Shown piece after piece: positions 1-49,425 of a stretch of DNA of 49,425 bases. The stretch lies in NCBI GenBank assembly GCA_013820755.1, contig JACDHZ010000003.1, forward strand, positions 1 through 49,425, in the 5' to 3' direction. This DNA comes from Chthoniobacterales bacterium. GTDB taxonomy: Bacteria; Verrucomicrobiota; Verrucomicrobiia; Chthoniobacterales; UBA10450. Both the position numbers and the translations under genes were made by a program. How positions within the stretch are numbered: the stretch's first letter is position 1; each line of letters opens with the position of its first letter. The notes under the pieces are model-generated. The model made no database searches. It had not been told where the DNA came from and saw nothing but the letters and a program-made list of their open reading frames with translations.

Positions 1-1
1 G

Positions 2-364
2 CCCGCCATCTCGACCTGCAAAGGCCACTGGCTCGCCATCCGCAAAGGACCCAAAACAGCATATGCGCAATGGGAAGACGCCGGGCCATTCCGGACGGAC
101 CACTGGCAATACGTCTTCGGTAACGAGCGGCCGAAGACGAATATGAATCAAGGCGCAGGGCTTGATGTGTCACCTGCAGTTCGTGATTACCTCGGAATGC
201 GGCCAACGGATGTGACTGATTGGAAGTTCGTCGAATTCAAAGATGTGCCGGTGGGTCCATGGTCGAAGCTGGGTGACAACAACCCCTTCGTCATGAACAG
301 CCGTCATGGCACCTCGGCACTCGTGGAGGGAAAACAGGCGCCGAGCAACGTTTTGCCGCGGTAG
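2..364 (+). CDS. Hypothetical protein, 3' part only (5' end outside window)
   Basis: The frame of ORF 143..364 is open back to base 2 (PAISTCKGHWLAIRKGPKTAYAQWEDAGPF...); stop at 362-364. Confidence 0.6.
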   Translation, partial: PAISTCKGHWLAIRKGPKTAYAQWEDAGPFRTDHWQYVFGNERPKTNMNQGAGLDVSPAVRDYLGMRPTDVTDWKFVEFKDVPVGPWSKLGDNNPFVMNSRHGTSALVEGKQAPSNVLPR

Positions 365-374
365 CCTTTTCGAT

Positions 375-424
375 GTTCGGAGCTTCGCGGTTGGACGTTC
401 GAGGTTGAACGACCGACGTTCTGC
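375..424. repeat. Degenerate heptanucleotide repeat (GTTSGAN-like)
   Basis: GTTCGGA GCTTCGC g GTTGGAC GTTCGAG GTTGAAC GACCGAC GTTCTGC read by eye, between the first CDS and trmD. Confidence 0.4.
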
Positions 425-430
425 TTCTCG

Positions 431-1105
431 ATGCGGATCGACATCCTCACGCTCTTCCCAGAAATCTGCCGAGCGCCGTTAAGTGAGAGCATGATGAAGC
501 GCGCACAGACGACTGGTGCGCTGGATCTCCGAATCCATAATGTGCGGGACTGGACGACGGATAAGCACCGCACTGCCGACGACGCACCTTTCGGTGGTGG
601 GCAAGGGATGGTCATGCGACCGGAGCCTATATTCGCAGCGGTCGAGTCATTGCGAGTTGAAGGCACCACTGTCGTGTTAATGACACCGCAAGGGCGGACG
701 TTCGCACAGTCCATTGCTCAGGAACTCGCGACTTACGAGCACGTTATTATCGTGTGCGGGCATTATGAAGGGGTGGATCATCGTGTAACGGAGCACTTGG
801 TCGATATGGAGATATCAATCGGGGATTATGTGCTGACGAATGGCGCCATCGCTGCAGTGGTGGTCGTGGATGCCGTAGTGCGTTTGCTGCCTGGCGTCCT
901 TGGAGACGAGCACTCAGCCGCGAATGATAGCTTCTCAGCCGGCGTGCTCGAAGGGCCTCAGTATACAAGACCTGCAGAGTTCCGCGGATGGAAAGTGCCC
1001 GACATCCTGTTATCAGGAAATCATTCCGAGATCGCGGCGTGGCGCAATCAGCAAGCGATCGACCGAACGCGCGAGAACCGGCCGGATCTGCTGGCCGACG
1101 AATAG
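431..1105 (+). CDS. trmD: tRNA (guanine-N1)-methyltransferase TrmD
   Basis: [11 protein letters not shown]..., [79 protein letters not shown] motifs. Confidence 0.95.
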
Positions 1106-1125
1106 GGAGCCGCGCGCGCGATCCG

Positions 1126-2379
1126 TTACTCGACCCGACCAAGAATCACACAGGAGTTGATTCCGCCGAAACCGAAGGAATTGCTGAGGACGTAATTCAA
1201 CTCCGCCGCCCGGCCGAAGTTGGGTACCACGTCTAGATCACAATCCGGATCCGGGTTATCGCGGTTTAGCGTCGGGGGAATCCAACCGGCATCAAGCGCG
1301 AGCGCCGAAATCGCAGCTTCGATCGCGCCGGTCGCCCCGAGCGGGTGGGCAGTGAAGGCTTTGGTCCCGCTGACCGCGAGGCGACTAGCATGACCGCCGA
1401 AAACCTCCTTTAGCGCTTTTACCTCTGTGCTGTCGTTGAGCTGGGTTGAGCTCGCGTGGGCGTTCACGTAATCGATCTGCTCCGGCGCGAGCTGTGCATC
1501 GGCGAGTGCGTGATTCATCGCGCGGATGCACGATTCGCCACTGGGCAGCGGCGAGGTCATATGGAAAGCGTCGTTGTTCAGACTGTAGCCGAGCACTTCC
1601 GCGTACATATGTGCGCCACGCGCGCGGGCATGCTCCAGCTCCTCGATCACGAGAGTAGCCGCGCCTTCTCCCATCACGAATCCATCCCGCGCAAGGTCGA
1701 ATGGCCGACATGCTTCCGCCGGATCATTAAGCGACTGGCTCATCGCCTTGATGATGGCGAATGCACCAAAGGTGAGGGGACTCAGCGGCGCTTCGGCCCC
1801 CCCCGCAATTATCACGTCGGCAAAGTCGTCGCGAATATAGCGAAGCGCCTCGCCCACAGCCACCGTGCCGCTGGCGCAGCTATTGGAGTTCGTCGTGCCG
1901 ACACCACGAAACCCGAATTCAATTGCGATGTTTGAATGCGCAGAGCCACCGAACACCTGCAGCGCAAGAGTCTGGTTTATACCGCGCGTGCCTTTCTTGA
2001 GGAAGTGCGCGTGCTGATGTTCCGCGTTTGCGATGCCGCCAAGTGCGGTACCGAAACTTACGCCGACGCGGTGTTGCGGCTGCTCGCGTGAGAATGGCAG
2101 GCCGGCGTCTTCGAGCGCCATCTGCGCGGATGCGACGGAAAATTGCGCATACCGATCGAGCCGCTTGAGTCGATGAGGCGGGAAATGGTCTTCCGGAACC
2201 CAGTCGCGAATTTCGCCGGCGCAGTGCGCATGGAACGCAGTGGTGTCGAAGGTCGAGATGTTTTTGATTCCACTCTTTTCAGCTCGGACGCCGTCCCAGA
2301 AACGGGCTTTGCCCGTACCGATACACGTGATCGGTCCGATTCCGGTGATAACTGCGCGTCGCTGTGTGTCGTTTCGCAT
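1126..2379 (-). CDS. Beta-ketoacyl-ACP synthase II family (FabF-like)
   Basis: MRNDTQRRAVITGIGPITCIGTG; catalytic Cys (NSNSCASGTVAVGEA) and two His (NAHASSTQLND, KAFTAHPLGATGA). ORF runs to 2412; internal ATG at 2379 preferred. Confidence 0.9.
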   Translation of the reverse strand: MRNDTQRRAVITGIGPITCIGTGKARFWDGVRAEKSGIKNISTFDTTAFHAHCAGEIRDWVPEDHFPPHRLKRLDRYAQFSVASAQMALEDAGLPFSREQPQHRVGVSFGTALGGIANAEHQHAHFLKKGTRGINQTLALQVFGGSAHSNIAIEFGFRGVGTTNSNSCASGTVAVGEALRYIRDDFADVIIAGGAEAPLSPLTFGAFAIIKAMSQSLNDPAEACRPFDLARDGFVMGEGAATLVIEELEHARARGAHMYAEVLGYSLNNDAFHMTSPLPSGESCIRAMNHALADAQLAPEQIDYVNAHASSTQLNDSTEVKALKEVFGGHASRLAVSGTKAFTAHPLGATGAIEAAISALALDAGWIPPTLNRDNPDPDCDLDVVPNFGRAAELNYVLSNSFGFGGINSCVILGRVE

Positions 2380-2389
2380 AGACACGCGG

Positions 2390-2836
2390 TTAAACCCCCG
2401 CTCGCGCTTCAAGATGCGTTTTCATGCAGCGCAACGTTTCGTTTGCGATGTGATGAATGAAGAACCCGCCGATTATCTGGTCCGCGACCGGCGCCAGCGG
2501 CGGAAAGCGAAACCGAAGGTCGTGCAGAATATCAACGCGCACTCCGGCCGGCGTGTCGTTAAACGTCCACACAACACGCATCCCCTTCGTGAAAGCCTTC
2601 AAATGGTGGAAGCGAACCTCGAGCCGCTCACGATCAATGATCTGCTCGGACGCCCATGAGATCGGAATTCCGGAGCGAACGGCGGCCATCACGACGATAT
2701 TACGCGTCGCGCCGCGTTCGAGATACCGGATGTAACGGTAATGCGGCAGAATTTCCGGCCAGCGTTCCAGGTTCGCGGCAGTCTCGAAGATCATCTCTTT
2801 CGGAGCCTGTATGATGATGAAGTTTCCTGTATGCAT
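2390..2836 (-). CDS. SRPBCC (START/polyketide cyclase-like) family protein
   Basis: IIIQAPKEMIFETAANLERWPEILPHYRYIRYLERG pattern; start trimmed from 3037 to the Met at 2836. Confidence 0.75.
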   Translation of the reverse strand: MHTGNFIIIQAPKEMIFETAANLERWPEILPHYRYIRYLERGATRNIVVMAAVRSGIPISWASEQIIDRERLEVRFHHLKAFTKGMRVVWTFNDTPAGVRVDILHDLRFRFPPLAPVADQIIGGFFIHHIANETLRCMKTHLEARAGV

Positions 2837-2912
2837 GACCGTGAAAACGCTCGTGCGGCTCACGTGCGAAAGGTAATCTGCCCGCCATGGGTCAGCAACG
2901 AGAGGACTCAGC

Positions 2913-3095
2913 TTGGCGTTAGAAATCAAGGAACAGTGCCAGCTGTGCAACCGCAGCCTCGCGGCATCAGATGAGGCATACATCTGTGTATACGAGTGCA
3001 CCTTCTGTCCGAAGTGCACGGCGGAGCGTGTCGGCATTTGCCCGAATTGCGGCGGCGAACTCGTGCGTCGCCCGCGTCCGAAAGCAACACATTAG
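2913..3095 (+). CDS. Small Cys-rich zinc-ribbon protein (DUF1272-like)
   Basis: CQLCNRSL...CVYECTFCPKCTAERVGICPNCGGELVRRPR; TTG start. Confidence 0.75.
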   Translation: MALEIKEQCQLCNRSLAASDEAYICVYECTFCPKCTAERVGICPNCGGELVRRPRPKATH

Positions 3096-3100
3096 GCCCG

Positions 3101-3832
3101 TTATTTCGGCAGCCGGCGCGCGTGCTTGATTTTATAGGTCAGAAAGCACTCGTCGCCGACAACTCGCATATCCTCGAGTGAGCAGTGGACACTCGACGGA
3201 AGGAATTCCTTGCTCACGCCAGTCAGAGTTGGCGCAGCACTTCCACCAAATAGATAAGGCGCGATCGTGAGATTCAGCTGGTCAACCACTCCGAGCTCGA
3301 GAAGTGAGCGGAACAGAGCCGCACCGCCCTCGCAGGCTACCGTATCGACTTCGTACTCTGCGCGCAGCTGCTGCAGCATCCGCGCAAGATTGACAGTGGG
3401 AGCTTCGCTCAGGTGCAGCGTTGCGTTATCCCGCAGTGCCCTCTGGTGCTGCAGCGGCATGCGAGTGGTCGAGAAGATGACGATTGGAGCGACGTCGGAC
3501 TGAAATATCTTCAGGCCGGCATCGATTCGTCCCTCGTTAGACACGATAACGCGCAGCGGCGACGCGGTCTGCCCGCGCGCGAGGCGCTGCTCCCGCAGTT
3601 CACCTTTGGGTAGACCTAGCCGCACATTGTCTTTCTTCAGAGTGCTGTGACCGATCAGCACGGCGTCGGCGAGTGCACGCTGCCGGAGAAGGTGCATCTT
3701 GTCTTCGCGCGACGTGAAATCGACCGGTGAATACTCACGCGTCGTGATCTTGCCGTCCGCAGTCATCGCGAACGTGGCTGCGACAAATGGCCGTCGCGGC
3801 GGTCGCTTCCGTGCCGGCGCTCCTGACGTCAC
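3101..3832 (-). CDS. RibD C-terminal / dihydrofolate reductase-like reductase
   Basis: RPFVAATFAMTADGKITT, LADAVLIGHSTLKKDN, VACEGGAALFRSLLELGVVDQLNLTIAPYLFGG. Confidence 0.85.
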   Translation of the reverse strand: MTSGAPARKRPPRRPFVAATFAMTADGKITTREYSPVDFTSREDKMHLLRQRALADAVLIGHSTLKKDNVRLGLPKGELREQRLARGQTASPLRVIVSNEGRIDAGLKIFQSDVAPIVIFSTTRMPLQHQRALRDNATLHLSEAPTVNLARMLQQLRAEYEVDTVACEGGAALFRSLLELGVVDQLNLTIAPYLFGGSAAPTLTGVSKEFLPSSVHCSLEDMRVVGDECFLTYKIKHARRLPK

Positions 3833-3841
3833 GCGGCGATC

Positions 3842-4900
3842 CTATTGAGCTTCTTTCGCAATGTCATGCTCGAGGTCTGCAACTTCATGTCGCATTTCTC
3901 GGAGCTTAACGTGGCCTGTAGTTCCGCTCGGCTTATAGAGGAAATAAACCAGCCCTCCTGGCAGCGCACAGATGAGGATAATCAAGAAACTTAGTGAGCC
4001 GATCAGATTGGCGACACCTTCCCGCACGCCCGCAAGATTGTGCAGGAGGATCTGCAGCACGATTTCGCGCCAGCCCGCGCCGCCGAAACTGATTGGCAAT
4101 GACGAGATCGTGCGTTCGATAGGCATTATTGCGAAGAAGTCCACCACGGGCACCGGCGTTGGCGGAGTCACGCGAACATCTTGCGCGTGGAGCGCGTAAG
4201 CGACGCACAGAAACGTGGTAAATGTTCCGAGGTGCGCGACCAGCGACATTGTGAAGGCGACTAGCGTTGCCTTCCAGTGACGAGCATAAAGATGGTAAGC
4301 GACTGAGACCTCGATCAGCTTCTCGCGACTAGGGAAACGGTGCGGAAGCCGATTCAGTAAATGGAAGCCGCTGATCAGGAATGACGTGACCAGTCCCAGC
4401 ACGGAACTCCCGAGCACGATGAGCAACACGTATAACAGTCGGCGCGTCTCTGGAGTCTGAGCGAGGTAATCATACCGGAGGAAGATCAATATGCCTGTGA
4501 TGCTGATCAATGCGATCAAGCCGATCACGCGATCGAACATCACCGCCAGCAGCGCGCCGGCTTTCTTGTCCGGCGTCTCTTTCAACAGGAGATAGCTCTT
4601 GATAATGTCGCCTCCTGTTCCACCAGGCATAAACTGGTTGTAGAACATGCCGATGAAGAACAGCGCGCCGACTCTCATGTTGCTGAGCCAAATACCCTGG
4701 ACACGCAGCAGAACTTGCCAACGAATCGCTGCCGCCAGCTCCACAATCAGATACGCGAGTATACCGAGCGCAATCCACCAGTAGTTCGCCAGGTGGAGCG
4801 CGGTCGCCATCTGTGCGCGCTTCCCCGGATCGCGAAAGACGAAGTACAACAGCGCGATCGTCACCGCGATTTGCGCGGTGGTGAGCAGGACTTTTCTCAT
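3842..4900 (-). CDS. Lysylphosphatidylglycerol synthase TM-region/flippase-like (UPF0104) membrane protein
   Basis: Multiple hydrophobic segments, FFIGMFYNQFMPGGTGGDIIKSYLL, PISFGGAGWRE; start trimmed to 4900, 4-nt overlap with upstream gene. Confidence 0.8.
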   Translation of the reverse strand: MRKVLLTTAQIAVTIALLYFVFRDPGKRAQMATALHLANYWWIALGILAYLIVELAAAIRWQVLLRVQGIWLSNMRVGALFFIGMFYNQFMPGGTGGDIIKSYLLLKETPDKKAGALLAVMFDRVIGLIALISITGILIFLRYDYLAQTPETRRLLYVLLIVLGSSVLGLVTSFLISGFHLLNRLPHRFPSREKLIEVSVAYHLYARHWKATLVAFTMSLVAHLGTFTTFLCVAYALHAQDVRVTPPTPVPVVDFFAIMPIERTISSLPISFGGAGWREIVLQILLHNLAGVREGVANLIGSLSFLIILICALPGGLVYFLYKPSGTTGHVKLREMRHEVADLEHDIAKEAQ

Positions 4901-5811
4901 CGGTCGAAGTGACTCTGCCAGGTCGAAACGGAGCGCCGAATCTCCTCCACTGTTTTGCGCGGACTCATCTCCCACACAAATAAGCAGTCCGCCGGAAGGA
5001 GCGGAACTAGTTTCTCGAGATCGACGTCGCCGGCAAACGGTGGCTGATGATCCTGAGCCGGCCAGACGCAATCCTGAAGGTGGCAGCCAAAGGCGCGCTG
5101 GCCGATTGTGCGCAGCCATTCTTGATGGTCGAGAAAACCGAGATTCTCTTTGATCTGAATGTGGCCGAAATCGTGCCAGTAACCGGCGTAGGGTGAATTC
5201 AACTGATCCAGTAACGCAGGAAGCTCGCGTTCGTTAGGCATCTCCTCATAGCCGCGCCTTGCTTCGATTCCCAGCCGCACGTCCTTGGCGGCGGCGTAAT
5301 CAACAACCCGCCGCAGGCATTCTTTCACACGCTCAAGGTGCCAGGCCGCAGCAGCCTCACGTTTCTTCACTGCGTTGATCTTCCGTCGGACGTATTCGCG
5401 CGAGAGGAGTTGGCCTGCCTTCATGAGCGCGATCAGCTCGTCGGTGATCGGGTTCATCGGCACCTCGCCACAATGCAGCACCACGAACGGCGCGCCAAGC
5501 CGCTCGGCGAAATCGATGGTTTGAAACGTTTGCTTCACTGCCCGTTCACGCTCGGCCACAGCCCCCGACGAGAATTTGTAGCAGTCTGGGGACGCATGCA
5601 TTACCTCGAGAGGGAGGGGGCAGAAGTTGTGCAGGCTACTGAATGTCACTTCCCCTGCCTCGTGCATTTTCTGAACGCCCGGCATCAGGGAGATCCGGAT
5701 GCCATGGCCGAGCTCGATCCTGCTGAAGCCCAGCTCGCCTTTGATCTCGCGCAACATCTCGTCGCCGGACGTATGCCGCCCAGAATTCCAGCAGGTGGAA
5801 AACGATATCAA
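4897..5811 (-). CDS. Sugar phosphate isomerase/epimerase (AP-endonuclease-2 TIM-barrel) family
   Basis: VVLHCGEVPM, RLGIEARRGYEEMPNERE, YAGYWHDFGHIQ, GCHLQD motifs. Confidence 0.75.
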   Translation of the reverse strand: MISFSTCWNSGRHTSGDEMLREIKGELGFSRIELGHGIRISLMPGVQKMHEAGEVTFSSLHNFCPLPLEVMHASPDCYKFSSGAVAERERAVKQTFQTIDFAERLGAPFVVLHCGEVPMNPITDELIALMKAGQLLSREYVRRKINAVKKREAAAAWHLERVKECLRRVVDYAAAKDVRLGIEARRGYEEMPNERELPALLDQLNSPYAGYWHDFGHIQIKENLGFLDHQEWLRTIGQRAFGCHLQDCVWPAQDHQPPFAGDVDLEKLVPLLPADCLFVWEMSPRKTVEEIRRSVSTWQSHFDR

Positions 5812-5826
5812 CAGGCGCTTCTTAAG

Positions 5827-7110
5827 TTACGCGACCGTCGCCGGCGCCGGTGCCGGCTGTGGCTCGGGCGGCACTTCGGCAGCGACCGGTAAGGTGTGAT
5901 CGCAGCGGCTAAGCACGAACAACGCGCCCGTCGCGTACACAGAGGCAGCCGCAGCCATTGCCGAACGCATTCCGATCAAATCGGACAAGCTTGTCACCAC
6001 CAGCCCTGCGATCGGCATTAAGCCGAAAAAGCTCAAACCGAAAACCGCGGAGATGCGTCCACGAAGGTGAGCTGGCGCACGCTCCTGGACGATCGTATTT
6101 GCCAGCCCGAAATTTGTGGCAAGACCGATGGCCATCGCTCCCATCGACATCGCGGCGAGCCAAAAACTGGAGGTACGCGACATGACGAACATCGAGCAGG
6201 CGACCACTACGACCGCGCCCATGATGAAGTGAATACGTTTGCCACGTGCGACGCTGAGCAACCCTAGGGAGCCGACCAGCGAGCCGCTCCCTGACACGGC
6301 CATCAGAATACCCATCCTCTCAGGACCGAGCCCAAGAAGCTGTCGAACGTATAGCGGCAACATCACTGAAACCACCGGGTAGATGAACACAGTTGTGAGC
6401 GCAATTAACGCGATCAGCGACAGGATCGTGCGATCTTTTTTGACATAGCGAAAACCTTCCAGCAACCCGCTCCGTCGCTGCTCTTCCTCCTCAGCCGTTC
6501 CGAGGGTTCGTCGCGGAATGAGAATCATCGAGATAATCAGCGCTACGAAAGTGAAGGCGTTTGCAAAGAAAGCCGACGCCGCGCCCCACCAGCCGACCAG
6601 GAGACCCGCCAGCGAAGGACCCAGGAGACGCGAGCCGTGGAACACTGAGCGATCCAGCGCGACAGCCGATGCAATCTGGTCCTTCCGCACCAATTCCGGC
6701 ACGAGCGCCGACAGGGCGGGCATTTCGAATGCAATCACCACGCCGAGCAACGCGGCCAGCACCAGAATGTGCCAGATCTGAATGTACCCAAATAGCACCA
6801 GCGTGCCGAGGATAACGGCGAGCACGATTTGCACGACCTGCGTAACAATCAGAATCATGCGCTTGTCGAATCGATCAGCCGCAGAACCACCGACCATTGT
6901 TAGCGCCAGCGTCGGCAGCCCCGCCGCCATATTGACCATGCCGAGCACCAGCGCCCTATCGGTCAATGTGCTGAGCACCCACCCCTGAGCCATCACCTGC
7001 ATCCATGTGCCGGTGTCCGAAATCGCCGAGCCGATGATGTAACGTTTGAACGGTCCACGACGCAGGAGCTCGATCGCCTTATGGCGGAAAGATGGCTCGG
7101 GCGCATTCAT
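5827..7110 (-). CDS. MFS transporter (EntS/MFS_3-like)
   Basis: SDTGTWMQVMAQGWVLSTLT, GGSAADRFDKRMILI, many TM segments. Confidence 0.85.
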   Translation of the reverse strand: MNAPEPSFRHKAIELLRRGPFKRYIIGSAISDTGTWMQVMAQGWVLSTLTDRALVLGMVNMAAGLPTLALTMVGGSAADRFDKRMILIVTQVVQIVLAVILGTLVLFGYIQIWHILVLAALLGVVIAFEMPALSALVPELVRKDQIASAVALDRSVFHGSRLLGPSLAGLLVGWWGAASAFFANAFTFVALIISMILIPRRTLGTAEEEEQRRSGLLEGFRYVKKDRTILSLIALIALTTVFIYPVVSVMLPLYVRQLLGLGPERMGILMAVSGSGSLVGSLGLLSVARGKRIHFIMGAVVVVACSMFVMSRTSSFWLAAMSMGAMAIGLATNFGLANTIVQERAPAHLRGRISAVFGLSFFGLMPIAGLVVTSLSDLIGMRSAMAAAASVYATGALFVLSRCDHTLPVAAEVPPEPQPAPAPATVA

Positions 7111-7227
7111 GGGAGAGACTGATACGCGGGGAGCAGATGCGCTGCAACGATCACCGGCCAGAGTGAGTGGTGAGAAATCACGCGCCGCGATTCTGGTGCG
7201 TTGTCCAACGCAATTCGCGGACGGTTT

Positions 7228-7677
7228 TCAGCGGATCTGCTTCAGGGCTTGCTCTAGCGCATGCGGCAGTGCGCTCGCACCATTCCCGCCAAGATCGGCA
7301 TCTACTTTTTCCAGCCGCTGAATCAGGTCAGCAACTTCACGCCGCGCGTATGGCCCACCCGCGACCGTGCAGAAGTGTGTTCGGCACCCGAACGGCCGGT
7401 CCAGATAGATGAGGCAGTTGCCGGTTGGGCGCTCGAGCAGGGGACATGCGCCGTCGTTATCTTCGGGCAATCGCTTGCGACCGGTGGCACGCATCGCCTT
7501 CGCTGCCACAAGCGCTTCGCCTCTAGTGAGGAACGGCGTGCGGCCAGTAAGCTTAAAATGACAGCATGTCTGCAGTCGAACGCAGTTGCGCTCGATCCGG
7601 CGTTCGGCGACCTCTGCGTAGATCTGCCGCACTCGTGTGATTGCAGCGGCAGTTTGCTCGGGTTCTCTGCGCTTCAT
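7228..7677 (-). CDS. YkgJ-like cysteine-cluster protein
   Basis: CVRLQTCCHFKLTGRTPFLTRGEA, CPLLERPTGNCLIYLDRPFGCRTHFC; start trimmed to 7677, 4-nt overlap with next gene. Confidence 0.7.
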   Translation of the reverse strand: MKRREPEQTAAAITRVRQIYAEVAERRIERNCVRLQTCCHFKLTGRTPFLTRGEALVAAKAMRATGRKRLPEDNDGACPLLERPTGNCLIYLDRPFGCRTHFCTVAGGPYARREVADLIQRLEKVDADLGGNGASALPHALEQALKQIR

Positions 7678-8921
7678 AAGCTGGCGATCGGTTCGGCGTC
7701 GGCCATTGCGTGGCCGGCGATCCAGCCTGTTGTCCAGGCCGCCTGGAAATTGAACCCGCCCGTAATTCCATCGATATCGAGCAACTCGCCCGCGAAGTAA
7801 AGATGCGGCACCATGCGACTCTCCATGGTCCTGAAGTTCACCTCGCGCAGGCTGACGCCGCCGCATGTAACGAATTCATCCTTGTTCAATGATTGTCCGT
7901 CAACGGCAAGTTCTGTCTTCATCAGAAGGTCTATCAGAGCAGTAGCACGCGTGCGGGAAAGCGTGGTCCAGGTTACCTGACCAGGCACTCCGCTGTGTGC
8001 GACGAGTCGTACCCAGAGTCGTGAGGGCACCGGCGATATCGGCACGCTGGCGATTTGGCGGCGCGATTGAGTGGAACGGCGGATGCCGAATTCGGCCGCG
8101 ATTTCGGTGGCACCCATGGCGGGGAGCCAGTTCACCCGCAGCGACGCTTTGTAACCGGACTCAGCCAGCTTCCGCGCTCCCCAAGCGGACAGGCGCAGAA
8201 CTGCCGGGCCGCTCACGCCGGCGTGAGTAATGAGAATCGGGCCGCGTGCGCGCAGCTTCGTCCCGGCCACAGATATCTCCGCATCCGGCACAGACAAGCC
8301 AGGCAGCGCGTGCAGCCATTCTGTGGTTACATGCAACGAGAATAATGATGGCACCGGCGGCTCAATCGTGTGACCAAGCGATCTCGCGATCTCCGGACCG
8401 GTCGTCGCGCGTGCGCCGCCCGTCGCGAGCAACAAGCGGTCACATTGCATCGTTTCGCCGTTCGTCAGCTGCAGGACAAACCCACCCGCTGCATTTCGCA
8501 CCGCGCCTTCAAGGCCGGTGCGGGTGCGAAGCCGCACGCCGGCGACCTCCGCTTGGTGCAGTAGCGAATCAATCACAGTTCCCGACGAGTCCGTTACAGG
8601 AAAGATGCGACCATCCGGTTCCGTCTTGAGCCGAACGCCTCGCCGTTCAAACCACGCGACTGTGTCTTCTGGCGAAAAGGCGTGCAGTGCGCCGATGAGT
8701 GCTCGTTCACCGCGCGGATAACGACTGCTGAATGCGCGCGGCTCCAGCGCAGCATGAGTAACGTTGCAGCGGCCGCCTCCGGAAATCCGCACCTTCGTCA
8801 GAAAGCGCGGCCCGCGCTCAAGGATCAACACCTCGCTCTTCGGTCGAGCTTCGGCACAAGCGATCGCCGCGAAGAATCCCGCGGCACCTCCACCCGCGAC
8901 GACGATTCGTTCACGTGACAC
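7674..8921 (-). CDS. HI0933/BaiN-like flavoprotein (NAD(P)/FAD oxidoreductase)
   Basis: VVAGGGAAGFFAAIACAEARP, KVRISGGGRCNVTHA, GGVSLREVNFRTMESRMVPHLYFAGELLDIDGITGGFNFQAAWTTG. Confidence 0.92.
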   Translation of the reverse strand: MSRERIVVAGGGAAGFFAAIACAEARPKSEVLILERGPRFLTKVRISGGGRCNVTHAALEPRAFSSRYPRGERALIGALHAFSPEDTVAWFERRGVRLKTEPDGRIFPVTDSSGTVIDSLLHQAEVAGVRLRTRTGLEGAVRNAAGGFVLQLTNGETMQCDRLLLATGGARATTGPEIARSLGHTIEPPVPSLFSLHVTTEWLHALPGLSVPDAEISVAGTKLRARGPILITHAGVSGPAVLRLSAWGARKLAESGYKASLRVNWLPAMGATEIAAEFGIRRSTQSRRQIASVPISPVPSRLWVRLVAHSGVPGQVTWTTLSRTRATALIDLLMKTELAVDGQSLNKDEFVTCGGVSLREVNFRTMESRMVPHLYFAGELLDIDGITGGFNFQAAWTTGWIAGHAMADAEPIASL

Positions 8922-9057
8922 CGCTCAGAATAGCGCACCGCGAAGAACCTTGGTGGTCAAAAGATAGCCGCGGCGATCCCGTTGCGCCAAAGCATTGCCG
9001 TCAGATCAACGATGCGTTGACCCTCAACGACGTTGGTGAGTACGGTGACCAGGCTCG

Positions 9058-9870
9058 ATGTTTTTCTCGCAGCGAAGATTTCAGAAACTTCACAAGAACG
9101 TAGTTGTCTTCACAACGCACAAGGCGGGTTCGATGGTCCTGCACCGCGTTCTCAAGGACATCTGCGACCACAACAACATCCGCTACCATTCTGAAAACCA
9201 GCCGGATCCCGACAAGCTCCCGGTCGCGAAGATGTTCAGAGGAAAGGATTACATCGCGAAACACAACGGCTGTTTCGGGCCAATGCGTTTTTACGTGCCG
9301 AGCCGCGCGCTCGCCGAAGCGAACATCCTGCTTCATCTGCGGGATCCACGGGACGTGCTCACCTCGATGTTTTTCTCCTATTGCTTCATGCATCGTGGTG
9401 CCGTGCCCCCGAACACAGGCGTCCGTAGGGAAGTTGCGGAAGCAGGCATCGACAAGTTCGTCCTGGATATGTCCGGAGCGGAATACGTGCGCTACCAGGG
9501 CGATTACGGAACCGGAGGGAATTTCAAGGAACACATCGGCAATGTTCTGGAGCGATACGAGCAGTACCAGCGCGAGATTGTTGGCCGACCAAATACCGTG
9601 CTCGTCAGGTACGAGATGATGGTCGCCGATTTTTCCACATGGCTCGCTCAGGTGGTGAGTCGGTTTGAGTCAGTAAACCACAACGAAACTTACGAGTTCG
9701 CCGCGGCCGCGCGCGCCCACGAAACCAGAAGGCCCGCGGCGGAGAATATTTCGCTCCATAAGCGGAAAGTCACGCCCGGTGACTACAAAGAAAAACTAAA
9801 GCCTCAAACAATCGCAGAGTTGAATCGCCGTTTCTCCAATCTGCTTACGGCATTTGGTTTCCCTGTTTAA
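9058..9870 (+). CDS. Sulfotransferase-family protein
   Basis: VVVFTTHKAGSMVLHRVL (PAPS 5'-loop-like), ILLHLRDPRDVLTSMFFSY, C-terminal LNRRFSNLLTAFGF. Confidence 0.75.
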   Translation: MFFSQRRFQKLHKNVVVFTTHKAGSMVLHRVLKDICDHNNIRYHSENQPDPDKLPVAKMFRGKDYIAKHNGCFGPMRFYVPSRALAEANILLHLRDPRDVLTSMFFSYCFMHRGAVPPNTGVRREVAEAGIDKFVLDMSGAEYVRYQGDYGTGGNFKEHIGNVLERYEQYQREIVGRPNTVLVRYEMMVADFSTWLAQVVSRFESVNHNETYEFAAAARAHETRRPAAENISLHKRKVTPGDYKEKLKPQTIAELNRRFSNLLTAFGFPV

Positions 9871-9880
9871 CAACGCGTCT

Positions 9881-10615
9881 TTAGCGAACGGTGACGCCTT
9901 CGTTACGTAATCGCCGGATCAGTTCATGCGCGTTCTTGATCGCAAAGGCGTCGCGATCGTTGTCGAAGTAAATCCATGCTTCGCGCGCGCCACTGTCGCA
10001 GATGTTTGCGACCCACACGGCTAGCTCCGCGTCGGAATAATCATGCCGATACCAGCGGCTGCTTCCGTGCAGACGGACGTAAATGACTTCGCTGGTCTTC
10101 ACTAATCCGGCGGGGATACGCGGCGCGCTCACCGTGCAAAACGACAGACCTCGCTCCCGGAAGTTCCGGTAAACGGATTCGCGCCACCAACTGCTGTGAC
10201 GGAACTCGACAGCGCTACGATATCGTGGGTCAAGCTGCCGCACGATGCTCTGCAAGCGTGAAGGCGTGTAGCGATAGCTCGGCGGAAATTGGAACAGAAA
10301 GCAACCCAACGTTGGGCCCAGGATCTCAGAGAATTTGTAGAACTCCTCGATGAGCATCCGCGTGTGCACGAGACGTTTCTCGTGAGTTATCAGGCGGTTC
10401 ACCTTAACCGAATAGCGGAAGCCTTCCGGCGCATTACGACGCCAGCCTTTGGCGGTCTCGATCTTCGGCCAGCTGTAGAACGGCGCGTTCAGCTCCACAG
10501 TGTTGAAGTTCTCTGTGTAGTGCTTAAACCACGTATACGTGCGCCTGGTATCCGGATAGAAGAGACCGCGCCAGTGCCAGTAGAACCAACCGGAACAGCC
10601 GACGTGCACCTCCAT
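9881..10615 (-). CDS. DUF72 (YecE-like) family protein
   Basis: VGCSGWFYWHWRGLFYP, FNTVELNAPFYSWPK, FRHSSWW, YVRLHGSSRWYRHDYSDAEL, YFDNDRDAFAIKNA. Confidence 0.9.
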   Translation of the reverse strand: MEVHVGCSGWFYWHWRGLFYPDTRRTYTWFKHYTENFNTVELNAPFYSWPKIETAKGWRRNAPEGFRYSVKVNRLITHEKRLVHTRMLIEEFYKFSEILGPTLGCFLFQFPPSYRYTPSRLQSIVRQLDPRYRSAVEFRHSSWWRESVYRNFRERGLSFCTVSAPRIPAGLVKTSEVIYVRLHGSSRWYRHDYSDAELAVWVANICDSGAREAWIYFDNDRDAFAIKNAHELIRRLRNEGVTVR

Positions 10616-10659
10616 GCCGCACGCTCAATGAGCGACGGGAACATGCAATGTTCCCACAG

Positions 10660-13545
10660 TTATTTGCCGTCTGTGCCGGTCGCTGCTGCAGCTGCCCCAA
10701 CATGTTCGGTGGCGGGAAGGATTATCGCCTTCGAGGCGTGTTCGCGCCGAAGATATTTTTCGGCGAGTTCGCTCAGCTCCGCAGTCGTGATCGCTTCCAC
10801 GTCGGCGATTCGCGTGCGGGCCCAGTCGAGGACCTCGGGTTTCTCTTGCGCGCGCGCGGCGACCGAAGAGAGCCAGTACCCATTGCTGCGCAGTGATTCC
10901 TTGAGCGCAGTCAGAAGCGGCAGACGCGCCCGTTCAAGCTCGTCTTCACCCACTCCTCTTTCAGCAAGATCATCGGCGAGATCAATCACCAGGTCGGACA
11001 TCTTCCCCGCGGTAGAAGGGTCTACGTCGATGCTGGCAACGAAATACCCGTATCCCGGAAACGTATCGCTCGCGTTGCTGGCTGCGCGCGGGCTATAGCT
11101 CGCGCCTATTTCTTCACGCACCTTCGCGCGGAGCCGATCATTCACCACTGCGCTGAGCAGATTCAATCGGCGATTCCGCGGCGCTTGGAGACCGTCGCTC
11201 GAAGGCCAGTAAAGCTCTAGGGATCCTTTCGGAATCTCCGACTCAATGACGTAATCTTTCGAGAACGGCTGCTCCGGAAACTTAAGTTTCTTCAATTCGT
11301 CGAGCGACGGCTTCGATTCCCGATGAGGCAGCGCGCCGATTGTCTGCGCGGCAGCAGCTATGACTGCGTCGACGTCAAAATCGCCAACGACTCCAATCTC
11401 CAGCGCGCCTTTGGTAAGCTGCGGCGTTAGCCAGGCCTTCACCTCATCCAGATTACGGGCCATCATCACCTCCTCCGGCGGCATCCCGAAACGCGGATCG
11501 CCGCTTGCAAGAAGATTGGCCACTTCAGTGGCAAGCGGACCGGTGGGGGTGTGTTGGAACGACAGGTAGATCTGCTCCAGTCCCTTCCGCGCGACGCGCA
11601 GAGCCTCAGGCCGGTAGCCGGGGTCAGTGAGGTGGGCGGCAAGAAGCTGAAACTCCAGAAGGAGATCATCCCGCGTAGTATTGCCGCTGAATCGCAGCGC
11701 ATCGGGCTCCGGCGCGAACTGCCAGCCTACATTTTTTCCCGCGAGGAGGGTCCGAAGATCGTCTGAGCTGTATTTTCCGAGCCCGCCCGACATAAACGTA
11801 CCGCCAGCCATCGCCGCCAGACCACGCTGATCAGGCGGTTCTGTAATAGCGCCATTTCCGACTCGCGCGTTCACGCTGATCCGGTTCGCTTCGAAGTCCG
11901 TTTTCTTCAGGTTAAGCCGGGCTCCGTTGTTGAACGTGACGAGTTCAATACCAAGATCCTCGATGTGTTCACGCCGAGCGATTTCCCCGGGCGGACCGAA
12001 GTCGGTGTAGCTCCACGTATTCTCCGCATCGGCTTGAGGTGCAGCGACTGCAACAGCGTGCGCGTTATCGTAAGCAGCGGCGATCGCGGCCGGAGCATCT
12101 CCCGTGATCCGGGCGTTTCCAGTCACGGAAACAAACTGCCCGGGGGCACGGAAGTCGGTGCGAAGTGTCGCGAGGCAATCAGCAGGCGTGACCTGATCGA
12201 GCGCCGGCTTGAGAAGCGCGAGGTCGTCCGCGGGTGTGGTGAACACCTCGCCGGAAACGAGATGCTGCACGATAGCATCGGCAATCGTGTTTGAATGCCG
12301 GGTGCTTGCGCTTTTCGCCGCCTGCTCAAGTTGGTTCGTGATGTTCGCCGCCGCCTCTGCCACTTCCGCCTGCGTGAAGCCATATTCCAGCGCCCTGCGC
12401 AGCTCCTGCTCGCCAGCGGCAAGCGCTTCGCTCCACTGCTCGGGCCTGCACGAGATCTCTACACTCGCGTCACGCAAGAAATCGAACTGCTCATAAACAG
12501 ACGCGTGCGCCGAAAAGAACGGCGCGTCCTCCTTCTTCGCGAGAATCGAGAATCGACGATTGAGTATCGCCAGCGCGAGCGAGCGGGAGAGACGTTTGAT
12601 CTGGCGCTCGGCTGTGTCGCGCTCGTGGGCATACGGTGTGAGGCTGGTCAACGAGATGGTCGTCGCCGATGCTTCGGGTTCGGCGTGGAAGACCGCGCGA
12701 ATACCTTCGAATTTCTCGAGCTCGCCTAACGACGGCTCTGGGCTGCCGGGAGCACGTGGCTCCAAACCCGAGAATGCATCGCTGATCATCTTCTCGACTG
12801 CTGCGCTGTCGGCGAAATCACCGGCAACAACTACCGCCATTTTTTCCGGGCGATACCAGGCATTCCAGAAATCGACGAAACGTTCGCGTTCCGCCTGTGT
12901 GATCACTTCCGGCGTGCCGATCGGTATCCGTTTTGGGAGAAGAGACTTCCCGAGCATCGCCTCGAACTCCGCCACGAACGTGCGGAACCCTACCGAATCG
13001 CTCGCACGTTTTTCCGATAGGATCACGCCGCGCTCACGATTTATTTCCTCTTTGCTGAGCAGCAGGCCATCCGCGTAATCGCTGAACACCCGCAGCCCTT
13101 CAGCGAGCGTCGCATCGTCAGCACGCGGGAGTTCCAGGAGATAAACTGTGCGCTCGAACCCCGTGTTCGCATTCGTATCTCCTCCGAAGCTCATCCCCAT
13201 CCGCTGAAAGAACTCCACCAGCGTTCCGGGCGGATAATGCCTGCTGCCATTGAACGCCATGTGCTCGAGGAAATGTGCCAGCCCACGCTGCTCTTCCGAT
13301 TCCTGCAGCGAACCAGCCAGGACGAGCAGGCGCAACGAGGCGCGTCCTTTTGGCTCGTGATTGGGAAGAATGACATAGCGCAATCCGTTCTTCAGCTTGC
13401 CGAAGTGTGCTGCGGGATCGGGTTTGAGATCGCTCGTGTCCTGGGGAAACGGCAACGCTTGGAGCGCGGGCGGAGCGGTGTTGGCGAAAGCCGGTGCGGC
13501 GGAGATTGCGAGAAAAAGAAGGAGGCGAGCGAAACGGTTGCACAT
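10660..13545 (-). CDS. M16 (pitrilysin/insulinase) family metallopeptidase, exported
   Basis: HFLEHMAFNGSRHYP (HxxEH), NRERGVILSEKRASDS; signal peptide MCNRFARLLLFLAISAAPAFA at trimmed start. Confidence 0.92.
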   Translation of the reverse strand: MCNRFARLLLFLAISAAPAFANTAPPALQALPFPQDTSDLKPDPAAHFGKLKNGLRYVILPNHEPKGRASLRLLVLAGSLQESEEQRGLAHFLEHMAFNGSRHYPPGTLVEFFQRMGMSFGGDTNANTGFERTVYLLELPRADDATLAEGLRVFSDYADGLLLSKEEINRERGVILSEKRASDSVGFRTFVAEFEAMLGKSLLPKRIPIGTPEVITQAERERFVDFWNAWYRPEKMAVVVAGDFADSAAVEKMISDAFSGLEPRAPGSPEPSLGELEKFEGIRAVFHAEPEASATTISLTSLTPYAHERDTAERQIKRLSRSLALAILNRRFSILAKKEDAPFFSAHASVYEQFDFLRDASVEISCRPEQWSEALAAGEQELRRALEYGFTQAEVAEAAANITNQLEQAAKSASTRHSNTIADAIVQHLVSGEVFTTPADDLALLKPALDQVTPADCLATLRTDFRAPGQFVSVTGNARITGDAPAAIAAAYDNAHAVAVAAPQADAENTWSYTDFGPPGEIARREHIEDLGIELVTFNNGARLNLKKTDFEANRISVNARVGNGAITEPPDQRGLAAMAGGTFMSGGLGKYSSDDLRTLLAGKNVGWQFAPEPDALRFSGNTTRDDLLLEFQLLAAHLTDPGYRPEALRVARKGLEQIYLSFQHTPTGPLATEVANLLASGDPRFGMPPEEVMMARNLDEVKAWLTPQLTKGALEIGVVGDFDVDAVIAAAAQTIGALPHRESKPSLDELKKLKFPEQPFSKDYVIESEIPKGSLELYWPSSDGLQAPRNRRLNLLSAVVNDRLRAKVREEIGASYSPRAASNASDTFPGYGYFVASIDVDPSTAGKMSDLVIDLADDLAERGVGEDELERARLPLLTALKESLRSNGYWLSSVAARAQEKPEVLDWARTRIADVEAITTAELSELAEKYLRREHASKAIILPATEHVGAAAAATGTDGK

Positions 13546-13747
13546 GGATAGATGAGAAGCGGGGACGGTCGCCGCACTGGTACGGGCTGGCAATGCCATA
13601 CCTTCACACGAAGTCCGCTGGATCCGGTCCTCTGATTCGACACCGCCAACGGCGCGACGTTCATCAAAAGAGATAACAGCATATGTGTGCTGCCGCGGCG
13701 CAAGGACAACTCTTGACCGCCTCGCGGGAATCGCGCAGCCTGCCGCG

Positions 13748-14182
13748 GTGAATTCTTCTATCGGAAAATACTCGGGATACGTTTACGCGATCATGCGGAT
13801 CATCGTGGGCCTGCTGTTCGCCTGTCATGGCGCTCAAAAGCTGTTCGGCATGTTCGGCGGCAAAGGCGAAGCGCAAGGAATGATGCTCCTCGGCGCCATT
13901 ATCGAGTTTGCTGGGGGACTGCTGATTGCGGTTGGTCTGCTCACACGTCCTGCCGCGTTGCTAGCGAGCGGCATGATGGCTGTAGCCTATTTCATGGCGC
14001 ATTTTCCCGGCGGCTTTTTCCCCATCGTTAACAAAGGCGAGCTCGCGGTCGTCTATTGCTTCGTCTTTCTCTACATCTTCACCCGCGGCGGCGGTATCTT
14101 AAGCCTCGATAATATCATCTGGGGGCAGGCGGCCGCGCCAGACGCGGTAGGCGGACCAATGCGCACCGGCAGGGATCTCTGA
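13748..14182 (+). CDS. DoxX family membrane protein
   Basis: IMRIIVGLLFACHGAQKLFGMFGG, GGLLIAVGLLTRPAALLASGMMAVAYFMAHFPGGFFPIVNKGELAVVYCFVFL; probable GTG start. Confidence 0.85.
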   Translation: MNSSIGKYSGYVYAIMRIIVGLLFACHGAQKLFGMFGGKGEAQGMMLLGAIIEFAGGLLIAVGLLTRPAALLASGMMAVAYFMAHFPGGFFPIVNKGELAVVYCFVFLYIFTRGGGILSLDNIIWGQAAAPDAVGGPMRTGRDL

Positions 14183-14976
14183 TGCGGTCAACTGTCGCAA
14201 CACTCCTGTTAGCAACGGCCGCTGCGTGCGCGACGTTCGCCGCTCCGAATGCGCAGGCGCAGGAGTGGGCGAAGCTCCGCTTAAACAACTCTCCGCGTCA
14301 CGGTGAATGGGTAGAGTTTAAGTCGGGTGAGCGCACGCTGAAAGCGTTCGTCGTTTACCCTGAGCGAAAGGAGAAGGCGCCGGTGGTGCTCGTGATTCAC
14401 GAAATTTTCGGACTCACCGATTGGGTGCGGGGCGTCTGCGATCAGCTCGCGGAGAACGGCGTGATCGCCATCGCGCCCGACCTGCTGAGCGGGCAGACGT
14501 TCGATGATGTCGACGGCGCGCGTAAGGCGATCTCGGCGTTGCCGCAACAGCAGGTCATCGCGGATCTGAATGCGACAGCCGAGTTCGCGCAGAAGCTGCC
14601 GGCTACCACTGGAAGTTTGGCTGTGTGCGGGTTCTGCTGGGGTGGCGGTTGGGCTTTTGGTTATGCCAGCCTAAATCCGAAGCTTAAAGCCACCTATTCC
14701 TTCTATGGCACGGCGGTCGACGATCCGGCTGACGCCGCAAAGATTCCATGTCCCGTTTACGGCTTCTACGGCGAGAACGATGAGCGCGTGAACGCGACGA
14801 TTCAAAAGGCCGAGGAGCTGATGAAATCTGCCGGGAAGAAGTATGATCCCGTCATCTACAAGGGTGCGGGCCACGGTTTCATGCGCGACGGCGAATCGCC
14901 GGCAGGCACCGCCGAGAACAAGAAAGCGCGTGACGATGCATGGGCGCGCTGGAACGCGCTGCTCCAGCAGCTGTAG
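14182..14976 (+). CDS. Dienelactone hydrolase family protein (exported)
   Basis: Signal peptide; VVLVIHEIFGLTDWVRGVCDQLAENGVIAIAPDLL, AVCGFCWGGGWAF, GAGHGFMRD; 1-nt TGATG overlap with DoxX gene. Confidence 0.9.
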   Translation: MRSTVATLLLATAAACATFAAPNAQAQEWAKLRLNNSPRHGEWVEFKSGERTLKAFVVYPERKEKAPVVLVIHEIFGLTDWVRGVCDQLAENGVIAIAPDLLSGQTFDDVDGARKAISALPQQQVIADLNATAEFAQKLPATTGSLAVCGFCWGGGWAFGYASLNPKLKATYSFYGTAVDDPADAAKIPCPVYGFYGENDERVNATIQKAEELMKSAGKKYDPVIYKGAGHGFMRDGESPAGTAENKKARDDAWARWNALLQQL

Positions 14977-14979
14977 GCT

Positions 14980-16241
14980 TTACGCGAACCGATCGGGGTT
15001 CAGCAGCGTCATGTCGACGCTCGGCTTTCGACCGCTGAGTGTCTCGGCGATGACCACGCCGGTGATCGGCGCGAGTGTAACACCGAGCATCGCGTGGCCG
15101 CACGCAGCGCTCAGATTTGTGTAACGCGCGAGCCTGCCGATGTAAGCCATGCCGTCCGGCGAGACCGGCCGGTAACCAAACCACGGCTGCACGCCCGCGA
15201 AATCGTCCGGGCGGAAACCGGGGAAATACGTTTGCGCCGCATTCCTGATCTGGTCCACGCGCTCCGGTCGCACGTTACCGCTGTGCCCGCTCAATTCCAT
15301 CGTGCCGCCGAAGCGCAACCTTTCGCCCATTGGCGTCACCGCGACGCGGCGCTCGGCGAGGATGTGCGATTTCGTGAAGCGAAAGCGCGGTTACTCGATC
15401 GTTAGACTGTAGCCTTTCCCCGGTTGCATCGGCAGCCGCAGCGCGAGATCGCGCACCGTTTCCGCTGCCCAGGAGCCGGTCGCGATCACGTATTCGGCGG
15501 CTTCGATCTCACCGGCGCTAGTCCGGAGAGCGGTGACGCGCTGGCCGTCGTGCCGCCCGCCGGCGATGCTGGTGTTCCAGCGAAACGCGACGCCTTGTTG
15601 CCGCAGTAACGCCACCAGCGTCGAGACGAATTTCGATGGCGTCAGATGCGCATCGATCGGGAAATAAACGGAGCCGGCGACGTCAATCTCCACGCCGGGT
15701 TCCATCGCGGCGGTTTCGTTGCGATCGAGCACGCGCGCTTCCACGCCGACTTCATTCGTGAGCCGCGCCAGGCCGTTCGCTTCGTGATCGAGGCCTTCCG
15801 CTGTCTTGCAGAGATTCAAGAGACCTTCTGTGCGCAGCTCGAACGAATTGCCGGTTTGCTCCGCGAGTTCGATGAAGAGCGCGCGACTCGCGAGACAGAG
15901 ATCGCGCAACACCGGCGCCGCGCGGCGCGTGTGTTCCGGAGTGCAGCTACGCGCGAACAGCATCCCCACCGCATTAGTTCCGGATCCAGCCGTGGCTTAA
16001 TATAGAACGGGCTGCGCGAGCTCGTCATCCACTTCAAGCCCTGCCAGATCATGCCCGGCGCGGAGATCGGCGCGACATGGCTCGGCGACACATAACCGGC
16101 GCTGCCATGCGCGCACGATCCAGCTTCCTCGCTGTTCCGCTCCGCGACCGTCACGCGAAATCCTGCGCGCGCAAGATAGTGCGCGACGCAGAGACCGATG
16201 ATCCCTCCGCCACAGACGACGACACCGCGCGACTCTGCCAT
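14980..16241 (-). pseudogene. D-amino-acid dehydrogenase (DadA-like) FAD oxidoreductase, disrupted by one frameshift and one in-frame stop
   Basis: N-part in ORF 15816..16241 (VVVCGGGIIGLCVAHYLARAGFRVTVAER), middle in 15391..15969, C-part in 14980..15339 in the same frame as the middle, separated only by TAA at 15391-15393. Confidence 0.85.
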
Positions 16242-16281
16242 TCGACCTGCGCGCAGTTAGGAGCTCAGCCGTTCGAGCATA

Positions 16282-18405
16282 TTAACGCTGGGCCGTTTTG
16301 CCCTCGATCTCGTCCGCCAGCGCGCCGGCGTCGTAAATCTTCCGGAGCGCTTCGCTGATCGCTGCCGAGTCGACGCTCACGGCGCGCGCCTGCTTCTCGG
16401 CGTAGATGCAATCGAGCACTAACGATTGAATATTGCCGTCGAAGATGATTCCGACGAACTCGTTTGCCTTGTTCGTGACGGGGCTTCCGCTATTGCCGCC
16501 GATGATGTCGGCTGTCGAGACGAAGTTGAACGGCGTGCTCATGTTCAGCTTCCCTTTGCGTTCGATCCAGCGCTTCGGCAGATCAAACGGTGGCTGATTG
16601 TTATGCTCGGCTGCGCGCTGATACAGCCCCGCGAAGGTGGTGAGCGGCGCAATCTGTTTGCCGTTTTCTTCGTAGCCGAGCACCGGTCCGTAGGAGAGGC
16701 GCAGTGTGAAGGTCGCGTCAGGGTAACTGCTCGTGCCTTCGATCGCGAAACGTGCTTTTGCGATCTCGGCGTACGCCTGCTGCTTTGTCTCATCCTGCGC
16801 TTCAAAGGTCTTGCGCGCGGCACGCGCCGGAGCATCGACCAGGCGAGCTAGTTCAAGCATCGGGTCGTTCGCGGAAGCGATCGCTGGAGGATCGCCGGAG
16901 TAAAGCTGCCTGCGGAACGCCGGATCGCCGAGCTTCGTTCCAGTGACCAGCTCAGCGGCGCGGTCTGCGGGTGATTTTCCAGCGAGCACTTGCCGCACGA
17001 GCGGGTCTTCGAAACCAAACGCTGTTGCCATGTCGGTCAGCGAATCGGCGAGCGTGACCTGTTCAACATCAGGATGCACCGGTTCAGTCGAAAAGAAATC
17101 GAGCTCGAGTGATTCGCGGTTGCTGTCGCGATATTCCGGGAACCGCTCGCCATTCGGTTTGGCCCGCTCTTCGCCTGCGCGCAGGAGCCGGCGGGCATAC
17201 TTGAACAAGTTGCTGTAGAACGCGCGCGGTGCGCGGTAGGTGGCTCCAGCGCGGCCGCGGTTCGTCTCGAAGTAATGATAAACCGGGAGCACTTTCGCGG
17301 TGTCTGCCTGGGCCTGTTTGATGCGGTCATACGCCGCGATCATGCCTTTAAACTCCGGCTTGCTGTTCATCGCGTCGCGCAGTCTCTGTTCGCGTTGATC
17401 GATTGCGCTCCACACCTCAGGATCCAGCAGCGCAGCGAGGTAGCCGTCGTAGCGTTTGCGATTGTTCTCGACCCCGCGGCGGTCCTGTTGCACGCGGCGC
17501 GCGTTTTCGAAACTCCGGGCACCAAACGCTCCGAGCAGCACCTCCCGGCGGTTGTACATGCTGAGCAGGTATGGGACTTCCACATCGCGCGCTTCAGCTA
17601 GCTCGCTCACGGTTAGCTGGCGATCCGTGCGACCCGGATGCCCGCTGACAAACGTGAGCTCACCGTCGGCGGGTCCTGTCGTGTTCCACTTCAGGAAGTG
17701 CTCGATCTTGGCTGGCTGGCCGTTTTCGTAAGCGCGGAAGATGCAGATATCGAGATCGAACCGGGGATATTCGAAATTGTCCGGATCGCCTCCATAGAAT
17801 GCGATCTGTTCCTCTGGCGCGAACACGAGCCGCACATCGTCGTAACGCTTGTAGCGATATAGATTGTAGACGCCGCCCTGATACAGCGTGACGACGTCCG
17901 ACCGCAGGCCGGTCTTGTCTTTGCTCTCCTTCTCGATCTGGGCAATCACGTTGCCGCGCGCCTTGCTCGCCTCTTCCCCCGAAAGGCCTGGCTGAACTCC
18001 GGCATTGACGCGCTCGGTCACGTCTTCGATCGACATCAGAACGTTGAGCTCGAGGTCGGTCGCCTTCGGTTCTTCGGCGCGCGATTTCGCATAGAAGCCG
18101 TCGCGCACGTAGTTGTTTTTTTCGCTCGAGATCTTCTGCAGCGTGTCGAGGCCAACGTGATGGTTCGTGATCACGAGGCCATCGGCCGAGACAAACGAGC
18201 CGCTCCCGCCGGAGTTAAACCGCACGCTCGATTTCTGCAGATGATCGAGCCACTGCGGCGTCGGCTCGAATTGATACTTCTCCTTGAACTGCTGGAGCGG
18301 CGGGTTGTTGAAGAGCCACATGCCTTCATCGCCAAAAGCAGTTGCGGCGAGAGCGGTGGACATCAGCGAGCAGATTACAAGGCGGCGCGAGGAGTGGAAT
18401 GCCAT
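16282..18405 (-). CDS. S46 family dipeptidyl-peptidase (DPP7/DPP11 family), exported
   Basis: GMWLFNNPPLQQFKEKY, SADGLVITNHHVGLDTLQ, IIGGNSGSPVTNKANEFVGIIFDGNIQS. Confidence 0.9.
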   Translation of the reverse strand: MAFHSSRRLVICSLMSTALAATAFGDEGMWLFNNPPLQQFKEKYQFEPTPQWLDHLQKSSVRFNSGGSGSFVSADGLVITNHHVGLDTLQKISSEKNNYVRDGFYAKSRAEEPKATDLELNVLMSIEDVTERVNAGVQPGLSGEEASKARGNVIAQIEKESKDKTGLRSDVVTLYQGGVYNLYRYKRYDDVRLVFAPEEQIAFYGGDPDNFEYPRFDLDICIFRAYENGQPAKIEHFLKWNTTGPADGELTFVSGHPGRTDRQLTVSELAEARDVEVPYLLSMYNRREVLLGAFGARSFENARRVQQDRRGVENNRKRYDGYLAALLDPEVWSAIDQREQRLRDAMNSKPEFKGMIAAYDRIKQAQADTAKVLPVYHYFETNRGRAGATYRAPRAFYSNLFKYARRLLRAGEERAKPNGERFPEYRDSNRESLELDFFSTEPVHPDVEQVTLADSLTDMATAFGFEDPLVRQVLAGKSPADRAAELVTGTKLGDPAFRRQLYSGDPPAIASANDPMLELARLVDAPARAARKTFEAQDETKQQAYAEIAKARFAIEGTSSYPDATFTLRLSYGPVLGYEENGKQIAPLTTFAGLYQRAAEHNNQPPFDLPKRWIERKGKLNMSTPFNFVSTADIIGGNSGSPVTNKANEFVGIIFDGNIQSLVLDCIYAEKQARAVSVDSAAISEALRKIYDAGALADEIEGKTAQR

Positions 18406-18436
18406 GAGGCGAGGAACTTAGACCACGCCTGTGTGG

Positions 18437-18463
18437 GCTCCAAGCTTTGTCATTGCTTGGAGC
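18437..18463. other. Perfect 9-bp inverted repeat (hairpin, 9-nt loop)
   Basis: GCTCCAAGC-TTTGTCATT-GCTTGGAGC, immediately 3' of the minus-strand 18468..18932 gene. Confidence 0.6.
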
Positions 18464-18467
18464 GAAC

Positions 18468-18932
18468 TCAGTGGCCGCCGCTATGGCTCGACCAATGAAC
18501 CGCGCGAATGCGCCAGCCTTCGTCCGTCTTGGCGAGCACCATCAGCTCAGCATTCTCTGAGTTCACCGGACGGCCTTTGTATGTGCCTGTGCTTCGACCC
18601 GTCGCCGTCGTCCATGCCGCGTTGCCTTCCTGACGCACGATCAGCGCGCTGCGCGTGCTCGGTACTGCCTTCGCGAATTCAACGTCCGCGCCGAGATGCT
18701 CACTCTCGTATTCTTCACGCGTTTGCCGGTGACCCGTTTCAACGATCTGCGCATCAGGTGCCAACAACGCTAACACTGCGGCGCGATCGCCTTTCGCTAG
18801 AGCGTCATGGAACGCGGTGACAGTTGTCGCGATCGCCTCGCGATCAGGCGCTGTCGGGATTGGCTTGCGGCACGATGACAGCGAAATAAACACCGGAAAG
18901 CAGAGCGCCAGAAGAAGGCCGGGAGCTTTCAT
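18468..18932 (-). CDS. NTF2-like/SnoaL-type lipoprotein
   Basis: Lipobox-like LSSC; AIATTVTAFHDALAKGDRAAVLALLAPDAQIVETGHRQTREEY, EGWRIRAVHWSS. Confidence 0.7.
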   Translation of the reverse strand: MKAPGLLLALCFPVFISLSSCRKPIPTAPDREAIATTVTAFHDALAKGDRAAVLALLAPDAQIVETGHRQTREEYESEHLGADVEFAKAVPSTRSALIVRQEGNAAWTTATGRSTGTYKGRPVNSENAELMVLAKTDEGWRIRAVHWSSHSGGH

Positions 18933-18938
18933 CGCTGC

Positions 18939-19897
18939 TCAGTGCTGGTGCTGATGCGCGTCGGCAGTCGTCGGCACGAGCGCCATGCCGCACTTCGGGC
19001 ATTTGCCGACGGTCTTTTGTTTCACTTGAGGATGCATTGGGCAGGTGTATTCGCCGGCTGCTGATGCACCTGCAGGAGCAGCCGGCTGCACATTCTGCGC
19101 GAAGGCGGCATACACTTCCTTCCCGCCGATCTGAGTCTGCAGGAAGAGCTTCTGGAATCCCGGCTGCTCCGGTTCCACATGAAAGCTCAACTGCGATCCG
19201 CCGCGTTCAGCCGCTGCCTTCGGTTCTTCTCCCATCGGATGCACATGCGTCACCGACGCGAGATCCTCCGGGAACGCCACCATGTGTGCGAAGGCCGCCA
19301 TCACCGGCTCGAGCCCGGTGAATTCTTTCCCGTCCGGCGTCGTCACTGTGATGTTCACCATCGTGGCTTGGCCGGCTTGCAATGGCTCGTTGTTCTCCGT
19401 CGCCAGGCTGAAGCGATAACCGCTCGCGTCCGCCGTCGTGTTCAAGGTTTTATCCTTCTTCGCTGGTGGACCTTGCACCTTTACCTGCGTTTTTGCGTAT
19501 TCCTGCCTCCCGGTGGTTGTCGGCACGACATCGGCCCAGATCGAGTAGGTTCCACCCGCGCGCGGGCTGAACTCGAATGTATATTCGCCCGGCTTCTCGC
19601 CCTCGACCGGGTGCTCATGATGATAGTCGGTCAGCGTTTCATCAACGACGAGCAGGTGCAGTTTCTCCGTGTGCGCGACCTGGAGCTGCTCGGGCTGATC
19701 GGCTTCCCGTCTTTGCTCGTTAGGCGCAGCACGGTCGCGGCCGTCTCGCCCGCTTTGAAGTTCGCGGGCGAAACGATCTCGGCTTTCACCGAACCTGTCG
19801 ACCCGGAGTGGTCATGTTGCGCCTGAGCGGTCACGCCTGACAGCAGCATCGCCGCAGTGAACAGGGCAGCGAGATTCCGCGTGCTGAAGTAAATCAT
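18939..19897 (-). pseudogene. Exported heavy-metal-binding-domain (CPMHP...CPKCGM) protein with an internal frameshift
   Basis: N-part 19631..19897 and C-part ending at 18939 are in different frames. Shifting one nt at ~19691-19694 restores EQLQVAHTEKLHLLVVDETLTDYHHEHPVEGEKPGEYTF... Confidence 0.75.
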
Positions 19898-19913
19898 GCG
19901 ATGAGATAGCGAA

Positions 19914-20375
19914 CTACTTCGCGGCAGGATTCAGCTGCTTCTCGAGCAGGCCCATCGTCGCCTGCAGCGTCTTCAGACTGGAATCGACTTTCGCGAAGTC
20001 TTTCTCATCTGCGGCGGTATGAACTTTCTCCGAGGCCGTGACCGCATTCTTGATCGCTCCGTCCAAACGCGTCTTGTCGGCCCCGGTGGCGCCGTTTTGC
20101 TCCTGGATCTGCTTCAGCGCACCTGCGAGCTTTTCCTGTTCGTCGTGAATCGGCGCATGCTCCTTCGCAGCGGCCGCTGTTTCAATTCCCTTCAGCGATT
20201 GCTGGGCGGTTTTCCACGCGTCCATCACGGAGCCGGACGCGGCGGTGCCGTGGGAATGTTTCTGATCTTCGCCCTCATGCGCGAGCACGGGTGAAAGTGG
20301 CGCGGCGGTGAAACAGCTGACGGCGATCGCGCTCAAAAGCGCAGTAGAACGGCGGTGGAATGATGAGTTTTTCAT
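19914..20375 (-). CDS. Small exported His-containing protein, metal-locus associated
   Basis: Signal peptide; AHEGEDQKHSHGTAASGS then helical repeat-like C-terminus. Confidence 0.6.
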   Translation of the reverse strand: MKNSSFHRRSTALLSAIAVSCFTAAPLSPVLAHEGEDQKHSHGTAASGSVMDAWKTAQQSLKGIETAAAAKEHAPIHDEQEKLAGALKQIQEQNGATGADKTRLDGAIKNAVTASEKVHTAADEKDFAKVDSSLKTLQATMGLLEKQLNPAAK

Positions 20376-20430
20376 ATTGGAGTGTAGTGGATGTGACGTG
20401 GTTAATCTCAGGGTTATTCGTGGACAGGTA

Positions 20431-20781
20431 TCAGGGTTGAATGCGAAACCAGTTCAGGACTGCGAGCATCAAAAAGTAAGCGACGACGGTGGCTGCACAC
20501 GCCACGAGAAGGGCGGTTGGGAAGGCGAGTTGCCAACGTAACAAGAGCGGCGGGAGAAGCGCGAACAGCACGAGCGAGGGGAGCACCAGCCACAGAATTC
20601 CAGACGAGAGCCGCGCCACGCGCACCGCATCGTGTGTGTCGCGCCAGAGCCAAATCATCGCGAGGATCGAAACGATCGGCAGCGAGGCAACGATCGCGCC
20701 GAGCACGGAGCTGCGCTTCGCTATCTCCGAGACGGCGAAGATGATCAGCGCCGACAACAGGATTTTGATGAGCGGCTGCAT
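20431..20781 (-). CDS. DUF3147-like small membrane protein
   Basis: Four hydrophobic segments; SEIAKRSSVLGAIVASLPIVSILAMIWLWRDTHD. Confidence 0.75.
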   Translation of the reverse strand: MQPLIKILLSALIIFAVSEIAKRSSVLGAIVASLPIVSILAMIWLWRDTHDAVRVARLSSGILWLVLPSLVLFALLPPLLLRWQLAFPTALLVACAATVVAYFLMLAVLNWFRIQP

Positions 20782-20787
20782 GGCTCG

Positions 20788-23700
20788 TTAGGCGAAAGCC
20801 GGCTCCGGCGCGGTCTGCTTCTGGGCGTTTGACCCTGCGGAGCCGCGCGTCAGGCGCTCGGCGCTGGCGCGGCCAAAGCGCCAGAAGACCAGCGGCGTCA
20901 CAATAAAATCGAGCAGCGTGCTCGTGAAGATGCCGCTGAAGATGACGACCGCGACGGGGTGCAGAATTTCGCGGCCCGGTTGGCCGGCGGCAAGGATCAG
21001 AGGCACGAGCGCGAGCCCGGCGGTGAGCGCGGTCATCAGCACCGGAACGAGCCGCTCCTGCGTGCCGCGCACGATCATCTGTTGCGTGAAACTTTCGCCC
21101 TCTTCCTTCATCAGGTGGAGGTAATGCGAAATCATCATGATGCCGTTCCGCGCGGCGATTCCGGCCAGCGTGATCAGGCCGACGAGCGTGGCGATCGACA
21201 TCGTGCCGCCCATCAGCCAAATGCCGGCGATCGAGCCGATCAGCGCCATCGGGATGTTCAGCATGATCTGCACGGCGAACATCGCGCTTTTGAAATGCGC
21301 GTAGAGCACGACGAACATGCCCACCAGCGAGAACACGCTGAGGAATGAGATGAGGCGTGAAGCTGCGGCCTGGCTTTCGAATTGCCCGCCGTAAGTGATG
21401 TAGTAGCCCGGCGGCAATTCCACCTTCTCCGCGATGACGCGTTGCAACTCCTGCACCGCGCCGACGAGGTCACGGCCGGAAACGTTCGCCGCCACGTAAA
21501 TGCGCCGCTGCACATCCTCGCGATTGATCTGGTTAGGCCCTTTCGCTTCCTCGACGTGCGCGAGCTGCCCAAGGGGGACCACCACGCCACTGCTCGTATC
21601 GACCGGGATTTGCCGGATCGCATCCACGTCGTTCCGCGCCAGATCCGTCAGGCGGAGCACGACATCAAAAGTGCGACTTCCCTCCAGAACCTGCGACACC
21701 GTTTTGCCCTGCATCGCCAGCTCGGCGTAATCCGCCACTTCACCCGCCATCACGCCGTAGCGTTGCGCTTGATCGCGATCGACACGGACGTGCACCTGTG
21801 GGATGAGCACCTGCGGCTCAGTGAAGATGTCGGCCATCCCGCGTATCGTCTTCATCGCGGCCTCCACTTCCGCGGCCTTCGCGCGCAGGACGGCGAGATC
21901 CTGACCGAAAACCTTCACCGCGACCTGCGCGCGGACGCCGGAAAGGACGTGATCGATGCGGTGCGAGATCGGCTGGCCGATGCTGGAAGCAACGCCGGGG
22001 ATTTGGTCGAGCTTCGCGCGGATGTCATTCAGGATTTCCTCGCGGCCGCGACTGGAGGCGCGCAGCTCCGTGTCGATCTCGTTGTAGTGCACACCCTCGG
22101 CGTGTTCGTCTAATTCGGCGCGACCGGTGCGGCGACCCGCCTGCTTCACTTCCGGCACTTGGAGGACCAGCTTCTCCGCGAGTTTCGCGATGAGATTCGA
22201 TTCGGCTAACGACGAGCCGACCGGCAGGAAAAGATTGATCGTTAGGCTGCCTTCATTGAACGGCGGCAGGAACTCGCGCCCAAAAAACGGCACGGTCGCG
22301 AGAGCGGCGAGGAAGACGAGCGTCGCCGCGACGAGCACCAGACTCGAGAACCGGAACCCGATCGCGAGGACCTTCGCCTCGAGCGCTTTGATCCCGCGGA
22401 CGAGCCACGAATCTTTCGCATCCGCCATCCGTTTCATCTTCGGCAGGAGATAGGAGCACAGCGCCGGCGTGACGGTTAACGAGACGATCAGCGACGCGAT
22501 GATGCTGGTGATGTAAGCGATGCCGAGCGGCGCGAAGATTTGCCCCTCGATCCCGCTCAGCGCGAACAGCGGGATGAAAACCAGCACCACGATGATCGTA
22601 GCGTAGACGATCGAATTCCGCACTTCGCTCGAGGCGCGGTAGATGACCTCGAGCGGCGGGAGCGGGTTCGCGAGGTGGCGATTCTCGCGCAGGCGACGGA
22701 AGACGTTTTCGACATCCACGATCGCGTCATCGACCAGCTCGCCGATTGCCACCGCGAGGCCGCCGAGCGTCATGGTGTTGATCGAGATCTTGAAGTAACG
22801 AAACACCAGCACTGTCACGAGCATCGACAGCGGAATCGCGGTCAGCGTGATCAGGGTCGTGCGGAAATTCAGCAGGAAGATGAACAGGATGATCGCGACG
22901 AGAATCGCGCCATCGCGGAGCGCTTCTTCCACATTGCGAATCGCGTTCTCTATGAACGTGCTCTGCCGGAAAATTCCGCTGTGGATCTTCACGCCCGGCG
23001 GGAGTCCTTCCTCGATATTCTGCAGCTCGCGCTCGACCTGATGCGTGAGCTTCACCGTGTCAGTTCCCGGTTGCTTCTGCACCGTCAGGATGACTGCGGC
23101 CTTGCCGTCGAGCCCCGCGTCGCCACGTTTGGCGAGTGGCCCACCGAGCCGCACGTCCGCCACCTGACCCAGCGTGAGTGCAATCCCGTCTTTTCGGTCG
23201 GTCGGAATGACTGACCTCTTCAGGTCATCGAGATCGTTGATGCGCGCGAGGTTGCGCACCAACTGCTCGGTGTGTTGACGGAGAATGAATCCGCCCGTCG
23301 AATTTACGTTCGCGTTCTTCGTCGCCTCTTCGACGTCGTGCAGCGAGATGTTGAAGTTGCGCAGCTTAAACGGGTCGACCAGCACCTGATACTGCTTTAA
23401 CTCGCCGCCGATCACCGCGATCTGCGAGATCCCGGGCACCGAGAGCAGTCGCTGACGGATCTGCCAGTCCGCGATCGTGCGCAGATCCATCGGCGTGACC
23501 TCCGGATTATCGCCCGTTAGACCAACGAGCATGATCTCGCCCATGATCGAGCTGATCGGCGTCAGCACAGGCCGCGTGGTCGGCGGTAACTGCTCGCTTA
23601 CCTGCTGCAGCCGCTCCGTCACGATCTGCCGCGCGACGTAGATGTCCTGCTTGAAGCCGAACTCCACGAACACAATGCTCAGCCCGACGGACGAAACCGA

Positions 23701-23949
23701 GCGCACCCGCTGCACGGTGGCCGCGCCGTTCATCGCCGACTCGATCGGAAAAGTGACGAGCGCTTCCACTTCTTCAGGCGCAAGCCCGCCGGCCTCGGTG
23801 AAGATGGTCACCGTCGGTCGATTCAAGTCGGGGAAAACATCGACCGGCAGCTTCGTCAAGATGTAGCCGCCATACGCTGCCAGCAGCGCCGCGAACGCGA
23901 CGACGAAGAGCCGGTTCCGGAGCGAGAAGCGTATGATCCAGTCGAACAT
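20788..23949 (-). CDS. CzcA/CusA-type heavy-metal efflux RND permease
   Basis: 1053 aa; IIRFSLRNRLFVVAFAALLAAYGGYILTKLPVDVFPDLNRPTVTI, AIGELVDDAIVDVENVFRRL, GREFLPPFNEGSL. Confidence 0.93.
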   Translation of the reverse strand: MFDWIIRFSLRNRLFVVAFAALLAAYGGYILTKLPVDVFPDLNRPTVTIFTEAGGLAPEEVEALVTFPIESAMNGAATVQRVRSVSSVGLSIVFVEFGFKQDIYVARQIVTERLQQVSEQLPPTTRPVLTPISSIMGEIMLVGLTGDNPEVTPMDLRTIADWQIRQRLLSVPGISQIAVIGGELKQYQVLVDPFKLRNFNISLHDVEEATKNANVNSTGGFILRQHTEQLVRNLARINDLDDLKRSVIPTDRKDGIALTLGQVADVRLGGPLAKRGDAGLDGKAAVILTVQKQPGTDTVKLTHQVERELQNIEEGLPPGVKIHSGIFRQSTFIENAIRNVEEALRDGAILVAIILFIFLLNFRTTLITLTAIPLSMLVTVLVFRYFKISINTMTLGGLAVAIGELVDDAIVDVENVFRRLRENRHLANPLPPLEVIYRASSEVRNSIVYATIIVVLVFIPLFALSGIEGQIFAPLGIAYITSIIASLIVSLTVTPALCSYLLPKMKRMADAKDSWLVRGIKALEAKVLAIGFRFSSLVLVAATLVFLAALATVPFFGREFLPPFNEGSLTINLFLPVGSSLAESNLIAKLAEKLVLQVPEVKQAGRRTGRAELDEHAEGVHYNEIDTELRASSRGREEILNDIRAKLDQIPGVASSIGQPISHRIDHVLSGVRAQVAVKVFGQDLAVLRAKAAEVEAAMKTIRGMADIFTEPQVLIPQVHVRVDRDQAQRYGVMAGEVADYAELAMQGKTVSQVLEGSRTFDVVLRLTDLARNDVDAIRQIPVDTSSGVVVPLGQLAHVEEAKGPNQINREDVQRRIYVAANVSGRDLVGAVQELQRVIAEKVELPPGYYITYGGQFESQAAASRLISFLSVFSLVGMFVVLYAHFKSAMFAVQIMLNIPMALIGSIAGIWLMGGTMSIATLVGLITLAGIAARNGIMMISHYLHLMKEEGESFTQQMIVRGTQERLVPVLMTALTAGLALVPLILAAGQPGREILHPVAVVIFSGIFTSTLLDFIVTPLVFWRFGRASAERLTRGSAGSNAQKQTAPEPAFA

Positions 23950-23958
23950 GCGACTGCC

Positions 23959-25038
23959 TTAGCTGGTTGCCTCTTCGGGCCAACGTCGCGTCAAAGCGAC
24001 GATGACTCCACCTAAAACAAGCCCGCCGATTCCCCACGCCCAGCCCGGCAGATGGTTGTGAGCGTCGCCAGCGGCCGTGTCTGCTCCATGACCGTGTTCG
24101 GCGGCGGCGGCTTCTGTCTCCTTCGCAGGGCTGGTCGCGAACTGCAGTTGATACTGCCCCTCCGTCACGACCTTATCGCCGGGCAGCACGCCTTCGACGA
24201 CCTCCACCTGATCGCCCGCTTTCAGGCCGATCACCACATTGCGGCGCTCGAAGTTGTTTCCGTCGCGGATGAAGACGAACAGATTGCCGAGGTCGCCGAG
24301 CACCGAGCGCTGCGGTACCGCGAGAACTTCTTGCGGATCGCCGATCGCAATCGAGACGCTCGCCTGCATGTTCGGTCGCAACTGCAGCTCGGGATTCTCA
24401 AGCAGCACGTAAACCTCGAACGTGCGGCTCTCGCGCTCGAGACCCACATCGAGCCGCTGCACTTTTCCCTCGAAGGTGCGCTCCGGAAAAACATCGAGCC
24501 GCACGCGCGCGTTTTGCCCCGGCTTGATGCGCGAGAGATCAGGGCTCTCGAACGTCATTCCGCGTGCCAGCACCTGCGAGTAGTCGGCCACTTCCATCAG
24601 GACCGTGTCGGGATTAAGCGCCTGCCCGAGACTTGCCTCTTGCCGCACGACGAAGCCATTGATCGGCGAATTTAAGATCACTGGGGGATTCCCGACGGTC
24701 CGCGGCTCGAAGCGCAATACCGGCTGCCCCGCGCTTACCCGATCACCCAGCTTCACGAGAATCTCCGCGACTCTCCCTTCCGCGCGCGGCGCAATCTTAG
24801 CCAGCCGCTCCGGCAAACCTTCGATGCGTCCGATCATGGTGATCGTCCGTTGCAGCGGCGCCACATTGGCTTCGACGGATTGAACACCGAGATTCTTGAT
24901 CGCCTCGTCGGTGAGCGCCACCGGACCGGTGGCGACCGCTTCCGTTTCCCCCGGACCGTGTACATGGCCTTCGTGGGCCAGCGCCGACAGCGGAATGGCC
25001 GCAAACATCGCGACGAAGCGTTTGTTCAATCTGATCAC
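23959..25038 (-). CDS. RND efflux periplasmic adaptor (CzcB-like)
   Basis: AHEGHVHGPGE; APRAEGRVAEILVKLGDRVSAGQPVLRFEP; VPQRSVLGDLGNLFVFI; C-terminal His-rich stretch and TM-like helix. Confidence 0.9.
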   Translation of the reverse strand: MIRLNKRFVAMFAAIPLSALAHEGHVHGPGETEAVATGPVALTDEAIKNLGVQSVEANVAPLQRTITMIGRIEGLPERLAKIAPRAEGRVAEILVKLGDRVSAGQPVLRFEPRTVGNPPVILNSPINGFVVRQEASLGQALNPDTVLMEVADYSQVLARGMTFESPDLSRIKPGQNARVRLDVFPERTFEGKVQRLDVGLERESRTFEVYVLLENPELQLRPNMQASVSIAIGDPQEVLAVPQRSVLGDLGNLFVFIRDGNNFERRNVVIGLKAGDQVEVVEGVLPGDKVVTEGQYQLQFATSPAKETEAAAAEHGHGADTAAGDAHNHLPGWAWGIGGLVLGGVIVALTRRWPEEATS

Positions 25039-26312
25039 TTTGATGAGTTCTCTTTTCCGACTTCTTCCAACCGCCCGCCGATGATTTGCTCGAGGTGCGT
25101 CCGCGCAGAGAGCGCCTCGACTGCGTAATCAAACGCCTTCTCCTGCGCGTCGACGACACTTCGCTGCAGTTCGAAAAGCTGAAGCGCAGTCGCCTGGCCC
25201 GCGCGGAACTGCGAGAGCGTGGCGTCGTAAGCCGCGCGATACGCGGGAATCACCTGGTCCCTGTAAGCGGCCGCGCGCGTCTGCAGATTCAGCAACTGCT
25301 GCCGACGCGCATTCACCGAACGCTCGAGACCGACGCGATCATATGAAGCCAGCTCGCGATTGGCTGCGTCGAGCGCGCCTCTCGCCCGCGTCAACTCGCC
25401 TTGATTACGATCCCAAAGCGGGAGGCGTCCGGCGATGGTGAGGCCGACGTTCGCTTCGTCATTCCGACTGCCGTAGCGGGTGACAAGCCCCGGCGCGAAC
25501 TCTGGAAATACCGCGTCCGCGTGTGCGACCGAGAGGCTCTTCGCAGCGGCGGCGCGTTGCACGAGCGCGAGGCGGCGAATGCCGGACCGCCGGTCTGCAA
25601 ACGCCACCATCTCTCGCGTGCCGGGCAACGCAGGAAAGCCTGGTCGGTCCAGCCGTAAGCCGGTGGTGCGGGCGCCAGTTGCGCGTTCCAGTTCGGCCTG
25701 CGCGCCGGCTTGCTCTCCACGCACGGCGAGGAGCTCGGCCGAGAAGCGCGCCACTTCCGCTTCGAAGATGCTGCGCTGCGAGATGTTGCTTTGCCCAGCC
25801 TCGAGCTGCTCCTGAAGTGTGCCGAGCACTTGATCTGCCTGAGTGCGCGAGCGCTCGAGGAGCGCAGCGCGTTCCTGCAAAGACCACGCGCGGTAGTAGG
25901 TGATCGCCGTCGTGTTTAACACGCGGAGAACATCCGCTTGCTGCTCGATACTCGCGGTCACCCGGAGAGCCGCCGCGTAGGTTTTGCGCAATCCAAAATC
26001 CGAAGGCCGCAGCGGCTGCTCGATTTCAAATTCAAATTCGCTGCCGACACCTTCCTGCTCGGAGGTTCGTCCAGCCGTCACCTTGAAGGTGGGGTTTAAC
26101 TTCACCTCGGCCTCAATCGCCCGGGCGAGCTTGTCCGCGAGCGCCGCATCCAGCTTTGCGATGTCCGGATTGTAACGGAGCGATCGCCGCAACGCTTCAT
26201 CGAGACTCAATATCCTCCCGCCGTTGGGCTCATCGGTCAGCTGCGCAAAGGCGTGGCTCCCGCAGCTGGCGATCACCAAACCGAGGAGCAGAAATTTTGG
26301 AATGCGAGTCAT
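25035..26312 (-). CDS. TolC-family outer-membrane efflux protein (CzcC-like)
   Basis: SLDEALRRSLRYNPDIAKLDA, VGLTIAGRLPLWDRNQGELTRARGAL, FRAGQATALQLFELQRSVVDAQEKAFDYAVE; 4-nt overlap with adaptor; start trimmed to 26312. Confidence 0.88.
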   Translation of the reverse strand: MTRIPKFLLLGLVIASCGSHAFAQLTDEPNGGRILSLDEALRRSLRYNPDIAKLDAALADKLARAIEAEVKLNPTFKVTAGRTSEQEGVGSEFEFEIEQPLRPSDFGLRKTYAAALRVTASIEQQADVLRVLNTTAITYYRAWSLQERAALLERSRTQADQVLGTLQEQLEAGQSNISQRSIFEAEVARFSAELLAVRGEQAGAQAELERATGARTTGLRLDRPGFPALPGTREMVAFADRRSGIRRLALVQRAAAAKSLSVAHADAVFPEFAPGLVTRYGSRNDEANVGLTIAGRLPLWDRNQGELTRARGALDAANRELASYDRVGLERSVNARRQQLLNLQTRAAAYRDQVIPAYRAAYDATLSQFRAGQATALQLFELQRSVVDAQEKAFDYAVEALSARTHLEQIIGGRLEEVGKENSSK

Positions 26313-26418
26313 CAAAGTAGTCGTAGAAAACACTGCAAAAGAGGAGAAACGCCGGCGCGTGATCGCGCAGCGGAACAACAATACTGGCGGGCCTGCGAAG
26401 ATGCAGGAGCGTCAGTCG

Positions 26419-26838
26419 TTAGACTAAAGAAGGAGGAGCGTGAGCGAGGAGGCTCCGCTGCAAGACGGACTCAGCGAACGAGGTAGAGCACGGCGGACCA
26501 GTATCACCTTCTTCGATTTTGACGACGTGTAGCTCACGGAGACTGAAATCGGACACCGGGAGGAAAGTTTTCGTCGCGCCAGACCACTCGCAGCTATTCG
26601 CGACTGTCTTCACAAGCGCCAGAGGCGCAGCAAGTGACTTGCAGCAAATGCTTCCATCACAGCCATTGCTCTTTGGCTCTTTCTCCGGTGCTTTGTGGGC
26701 ATGGCATGCTGCGTGTTCCGCCGAAGCTTCTGACGTATGCGGCAGCAACGCGGCAACGACGCAGTGATTAGCCGCAAGCAACCAGGCGAATACCGCGAGG
26801 AGCGAGACCGCGGGGCGCACGATCAGCGACTGCTTCAT
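26419..26838 (-). CDS. Small exported Cys/His-rich protein of unknown function
   Basis: N-terminal hydrophobic segment; NHCVVAALLPHTSEASAEHAACHAHKAPEKEPKSNGCDGSICCKS; same strand and position as the efflux operon. Confidence 0.6.
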   Translation of the reverse strand: MKQSLIVRPAVSLLAVFAWLLAANHCVVAALLPHTSEASAEHAACHAHKAPEKEPKSNGCDGSICCKSLAAPLALVKTVANSCEWSGATKTFLPVSDFSLRELHVVKIEEGDTGPPCSTSFAESVLQRSLLAHAPPSLV

Positions 26839-26909
26839 CAGTAGTTAGTCACGCAGGGTGCGATTCCGTTCAACCACTATTCGCCGGGCAGATGTCGGAC
26901 CGCGAACAG

Positions 26910-27311
26910 TTACTTCTTGATCACACCGCAATCGGGCATCGACTTGCCGGCATACGGATTCGAAATCTTGGTCGAACTCTGGAGCCACTCTTTCTTTAAC
27001 ATCGGACAATTCGCGACATAATAGCCATTCTTGCCGCGGCCCATGTCGATCGCGCGCTCACTCAGCTTCTCGAATTCGGAACGGGCGGTGCTGAGCTTGT
27101 CGCTGCTCGACAGAGAGGCGCCTTCCTCGCCAAGTTCAGCGGCCGCCTGCCTGGCGCCGCTTAGATCGTCGGCCGCAAGCGCGGAGCGGATCTTTTCGTA
27201 GCCATCGAGGAATTGCTTGTCGTTTGACGATAAGTCAGCCGCGTAGCCGAAGCCGATCGACGCGGCGAAGAGAGCGATCGTTGCGAAGAGAGTGAGGTAG
27301 CGCAAATTCAT
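26910..27311 (-). CDS. DUF3347-like exported protein
   Basis: Signal peptide MNLRYLTLFATIALFAASIGFGYA; GYYVANCPMLKKEWLQSSTKISNPYAGKSMPDCGVIKK. Confidence 0.65.
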   Translation of the reverse strand: MNLRYLTLFATIALFAASIGFGYAADLSSNDKQFLDGYEKIRSALAADDLSGARQAAAELGEEGASLSSSDKLSTARSEFEKLSERAIDMGRGKNGYYVANCPMLKKEWLQSSTKISNPYAGKSMPDCGVIKK

Positions 27312-27416
27312 CGGTGTCCTTTCTTCTAAGTTTAGACAATGATCATCGGCACGCTCAGCATAGATGCAAGCCACTGCTGCCGGAGCGGCAAAGTCGCGTT
27401 AGTCGATCCGTCGCAG

Positions 27417-29294
27417 CTAACGCAGCGCCTCAAGTTTAGCCCACCTCGCGTAAAGCTCGGCCACATGCTCGCGCGCGGTTTTTAGCTCCAACTCGAGCGC
27501 ACCCCAATCGTTTGGGTTTGCGTAGAAATCAGGAGCGGCGAACGCAGCTTCCACGCGTGTGACGTCGTTTTCCGCCGCCAGAATGGTCGCCTCAATGCCT
27601 TCGAGTTCACGCTCCTCTTTCCACTTCAGCTTGCGCGGCTTGGGAGGCGGTTTGTGCGGCTGGACTGCGCGTTCGGCGTTCGCGCTGTTTGCGTCTGAGA
27701 TCGCCGCGCCCTCAGCGCGTTTCTCGAGGTAGTAGTCGTAGTTGCCGACCGCGTAACGGACCTCGCCGTCGCCTTCGAAAGCCAGGATCGAAGTGCAAAC
27801 ACGATTCAGAAAATACCGGTCATGGCTCACGACAACGACGCAGCCGGTGAACACCACGAGCGCTTCTTCCAGCAGCCGGAGCGTGCCTAGGTCAAGATCA
27901 TTTGTCGGCTCATCGAGCATCAGCACATTGCCGCCGCGTTTCAGAATTTTTGCCAGCAACACACGGCTGCGTTCACCACCACTCAGCTGCGAGATCTTCG
28001 TGTTGATCCGGTCTTCGCTAAAAAGAAAGCGCCGCAGATAGCTGCGTAACGTAATGCTCTCGTCGCCCAGCTTCACAGCCTCGCTTCCGTCGCTCACTTC
28101 CTGCCACACGGTCTTCTCGTCATCGAGCTGCATCCTGTTTTGATCGACGTAGTTGATTTCCGTTCGCGAGCCGATCTGCACCTCGCCAACGACAGGCGTG
28201 AGTTGACCGAGCATCACCTTCAACAACGATGACTTGCCGAGACCGTTCCGACCGACGATTCCGAGCCTCTCACCGGCGGAAAGCTGGAGGTTGAGGTTCG
28301 TGAACAGGCGCCGCCCGGCGATCTCCACCGCGACATCGTGTAATTCGAGAACGCGATTCGCGAGCTTCGGCGCTGGCGGAATAATGAGATCCACGTCCAG
28401 CTCGGGCTCCGGCGCTTCCTGTGCCGCCATCTCGAAATACCGGTCTATGCGGTCGACCGATTTAGTCCGGCGAGCTTTCGGTCCACGCCGCACCCACTCG
28501 AGCTCTCGCTTTAGGAACTTCTGCCGCTTCTTTTCCTGCAATTCTTCGACGCTTTGGCGTTGCGCGCGTGCGAGCAGGTAATGCGTGTAGCTCCCGTCGT
28601 AGCTGTAAAATTGCCCACGCGCTAACTCGATGATCCGCGTGGCTACCCGGTCGAGGAAGTAGCGATCATGCGTGACGAACAAGCACGTTCCCTGATACCG
28701 AGCGAGAAATTGCTCCAGCCACTCTATTGAATCGGTATCGAGATGGTTGGTTGGCTCGTCCAGGATCAGAAAATCAGGCCGCGCGAGTAGTGCGCGGCAA
28801 ACCGCAACGCGTCGTTTCTCGCCGCCCGAGAGCGAGCCAACGGTCCGCTCCGCGTCCGGAGCGTGCAAATTAGTGATCAACGACTTCACCCTCACTTCGA
28901 GATTCCAGCCGTCTGCATGGTTGATCTGTTCAAGTAGCTGCGCGCTAGCGGCGCCATCCGCAGACGCGTTCTCGTACGACTGAATCAGGTCCATCAATCC
29001 TTGCGCGCCGCTCAGGATGTTGTCGTAAACCGTGGCCGCGTCGTCCAGATCGAACACCTGCGGCATGTAGCCGGTCACGAGATCGCGGCGACGGGTGAAT
29101 TCGCCGGCATCAGGTGTGGACCGCCCAGCGGCAATATCGAGGAAAGTGGATTTGCCGGAGCCGTTTCGGCCGACGAGAGCGACACGTTCGCCTTGGAGAA
29201 TTGTGACGGACGCGGCGTCCAGTACAGCGTGAGTCCCATAGTGGACAGCGAGATTCTTCGCGCTGCAAACTGCAGTGTTCGACCCATCACCCAT
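27417..29294 (-). CDS. ABC-F family ATP-binding protein (Uup-like)
   Basis: Two ABC domains: GRNGSGKSTFLD/LSGGEKRRVAVCRALLARPDFLILDEPTNHLD and GRNGLGKSSLLK/LSGGERSRVLLAKILKRGGNVLMLDEPTNDLD; C-terminal coiled-coil region. Confidence 0.93.
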   Translation of the reverse strand: MGDGSNTAVCSAKNLAVHYGTHAVLDAASVTILQGERVALVGRNGSGKSTFLDIAAGRSTPDAGEFTRRRDLVTGYMPQVFDLDDAATVYDNILSGAQGLMDLIQSYENASADGAASAQLLEQINHADGWNLEVRVKSLITNLHAPDAERTVGSLSGGEKRRVAVCRALLARPDFLILDEPTNHLDTDSIEWLEQFLARYQGTCLFVTHDRYFLDRVATRIIELARGQFYSYDGSYTHYLLARAQRQSVEELQEKKRQKFLKRELEWVRRGPKARRTKSVDRIDRYFEMAAQEAPEPELDVDLIIPPAPKLANRVLELHDVAVEIAGRRLFTNLNLQLSAGERLGIVGRNGLGKSSLLKVMLGQLTPVVGEVQIGSRTEINYVDQNRMQLDDEKTVWQEVSDGSEAVKLGDESITLRSYLRRFLFSEDRINTKISQLSGGERSRVLLAKILKRGGNVLMLDEPTNDLDLGTLRLLEEALVVFTGCVVVVSHDRYFLNRVCTSILAFEGDGEVRYAVGNYDYYLEKRAEGAAISDANSANAERAVQPHKPPPKPRKLKWKEERELEGIEATILAAENDVTRVEAAFAAPDFYANPNDWGALELELKTAREHVAELYARWAKLEALR

Positions 29295-29327
29295 TTGCCT
29301 GCTGAGCTTACACCCTATTGCGGATTA

Positions 29328-29400
29328 CTTCAGATAGTGCGCTGAAGGCGCTCCGGCGGAATAATTTATGCTGCTTCAGGAGCCGTCGCTACGCCGGAGT
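29328..29400. promoter_or_regulatory. Interleaved inverted repeats upstream of the poly-HAMP kinase (candidate structured leader or operator)
   Basis: CTTCAG (29328-29333), CTGAAG (29342-29347), CTCCGGCG (29351-29358), CTTCAG (29374-29379), CGCCGGAG (29392-29399). Confidence 0.3.
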
Positions 29401-29548
29401 CGGAATTAGGGCTATGATGATCGGTTACGATTCGCTTCCTCAATTCAAGTCCAGCCGCGATAGAGCACTCGAATGTTAGTAGATGGTCGTTGCACTCGAA
29501 CGGCCGCTTTGCGCCCTTCGTTTAACTCACTTGTTTCCTTAATTCTCC

Positions 29549-32500
29549 ATGAAGAAACGTAATCCTGCTGTCGCTCCAATAGAAAACGGCTCCCGATTGA
29601 GCAACGGGGAGCTAGATCAATCCGCGCTGCTTCGCGCGCTTTCCGCCTTCAAGCGAGGGGACTTTAGTGCCCGGCTTCCCGAGCACTGGACCGGTACAGC
29701 CGGCAGGATCGCGGATGTCTTCAACGACGTGATCGGGATGAACCAGCGGATGGCCCGAGAGCTTGATCGGATCGGGAAAGTCGTGGGGAAGGAAGGTCGG
29801 ATCACGCAACGTGCTTCGCTGGGCGATGTGTCCGAATGCTGGGCGGAGGCGATCGGCTCGGTCAACGATCTGATCGGAGATCTGGTACATCCGACAAGTG
29901 AGATGGCGCGCGTGATCGGCGCCGTCGCGAAAGGCGACTTGTCGCAGACGATGGCTACGGACATCGAGGGCCGGCAGCTGCAGGGGGAATTTTTGCGCAC
30001 GGCTAAAACGGTGAACACGATGGTCGATCAGCTCGGCGCATTCGCATCCGAAGTGACGCGCGTGGCTCGCGAGGTCGGCACCGAGGGGAAGCTGGGCGGC
30101 CAGGCGAAGGTTAAGGGCGTGGCGGGTACGTGGAAAGATCTCACCGAGAACGTGAACCTGATGGCGGGTAACCTGACCGCGCAGGTCCGTAACATTGCCA
30201 CCGTGACAACGGCGGTCGCGAATGGCGATTTGACGAAGAAGATTACGGTGGACGTGAAGGGTGAGTTCCTGGAGCTAAAGGACACCGTTAACGTGATGGT
30301 GGATCAGCTCCGCTCGTTCGCCTCGGAAGTGACGCGCGTCGCTCGCGAAGTGGGTTCGGAAGGAATTCTCGGCGGCCAGGCGCGCGTCGAAGGCGTGTCG
30401 GGCACTTGGAAGGATCTCACCGATTCGGTGAATTTCATGGCCCGTAATCTAACGGGTCAGGTCCGCAACATCGCGGAAGTGACCACAGCGGTGGCGACTG
30501 GCGATCTTTCCAAGAAAATCACCGTCGACGTCAAAGGCGAGATCCTTGAGCTGAAGAATACCATCAACACGATGGTCGATCAGCTGAGCTCGTTTGCTTC
30601 TGAAGTAACGCGCGTCGCTCGTGAAGTAGGAACGGAAGGAAAGCTCGGCGGCCAGGCGGATGTGAAGGGTGTCGCCGGCACTTGGAAGGATTTGACCGAC
30701 TCGGTGAACTCGATGGCCGGTAACCTCACGGGTCAGGTGCGTAATATCGCGGAAGTGACGACAGCCGTCGCGAACGGTGACCTGTCTAAGAAGATCACAG
30801 TTGATGTGCGGGGCGAGATTCTCGAGCTGAAAGACACCATCAACACGATGGTGGATCAGCTCCGCGCGTTCGCCTCGGAAGTAACGCGTGTCGCGCGCGA
30901 GGTAGGCTCGGAAGGAAAACTCGGCGGTCAGGCGGACGTGCCCGGCGTCGCCGGCACATGGAAGGATTTGACCGATAATGTGAACATGATGGCCGGTAAC
31001 CTGACGGCCCAGGTGCGTAACATCGCCGAGGTGACGACCGCGATCGCAAGCGGCGACCTCTCGCGCAAGATCACCGTGGATGTCCGCGGCGAGATCCTGG
31101 AGATGAAGAAGACGATCAACACGCTGGTGGATCGGCTCAGCTCGTTTGCCTCGGAAGTGACGCGCGTGGCGCGGGAAGTAGGTTCGGAAGGAATTCTCGG
31201 CGGTCAGGCGGAGGTGCGCGGCGTCTCGGGTACATGGAAGGATTTGACCGATTCGGTGAACTTCATGGCCGGTAACCTGACGGCGCAGGTGCGAAACATT
31301 GCGCTCGTCACAACCGCGGTCGCGAACGGCGACCTTTCCAAGAAGATCACGGTCGATGTGCGAGGCGAAATCGCGGAGCTGAAGAACACCGTCAATACGA
31401 TGGTCGATCAGCTCAGCTCCTTCGCATCGGAAGTAACGCGTGTGGCGCGCGAAGTAGGTTCAGAAGGAATCCTCGGCGGTCAGGCGGAAGTGAAAGGCGT
31501 GGCGGGCACGTGGAAAGATCTCACCGACTCGGTGAACTCGATGGCCGGTAACCTAACGGGCCAGGTCCGTAATATCGCCGACGTAACGACGGCGGTCGCG
31601 CGCGGTGACCTGTCGAAGAAGATCACGGTGGACGTAAAAGGCGAAATCTTGGCGCTGAAGAACACGATCAATACGATGGTCGATCAGCTCAGCTCGTTTG
31701 CCGCGGAGGTAACTCGCGTCGCGCGTGAAGTAGGTACGGAAGGAAAGCTCGGCGGGCAGGCCGATGTACGTGACGTCGCCGGCACTTGGAAGGATTTAAC
31801 CGACTCCGTGAACTTCATGGCGGGGAACTTGACCGGCCAGGTGCGTAACATCGCGGAGGTAACGACTGCAGTCGCGAACGGAGATCTCTCGAAAAAGATC
31901 ACCGTCGATGTCCGCGGAGAAATCCTGGAGTTGAAGAACACCATCAATACGATGGTCGATCAGCTGAGTTCATTCGCGGCGGAGGTGACGCGCGTTGCGC
32001 GCGAGGTCGGATCGGAAGGCCGTCTCGGTGGACAAGCGGAGGTCAAAGGAGTGGCCGGTACGTGGAAAGATCTCACCGACTCAGTGAACTCGATGGCGGG
32101 AAACTTGACAGGCCAGGTGCGTAACATTGCGGAGGTCACAACCGCAGTCGCGAATGGCGACTTGTCCAAGAAGATCACCGTAGACGTCCGCGGAGAAATT
32201 CTACAGCTCAAAGACACGATCAATACGATGGTCGATCAGCTCCGTTCCTTCGCATCGGAAGTAACGCGTGTTGCGCGTGAAGTAGGTTCTGAAGGAAAAC
32301 TCGGCGGCCAGGCAGATGTGCGCGGCGTCGCCGGCACATGGAAGGATCTCACGGACTCCGTTAATTCAATGGCCGGCAATCTTACGGCGCAGGTGCGAAA
32401 CATCGCCGACGTGACGACCGCTGTCGCGCGCGGCGACCTGTCGAAGAAGATCACGGTAGATGTTAAGGGAGAAATCCTTGAGCTGAAGAATACGATCAAC

Positions 32501-35500
32501 ACGATGGTTGATCAGCTCAGCTCGTTCGCGTCGGAAGTAACGCGCGTTGCACGCGAAGTAGGTTCGGAAGGGATTCTCGGTGGCCAGGCAGACGTCGAAG
32601 GCGTCGCCGGCACGTGGAAAGATCTCACGGATTCTGTAAATTCGATGGCCGGTAACCTCACCGGTCAGGTGCGTAACATCGCGGAAGTCACGACAGCCGT
32701 CGCGAACGGTGACCTTTCAAAGAAAATCACAGTAGACGTGCGCGGCGAGATCCTGGAGTTGAAAGACACCATCAACACGATGGTTGATCAGCTCCGGTCG
32801 TTCGCGTCGGAAGTAACGCGCGTCGCGCGCGAAGTGGGTTCGGAGGGAGCCCTCGGCGGTCAGGCGCGAGTCGAAGGCGTTTCCGGCACGTGGAAAGATC
32901 TCACCGACTCGGTGAACTTCATGGCGTCGAATCTTACGACGCAGGTACGTAACATCGCTGCGGTCACGACCGCGGTGGCGACGGGCGATTTGTCGAAGAA
33001 GATCACCGTCGATGTCAAAGGCGAGATCCTTGAGCTGAAGAACACCGTCAATACAATGGTCGATCAGCTGAACTCGTTTGCGTCGGAAGTAACTCGCGTG
33101 GCGCGCGAAGTAGGAACCGAAGGAAAGCTTGGCGGCCAGGCGATCGTTAAGGGCGTCGGGGGCACGTGGAAGGATCTCACCGACTCGGTCAATTTCATGG
33201 CCGGTAACCTCACGAACCAAGTGCGGGGCATCGCGAAGGTGGTGACGGCAGTCGCGAACGGCGACCTGAAGCAGAAGCTGCTCGTCGAAGCCAAAGGCGA
33301 AATCGCGGAGCTCGCCGACACCATCAACAGCATGACCGATACGCTCGCTATTTTCGCCGACCAGACCACCACGGTTGCCCGCGAAGTAGGTGTCGAAGGG
33401 AAGCTGGGCGGCCAGGCGAACGTGCCGGGTGCTGCGGGCACGTGGCGCGATCTGACGGATAACGTTAACCAGCTCGCTGCAAATCTGACCACGCAGCTGC
33501 GCGCAATCGCAGACGTTGCGACGGCAGTGACGAAGGGCGATCTCACGCGATCGATTCAGGTCGATGCCGCGGGCGAAGTTGCTTTCGTAAAGGACAACAT
33601 CAACGAGATGATCCGCAACCTGAAGGACACCACGTTGCGGAACGACGAGCAGGATTGGTTGAAGACCAATCTCGCGAAATTCACCCGCATGCTGCAGGGG
33701 CAGAAGGATCTGCTCACTGTCGGTCGGCTGATTCTGTCCGAGCTCGCGCCTGTCGTATCCGCGCAACAAGGTGTCTTCTACATCATGAACGGCAGCGAGA
33801 CTGACCCTGAGTTGCAGCTCCTGGCGAGCTACGCCTACCGCGAACGTAAAGGAGTGAACAACCGGTTCCGCCTCGGCGAAGGGTTAGTTGGACAGGCTGC
33901 ACTCGAGAAAGAGCGAATCTTGCTGACCAACGTGCCCGACGATTACGTCCGCGTCAGCTCAGGCCTCGGTGAAGCGAAGCCGATGAACATCGTTGTGCTC
34001 CCAATCGTGTTCGAAGGTCAGGTCAAGGCAGTGATGGAACTCTCCTCTCTCGATCGCTTCAATCCGACGCACCAGGCGTTCCTTGATCAGCTTACCGAAA
34101 GCATCGGAATCGTGCTCAACACGATCGAAGCGAATACGCGCACGGAAGACCTGCTAAAGCAGTCGCAGTCGCTTGCGGCCGAGTTGCAAAGCCGACAGCA
34201 GGAACTACAGACGACCAACCAGGAACTCGAAGAAAAAGCACGGCAGTTGTTCGAGCAGAACGCGGAAGTTGAACACAAGAATCGTGAAGTGGAGCAAGCC
34301 CGACAAGCCCTCGAAGGCAAGGCGCAACAGCTTTCCCTCACATCGCGCTACAAGAGCGAGTTTCTCGCGAACATGTCGCACGAGCTGCGGACGCCACTCA
34401 ACAGTTTACTCATCCTCGCGGACCAGCTCTCATCAAATCCGGACGGCAACCTCACGCCGAAGCAGGTCGAGTTTGCACGAACGATCCGCGGCTCCGGCAA
34501 AGACTTGCTGAAGCTGATCAATGATATCCTTGATCTTTCCAAGATCGAGTCCGGAACCGTGTCGATCGACATCGGCGAAGTGCGCTTCGAGGAAATGCGC
34601 CAGACAATGGAGCGCACGTTCCGTCACGTAGCCGAAGGCAAGGGAGTCGACTTCAAAATCGACATCGATCCTGCTCTGCCGGATCAGGTGCGGACCGATG
34701 CACAGCGCCTCGATCAGGTTCTCAAGAACCTGCTTTCCAACGCCTTCAAATTCACTGAACGCGGCTTCGTGAACCTGCGCGTCGACCGGGCGCAGGGTGG
34801 TTGGACATCGGGAAACGGGAATCTTGATCGGGCGCAGACTGTCTTTGCGTTCTCAGTGAGCGACAGTGGTATTGGCATCCCAGCGGACAAGAAGACAACG
34901 ATCTTCGAGGCTTTCCAACAGGCGGACGGCAGCACCAGCCGCAAGTACGGCGGAACTGGTCTCGGGCTCGCGATCAGCCGCGAGCTGGCACGTGTGCTCG
35001 GCGGCGAGATCCGAGTAGAAAGCACCGAAGGGCGGGGAAGCACCTTCACACTGTTCCTGCCGCAGGATTATACCGTGATTCCTACTGAGCGAACGCTCAC
35101 GCCGCCGGTTGTCGAGATGGCGACTGAAGGGGAGCCGATGCGTAATGGCCACGCACTTCAGGCGCCGCTTGACCTGGGACTTGACGACGATCGAAGTAAC
35201 GTCTTACCGGGCGAAAAACTTGTTCTCATTGTGGAGGATGATCGTGATTTTGCGCGATGGCTGTTCGATGTAGCGCATGGAAACGGATTTAAGGCGATTG
35301 TCACTGCGCGCGGGAAGACAGCGCTCGCCCTCGTCCGCGAGTTCATCCCGTCTGCGATCACACTCGACGTCTCGCTGCCGGACATCGACGGCTGGCAAAT
35401 TCTCGACCGCTTAAAATCCGATCTCGCGACCCGTCACATTCCGGTCTTCATCATCTCGGCCAATGAAGAGCCCGAGAATGCGTTGAAACACGGGGCGCTA

Positions 35501-36379
35501 CGGTTCCTCACAAAGCCAATCGATGAAGCGCAGATCATCAGCATCTTCGCGAAGGCGCACGAGATGGCCGACCGGTCTGCCAAGAAGTTGCTTGTGATTG
35601 AAGACAATGAGATGCAGCGGAATAGCATCCGCGAGCTGATCGGCAACGGCACGGCTGATCTAACTGATGCCGCAGACGCTACAGACGCGCTCCAGGCGCT
35701 GAACAATGAGCAATTCGACTGCGTCGTGCTGGATCTAATGCTGCCGGACATGTCCGGCTTCGACTTGATCGACAGGATTCGCCGTGAAAACGAGAATCTC
35801 CCAATCATCGTTTATACAGGAAAGGATCTGTCGCCTGACGAGGAGGAGAAACTAAATCGTATCGCGCAGACCACGATCGTGAAAGATGTGCGGAGTCCGG
35901 AACGCTTGTACGACCAGACGGCGCTTTGGCTGCACCGTGATGCTGCGAAGTTGCCGGCTGACAAACGTGAGTTACTCCGGCGGTTGCACGATCCGGATGC
36001 CATCCTTTCAGGCAAAAAGGTACTTATAGTCGATGACGACATTCGGAATATTTTCGCGATGACGAGCATGCTGGAGCGGTACAAGATGGATGTGGGCTCG
36101 GCTGAAACCGGTAAGGCAGCCGTCGACTTCCTCTCGCACCGACCCGATGTCGATGTGGTTTTGATGGATATCATGCTTCCGGAAATGGACGGCTATGAGA
36201 CGATGCGCACCATCAGGAAGATGTTTGGATTCGAGCAATTGCCGATCATTGCATTGACTGCGAAAGCGATGAAGGGAGATCGCGAAAAGTGCATTGATGC
36301 GGGCGCGAGCGACTACATTTCGAAGCCTGTCGACAGTGATCGCCTGCTCACGTTGCTACGGAACTGGCTTCACCGGTAA
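29549..36379 (+). CDS. Giant soluble poly-HAMP hybrid histidine kinase: 13 x 92-aa HAMP repeat units - GAF - HisKA - HATPase - REC - REC - REC
   Basis: 2276 aa; 13 copies of the [52 protein letters not shown] unit; [32 protein letters not shown]; receivers [41 protein letters not shown]. No TM segment seen. Confidence 0.95.
30050..33637 (+). repeat. In-frame tandem array of 13 units x 276 nt (92 aa) encoding poly-HAMP
   Basis: GTWK/RDLT codons at 30125 (unit 1) and 33437 (unit 13): 3312 nt = 12 x 276 exactly. Units 12-13 are more diverged. Confidence 0.95.
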
Positions 36380-36383
36380 TCGG

Positions 36384-38573
36384 ATGGCGGCGGATTCGAA
36401 TACGGGGCCTGCGGACGAGGAGAAAGTCAGCATCCTGCTGGTTGACGACCGGCCGGATAAGCTCCTCGCTCATGAAGCGATCCTGTCCGATCTCGGGGAG
36501 AACCTCGTGCGCGCGAACTCCGGGGCTGAGGCATTACGCCGGCTGTTGCAGCAAGACTTCGCCGTCATCCTGCTGGACGTGAACATGCCGTTGATGGATG
36601 GATTTGAGACCGCGGCACTCATTCGGCAGCGGCCACGATCTGAGACGACGCCGATTATCTTCATCAGCGCCGTTAACGACACCGAAAATCATGTGTCCCG
36701 TGGTTACTCGTTAGGTGCGGTTGACTATATCCTCACGCCCGTGGTGCCAGAGATCCTGCGCGCCAAAATTGCCGTGTTCGTTGATCTATACCGGAAGACG
36801 GAGCAGGTGAAACGCCAGGCCGAGGAGCGTGCCCAATTCATTCGTGAGCAAGCCGCGCGTGCGGACGCGGAAGCGGCGCAGCAGCGCCTCGCGTTTCTTG
36901 CGGACGCCAGCAATGTGCTCGCGGGCTCACTCGACTATGCAGAGACGTTTCAAAATCTTGCGCGACTGACGGTGCCGCAGCTAGCTGACTTTTGTATCAT
37001 CGACGTTGCCGAGGAGGGGGAGACGTTAAGACGAGTCGCCGTTGCACATCGTGATTCGGAACAACAGGCAAAACTTGCCGTGTTGAGGGATCATTATCAA
37101 ACCGCGCCCGCCGCACGTCATGATGGCACGCGTGTGTTTCAGACTGGTCGTGCTGAGTTCGGCGAAATAGACGAAGCCACGCTCAGCGCGCTTTTTGAGG
37201 ACGAAGAGACTCGGGAATGCGTGCGGAGCCTCGGCGCACGATGTTACGTCGCCGTGCCACTGCTCACGCGAGGGCGAGTGTTTGGCTCGATTACTCTCAT
37301 GAATGTCGACCCGGCGCGCAGGTGCGGTTTTAGCGAGATGGCACTTGCAGAAGAACTCGCGCAACGCGCCGCGCTCGCACTGGACAACGCCGGATTGTAT
37401 CAGGCAGCGCAAAAAGCACGTATGGAAGCCGAGCGTGCTAATCTAGCGAAGGACCGATTCCTCGCGATGTTGAGCCACGAACTGCGAACGCCGCTTACGC
37501 CGATTCTCAGTTCCGCGATGGTGCTGGAAGATGAAGAAGACCTGCGCCCGGAAGTGCGCTCTTCCTTGCAAATGATCCGGCGCAATGTGGAGCTCGAGGC
37601 ACGGTTGATCGATGATTTGCTAGACCTGACACGCATCAGCAAAGGACTGGTCCAGCTGAGCCGCGAGGTCGTGGATGTCCATCAGCTGCTGAACAACGCG
37701 CTTGATATCTGTCGCAGTGATCTCGATGCGAAGCACATTGCGCTCACGCTCCGGCTCAATGCGGAGACCGTCGGATTGAACGCGGATCCTGCGCGGCTAC
37801 AGCAGATATTTTGGAACCTGGTGAAGAATGCGATCAAGTTCACGCCGGACGGCGGAAAGATTACAGTCAGCTCGTGGAATGACGATGCCGGGAATTTATG
37901 GTTCGAAGTTGAAGACACGGGATTAGGTATCGACGCGGAGGCGCTTCCGAAGATCTTCAACGCGTTTGAACAGGGGGAGCGGGCACACCTCGGCGGACTC
38001 GGTCTTGGCCTCGCGATCACGAAGGCATTAGTCGAGACCCACCAAGGCACGATCACGGCGGAAAGTGAAGGAACGCACGAAGGCGCCCGCTTCCGGGTGA
38101 TGCTACCGACTCCGGTCCGGGATCCGGGAGACAGCGCGGAGGCGAAAACCGCACCCGCCGCTGAACGGCACTCCCTGCGGATTCTGCTCGTCGAAGACCA
38201 CGAGGATACGAACCGATCTCTCACTGCATTGTTACGTCGCCGCGGCTACGAGGTTTCGCCCGCGAACAGCGTTCGGTCCGCGCTCCATCTCGCCACGAAC
38301 GCCCATTTCGATGTGCTGGTGAGTGACATCGGGCTGCCAGACGGATCCGGCATTGAACTCATGCAGGCCCTCGATTCTAACCGACCTTCCTTCGGCATTG
38401 CATTGACAGGATTCGGTATGGAGGAGGACGTTCTGAAGACACGGAATGTCGGATTCAACCACCACCTCGTGAAGCCGGTCGATTTGAACAAACTCGACGC
38501 TCTGATTCAGCGTGGTGCGGAGGCGCGGTCCGCTGCTAACGAGCCGCCGCTCGCCCGCATCGCGGCAGGATAA
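36384..38573 (+). CDS. Second hybrid histidine kinase: REC - GAF - HisKA - HATPase - REC
   Basis: VSILLVDDRPDKLLAHEAIL...ILLDVNMPLMDGFE; GAF-like middle; [35 protein letters not shown]-terminal ILLVEDHEDTNRSL...VSDIGLPDGSG. Start trimmed to ATG at 36384, 4 nt after upstream stop. Confidence 0.92.
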   Translation: MAADSNTGPADEEKVSILLVDDRPDKLLAHEAILSDLGENLVRANSGAEALRRLLQQDFAVILLDVNMPLMDGFETAALIRQRPRSETTPIIFISAVNDTENHVSRGYSLGAVDYILTPVVPEILRAKIAVFVDLYRKTEQVKRQAEERAQFIREQAARADAEAAQQRLAFLADASNVLAGSLDYAETFQNLARLTVPQLADFCIIDVAEEGETLRRVAVAHRDSEQQAKLAVLRDHYQTAPAARHDGTRVFQTGRAEFGEIDEATLSALFEDEETRECVRSLGARCYVAVPLLTRGRVFGSITLMNVDPARRCGFSEMALAEELAQRAALALDNAGLYQAAQKARMEAERANLAKDRFLAMLSHELRTPLTPILSSAMVLEDEEDLRPEVRSSLQMIRRNVELEARLIDDLLDLTRISKGLVQLSREVVDVHQLLNNALDICRSDLDAKHIALTLRLNAETVGLNADPARLQQIFWNLVKNAIKFTPDGGKITVSSWNDDAGNLWFEVEDTGLGIDAEALPKIFNAFEQGERAHLGGLGLGLAITKALVETHQGTITAESEGTHEGARFRVMLPTPVRDPGDSAEAKTAPAAERHSLRILLVEDHEDTNRSLTALLRRRGYEVSPANSVRSALHLATNAHFDVLVSDIGLPDGSGIELMQALDSNRPSFGIALTGFGMEEDVLKTRNVGFNHHLVKPVDLNKLDALIQRGAEARSAANEPPLARIAAG

Positions 38574-38677
38574 CACCTCATTCAACGATTCCCGGCCGTG
38601 CAGGTCCGGAAGTAGTTCCGAGGTACTCGCGTGATTATGTTTGTCGCAGTCCGCCGAAGCCGCAGAGGAAATTTCAA

Positions 38678-39583
38678 ATGAGCGTCCGTGGCGCATTCTA
38701 TAAGACGGAAGCAGGCGCGCAGATCACGTTCGACGAGTATGGTGATCCCGACGGTACGCCCGTGATTTTCTGCCACGGCTGGCCAAGTTCGCGGTCGATG
38801 GCAGAACTGACTGACGGCGCTGCGCGGGAGCTGGGGGTGCGCATTATTTCCCCGGATCGACCCGGTATTAGTGGATCGACCTTTATCCCCGGACGAGAGC
38901 TGCTCGACTGGCCGCCACTCGTCCGCGAACTGGCCGCGCACCTCTCGTTAGGCCGTTTCCGATTGCTGGCCATTTCCGGTGGGGCTCCCTATGCTTACGC
39001 GACAGCGTGGGCTCTCCGCGATCAGGTGGAGGCTGTCGCAATCGTGAGTGGCGCTCCACCCATCGCCGGGAGGCCGGATCGCTCGGGATTGCTGCGACTC
39101 TATCGTTGGATGTTAGCGTTGCATGCCACGCAACCCGCTTTGCTCCGCATGCTTTTTCATGCGGCGCGGCCATTCGCTTCAACGCCGCCTCCGTTGCGGC
39201 TGCGGCCTGTCCTGTTGAAACTGCTGCAGCCGTGCGATGCAGCTGTTCTGCGTGATTCCGCAGCATTCGATTCCTGTTTTGAAAGCGCGCGTCGAGCATG
39301 GCGGGGATCCGCACGGGGCGTAGTCGCCGATGCAGAGATCTACTCAAAGCCGTGGGGCTTCGAACTGCGCGAAGTGGGTGTGCCGGTACGGCTGTGGCAC
39401 GGTACTAAGGACCGCACATTCTCAGTTAGAGTAGCGACGGAAGTGGCTGCGCAGATCCCAAACTGCAACCTGCGCATCATTCAAGGCGCTGGCCACTACT
39501 CGCTGCCAATTCGACACATCGGACAGATCCTGCAAGACCTCTGCGCCCCAACTTTGCCTGTCGGCCGAGTGCCGTCTGGTTAA
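38678..39583 (+). CDS. Alpha/beta hydrolase
   Basis: PVIFCHGWPSSRSMAELTD, RLLAISGGAPYAYA, LWHGTKDRTFSV, GAGHYSLPIRH. Confidence 0.88.
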   Translation: MSVRGAFYKTEAGAQITFDEYGDPDGTPVIFCHGWPSSRSMAELTDGAARELGVRIISPDRPGISGSTFIPGRELLDWPPLVRELAAHLSLGRFRLLAISGGAPYAYATAWALRDQVEAVAIVSGAPPIAGRPDRSGLLRLYRWMLALHATQPALLRMLFHAARPFASTPPPLRLRPVLLKLLQPCDAAVLRDSAAFDSCFESARRAWRGSARGVVADAEIYSKPWGFELREVGVPVRLWHGTKDRTFSVRVATEVAAQIPNCNLRIIQGAGHYSLPIRHIGQILQDLCAPTLPVGRVPSG

Positions 39584-39592
39584 CACTGTTCG

Positions 39593-40657
39593 GTGGAAGA
39601 TTTCACTGCAGGGACTACGCAGCAGCAGCCGACACGGCGCCAGTCATCGCTGGGACCTGAATGGGACGCTCGCATTCACCAACTGGTTGCAGACTGGGGT
39701 GCGGAGAAGTCGCCCGAGCTCCTCGAAGAAATGATCATGACGGTGCTCAAGATGGCGCGGGATAAAATGGGGACCGCAGACCTGAAGCTGATGAATCGTT
39801 CGCTAAAGGAAATGCGTTACGCGGCGAAGATATTTTCCGGATACCGCGAGTTTCGAAAGGTATGCGTGTTCGGATCCGCGCGAACACTGCCGACTGCGCC
39901 GGAGTTTCAGGTCGCCGAGGAGTTTGCGCGCCAGATCGTAGCTGAACATTACCAGGTGATCACTGGCGGCGGCGATGGGATCATGGGCGCAGCGCAGAAG
40001 GGGGCGGGCCGCGCAAACAGCTTTGGGCTGAACATTCGGCTGCCATTCGAGCAACGGGCGAATGAAACAATTTACGGCGATCCGAAGCTTATTAACTTTA
40101 ACTACTTCTTCACCCGAAAGCTAAACTTCGTGAAGGAAACGCACGCTCTCGCGTTGTTCCCTGGTGGCTTCGGTACCATGGACGAAGGCTTCGAAGTGTT
40201 GACGCTGATGCAGACAGGAAAGGCGCGCATCATCCCGGTGGTGTTCGTCGATGCGCCGGACGGCACCTATTGGGAGACTTGGATGAAGTTCTTAACCGAT
40301 CACCTGTTCAAACTCGGCTTGATCGGTGCCGACGACTTCCATCTTTTCAAGATTGTCCACAGCGCGCGGGAAGCAGTGCAGGAAATTGTCCACTTCTACA
40401 GTGCCTATCAGTCGGCCCGTTGGGTCGGTGACCAACTCGTGATAAGGATTAATCACCCGCTTTCCGAAGACGCGCTCCGCGAGCTGAACGATAAATTTGC
40501 CGACATCCTGCGGAACGGCGAAATCGTGCAAGGCCCGGCTTTGCGCCAGGAGAAAAACGAGCCCGCGCTCGCGGCGCTGCCGCGCCTGATCCTATCTCCC
40601 CACCGGCAGAGCTTCGCCCGCTTCCGGCAACTGATCGACGCGATCAACGATAGCTGA
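39593..40657 (+). CDS. LOG family (Rossmann-fold nucleotide-binding) protein
   Basis: VCVFGSARTLP, VITGGGDGIMGAAQKGAGRANSFGLNIRLPFEQ, ALFPGGFGTMDEGFEVLTLMQTGK (PGGxGTxxE); GTG start. Confidence 0.9.
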   Translation: MEDFTAGTTQQQPTRRQSSLGPEWDARIHQLVADWGAEKSPELLEEMIMTVLKMARDKMGTADLKLMNRSLKEMRYAAKIFSGYREFRKVCVFGSARTLPTAPEFQVAEEFARQIVAEHYQVITGGGDGIMGAAQKGAGRANSFGLNIRLPFEQRANETIYGDPKLINFNYFFTRKLNFVKETHALALFPGGFGTMDEGFEVLTLMQTGKARIIPVVFVDAPDGTYWETWMKFLTDHLFKLGLIGADDFHLFKIVHSAREAVQEIVHFYSAYQSARWVGDQLVIRINHPLSEDALRELNDKFADILRNGEIVQGPALRQEKNEPALAALPRLILSPHRQSFARFRQLIDAINDS

Positions 40658-40700
40658 TTGCACCGCGTGATCGCCAACGCCCATGAGCGGAGCCGGATGC

Positions 40701-40973
40701 CTAGCCGCCGGCCCCCTGCTGCTTCTCCACGATGTAATCGTGAATGGTGTTCACGCTTCGAAGCGCGGTGCTTGCAACTTCCGAATTCGGAACTCCGACG
40801 CCGAACGTCTTTTCCATGCTGACCACTAGTTCCAGCGCGTCGATGGAATCCAGCCCGAGACCACCCGGGCCGAACAGCGGAAGATCGTCACCGATCTGGT
40901 CTGCCGTCGTTTGCAGCATCAGATTCTTAACGAGCATCTCTTTTATGCGGGTGCGGAGATCAGGCTCAGGCAT
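40701..40973 (-). CDS. Acyl carrier protein
   Basis: 90 aa; GPGGLGLDSIDALELVVSMEKTFGV (Asp-Ser-Ile phosphopantetheine site, DSI). Confidence 0.88.
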   Translation of the reverse strand: MPEPDLRTRIKEMLVKNLMLQTTADQIGDDLPLFGPGGLGLDSIDALELVVSMEKTFGVGVPNSEVASTALRSVNTIHDYIVEKQQGAGG

Positions 40974-41048
40974 CAGGAGTCGCGAAGTTGTCGCAACTCG
41001 TCACGAAGTCAACCGTGCGAAGTCGGCACGGGCGCAAGGAGGAGCCGT

Positions 41049-41062
41049 AGGCTGCGCAGCCT
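41049..41062. other. Perfect 14-bp palindrome AGGCTGCGCAGCCT
   Basis: Self-reverse-complementary; in the gap between tatA/E (ends 41092) and the ACP gene (starts 40973), both minus strand. Confidence 0.5.
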
Positions 41063-41091
41063 CGACACTCTCGAATTTCCGTGACGGATCG

Positions 41092-41403
41092 TTAAACCGG
41101 CGTAGCGCTGCCGGGCTCGACCGTGTCTTTCGCTGCGGGCCGAACCGTCCCATCCCCGGCCGGATTCTCGATCCGCGGCACGGTCGGGACAGTGGACGGA
41201 GCCGGCTTCGCGGCAACATCAGTTTTGCCTGACGAATGCAATTCGTCACTGAACTCGTCCTTCGCCTTCTGGAACTCCTTGATTGCCGAACCCATTCCGC
41301 GGGCGAGTTCTGGAAGCTTCTTCGCGCCGAACAGCACGAGGACAATGAGCAGAACGAGGATGAGTTCCTGTCCTCCGATATTCATGAACGCGAGATACAT
41401 CAT
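41092..41403 (-). CDS. Twin-arginine translocase subunit TatA/TatE family
   Basis: [43 protein letters not shown]. Confidence 0.93.
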
Positions 41404-41497
41404 AGGTTACCGGCCAAAGATCGGCGCCACGAGGCAAGTTGCAAGGCATTTCAGTGAAGCCGATCGCTGACGCCACCGCCATAGCCGTCCGATGTGA

Positions 41498-42295
41498 TCA
41501 GCCACCGATCGAGCCCGCATAAAGCTCGGGTCTGCGATCTGCAAAGACAGGCATTCGGTTACGGATCGATTGCAGCGTTTCGCCGGAAACTTCGCCGTAG
41601 ATGAGTTCCTCGCGATCTGCCGAGGAACTGGCGACCACATTGCCGCTAGGATCTACGATTGCGGATGATCCGCAGAAGCTGACGCCCGCGTCGGTGCCGA
41701 CTCGGTTCGCAAGCACTACGTAGCTCTGGTTCTCGATCGCGCGCGCCCTCGCAAGGACTCGAAGATGCTCAACGCGGGGAAAAGGCCACGCAGACGAGAT
41801 CGCGAGAAAATTTGCACTGTGATCGCATGCCAGGCTACGGTAAACTTCCGGAAATCGGAGGTCGTAGCAGATACTAAGGCCGATCTGCAGATTCCCTATC
41901 GGGCAGCTCACCAGCTCCGCTCCGGCGGCGAAGCACGTGTGTTCTTCGATAGGGGTGAAAAGATGGGTCTTGCGGTACTTCGCAACAATCTCTCCGCGAC
42001 GATCGATTACGACTTGTGCATTGTAGATATGCGCCGATACGCGTTCCGATACACCGCAGATGATCGCGATCGCAAGTTTCTGTGCAAGCGCACACAGGCT
42101 TGGAACCGGACCATCGTCCCAGGCGCTCGCGTGCCTTCGGATTTGCTCCATCGAGTAGCCGGTATCGGCCATTTCGGGGAAGAGAACGAGCCCGGCGCCG
42201 GAACGGCTGGCACGCGCCGCAAACTCGCTGATCTTCGCGACGTTTGCGGCGACGTCACCGAGAGTGCATGCGATTTGAGCAGCAGCAATCTTCAT
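41498..42295 (-). CDS. Carbon-nitrogen hydrolase (nitrilase superfamily)
   Basis: VLFPEMADTGYS (Glu), VAKYRKTHLF (Lys), IGLSICYDLRFPEVYR (Cys). Confidence 0.93.
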   Translation of the reverse strand: MKIAAAQIACTLGDVAANVAKISEFAARASRSGAGLVLFPEMADTGYSMEQIRRHASAWDDGPVPSLCALAQKLAIAIICGVSERVSAHIYNAQVVIDRRGEIVAKYRKTHLFTPIEEHTCFAAGAELVSCPIGNLQIGLSICYDLRFPEVYRSLACDHSANFLAISSAWPFPRVEHLRVLARARAIENQSYVVLANRVGTDAGVSFCGSSAIVDPSGNVVASSSADREELIYGEVSGETLQSIRNRMPVFADRRPELYAGSIGG

Positions 42296-42340
42296 GCGCT
42301 AACGGAAAAGATTACCGCGAACGCTGTGAATGAGCATCGC

Positions 42341-43765
42341 TCACACGTCGAAGTACATCGCGAACTCGTATGGGTGAGGCCGGAGTCGCAAAGTGTCGTA
42401 TTCTTTCTGCTTCATATCGATCCAGTTGGAGACGAAATCGCTGTTGAACACGTCGCCTTTCAGCAGGAAGGAATGGTCCGCCTCCAGTGCCTTGATCGCG
42501 CCGCCTAACGAATCTGGGACGCTCGGCACCTGCGCGAGTTCTTCCGGCGGAAGTTCGTACAAGTTTTTGTCAAGCGGATCGCCGGGATCAATGCGGTTCT
42601 GGATTCCATCGAGACCCGCGAGCAGCAGCGCGGAGAAAGCAAGATACGGATTGGCAGCTGGATCCGGAGTCCGGAACTCTACGCGCTTCGATTTAGGGTT
42701 CGCGGAGTACGTGGGAATGCGGATCGATGCGGAACGATTACGCGCGGAATAGGCGAGATTTACGGGCGCTTCAAAGCCGGGCACGAGGCGCTTGTAGCTG
42801 TTGGTGGTCGGATTGGTGATGCAGGTGAGCGCCGGCGCGTGGCGCAGGATTCCACCGATGAAGAACAACGCCATCTCGCTGAGGCCGGCGTAGCCATTGC
42901 CGGCGAACAGCGGTTTGCCTTCTTTCCACAGGGACATGTGCGTGTGCATGCCGGAACCGTTGTCTCCGAAGAGCGGCTTGGGCATGAACGTGACCGTCTT
43001 GCCGTGCTTCTTCGCGACGTTCCGCACGATGTATTTGTAGTACTGCATGTAGTCGCCCATCTGCTTCATCGGCGCGAAGCGGATGTCGATCTCCGCCTGC
43101 CCGGCGCTTGCGACTTCATGATGCTGTCGCTCGATCGGGATGCCCGCTTTCTCGAGTTCGAGGCACATCTCGTTGCGAATGTCCTGCTGCGTGTCGGCTG
43201 GCGAGACGGGGAAATAACCTTCCTTCGCCCGGATTTTATATCCAAGGTTCGGGAACTCCTCCTTGCCGCTGTTCCAGTGCCCTTCCGCGCTGTCCACTAC
43301 GTGGAAAGAAGAGTTCGGCGAATAGTTGAACCGGACTTCATCGAAGATAAAAAATTCAGCCTCGGGCCCGAAGAATGCCGTGTCGGCGATCCCCGTGCTC
43401 TGCAAATAGGCCTCCGCTTTCTCCGCGACGCCGCGCGGGTCGCGGTCGTATGGCTCGCGCGTGATCGGGTCGACGATCGTGCAGATCAAACTGAGCGTCG
43501 GTTCGGAATTGAACACGTCGATCCATGCAGTAGTCGCATCGGGAATGACGAGCATGTCGCTCGCGTTGATTGCACGCCAGCCCCGGATGCTCGAGCCGTC
43601 GAAACCAAGCCCCTCCGTGAAAATATCCTCGTTGTACTCAGTGAGCGTTGTCGTAAAATGCTGCCAGCTCCCGGGCAGGTCGGTGAACTTAAAATCGACG
43701 AGTCTGACCTCGCGATCCTTGATGAGTTTCGTGACGTCTGTTGGGCTTTTGATCTCTTTAGGCAT
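42341..43765 (-). CDS. glnA: Type I glutamine synthetase
   Basis: [74 protein letters not shown], adenylylation-type [10 protein letters not shown]. Confidence 0.97.
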
Positions 43766-43872
43766 GACGATGGGCGTTTAAGTTTATTTGCGGAAAACGC
43801 GGTTGGGGAGCGAATGCGGAGCGGAACCTGATCTGCTCAGGCGAACGAAGGGAAACCAAAAACCCGGCGACG

Positions 43873-43894
43873 CTTCGTCGATTGGACGACGAAG
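43873..43894. other. 8-bp perfect hairpin in the glnB/K-glnA intergenic region
   Basis: CTTCGTCG-ATTGGA-CGACGAAG; on the minus strand followed after 9 nt by a GTTTTTGG tract; lies between the PII stop (43917) and glnA start (43765). Confidence 0.5.
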
Positions 43895-43916
43895 AAGCTG
43901 CAGCGTGCCAAGGTAA

Positions 43917-44261
<345 letters not shown>

Positions 44262-44391
44262 CTAAACGGGCGCGGGAGCCGGGTTAAAACAAATGAGAAG
44301 CTGACCGCCGCACGCGCTCTCTTAGCAATCGGTTGCGGAACGTGCAACACAGAATTTTCGCTAAATCACCACCGCTAGATGTTGTGATATC

Positions 44392-44420
44392 TTGCCGGCC
44401 GGAGGCCGCTCGCCTATACT
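44392..44420 (+). promoter_or_regulatory. Predicted sigma70-like promoter for dnaE (-35 TTGCCG, 17-nt spacer, -10 TATACT)
   Basis: TTGCCG at 44392-44397, TATACT at 44415-44420, dnaE ATG at 44429. Confidence 0.5.
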
Positions 44421-44428
44421 CCTCGTAG

Positions 44429-47400
44429 ATGGCTGCTGATTCTTTCGTTCACCTCCACCTGCACACCGAATACTCCCTTTTGGATGGGGCAGTTCGGATG
44501 CCAGAGCTAATGAAAAAAGCTGCGGATCTTCAAATGCCGGCCGTGGCGATGACGGATCATGGCAATCTGTATGGCGCGATCGAATTCTATCAGGAGGCGA
44601 GGAAAGCGGGGATCAAACCGATTATCGGTTGCGAGGCGTACATGGCGCCGGGGTCGATCAAAGATCGGCCAAATAACCAGCGCGATGCGGCATATCACTT
44701 CACATTGCTGGCAAAGGACGAAACCGGCTATCGCAATCTCGTAAAGCTGGTCTCCACCGCGCATCTGGACGGCATGCATTACAAGCCGCGGATTGACAAA
44801 GAACTTCTCGCTGCACATGCGAAAGGTCTGATCGGGATGAGTGCTTGTCTCAAGGGGGAGATGAACATGGCCATCCAATCGGATAACCTCCCCAAAGCGC
44901 GCCAGAGCGCCGGTGAATTCCGTGACATCCTTGGTGCGGAGAATTTCTTCCTCGAGCTGCACGACCACGGCATCGAGGCGCAGGCGAAATGCAATGGCGT
45001 GCTACCGACGATCGCGAAGGAGTTTGGGCTCGGGTTAGTCGCTGCAAATGATGTGCACTTCCTGGAGTGTGGGCATCACGAAGCGCACGACGTCATGATT
45101 TGCATCGGCACCGGCAAGATGGTGCATGACGAACGCCGCATGCGTTACGTGCCGGAGCTTTATTTAAAATCTGCCGACGAGATGCGCGCTCTCTTTCTGG
45201 AACATCCAAGCGCAATCACCAACACGCTCGAGATCGCTGAACGCTGTAATTTGGAGCTGGAATTTGGGAAATCGAAATATCCTGAGTATCCAGCGCCCGA
45301 AGGAAAAACACGCGAGGCTTACCTGCGCGAGCTGTGCTACAAAGGCCTGTACGAACGGTATGGCGGCCGGACTGATTCCGAGTTGATCACCCGCCTCGAC
45401 TACGAGCTCGACGTGCTGGAGAAAACCGGATTCGTCAGCTACTTCCTGATCGTCTGGGATTTTATCCACTTCGCTAAACAGCGCGGAATTCCGGTCGGGC
45501 CCGGACGTGGTTCGGCCGCCGGATCGATGGTGGCATACGTCCTCAGGATTACCGACGTCGATCCGCTGCAGTTCAATTTGCTCTTCGAGCGATTCCTGAA
45601 TCCCGAGCGTATTTCGCCGCCCGATATCGACGTCGATTTCTGCGAAGCGCGGCGCAGCGAGGTGCTCGAGTACGTGCGGCAAAAATACGGAGAGCGGCGT
45701 GTGTCGCAGATCATCACCTTCGGCAAACTGAAGGCGAAAAGCGTGGTGCGCGATGTCGGCCGCGTCATCGGCTTGAGTTACGGCGAGGCGGATCGGATCG
45801 CCAAAATGATCCCGAACGAGCTGAACATCACGCTCGCGGCTGCCGCGGAAAAAACTCCCGAGCTGAAGAAGGCGGTCGAGAGCGAGGCATCGACAAAGCA
45901 GTTGTGGGATTACGCCACGGTGCTCGAAGGACTTTCGCGCAACGCAGGCGTGCACGCCGCCGGGGTTGTGATCGGGGATCGCGATCTCGCCGAATACGTG
46001 CCGCTCTGCCGTGACAGCAAAGGCAACGACGTGATCAGCCAGTTCGCGATGGGCCCGCTGACAGATCTCGGGATGCTGAAGATGGACTTCCTCGGGCTCA
46101 AAACGCTGACCGTCATCGAAGACACCGTCACGTTGATCCGCAACCGTGAGCCCGAATTCTCGATCAGCAGGCTGCCGCTCGACGATCAGAACACGTTCGC
46201 GGTGCTCAACCGCGGCGAGACGATCGGCGTGTTCCAGCTCGAATCAGGAGGAATGACGAGCCTCTGCAAGAACTTCGATGTGCAGAAGATAGACGACATC
46301 ATTGCACTAATCGCGTTGTACCGGCCTGGTCCAATGGAGCTGATCCCCGACTACATCAAACGTAAGAAGGGCCTGACAAAGATTAAGTACGAGCACCCGC
46401 TGCTCGAGGAAGTCTGTGCCGACACTTATGGCGTCATGATCTACCAGGAGCAGGTGATGGCGGCCGCCAGCCGGCTTGCGGGTTACTCGTTAGGCCAATC
46501 TGATTTACTCCGCCGCGCGATGGGCAAAAAGGATCGCGAGAAGATGGCGAAAGAACGCGAAATCTTCATCGCCGGCTGCGCGAAGACGAACAACATTGCC
46601 GCGAAGAAAGCGAATTCGATCTTCGACTTACTCGAGAAGTTCGCCGGCTACGGGTTCAACAAAAGTCACAGCGCCGCTTACGGACTCATCAGCTATCAGA
46701 CCGCGTATCTGAAAGCGAACTATCCGGTTGAGTTCATGGCCGGTCTGCTCAGTAATGAGATCGACAACACGGAGAAAATTTCTGTGTTAGTCGGCGAGTG
46801 CAAGCGGATGGGGATCCCAATTCTGCCGCCGGATGTGAACCGCAGCAGCTTGAAGTTCACGCCTGAGAAAAAGGATAGCGGAACGGCTGTTCGCTACGGA
46901 CTCGCAGCGATCAAGAATGTCGGGCAAGTCGCGATGGAGACTGCGATATGCGAGCGCGAGAACGGCGGCCCTTTTAGTTCTCTTGAGGATTTTTGTCGCC
47001 GTCTCGATGCACGAATCGCCAACCGCAAAATGCTGGAGAGCCTCGTGAAATGCGGCGCCTTTGATTTTCTCGGCCGTGATCGGGCGGAACTTTTCGCCTG
47101 CATAGAGGAGTCGCTTGCCGCGGCATCCGTTTCGCACAAAGACCGCGCCAGCGGGCAGGTTTCGTTGTTCGACGACATGCCTCCGCTGGCCGCGAAATCG
47201 CTCTCGCGTGCAGTCACACCATGGACATCACACGAGACATTGTCGTACGAGAAGGAACTGCTCGGGTTCTATGTAACGGGGCATCCACTCGACGCGTATG
47301 CAGGCAGCATAGGGCGCGGCAGGTATCAATCGATCGTGTCGTTAGGCGAACTTGACGATCGTGCGACGTTCCGGATCGCGGGCGGGATCACGCAGGTGGA

Positions 47401-47887
47401 CAAGAAGTTCACAAAGAAAGAAGCGAAACCGTTCGCGGTTGTGTTTATCGAAGATCTCACCGGAATTTTGGAAGTTGTTATTTGGAACGACGTTTACGAA
47501 AAAGTGTCGGAGGCGCTGGCGCCGGGTCGCGTGATTGCAATCCAAGGCACTCTGGACAGACGCGACGATGCCATTCGCGCGACGGCGAAGAAGGTGAAGA
47601 CACTCACGCCTGGAGCCGCGACCCCACTGCCGATGCGGGGCGAGGTGGCACGTCCCGATGAGAGGTACGCAGCGAAGCAGGTCGTGCTTCGTTTTTCTGA
47701 GGCGGCGAATTTCTCTGATCTCCAGGAAGTCCGGCAAATTCTCGCAACGTCACCCGGCGCAACAGGTGTGCAGCTGCTTTTCGAACGTCCAGGTGGTGAG
47801 CTCTTGCGACTGGATGCCGGCGCAGACCTTCACGTGTGCGTTACTCCGCAGCTGACAGAGAAGCTCGCTCGCTGGCGGGTGGCTTGA
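44429..47887 (+). CDS. dnaE: DNA polymerase III subunit alpha
   Basis: 1152 aa; PHP domain [89 protein letters not shown]. Confidence 0.98.
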   Translation: [1152 protein letters not shown]

Positions 47888-47898
47888 GGTCTGGCGAG

Positions 47899-49425
47899 TT
47901 ACTGTCCCGCCGAGCTTGCCCCGACTAGCCGGAGTTCCCGATTCAGCGCATTCGTGGGACAGAGATTGAACGTTCGAACTATTCGATTCTCCTGCGCGTT
48001 GCCGTCGGCGCGACTTCGCAGCGAAACACGCCAGTCGGACTGGGAGAGCCCGCCGCGGACTTCGATCTGCTCAATGTCCGGCTGACTTGTTCCATCAGCA
48101 GAAGAAGCCGCGAGTGCGAAGCCACTGATGCAGCTGCCTGATGGAACTGATGTGATATCAGCCACGTGCTCCATTGGAAACAAGGTCGCATAGAACCGCC
48201 GTAGATCGCCGTAGATCATCTCTCCCCAAACTGCGAGCTGCGCAGTATTGCACGCCAGGTAGGCATATCGAAGTGTAGCGGCAGGGCCATTGCAGCTGAT
48301 ATCTGCAGTGAGCCGCGACTGTTGGGGAAAGCGCGCGTCGAGCAGTTGGATTTCACCGGCTGCATTCATTGCTGCCCGAAGCTTCCGATCTTCAATGCCG
48401 ATCGCACCTTCGATTTCGATCTCGCCCATGTATTCGCCGGGGCGTGCGCCGAACAGTTGCGCGAATCCATCAAGGTCTTTGATATTGGCTGCCAGATTGG
48501 CGTTTACTTCCCGGTCAGCCCAATCATCCGCCCGCGTCGTAAGAGGCGCGTCGCCGCTCAGTGTAAGCTGGTTCGCTCTCTGCTTTACGTAGAGCTGCTG
48601 AAGGTGCAGCTGACGGTTATAGACCGAAGCGCCGAACATGATTGTCTCCGCAGATCGCTCACCCCATGCAAGGCCACTCACTTCCGCCCAGATCGACGTG
48701 GTGCAGCGCGCCAGATTTGAGGGATCACCGCGGAATGTAAATTTGCACGTCTGCAATGCGCCCGAAGCGCGCTCACGCCAGGCGAGCATCTCCGACATCT
48801 GCGCGAGGGAAATATCGGAGGCGGTAGCTGCTATGTCCCAAAGACGCCTGTCATCGCGGGAGTCGCTCGTCACGTTTGCACGCATCTTCCCTCCGAAAAT
48901 GTCGACGTTTAACTCCAGCCCAATTCGACGAGCCCCCGCGTGGCTGAAATCTGCAGTGAAGGCATCAATATCAATGCCGCGCGCCAGCGTGATTGCGCCG
49001 AGCGTCAGACGCTGATTTTGCCAGGAAGTAGCGCCGCGCAATCCTGTGAAGCGGTTGCTGAAGAGCGGCGATGCTATGGCAAGTTCGCCTACGCTGACGG
49101 AGCCCGTCTCGACCTCGCTAGCCGAAAGTGAGAGGTCGCGCGCATGGATTGCTGTGTGTCCCGTTTCGAAGAGGATTTCGCAGTTAGCGATTCTGAATTT
49201 CTCAGGCAACAGGCGATCAAGCGCTGGTATTTTGAAATCGTGGCTGGTTCGCGGCCGATTCTCTTCCTCTCGAATCCCCACGCGAGCGCCATTGATCTCG
49301 ACATCGCGAATTTGGCGCGTCCCGGAAAAGCCGAAAATGGCGCTGAGATTCAGCTCGAACTCAATCCGCGCCACTTCAATATTCACGTCAAGTTGCCTTT
49401 CGCCGGCTGCACGGGCGCTGAGTTG
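47899..49425 (-). CDS. AsmA/TamB-like large protein, partial (5' end outside window)
   Basis: ORF 47899..49386 starts at an internal GTG; the frame stays open to the window edge (QLSARAAGERQLDVNIEVARIEFELN). Beta-rich repetitive character. Confidence 0.55.
   Translation of the reverse strand, partial: QLSARAAGERQLDVNIEVARIEFELNLSAIFGFSGTRQIRDVEINGARVGIREEENRPRTSHDFKIPALDRLLPEKFRIANCEILFETGHTAIHARDLSLSASEVETGSVSVGELAIASPLFSNRFTGLRGATSWQNQRLTLGAITLARGIDIDAFTADFSHAGARRIGLELNVDIFGGKMRANVTSDSRDDRRLWDIAATASDISLAQMSEMLAWRERASGALQTCKFTFRGDPSNLARCTTSIWAEVSGLAWGERSAETIMFGASVYNRQLHLQQLYVKQRANQLTLSGDAPLTTRADDWADREVNANLAANIKDLDGFAQLFGARPGEYMGEIEIEGAIGIEDRKLRAAMNAAGEIQLLDARFPQQSRLTADISCNGPAATLRYAYLACNTAQLAVWGEMIYGDLRRFYATLFPMEHVADITSVPSGSCISGFALAASSADGTSQPDIEQIEVRGGLSQSDWRVSLRSRADGNAQENRIVRTFNLCPTNALNRELRLVGASSAGQ

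Follow-up and report, generated by a model that had tools for sequence, protein, structure and literature searches.

A soluble poly-HAMP hybrid kinase of Chthoniobacterales, its adjacent partner kinase and a natural fusion of the two

The window analysed here, a stretch of 49,425 nucleotides from a Chthoniobacterales bacterium (assembly GCA_013820755.1, contig JACDHZ010000003.1, positions 1 to 49,425 of the forward strand), encodes a soluble hybrid histidine kinase with 28 HAMP modules and, directly downstream, a second hybrid kinase headed by a receiver (REC) domain. Across phyla the two genes are conserved as a pair, and a clade of six relatives carries the two proteins fused. Together the genes probably make up a cytosolic two-gene system for signalling, of the AskA/B-AskC (bacterial poly-HAMP) kind. 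We lean slightly towards a reading in which the array would be a portable control rod with the AskC-like partner kinase as its true target. A single in-frame fusion would then have cut out the kinase and the three receivers of the array protein and linked the rod directly to the kinase of the partner, a natural experiment on which parts are dispensable. The features of the locus are as follows, all on the + strand.

29549..36379, +: poly-HAMP hybrid histidine kinase, 2276 aa, soluble (ORF and translation, Pfam, relatives)
29612..30040, +: N-terminal cap, aa 22-164, in which aa 69-163 form a degenerate HAMP A+B pair and one more half module is probable (own A/B profiles, phmmer against PDB)
30041..33628, +: 13 in-register 92-aa units, aa 165-1360, each a HAMP-A plus HAMP-B pair, units 12-13 divergent (Tandem Repeats Finder, unit register, own A/B profiles)
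33704..34117, +: GAF domain, aa 1386-1523 (Pfam GAF_2, 6e-19; AF2 model matches GAF structures by Foldseek)
34064..34351, +: long signalling helix from GAF to HisKA, aa 1506-1601, in which the fusion junction of relatives falls near aa 1563 (AF2 model, junction alignment)
34352..34555, +: HisKA with intact SHELRTPL phospho-acceptor motif, aa 1610-1617 (Pfam, motif)
34697..35065, +: HATPase_c with intact N, G1 and G2 boxes (Pfam, motifs)
35222..35560, +: receiver 1, phospho-acceptor Asp present (Pfam, motif)
35588..35923, +: receiver 2, phospho-acceptor Asp present (Pfam, motif)
36020..36358, +: receiver 3, phospho-acceptor Asp present (Pfam, motif)
36384..38573, +: partner P0002, an AskC-like REC-GAF-HisKA-HATPase-REC hybrid kinase (Pfam; adjacency in relatives)

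The poly-HAMP reading frame begins with an ATG, is open throughout and has an in-frame stop three codons 5' of the start. A preliminary description of this DNA, made from its letters, had read 13 units at an exact 276-nt period, no transmembrane segment and a GAF-HisKA-HATPase-3xREC order after the array, and all three readings hold. Tandem Repeats Finder places a repeat of period 276 at 30014-33268 (11.8 copies, 0% indels), and the 92-aa register comprises 13 units over aa 165-1360. No transmembrane segment was found in the 2276-aa protein, its best 19-residue hydropathy being 1.42 at aa 1481 within the GAF domain, and the 13 units contain no Cys. Units 1-11 share 79-95% protein identity, with unit 12 at about 73% and unit 13 at about 58%; at the DNA level units 1-11 are 70-84% identical. 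Because mean dN among units 1-11 is 0.094 against a median dS of 1.18, with dN/dS between array units of about 0.08, the units are old and kept alike by selection on the protein. Since no exact repeat inside the array is longer than 34 bp, a short-read assembler is unlikely to have collapsed or expanded the unit count, and the identical count of 13 units in the same-genus genome G003 completes the grounds on which an assembly artefact was ruled out. Genome G001 carries at least 14 units, the contig start cutting the gene.

Pfam assigned 14 stretches each of HAMP and HAMP_2 to the protein, along with GAF_2, HisKA, HATPase_c and three Response_reg domains. Our own profiles, one for the first half (A) and one for the second half (B) of the units in relatives, found 14 A modules and 14 B modules that alternate strictly. 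Both results agree with the proposal that the 92-aa unit is a HAMP pair as in fungal Nik1, and on these profile matches each unit is best described as a pair of HAMP modules. The earlier estimate of about 26 stacked modules was right as to the stacked pairs but low in number: the count is 28, as a degenerate A+B pair precedes unit 1. A 29th module, discerned by eye only, possibly lies at aa 22-68. A and B halves share the signature G-x-L ... V ... G ... L ... N-x-M ... L, and the connector is about four residues longer in the A half than in the B half. Direct alignment of the A and B profiles is weak, so the HAMP identity of the A half rests mainly on Pfam HAMP_2. Structure prediction for three units, which had been suggested as a check, returned the expected helix and connector alternation but at low confidence: the AF2 monomer of units 1-3 has a mean pLDDT of 47.5 and was used for its pattern of roughly 30-residue helices and connectors only. 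Because this monomer model is poor, the rod geometry discussed below rests on knowledge of the HAMP family and on the existence of PDB entries 9trj and 9trk ("histidine kinase, Gcn4p"), which align with aa 18-209 and 18-301 at E-values down to 1e-120 (phmmer).

Beyond the array, an AF2 model running from the last two units through HisKA (mean pLDDT 71.7) shows an ordinary GAF domain followed by one helix of 123 residues that leads into HisKA. The catalytic motifs of the poly-HAMP kinase are intact, as are the Asp motifs of all three receivers.

The more informative part of the locus, overlooked in the preliminary description, is the adjacent partner kinase, whose gene starts 4 bp past the stop of the poly-HAMP gene. 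Among 83 testable loci of relatives, a REC-headed ORF is directly adjacent in 59 and lies within 6.5 kb in 73, while the other 10 have no REC-headed partner nearby. Across partners it is the N-terminal REC that is conserved, and the remainder varies, with HisKA, HWE or HisKA_3 kinases and PAS or GAF domains. In P0002 this receiver (aa 47-159) has a T in place of the usual receiver Lys (GAVDYILTPV). Because this Lys is absent here and from about 60% of the adjacent partners read, being kept in the others, docking on the N-terminal REC of the partner may replace classical phosphotransfer.

A variant operon of the order poly-HAMP kinase, CheR, CheB, REC-HK occurs in cyanobacteria, in one Acidobacteria bin and in one Gemmatimonadota bin, at these positions:

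L025:10985-14882, CheR-CheB operon variant
L033:14872-16339, CheR-CheB operon variant (CheR by BLAST, CheB by Pfam only)
L040:9764-14255, CheR-CheB operon variant
L065:13860-17584, CheR-CheB operon variant
L079:13224-16035, CheR-CheB operon variant

A methyltransferase and methylesterase pair beside a kinase, rather than a chemoreceptor, suggests that the rod could undergo methylation-type adaptation. Other neighbourhoods differ again. In Rhizobium ruizarguesonis, treZ and malQ come after the poly-HAMP pair on pRL12 (L102:16734-20386), a possible link to osmoprotection, and a Bosea relative lies near an amylo-glucosidase gene; directly beside the pair in the window, no trehalose genes were found. 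Further along the window, a P-II nitrogen regulator (43917-44255, - strand) adjoins glutamine synthetase (42341-43765, - strand), an ordinary glnB-glnA pair.

Six relatives within the window's own family carry the array and GAF joined in frame to the HisKA-HATPase-REC part of the partner.

Loci L005, L010, L011, L012, L014 and L108-L113: fused genes, in genomes G008, G009, G010, G012, G017 and G021

In all six, the full-strength match to the window protein ends or breaks near aa 1566. Kinship of the fused kinase parts with the partner kinase rests on BLAST identities to P0002, which reach 55-60% over HK-REC in L005 and L011 and 64% over shorter pieces in L014 and L010. The fused genes lack the array's own kinase, its receivers, and the partner's REC-GAF. 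Their junction exists in two versions that differ by exactly seven residues, which is one heptad. The five complete fused genes have 6, 8, 8, 9 and 13 units, and the fused protein of G021 contains its 6 units within 1291 aa. The partner's REC-GAF is present in 7/7 two-gene genomes and in 0/6 fused ones; as the latter are draft bins (83-96% complete), absence from one genome is not proof and it is the 7/7 versus 0/6 pattern that carries weight.

The simplest reading of these gene structures would be a single deletion that removed the HisKA-HATPase-3xREC of the array protein together with the REC-GAF of the partner. All fused genes fall into a single clade next to the two-gene ones (SH-aLRT 95), which points to a single origin of the fusion within the window's family. 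The fusion implies a common pathway for rod and partner kinase and a helix of the rod that is able to drive the kinase core of the partner. It is the best functional evidence at hand that the rod can drive the partner kinase. Gene pair and natural fusion together also provide, in the fused protein of G021, a short testable construct that makes do with rod, GAF and a single kinase.

Some antifungals require poly-HAMP kinases in order to act on fungi, and in myxobacteria such kinases control development. For the system described here, the array would form a rod, a parallel dimeric coiled coil with a length of very roughly 60-75 nm if each HAMP adds about 2.5 nm, along which the two HAMP types would pass alternating conformational states, as has been proposed for the poly-HAMP chain of Aer2 (PMC3570549). 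The GAF domain, proteins bound to the rod, or both, would supply or gate the signal, which would then travel through the long helix to the kinase core. From there the receivers could either transfer phosphoryl groups to the partner kinase or signal to it by docking, and the partner would integrate this incoming signal with its own GAF.

The preliminary description regarded a 13-unit array as exceptional in a bacterium, which the survey of repeat number that it had suggested does not bear out. A scan of GTDB genomes gave at least 587 confirmed relatives, and the best 80 of these come from Verrucomicrobiota, Cyanobacteriota, Pseudomonadota, Bacteroidota, Acidobacteriota, Myxococcota, Bacillota, Gemmatimonadota, Planctomycetota, Fibrobacterota and an Actinomycetota-labelled bin. 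Among the matches listed, the nearest named relative of the window gene is a Chthoniobacterales bin; relatives on Rhizobium and Bosea plasmids, at 70% identity, are annotated merely as "HAMP domain-containing protein". As the list of the best 80 loci is biased to high-scoring, long relatives, evenly drawn genome samples were used as well. Clear members were found there in 9/289 Verrucomicrobiota, 19/244 cyanobacteria and 15/289 genomes of the Bradyrhizobium class, and in about 88/193 Myxococcota, many of which have two paralogues. In 85 near-complete genes, a set weighted towards high-scoring relatives, the unit counts were 9 (13 genes), 10 (3), 11 (43), 12 (12), 13 (7), 14 (6) and 16 (1). Because typical counts are 9-14, and up to 16, across about ten phyla, 13 units are ordinary in a family that is patchy but broad. 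One 2876-aa relative (L103, genome G928) has 9 motif-detected units and so carries extra sequence.

Across the roughly 95 loci read, the spacing between units is 92 aa in 937/941 gaps; the other four are 184 aa, each with one unit missed by the motif. The length of the HAMP pair is thus invariant across bacterial phyla and the unit number is free: in the window's own family alone, complete genes have 6 to 13 units and one 5'-cut gene has at least 14. Because the register is constant while the unit number varies, the rod would be a repeatable relay or scaffold that does not depend on one exact length.

How the units themselves evolve bears on this interpretation. Within a genus, each unit mostly matches the unit at the same position in the relative, with a mean identity for L001/L002 of 0.96, against 0.81 off-diagonal. 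Between phyla, a unit tree of 92 columns with few resolved forks shows inner units tending to cluster with those of their own protein, and the last two, kinase-proximal units grouping with the last two of other phyla as positional orthologues. Because inner units cluster by protein and the last two by position, the pattern fits a slow turnover of inner units in a fixed register combined with a position-specific constraint beside the GAF domain. Perhaps, instead, unit number reflects neutral copy-number drift, in which function depends on the terminal modules alone and the inner units serve as a spacer homogenised by recombination. This alternative, which we hold as tentative and rather unlikely, would account for the range of 6 to at least 14 units in one family, for the clustering of inner units by protein between phyla and for the published change of poly-HAMP tract length in AskB orthologues (PMC4603909), but it is at odds with the positional identity kept within a genus, with the low dN/dS between units and with zero register slips in 941 intervals.

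The other two alternatives concern what the array binds. The array might itself be the receptor, as was first suggested for fungal Nik1, and sense ambruticin- or fludioxonil-like ligands or osmotic strength directly. The shared 92-aa HAMP pairs and the altered drug and osmotic response of fungal group III kinases upon HAMP deletions (PMC3848655) are in line with this, as are the neighbours of the Rhizobium (treZ/malQ) and Bosea (amylo-glucosidase) relatives, but the absence of trehalose genes directly beside the window pair is not. In the one bacterial system tested, AskA and AskB showed no ambruticin binding and AskC bound it weakly, at about 300 uM (PMC7643160). Fludioxonil was reported to act indirectly via triosephosphate isomerase and methylglyoxal, involving Cys392 in a HAMP domain of Drk1 (PMC6433957), which disfavours it as a direct ligand, and the 13 units of the window are free of Cys. 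A direct sensor is thus improbable, and the idea of trying fungicide-type chemistry here, raised in the preliminary description, is weak as stated. Less probable still, and in our view very unlikely, is a nucleoid- or promoter-bound scaffold in which HTH-like elements, of the sort proposed for AskA/AskB, would attach the array to DNA and let the kinase signal at promoters. AskB did bind the mrpC promoter in vitro (PMC7643160), and Pfam HTH_6 scores on the window array with an E-value of 9.7e-5. However, zero single HTH_6 stretches pass, the score being the sum of weak matches over near-identical copies; these matches sit inside segments claimed far more strongly by HAMP models, and the unrelated Syntaxin_2, Laminin_II and GatB_Yqey score on the array likewise. 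An HTH reading of the array was rejected on this basis, and the repeat artefact seen at 30041-33628 of the window may also lie behind the HTH elements described for AskA/AskB.

The preferred reading, a rod that acts with its partner kinase, can be set against systems already described. Fungal group III kinases have a single C-terminal receiver and are not known to carry a GAF. With about 5-6 repeats they differ from the window protein, which has 13 units, a GAF domain, three receivers and a partner kinase gene. They (CaNik1, Os-1, DhNik1, TcsC, Drk1) nevertheless resemble it in being hybrid kinases with 92-aa HAMP pairs and no transmembrane segment (PMC3848655). Aer2 of Pseudomonas aeruginosa (PDB 3LNR) likewise has a concatenated soluble HAMP chain with alternating conformers (PMC3570549). 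Aer2, however, combines five HAMPs with a heme PAS and a chemoreceptor output, whereas the output of the window protein is a kinase; neither an MCP signalling domain nor a heme PAS was among its 25 best Pfam families, and other domains cover the whole ORF. PDB 9trj and 9trk contain pieces of a relative joined to a Gcn4 zipper, as opposed to the full-length protein considered here.

The closest likeness is to AskA (MXAN_0712), AskB (MXAN_6735) and AskC (MXAN_6734) of Myxococcus xanthus and to Amb07 of Sorangium, which share the soluble poly-HAMP array, one kinase core and several receivers (PMC7643160); AskA and AskB are the studied examples of the kind. In Myxococcus, the hybrid kinase gene askC sits directly downstream of askB, both array proteins (AskA and AskB) bind AskC, and Rec3 of AskA contacts the receiver of AskC (PMC7643160). 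The window locus shares this askB-askC arrangement, with an adjacent AskC-like REC-headed hybrid kinase downstream. A Myxococcus relative (L038) has 14 units and a REC-PAS-HK downstream, so that its partner carries a PAS where that of the window carries a GAF, and the window genome has one array kinase as compared with two in many Myxococcota. The system is thus of a kind already known and widespread, of which the window gene is an ordinary member, and it is the partner gene and the fused relatives that are worth following.
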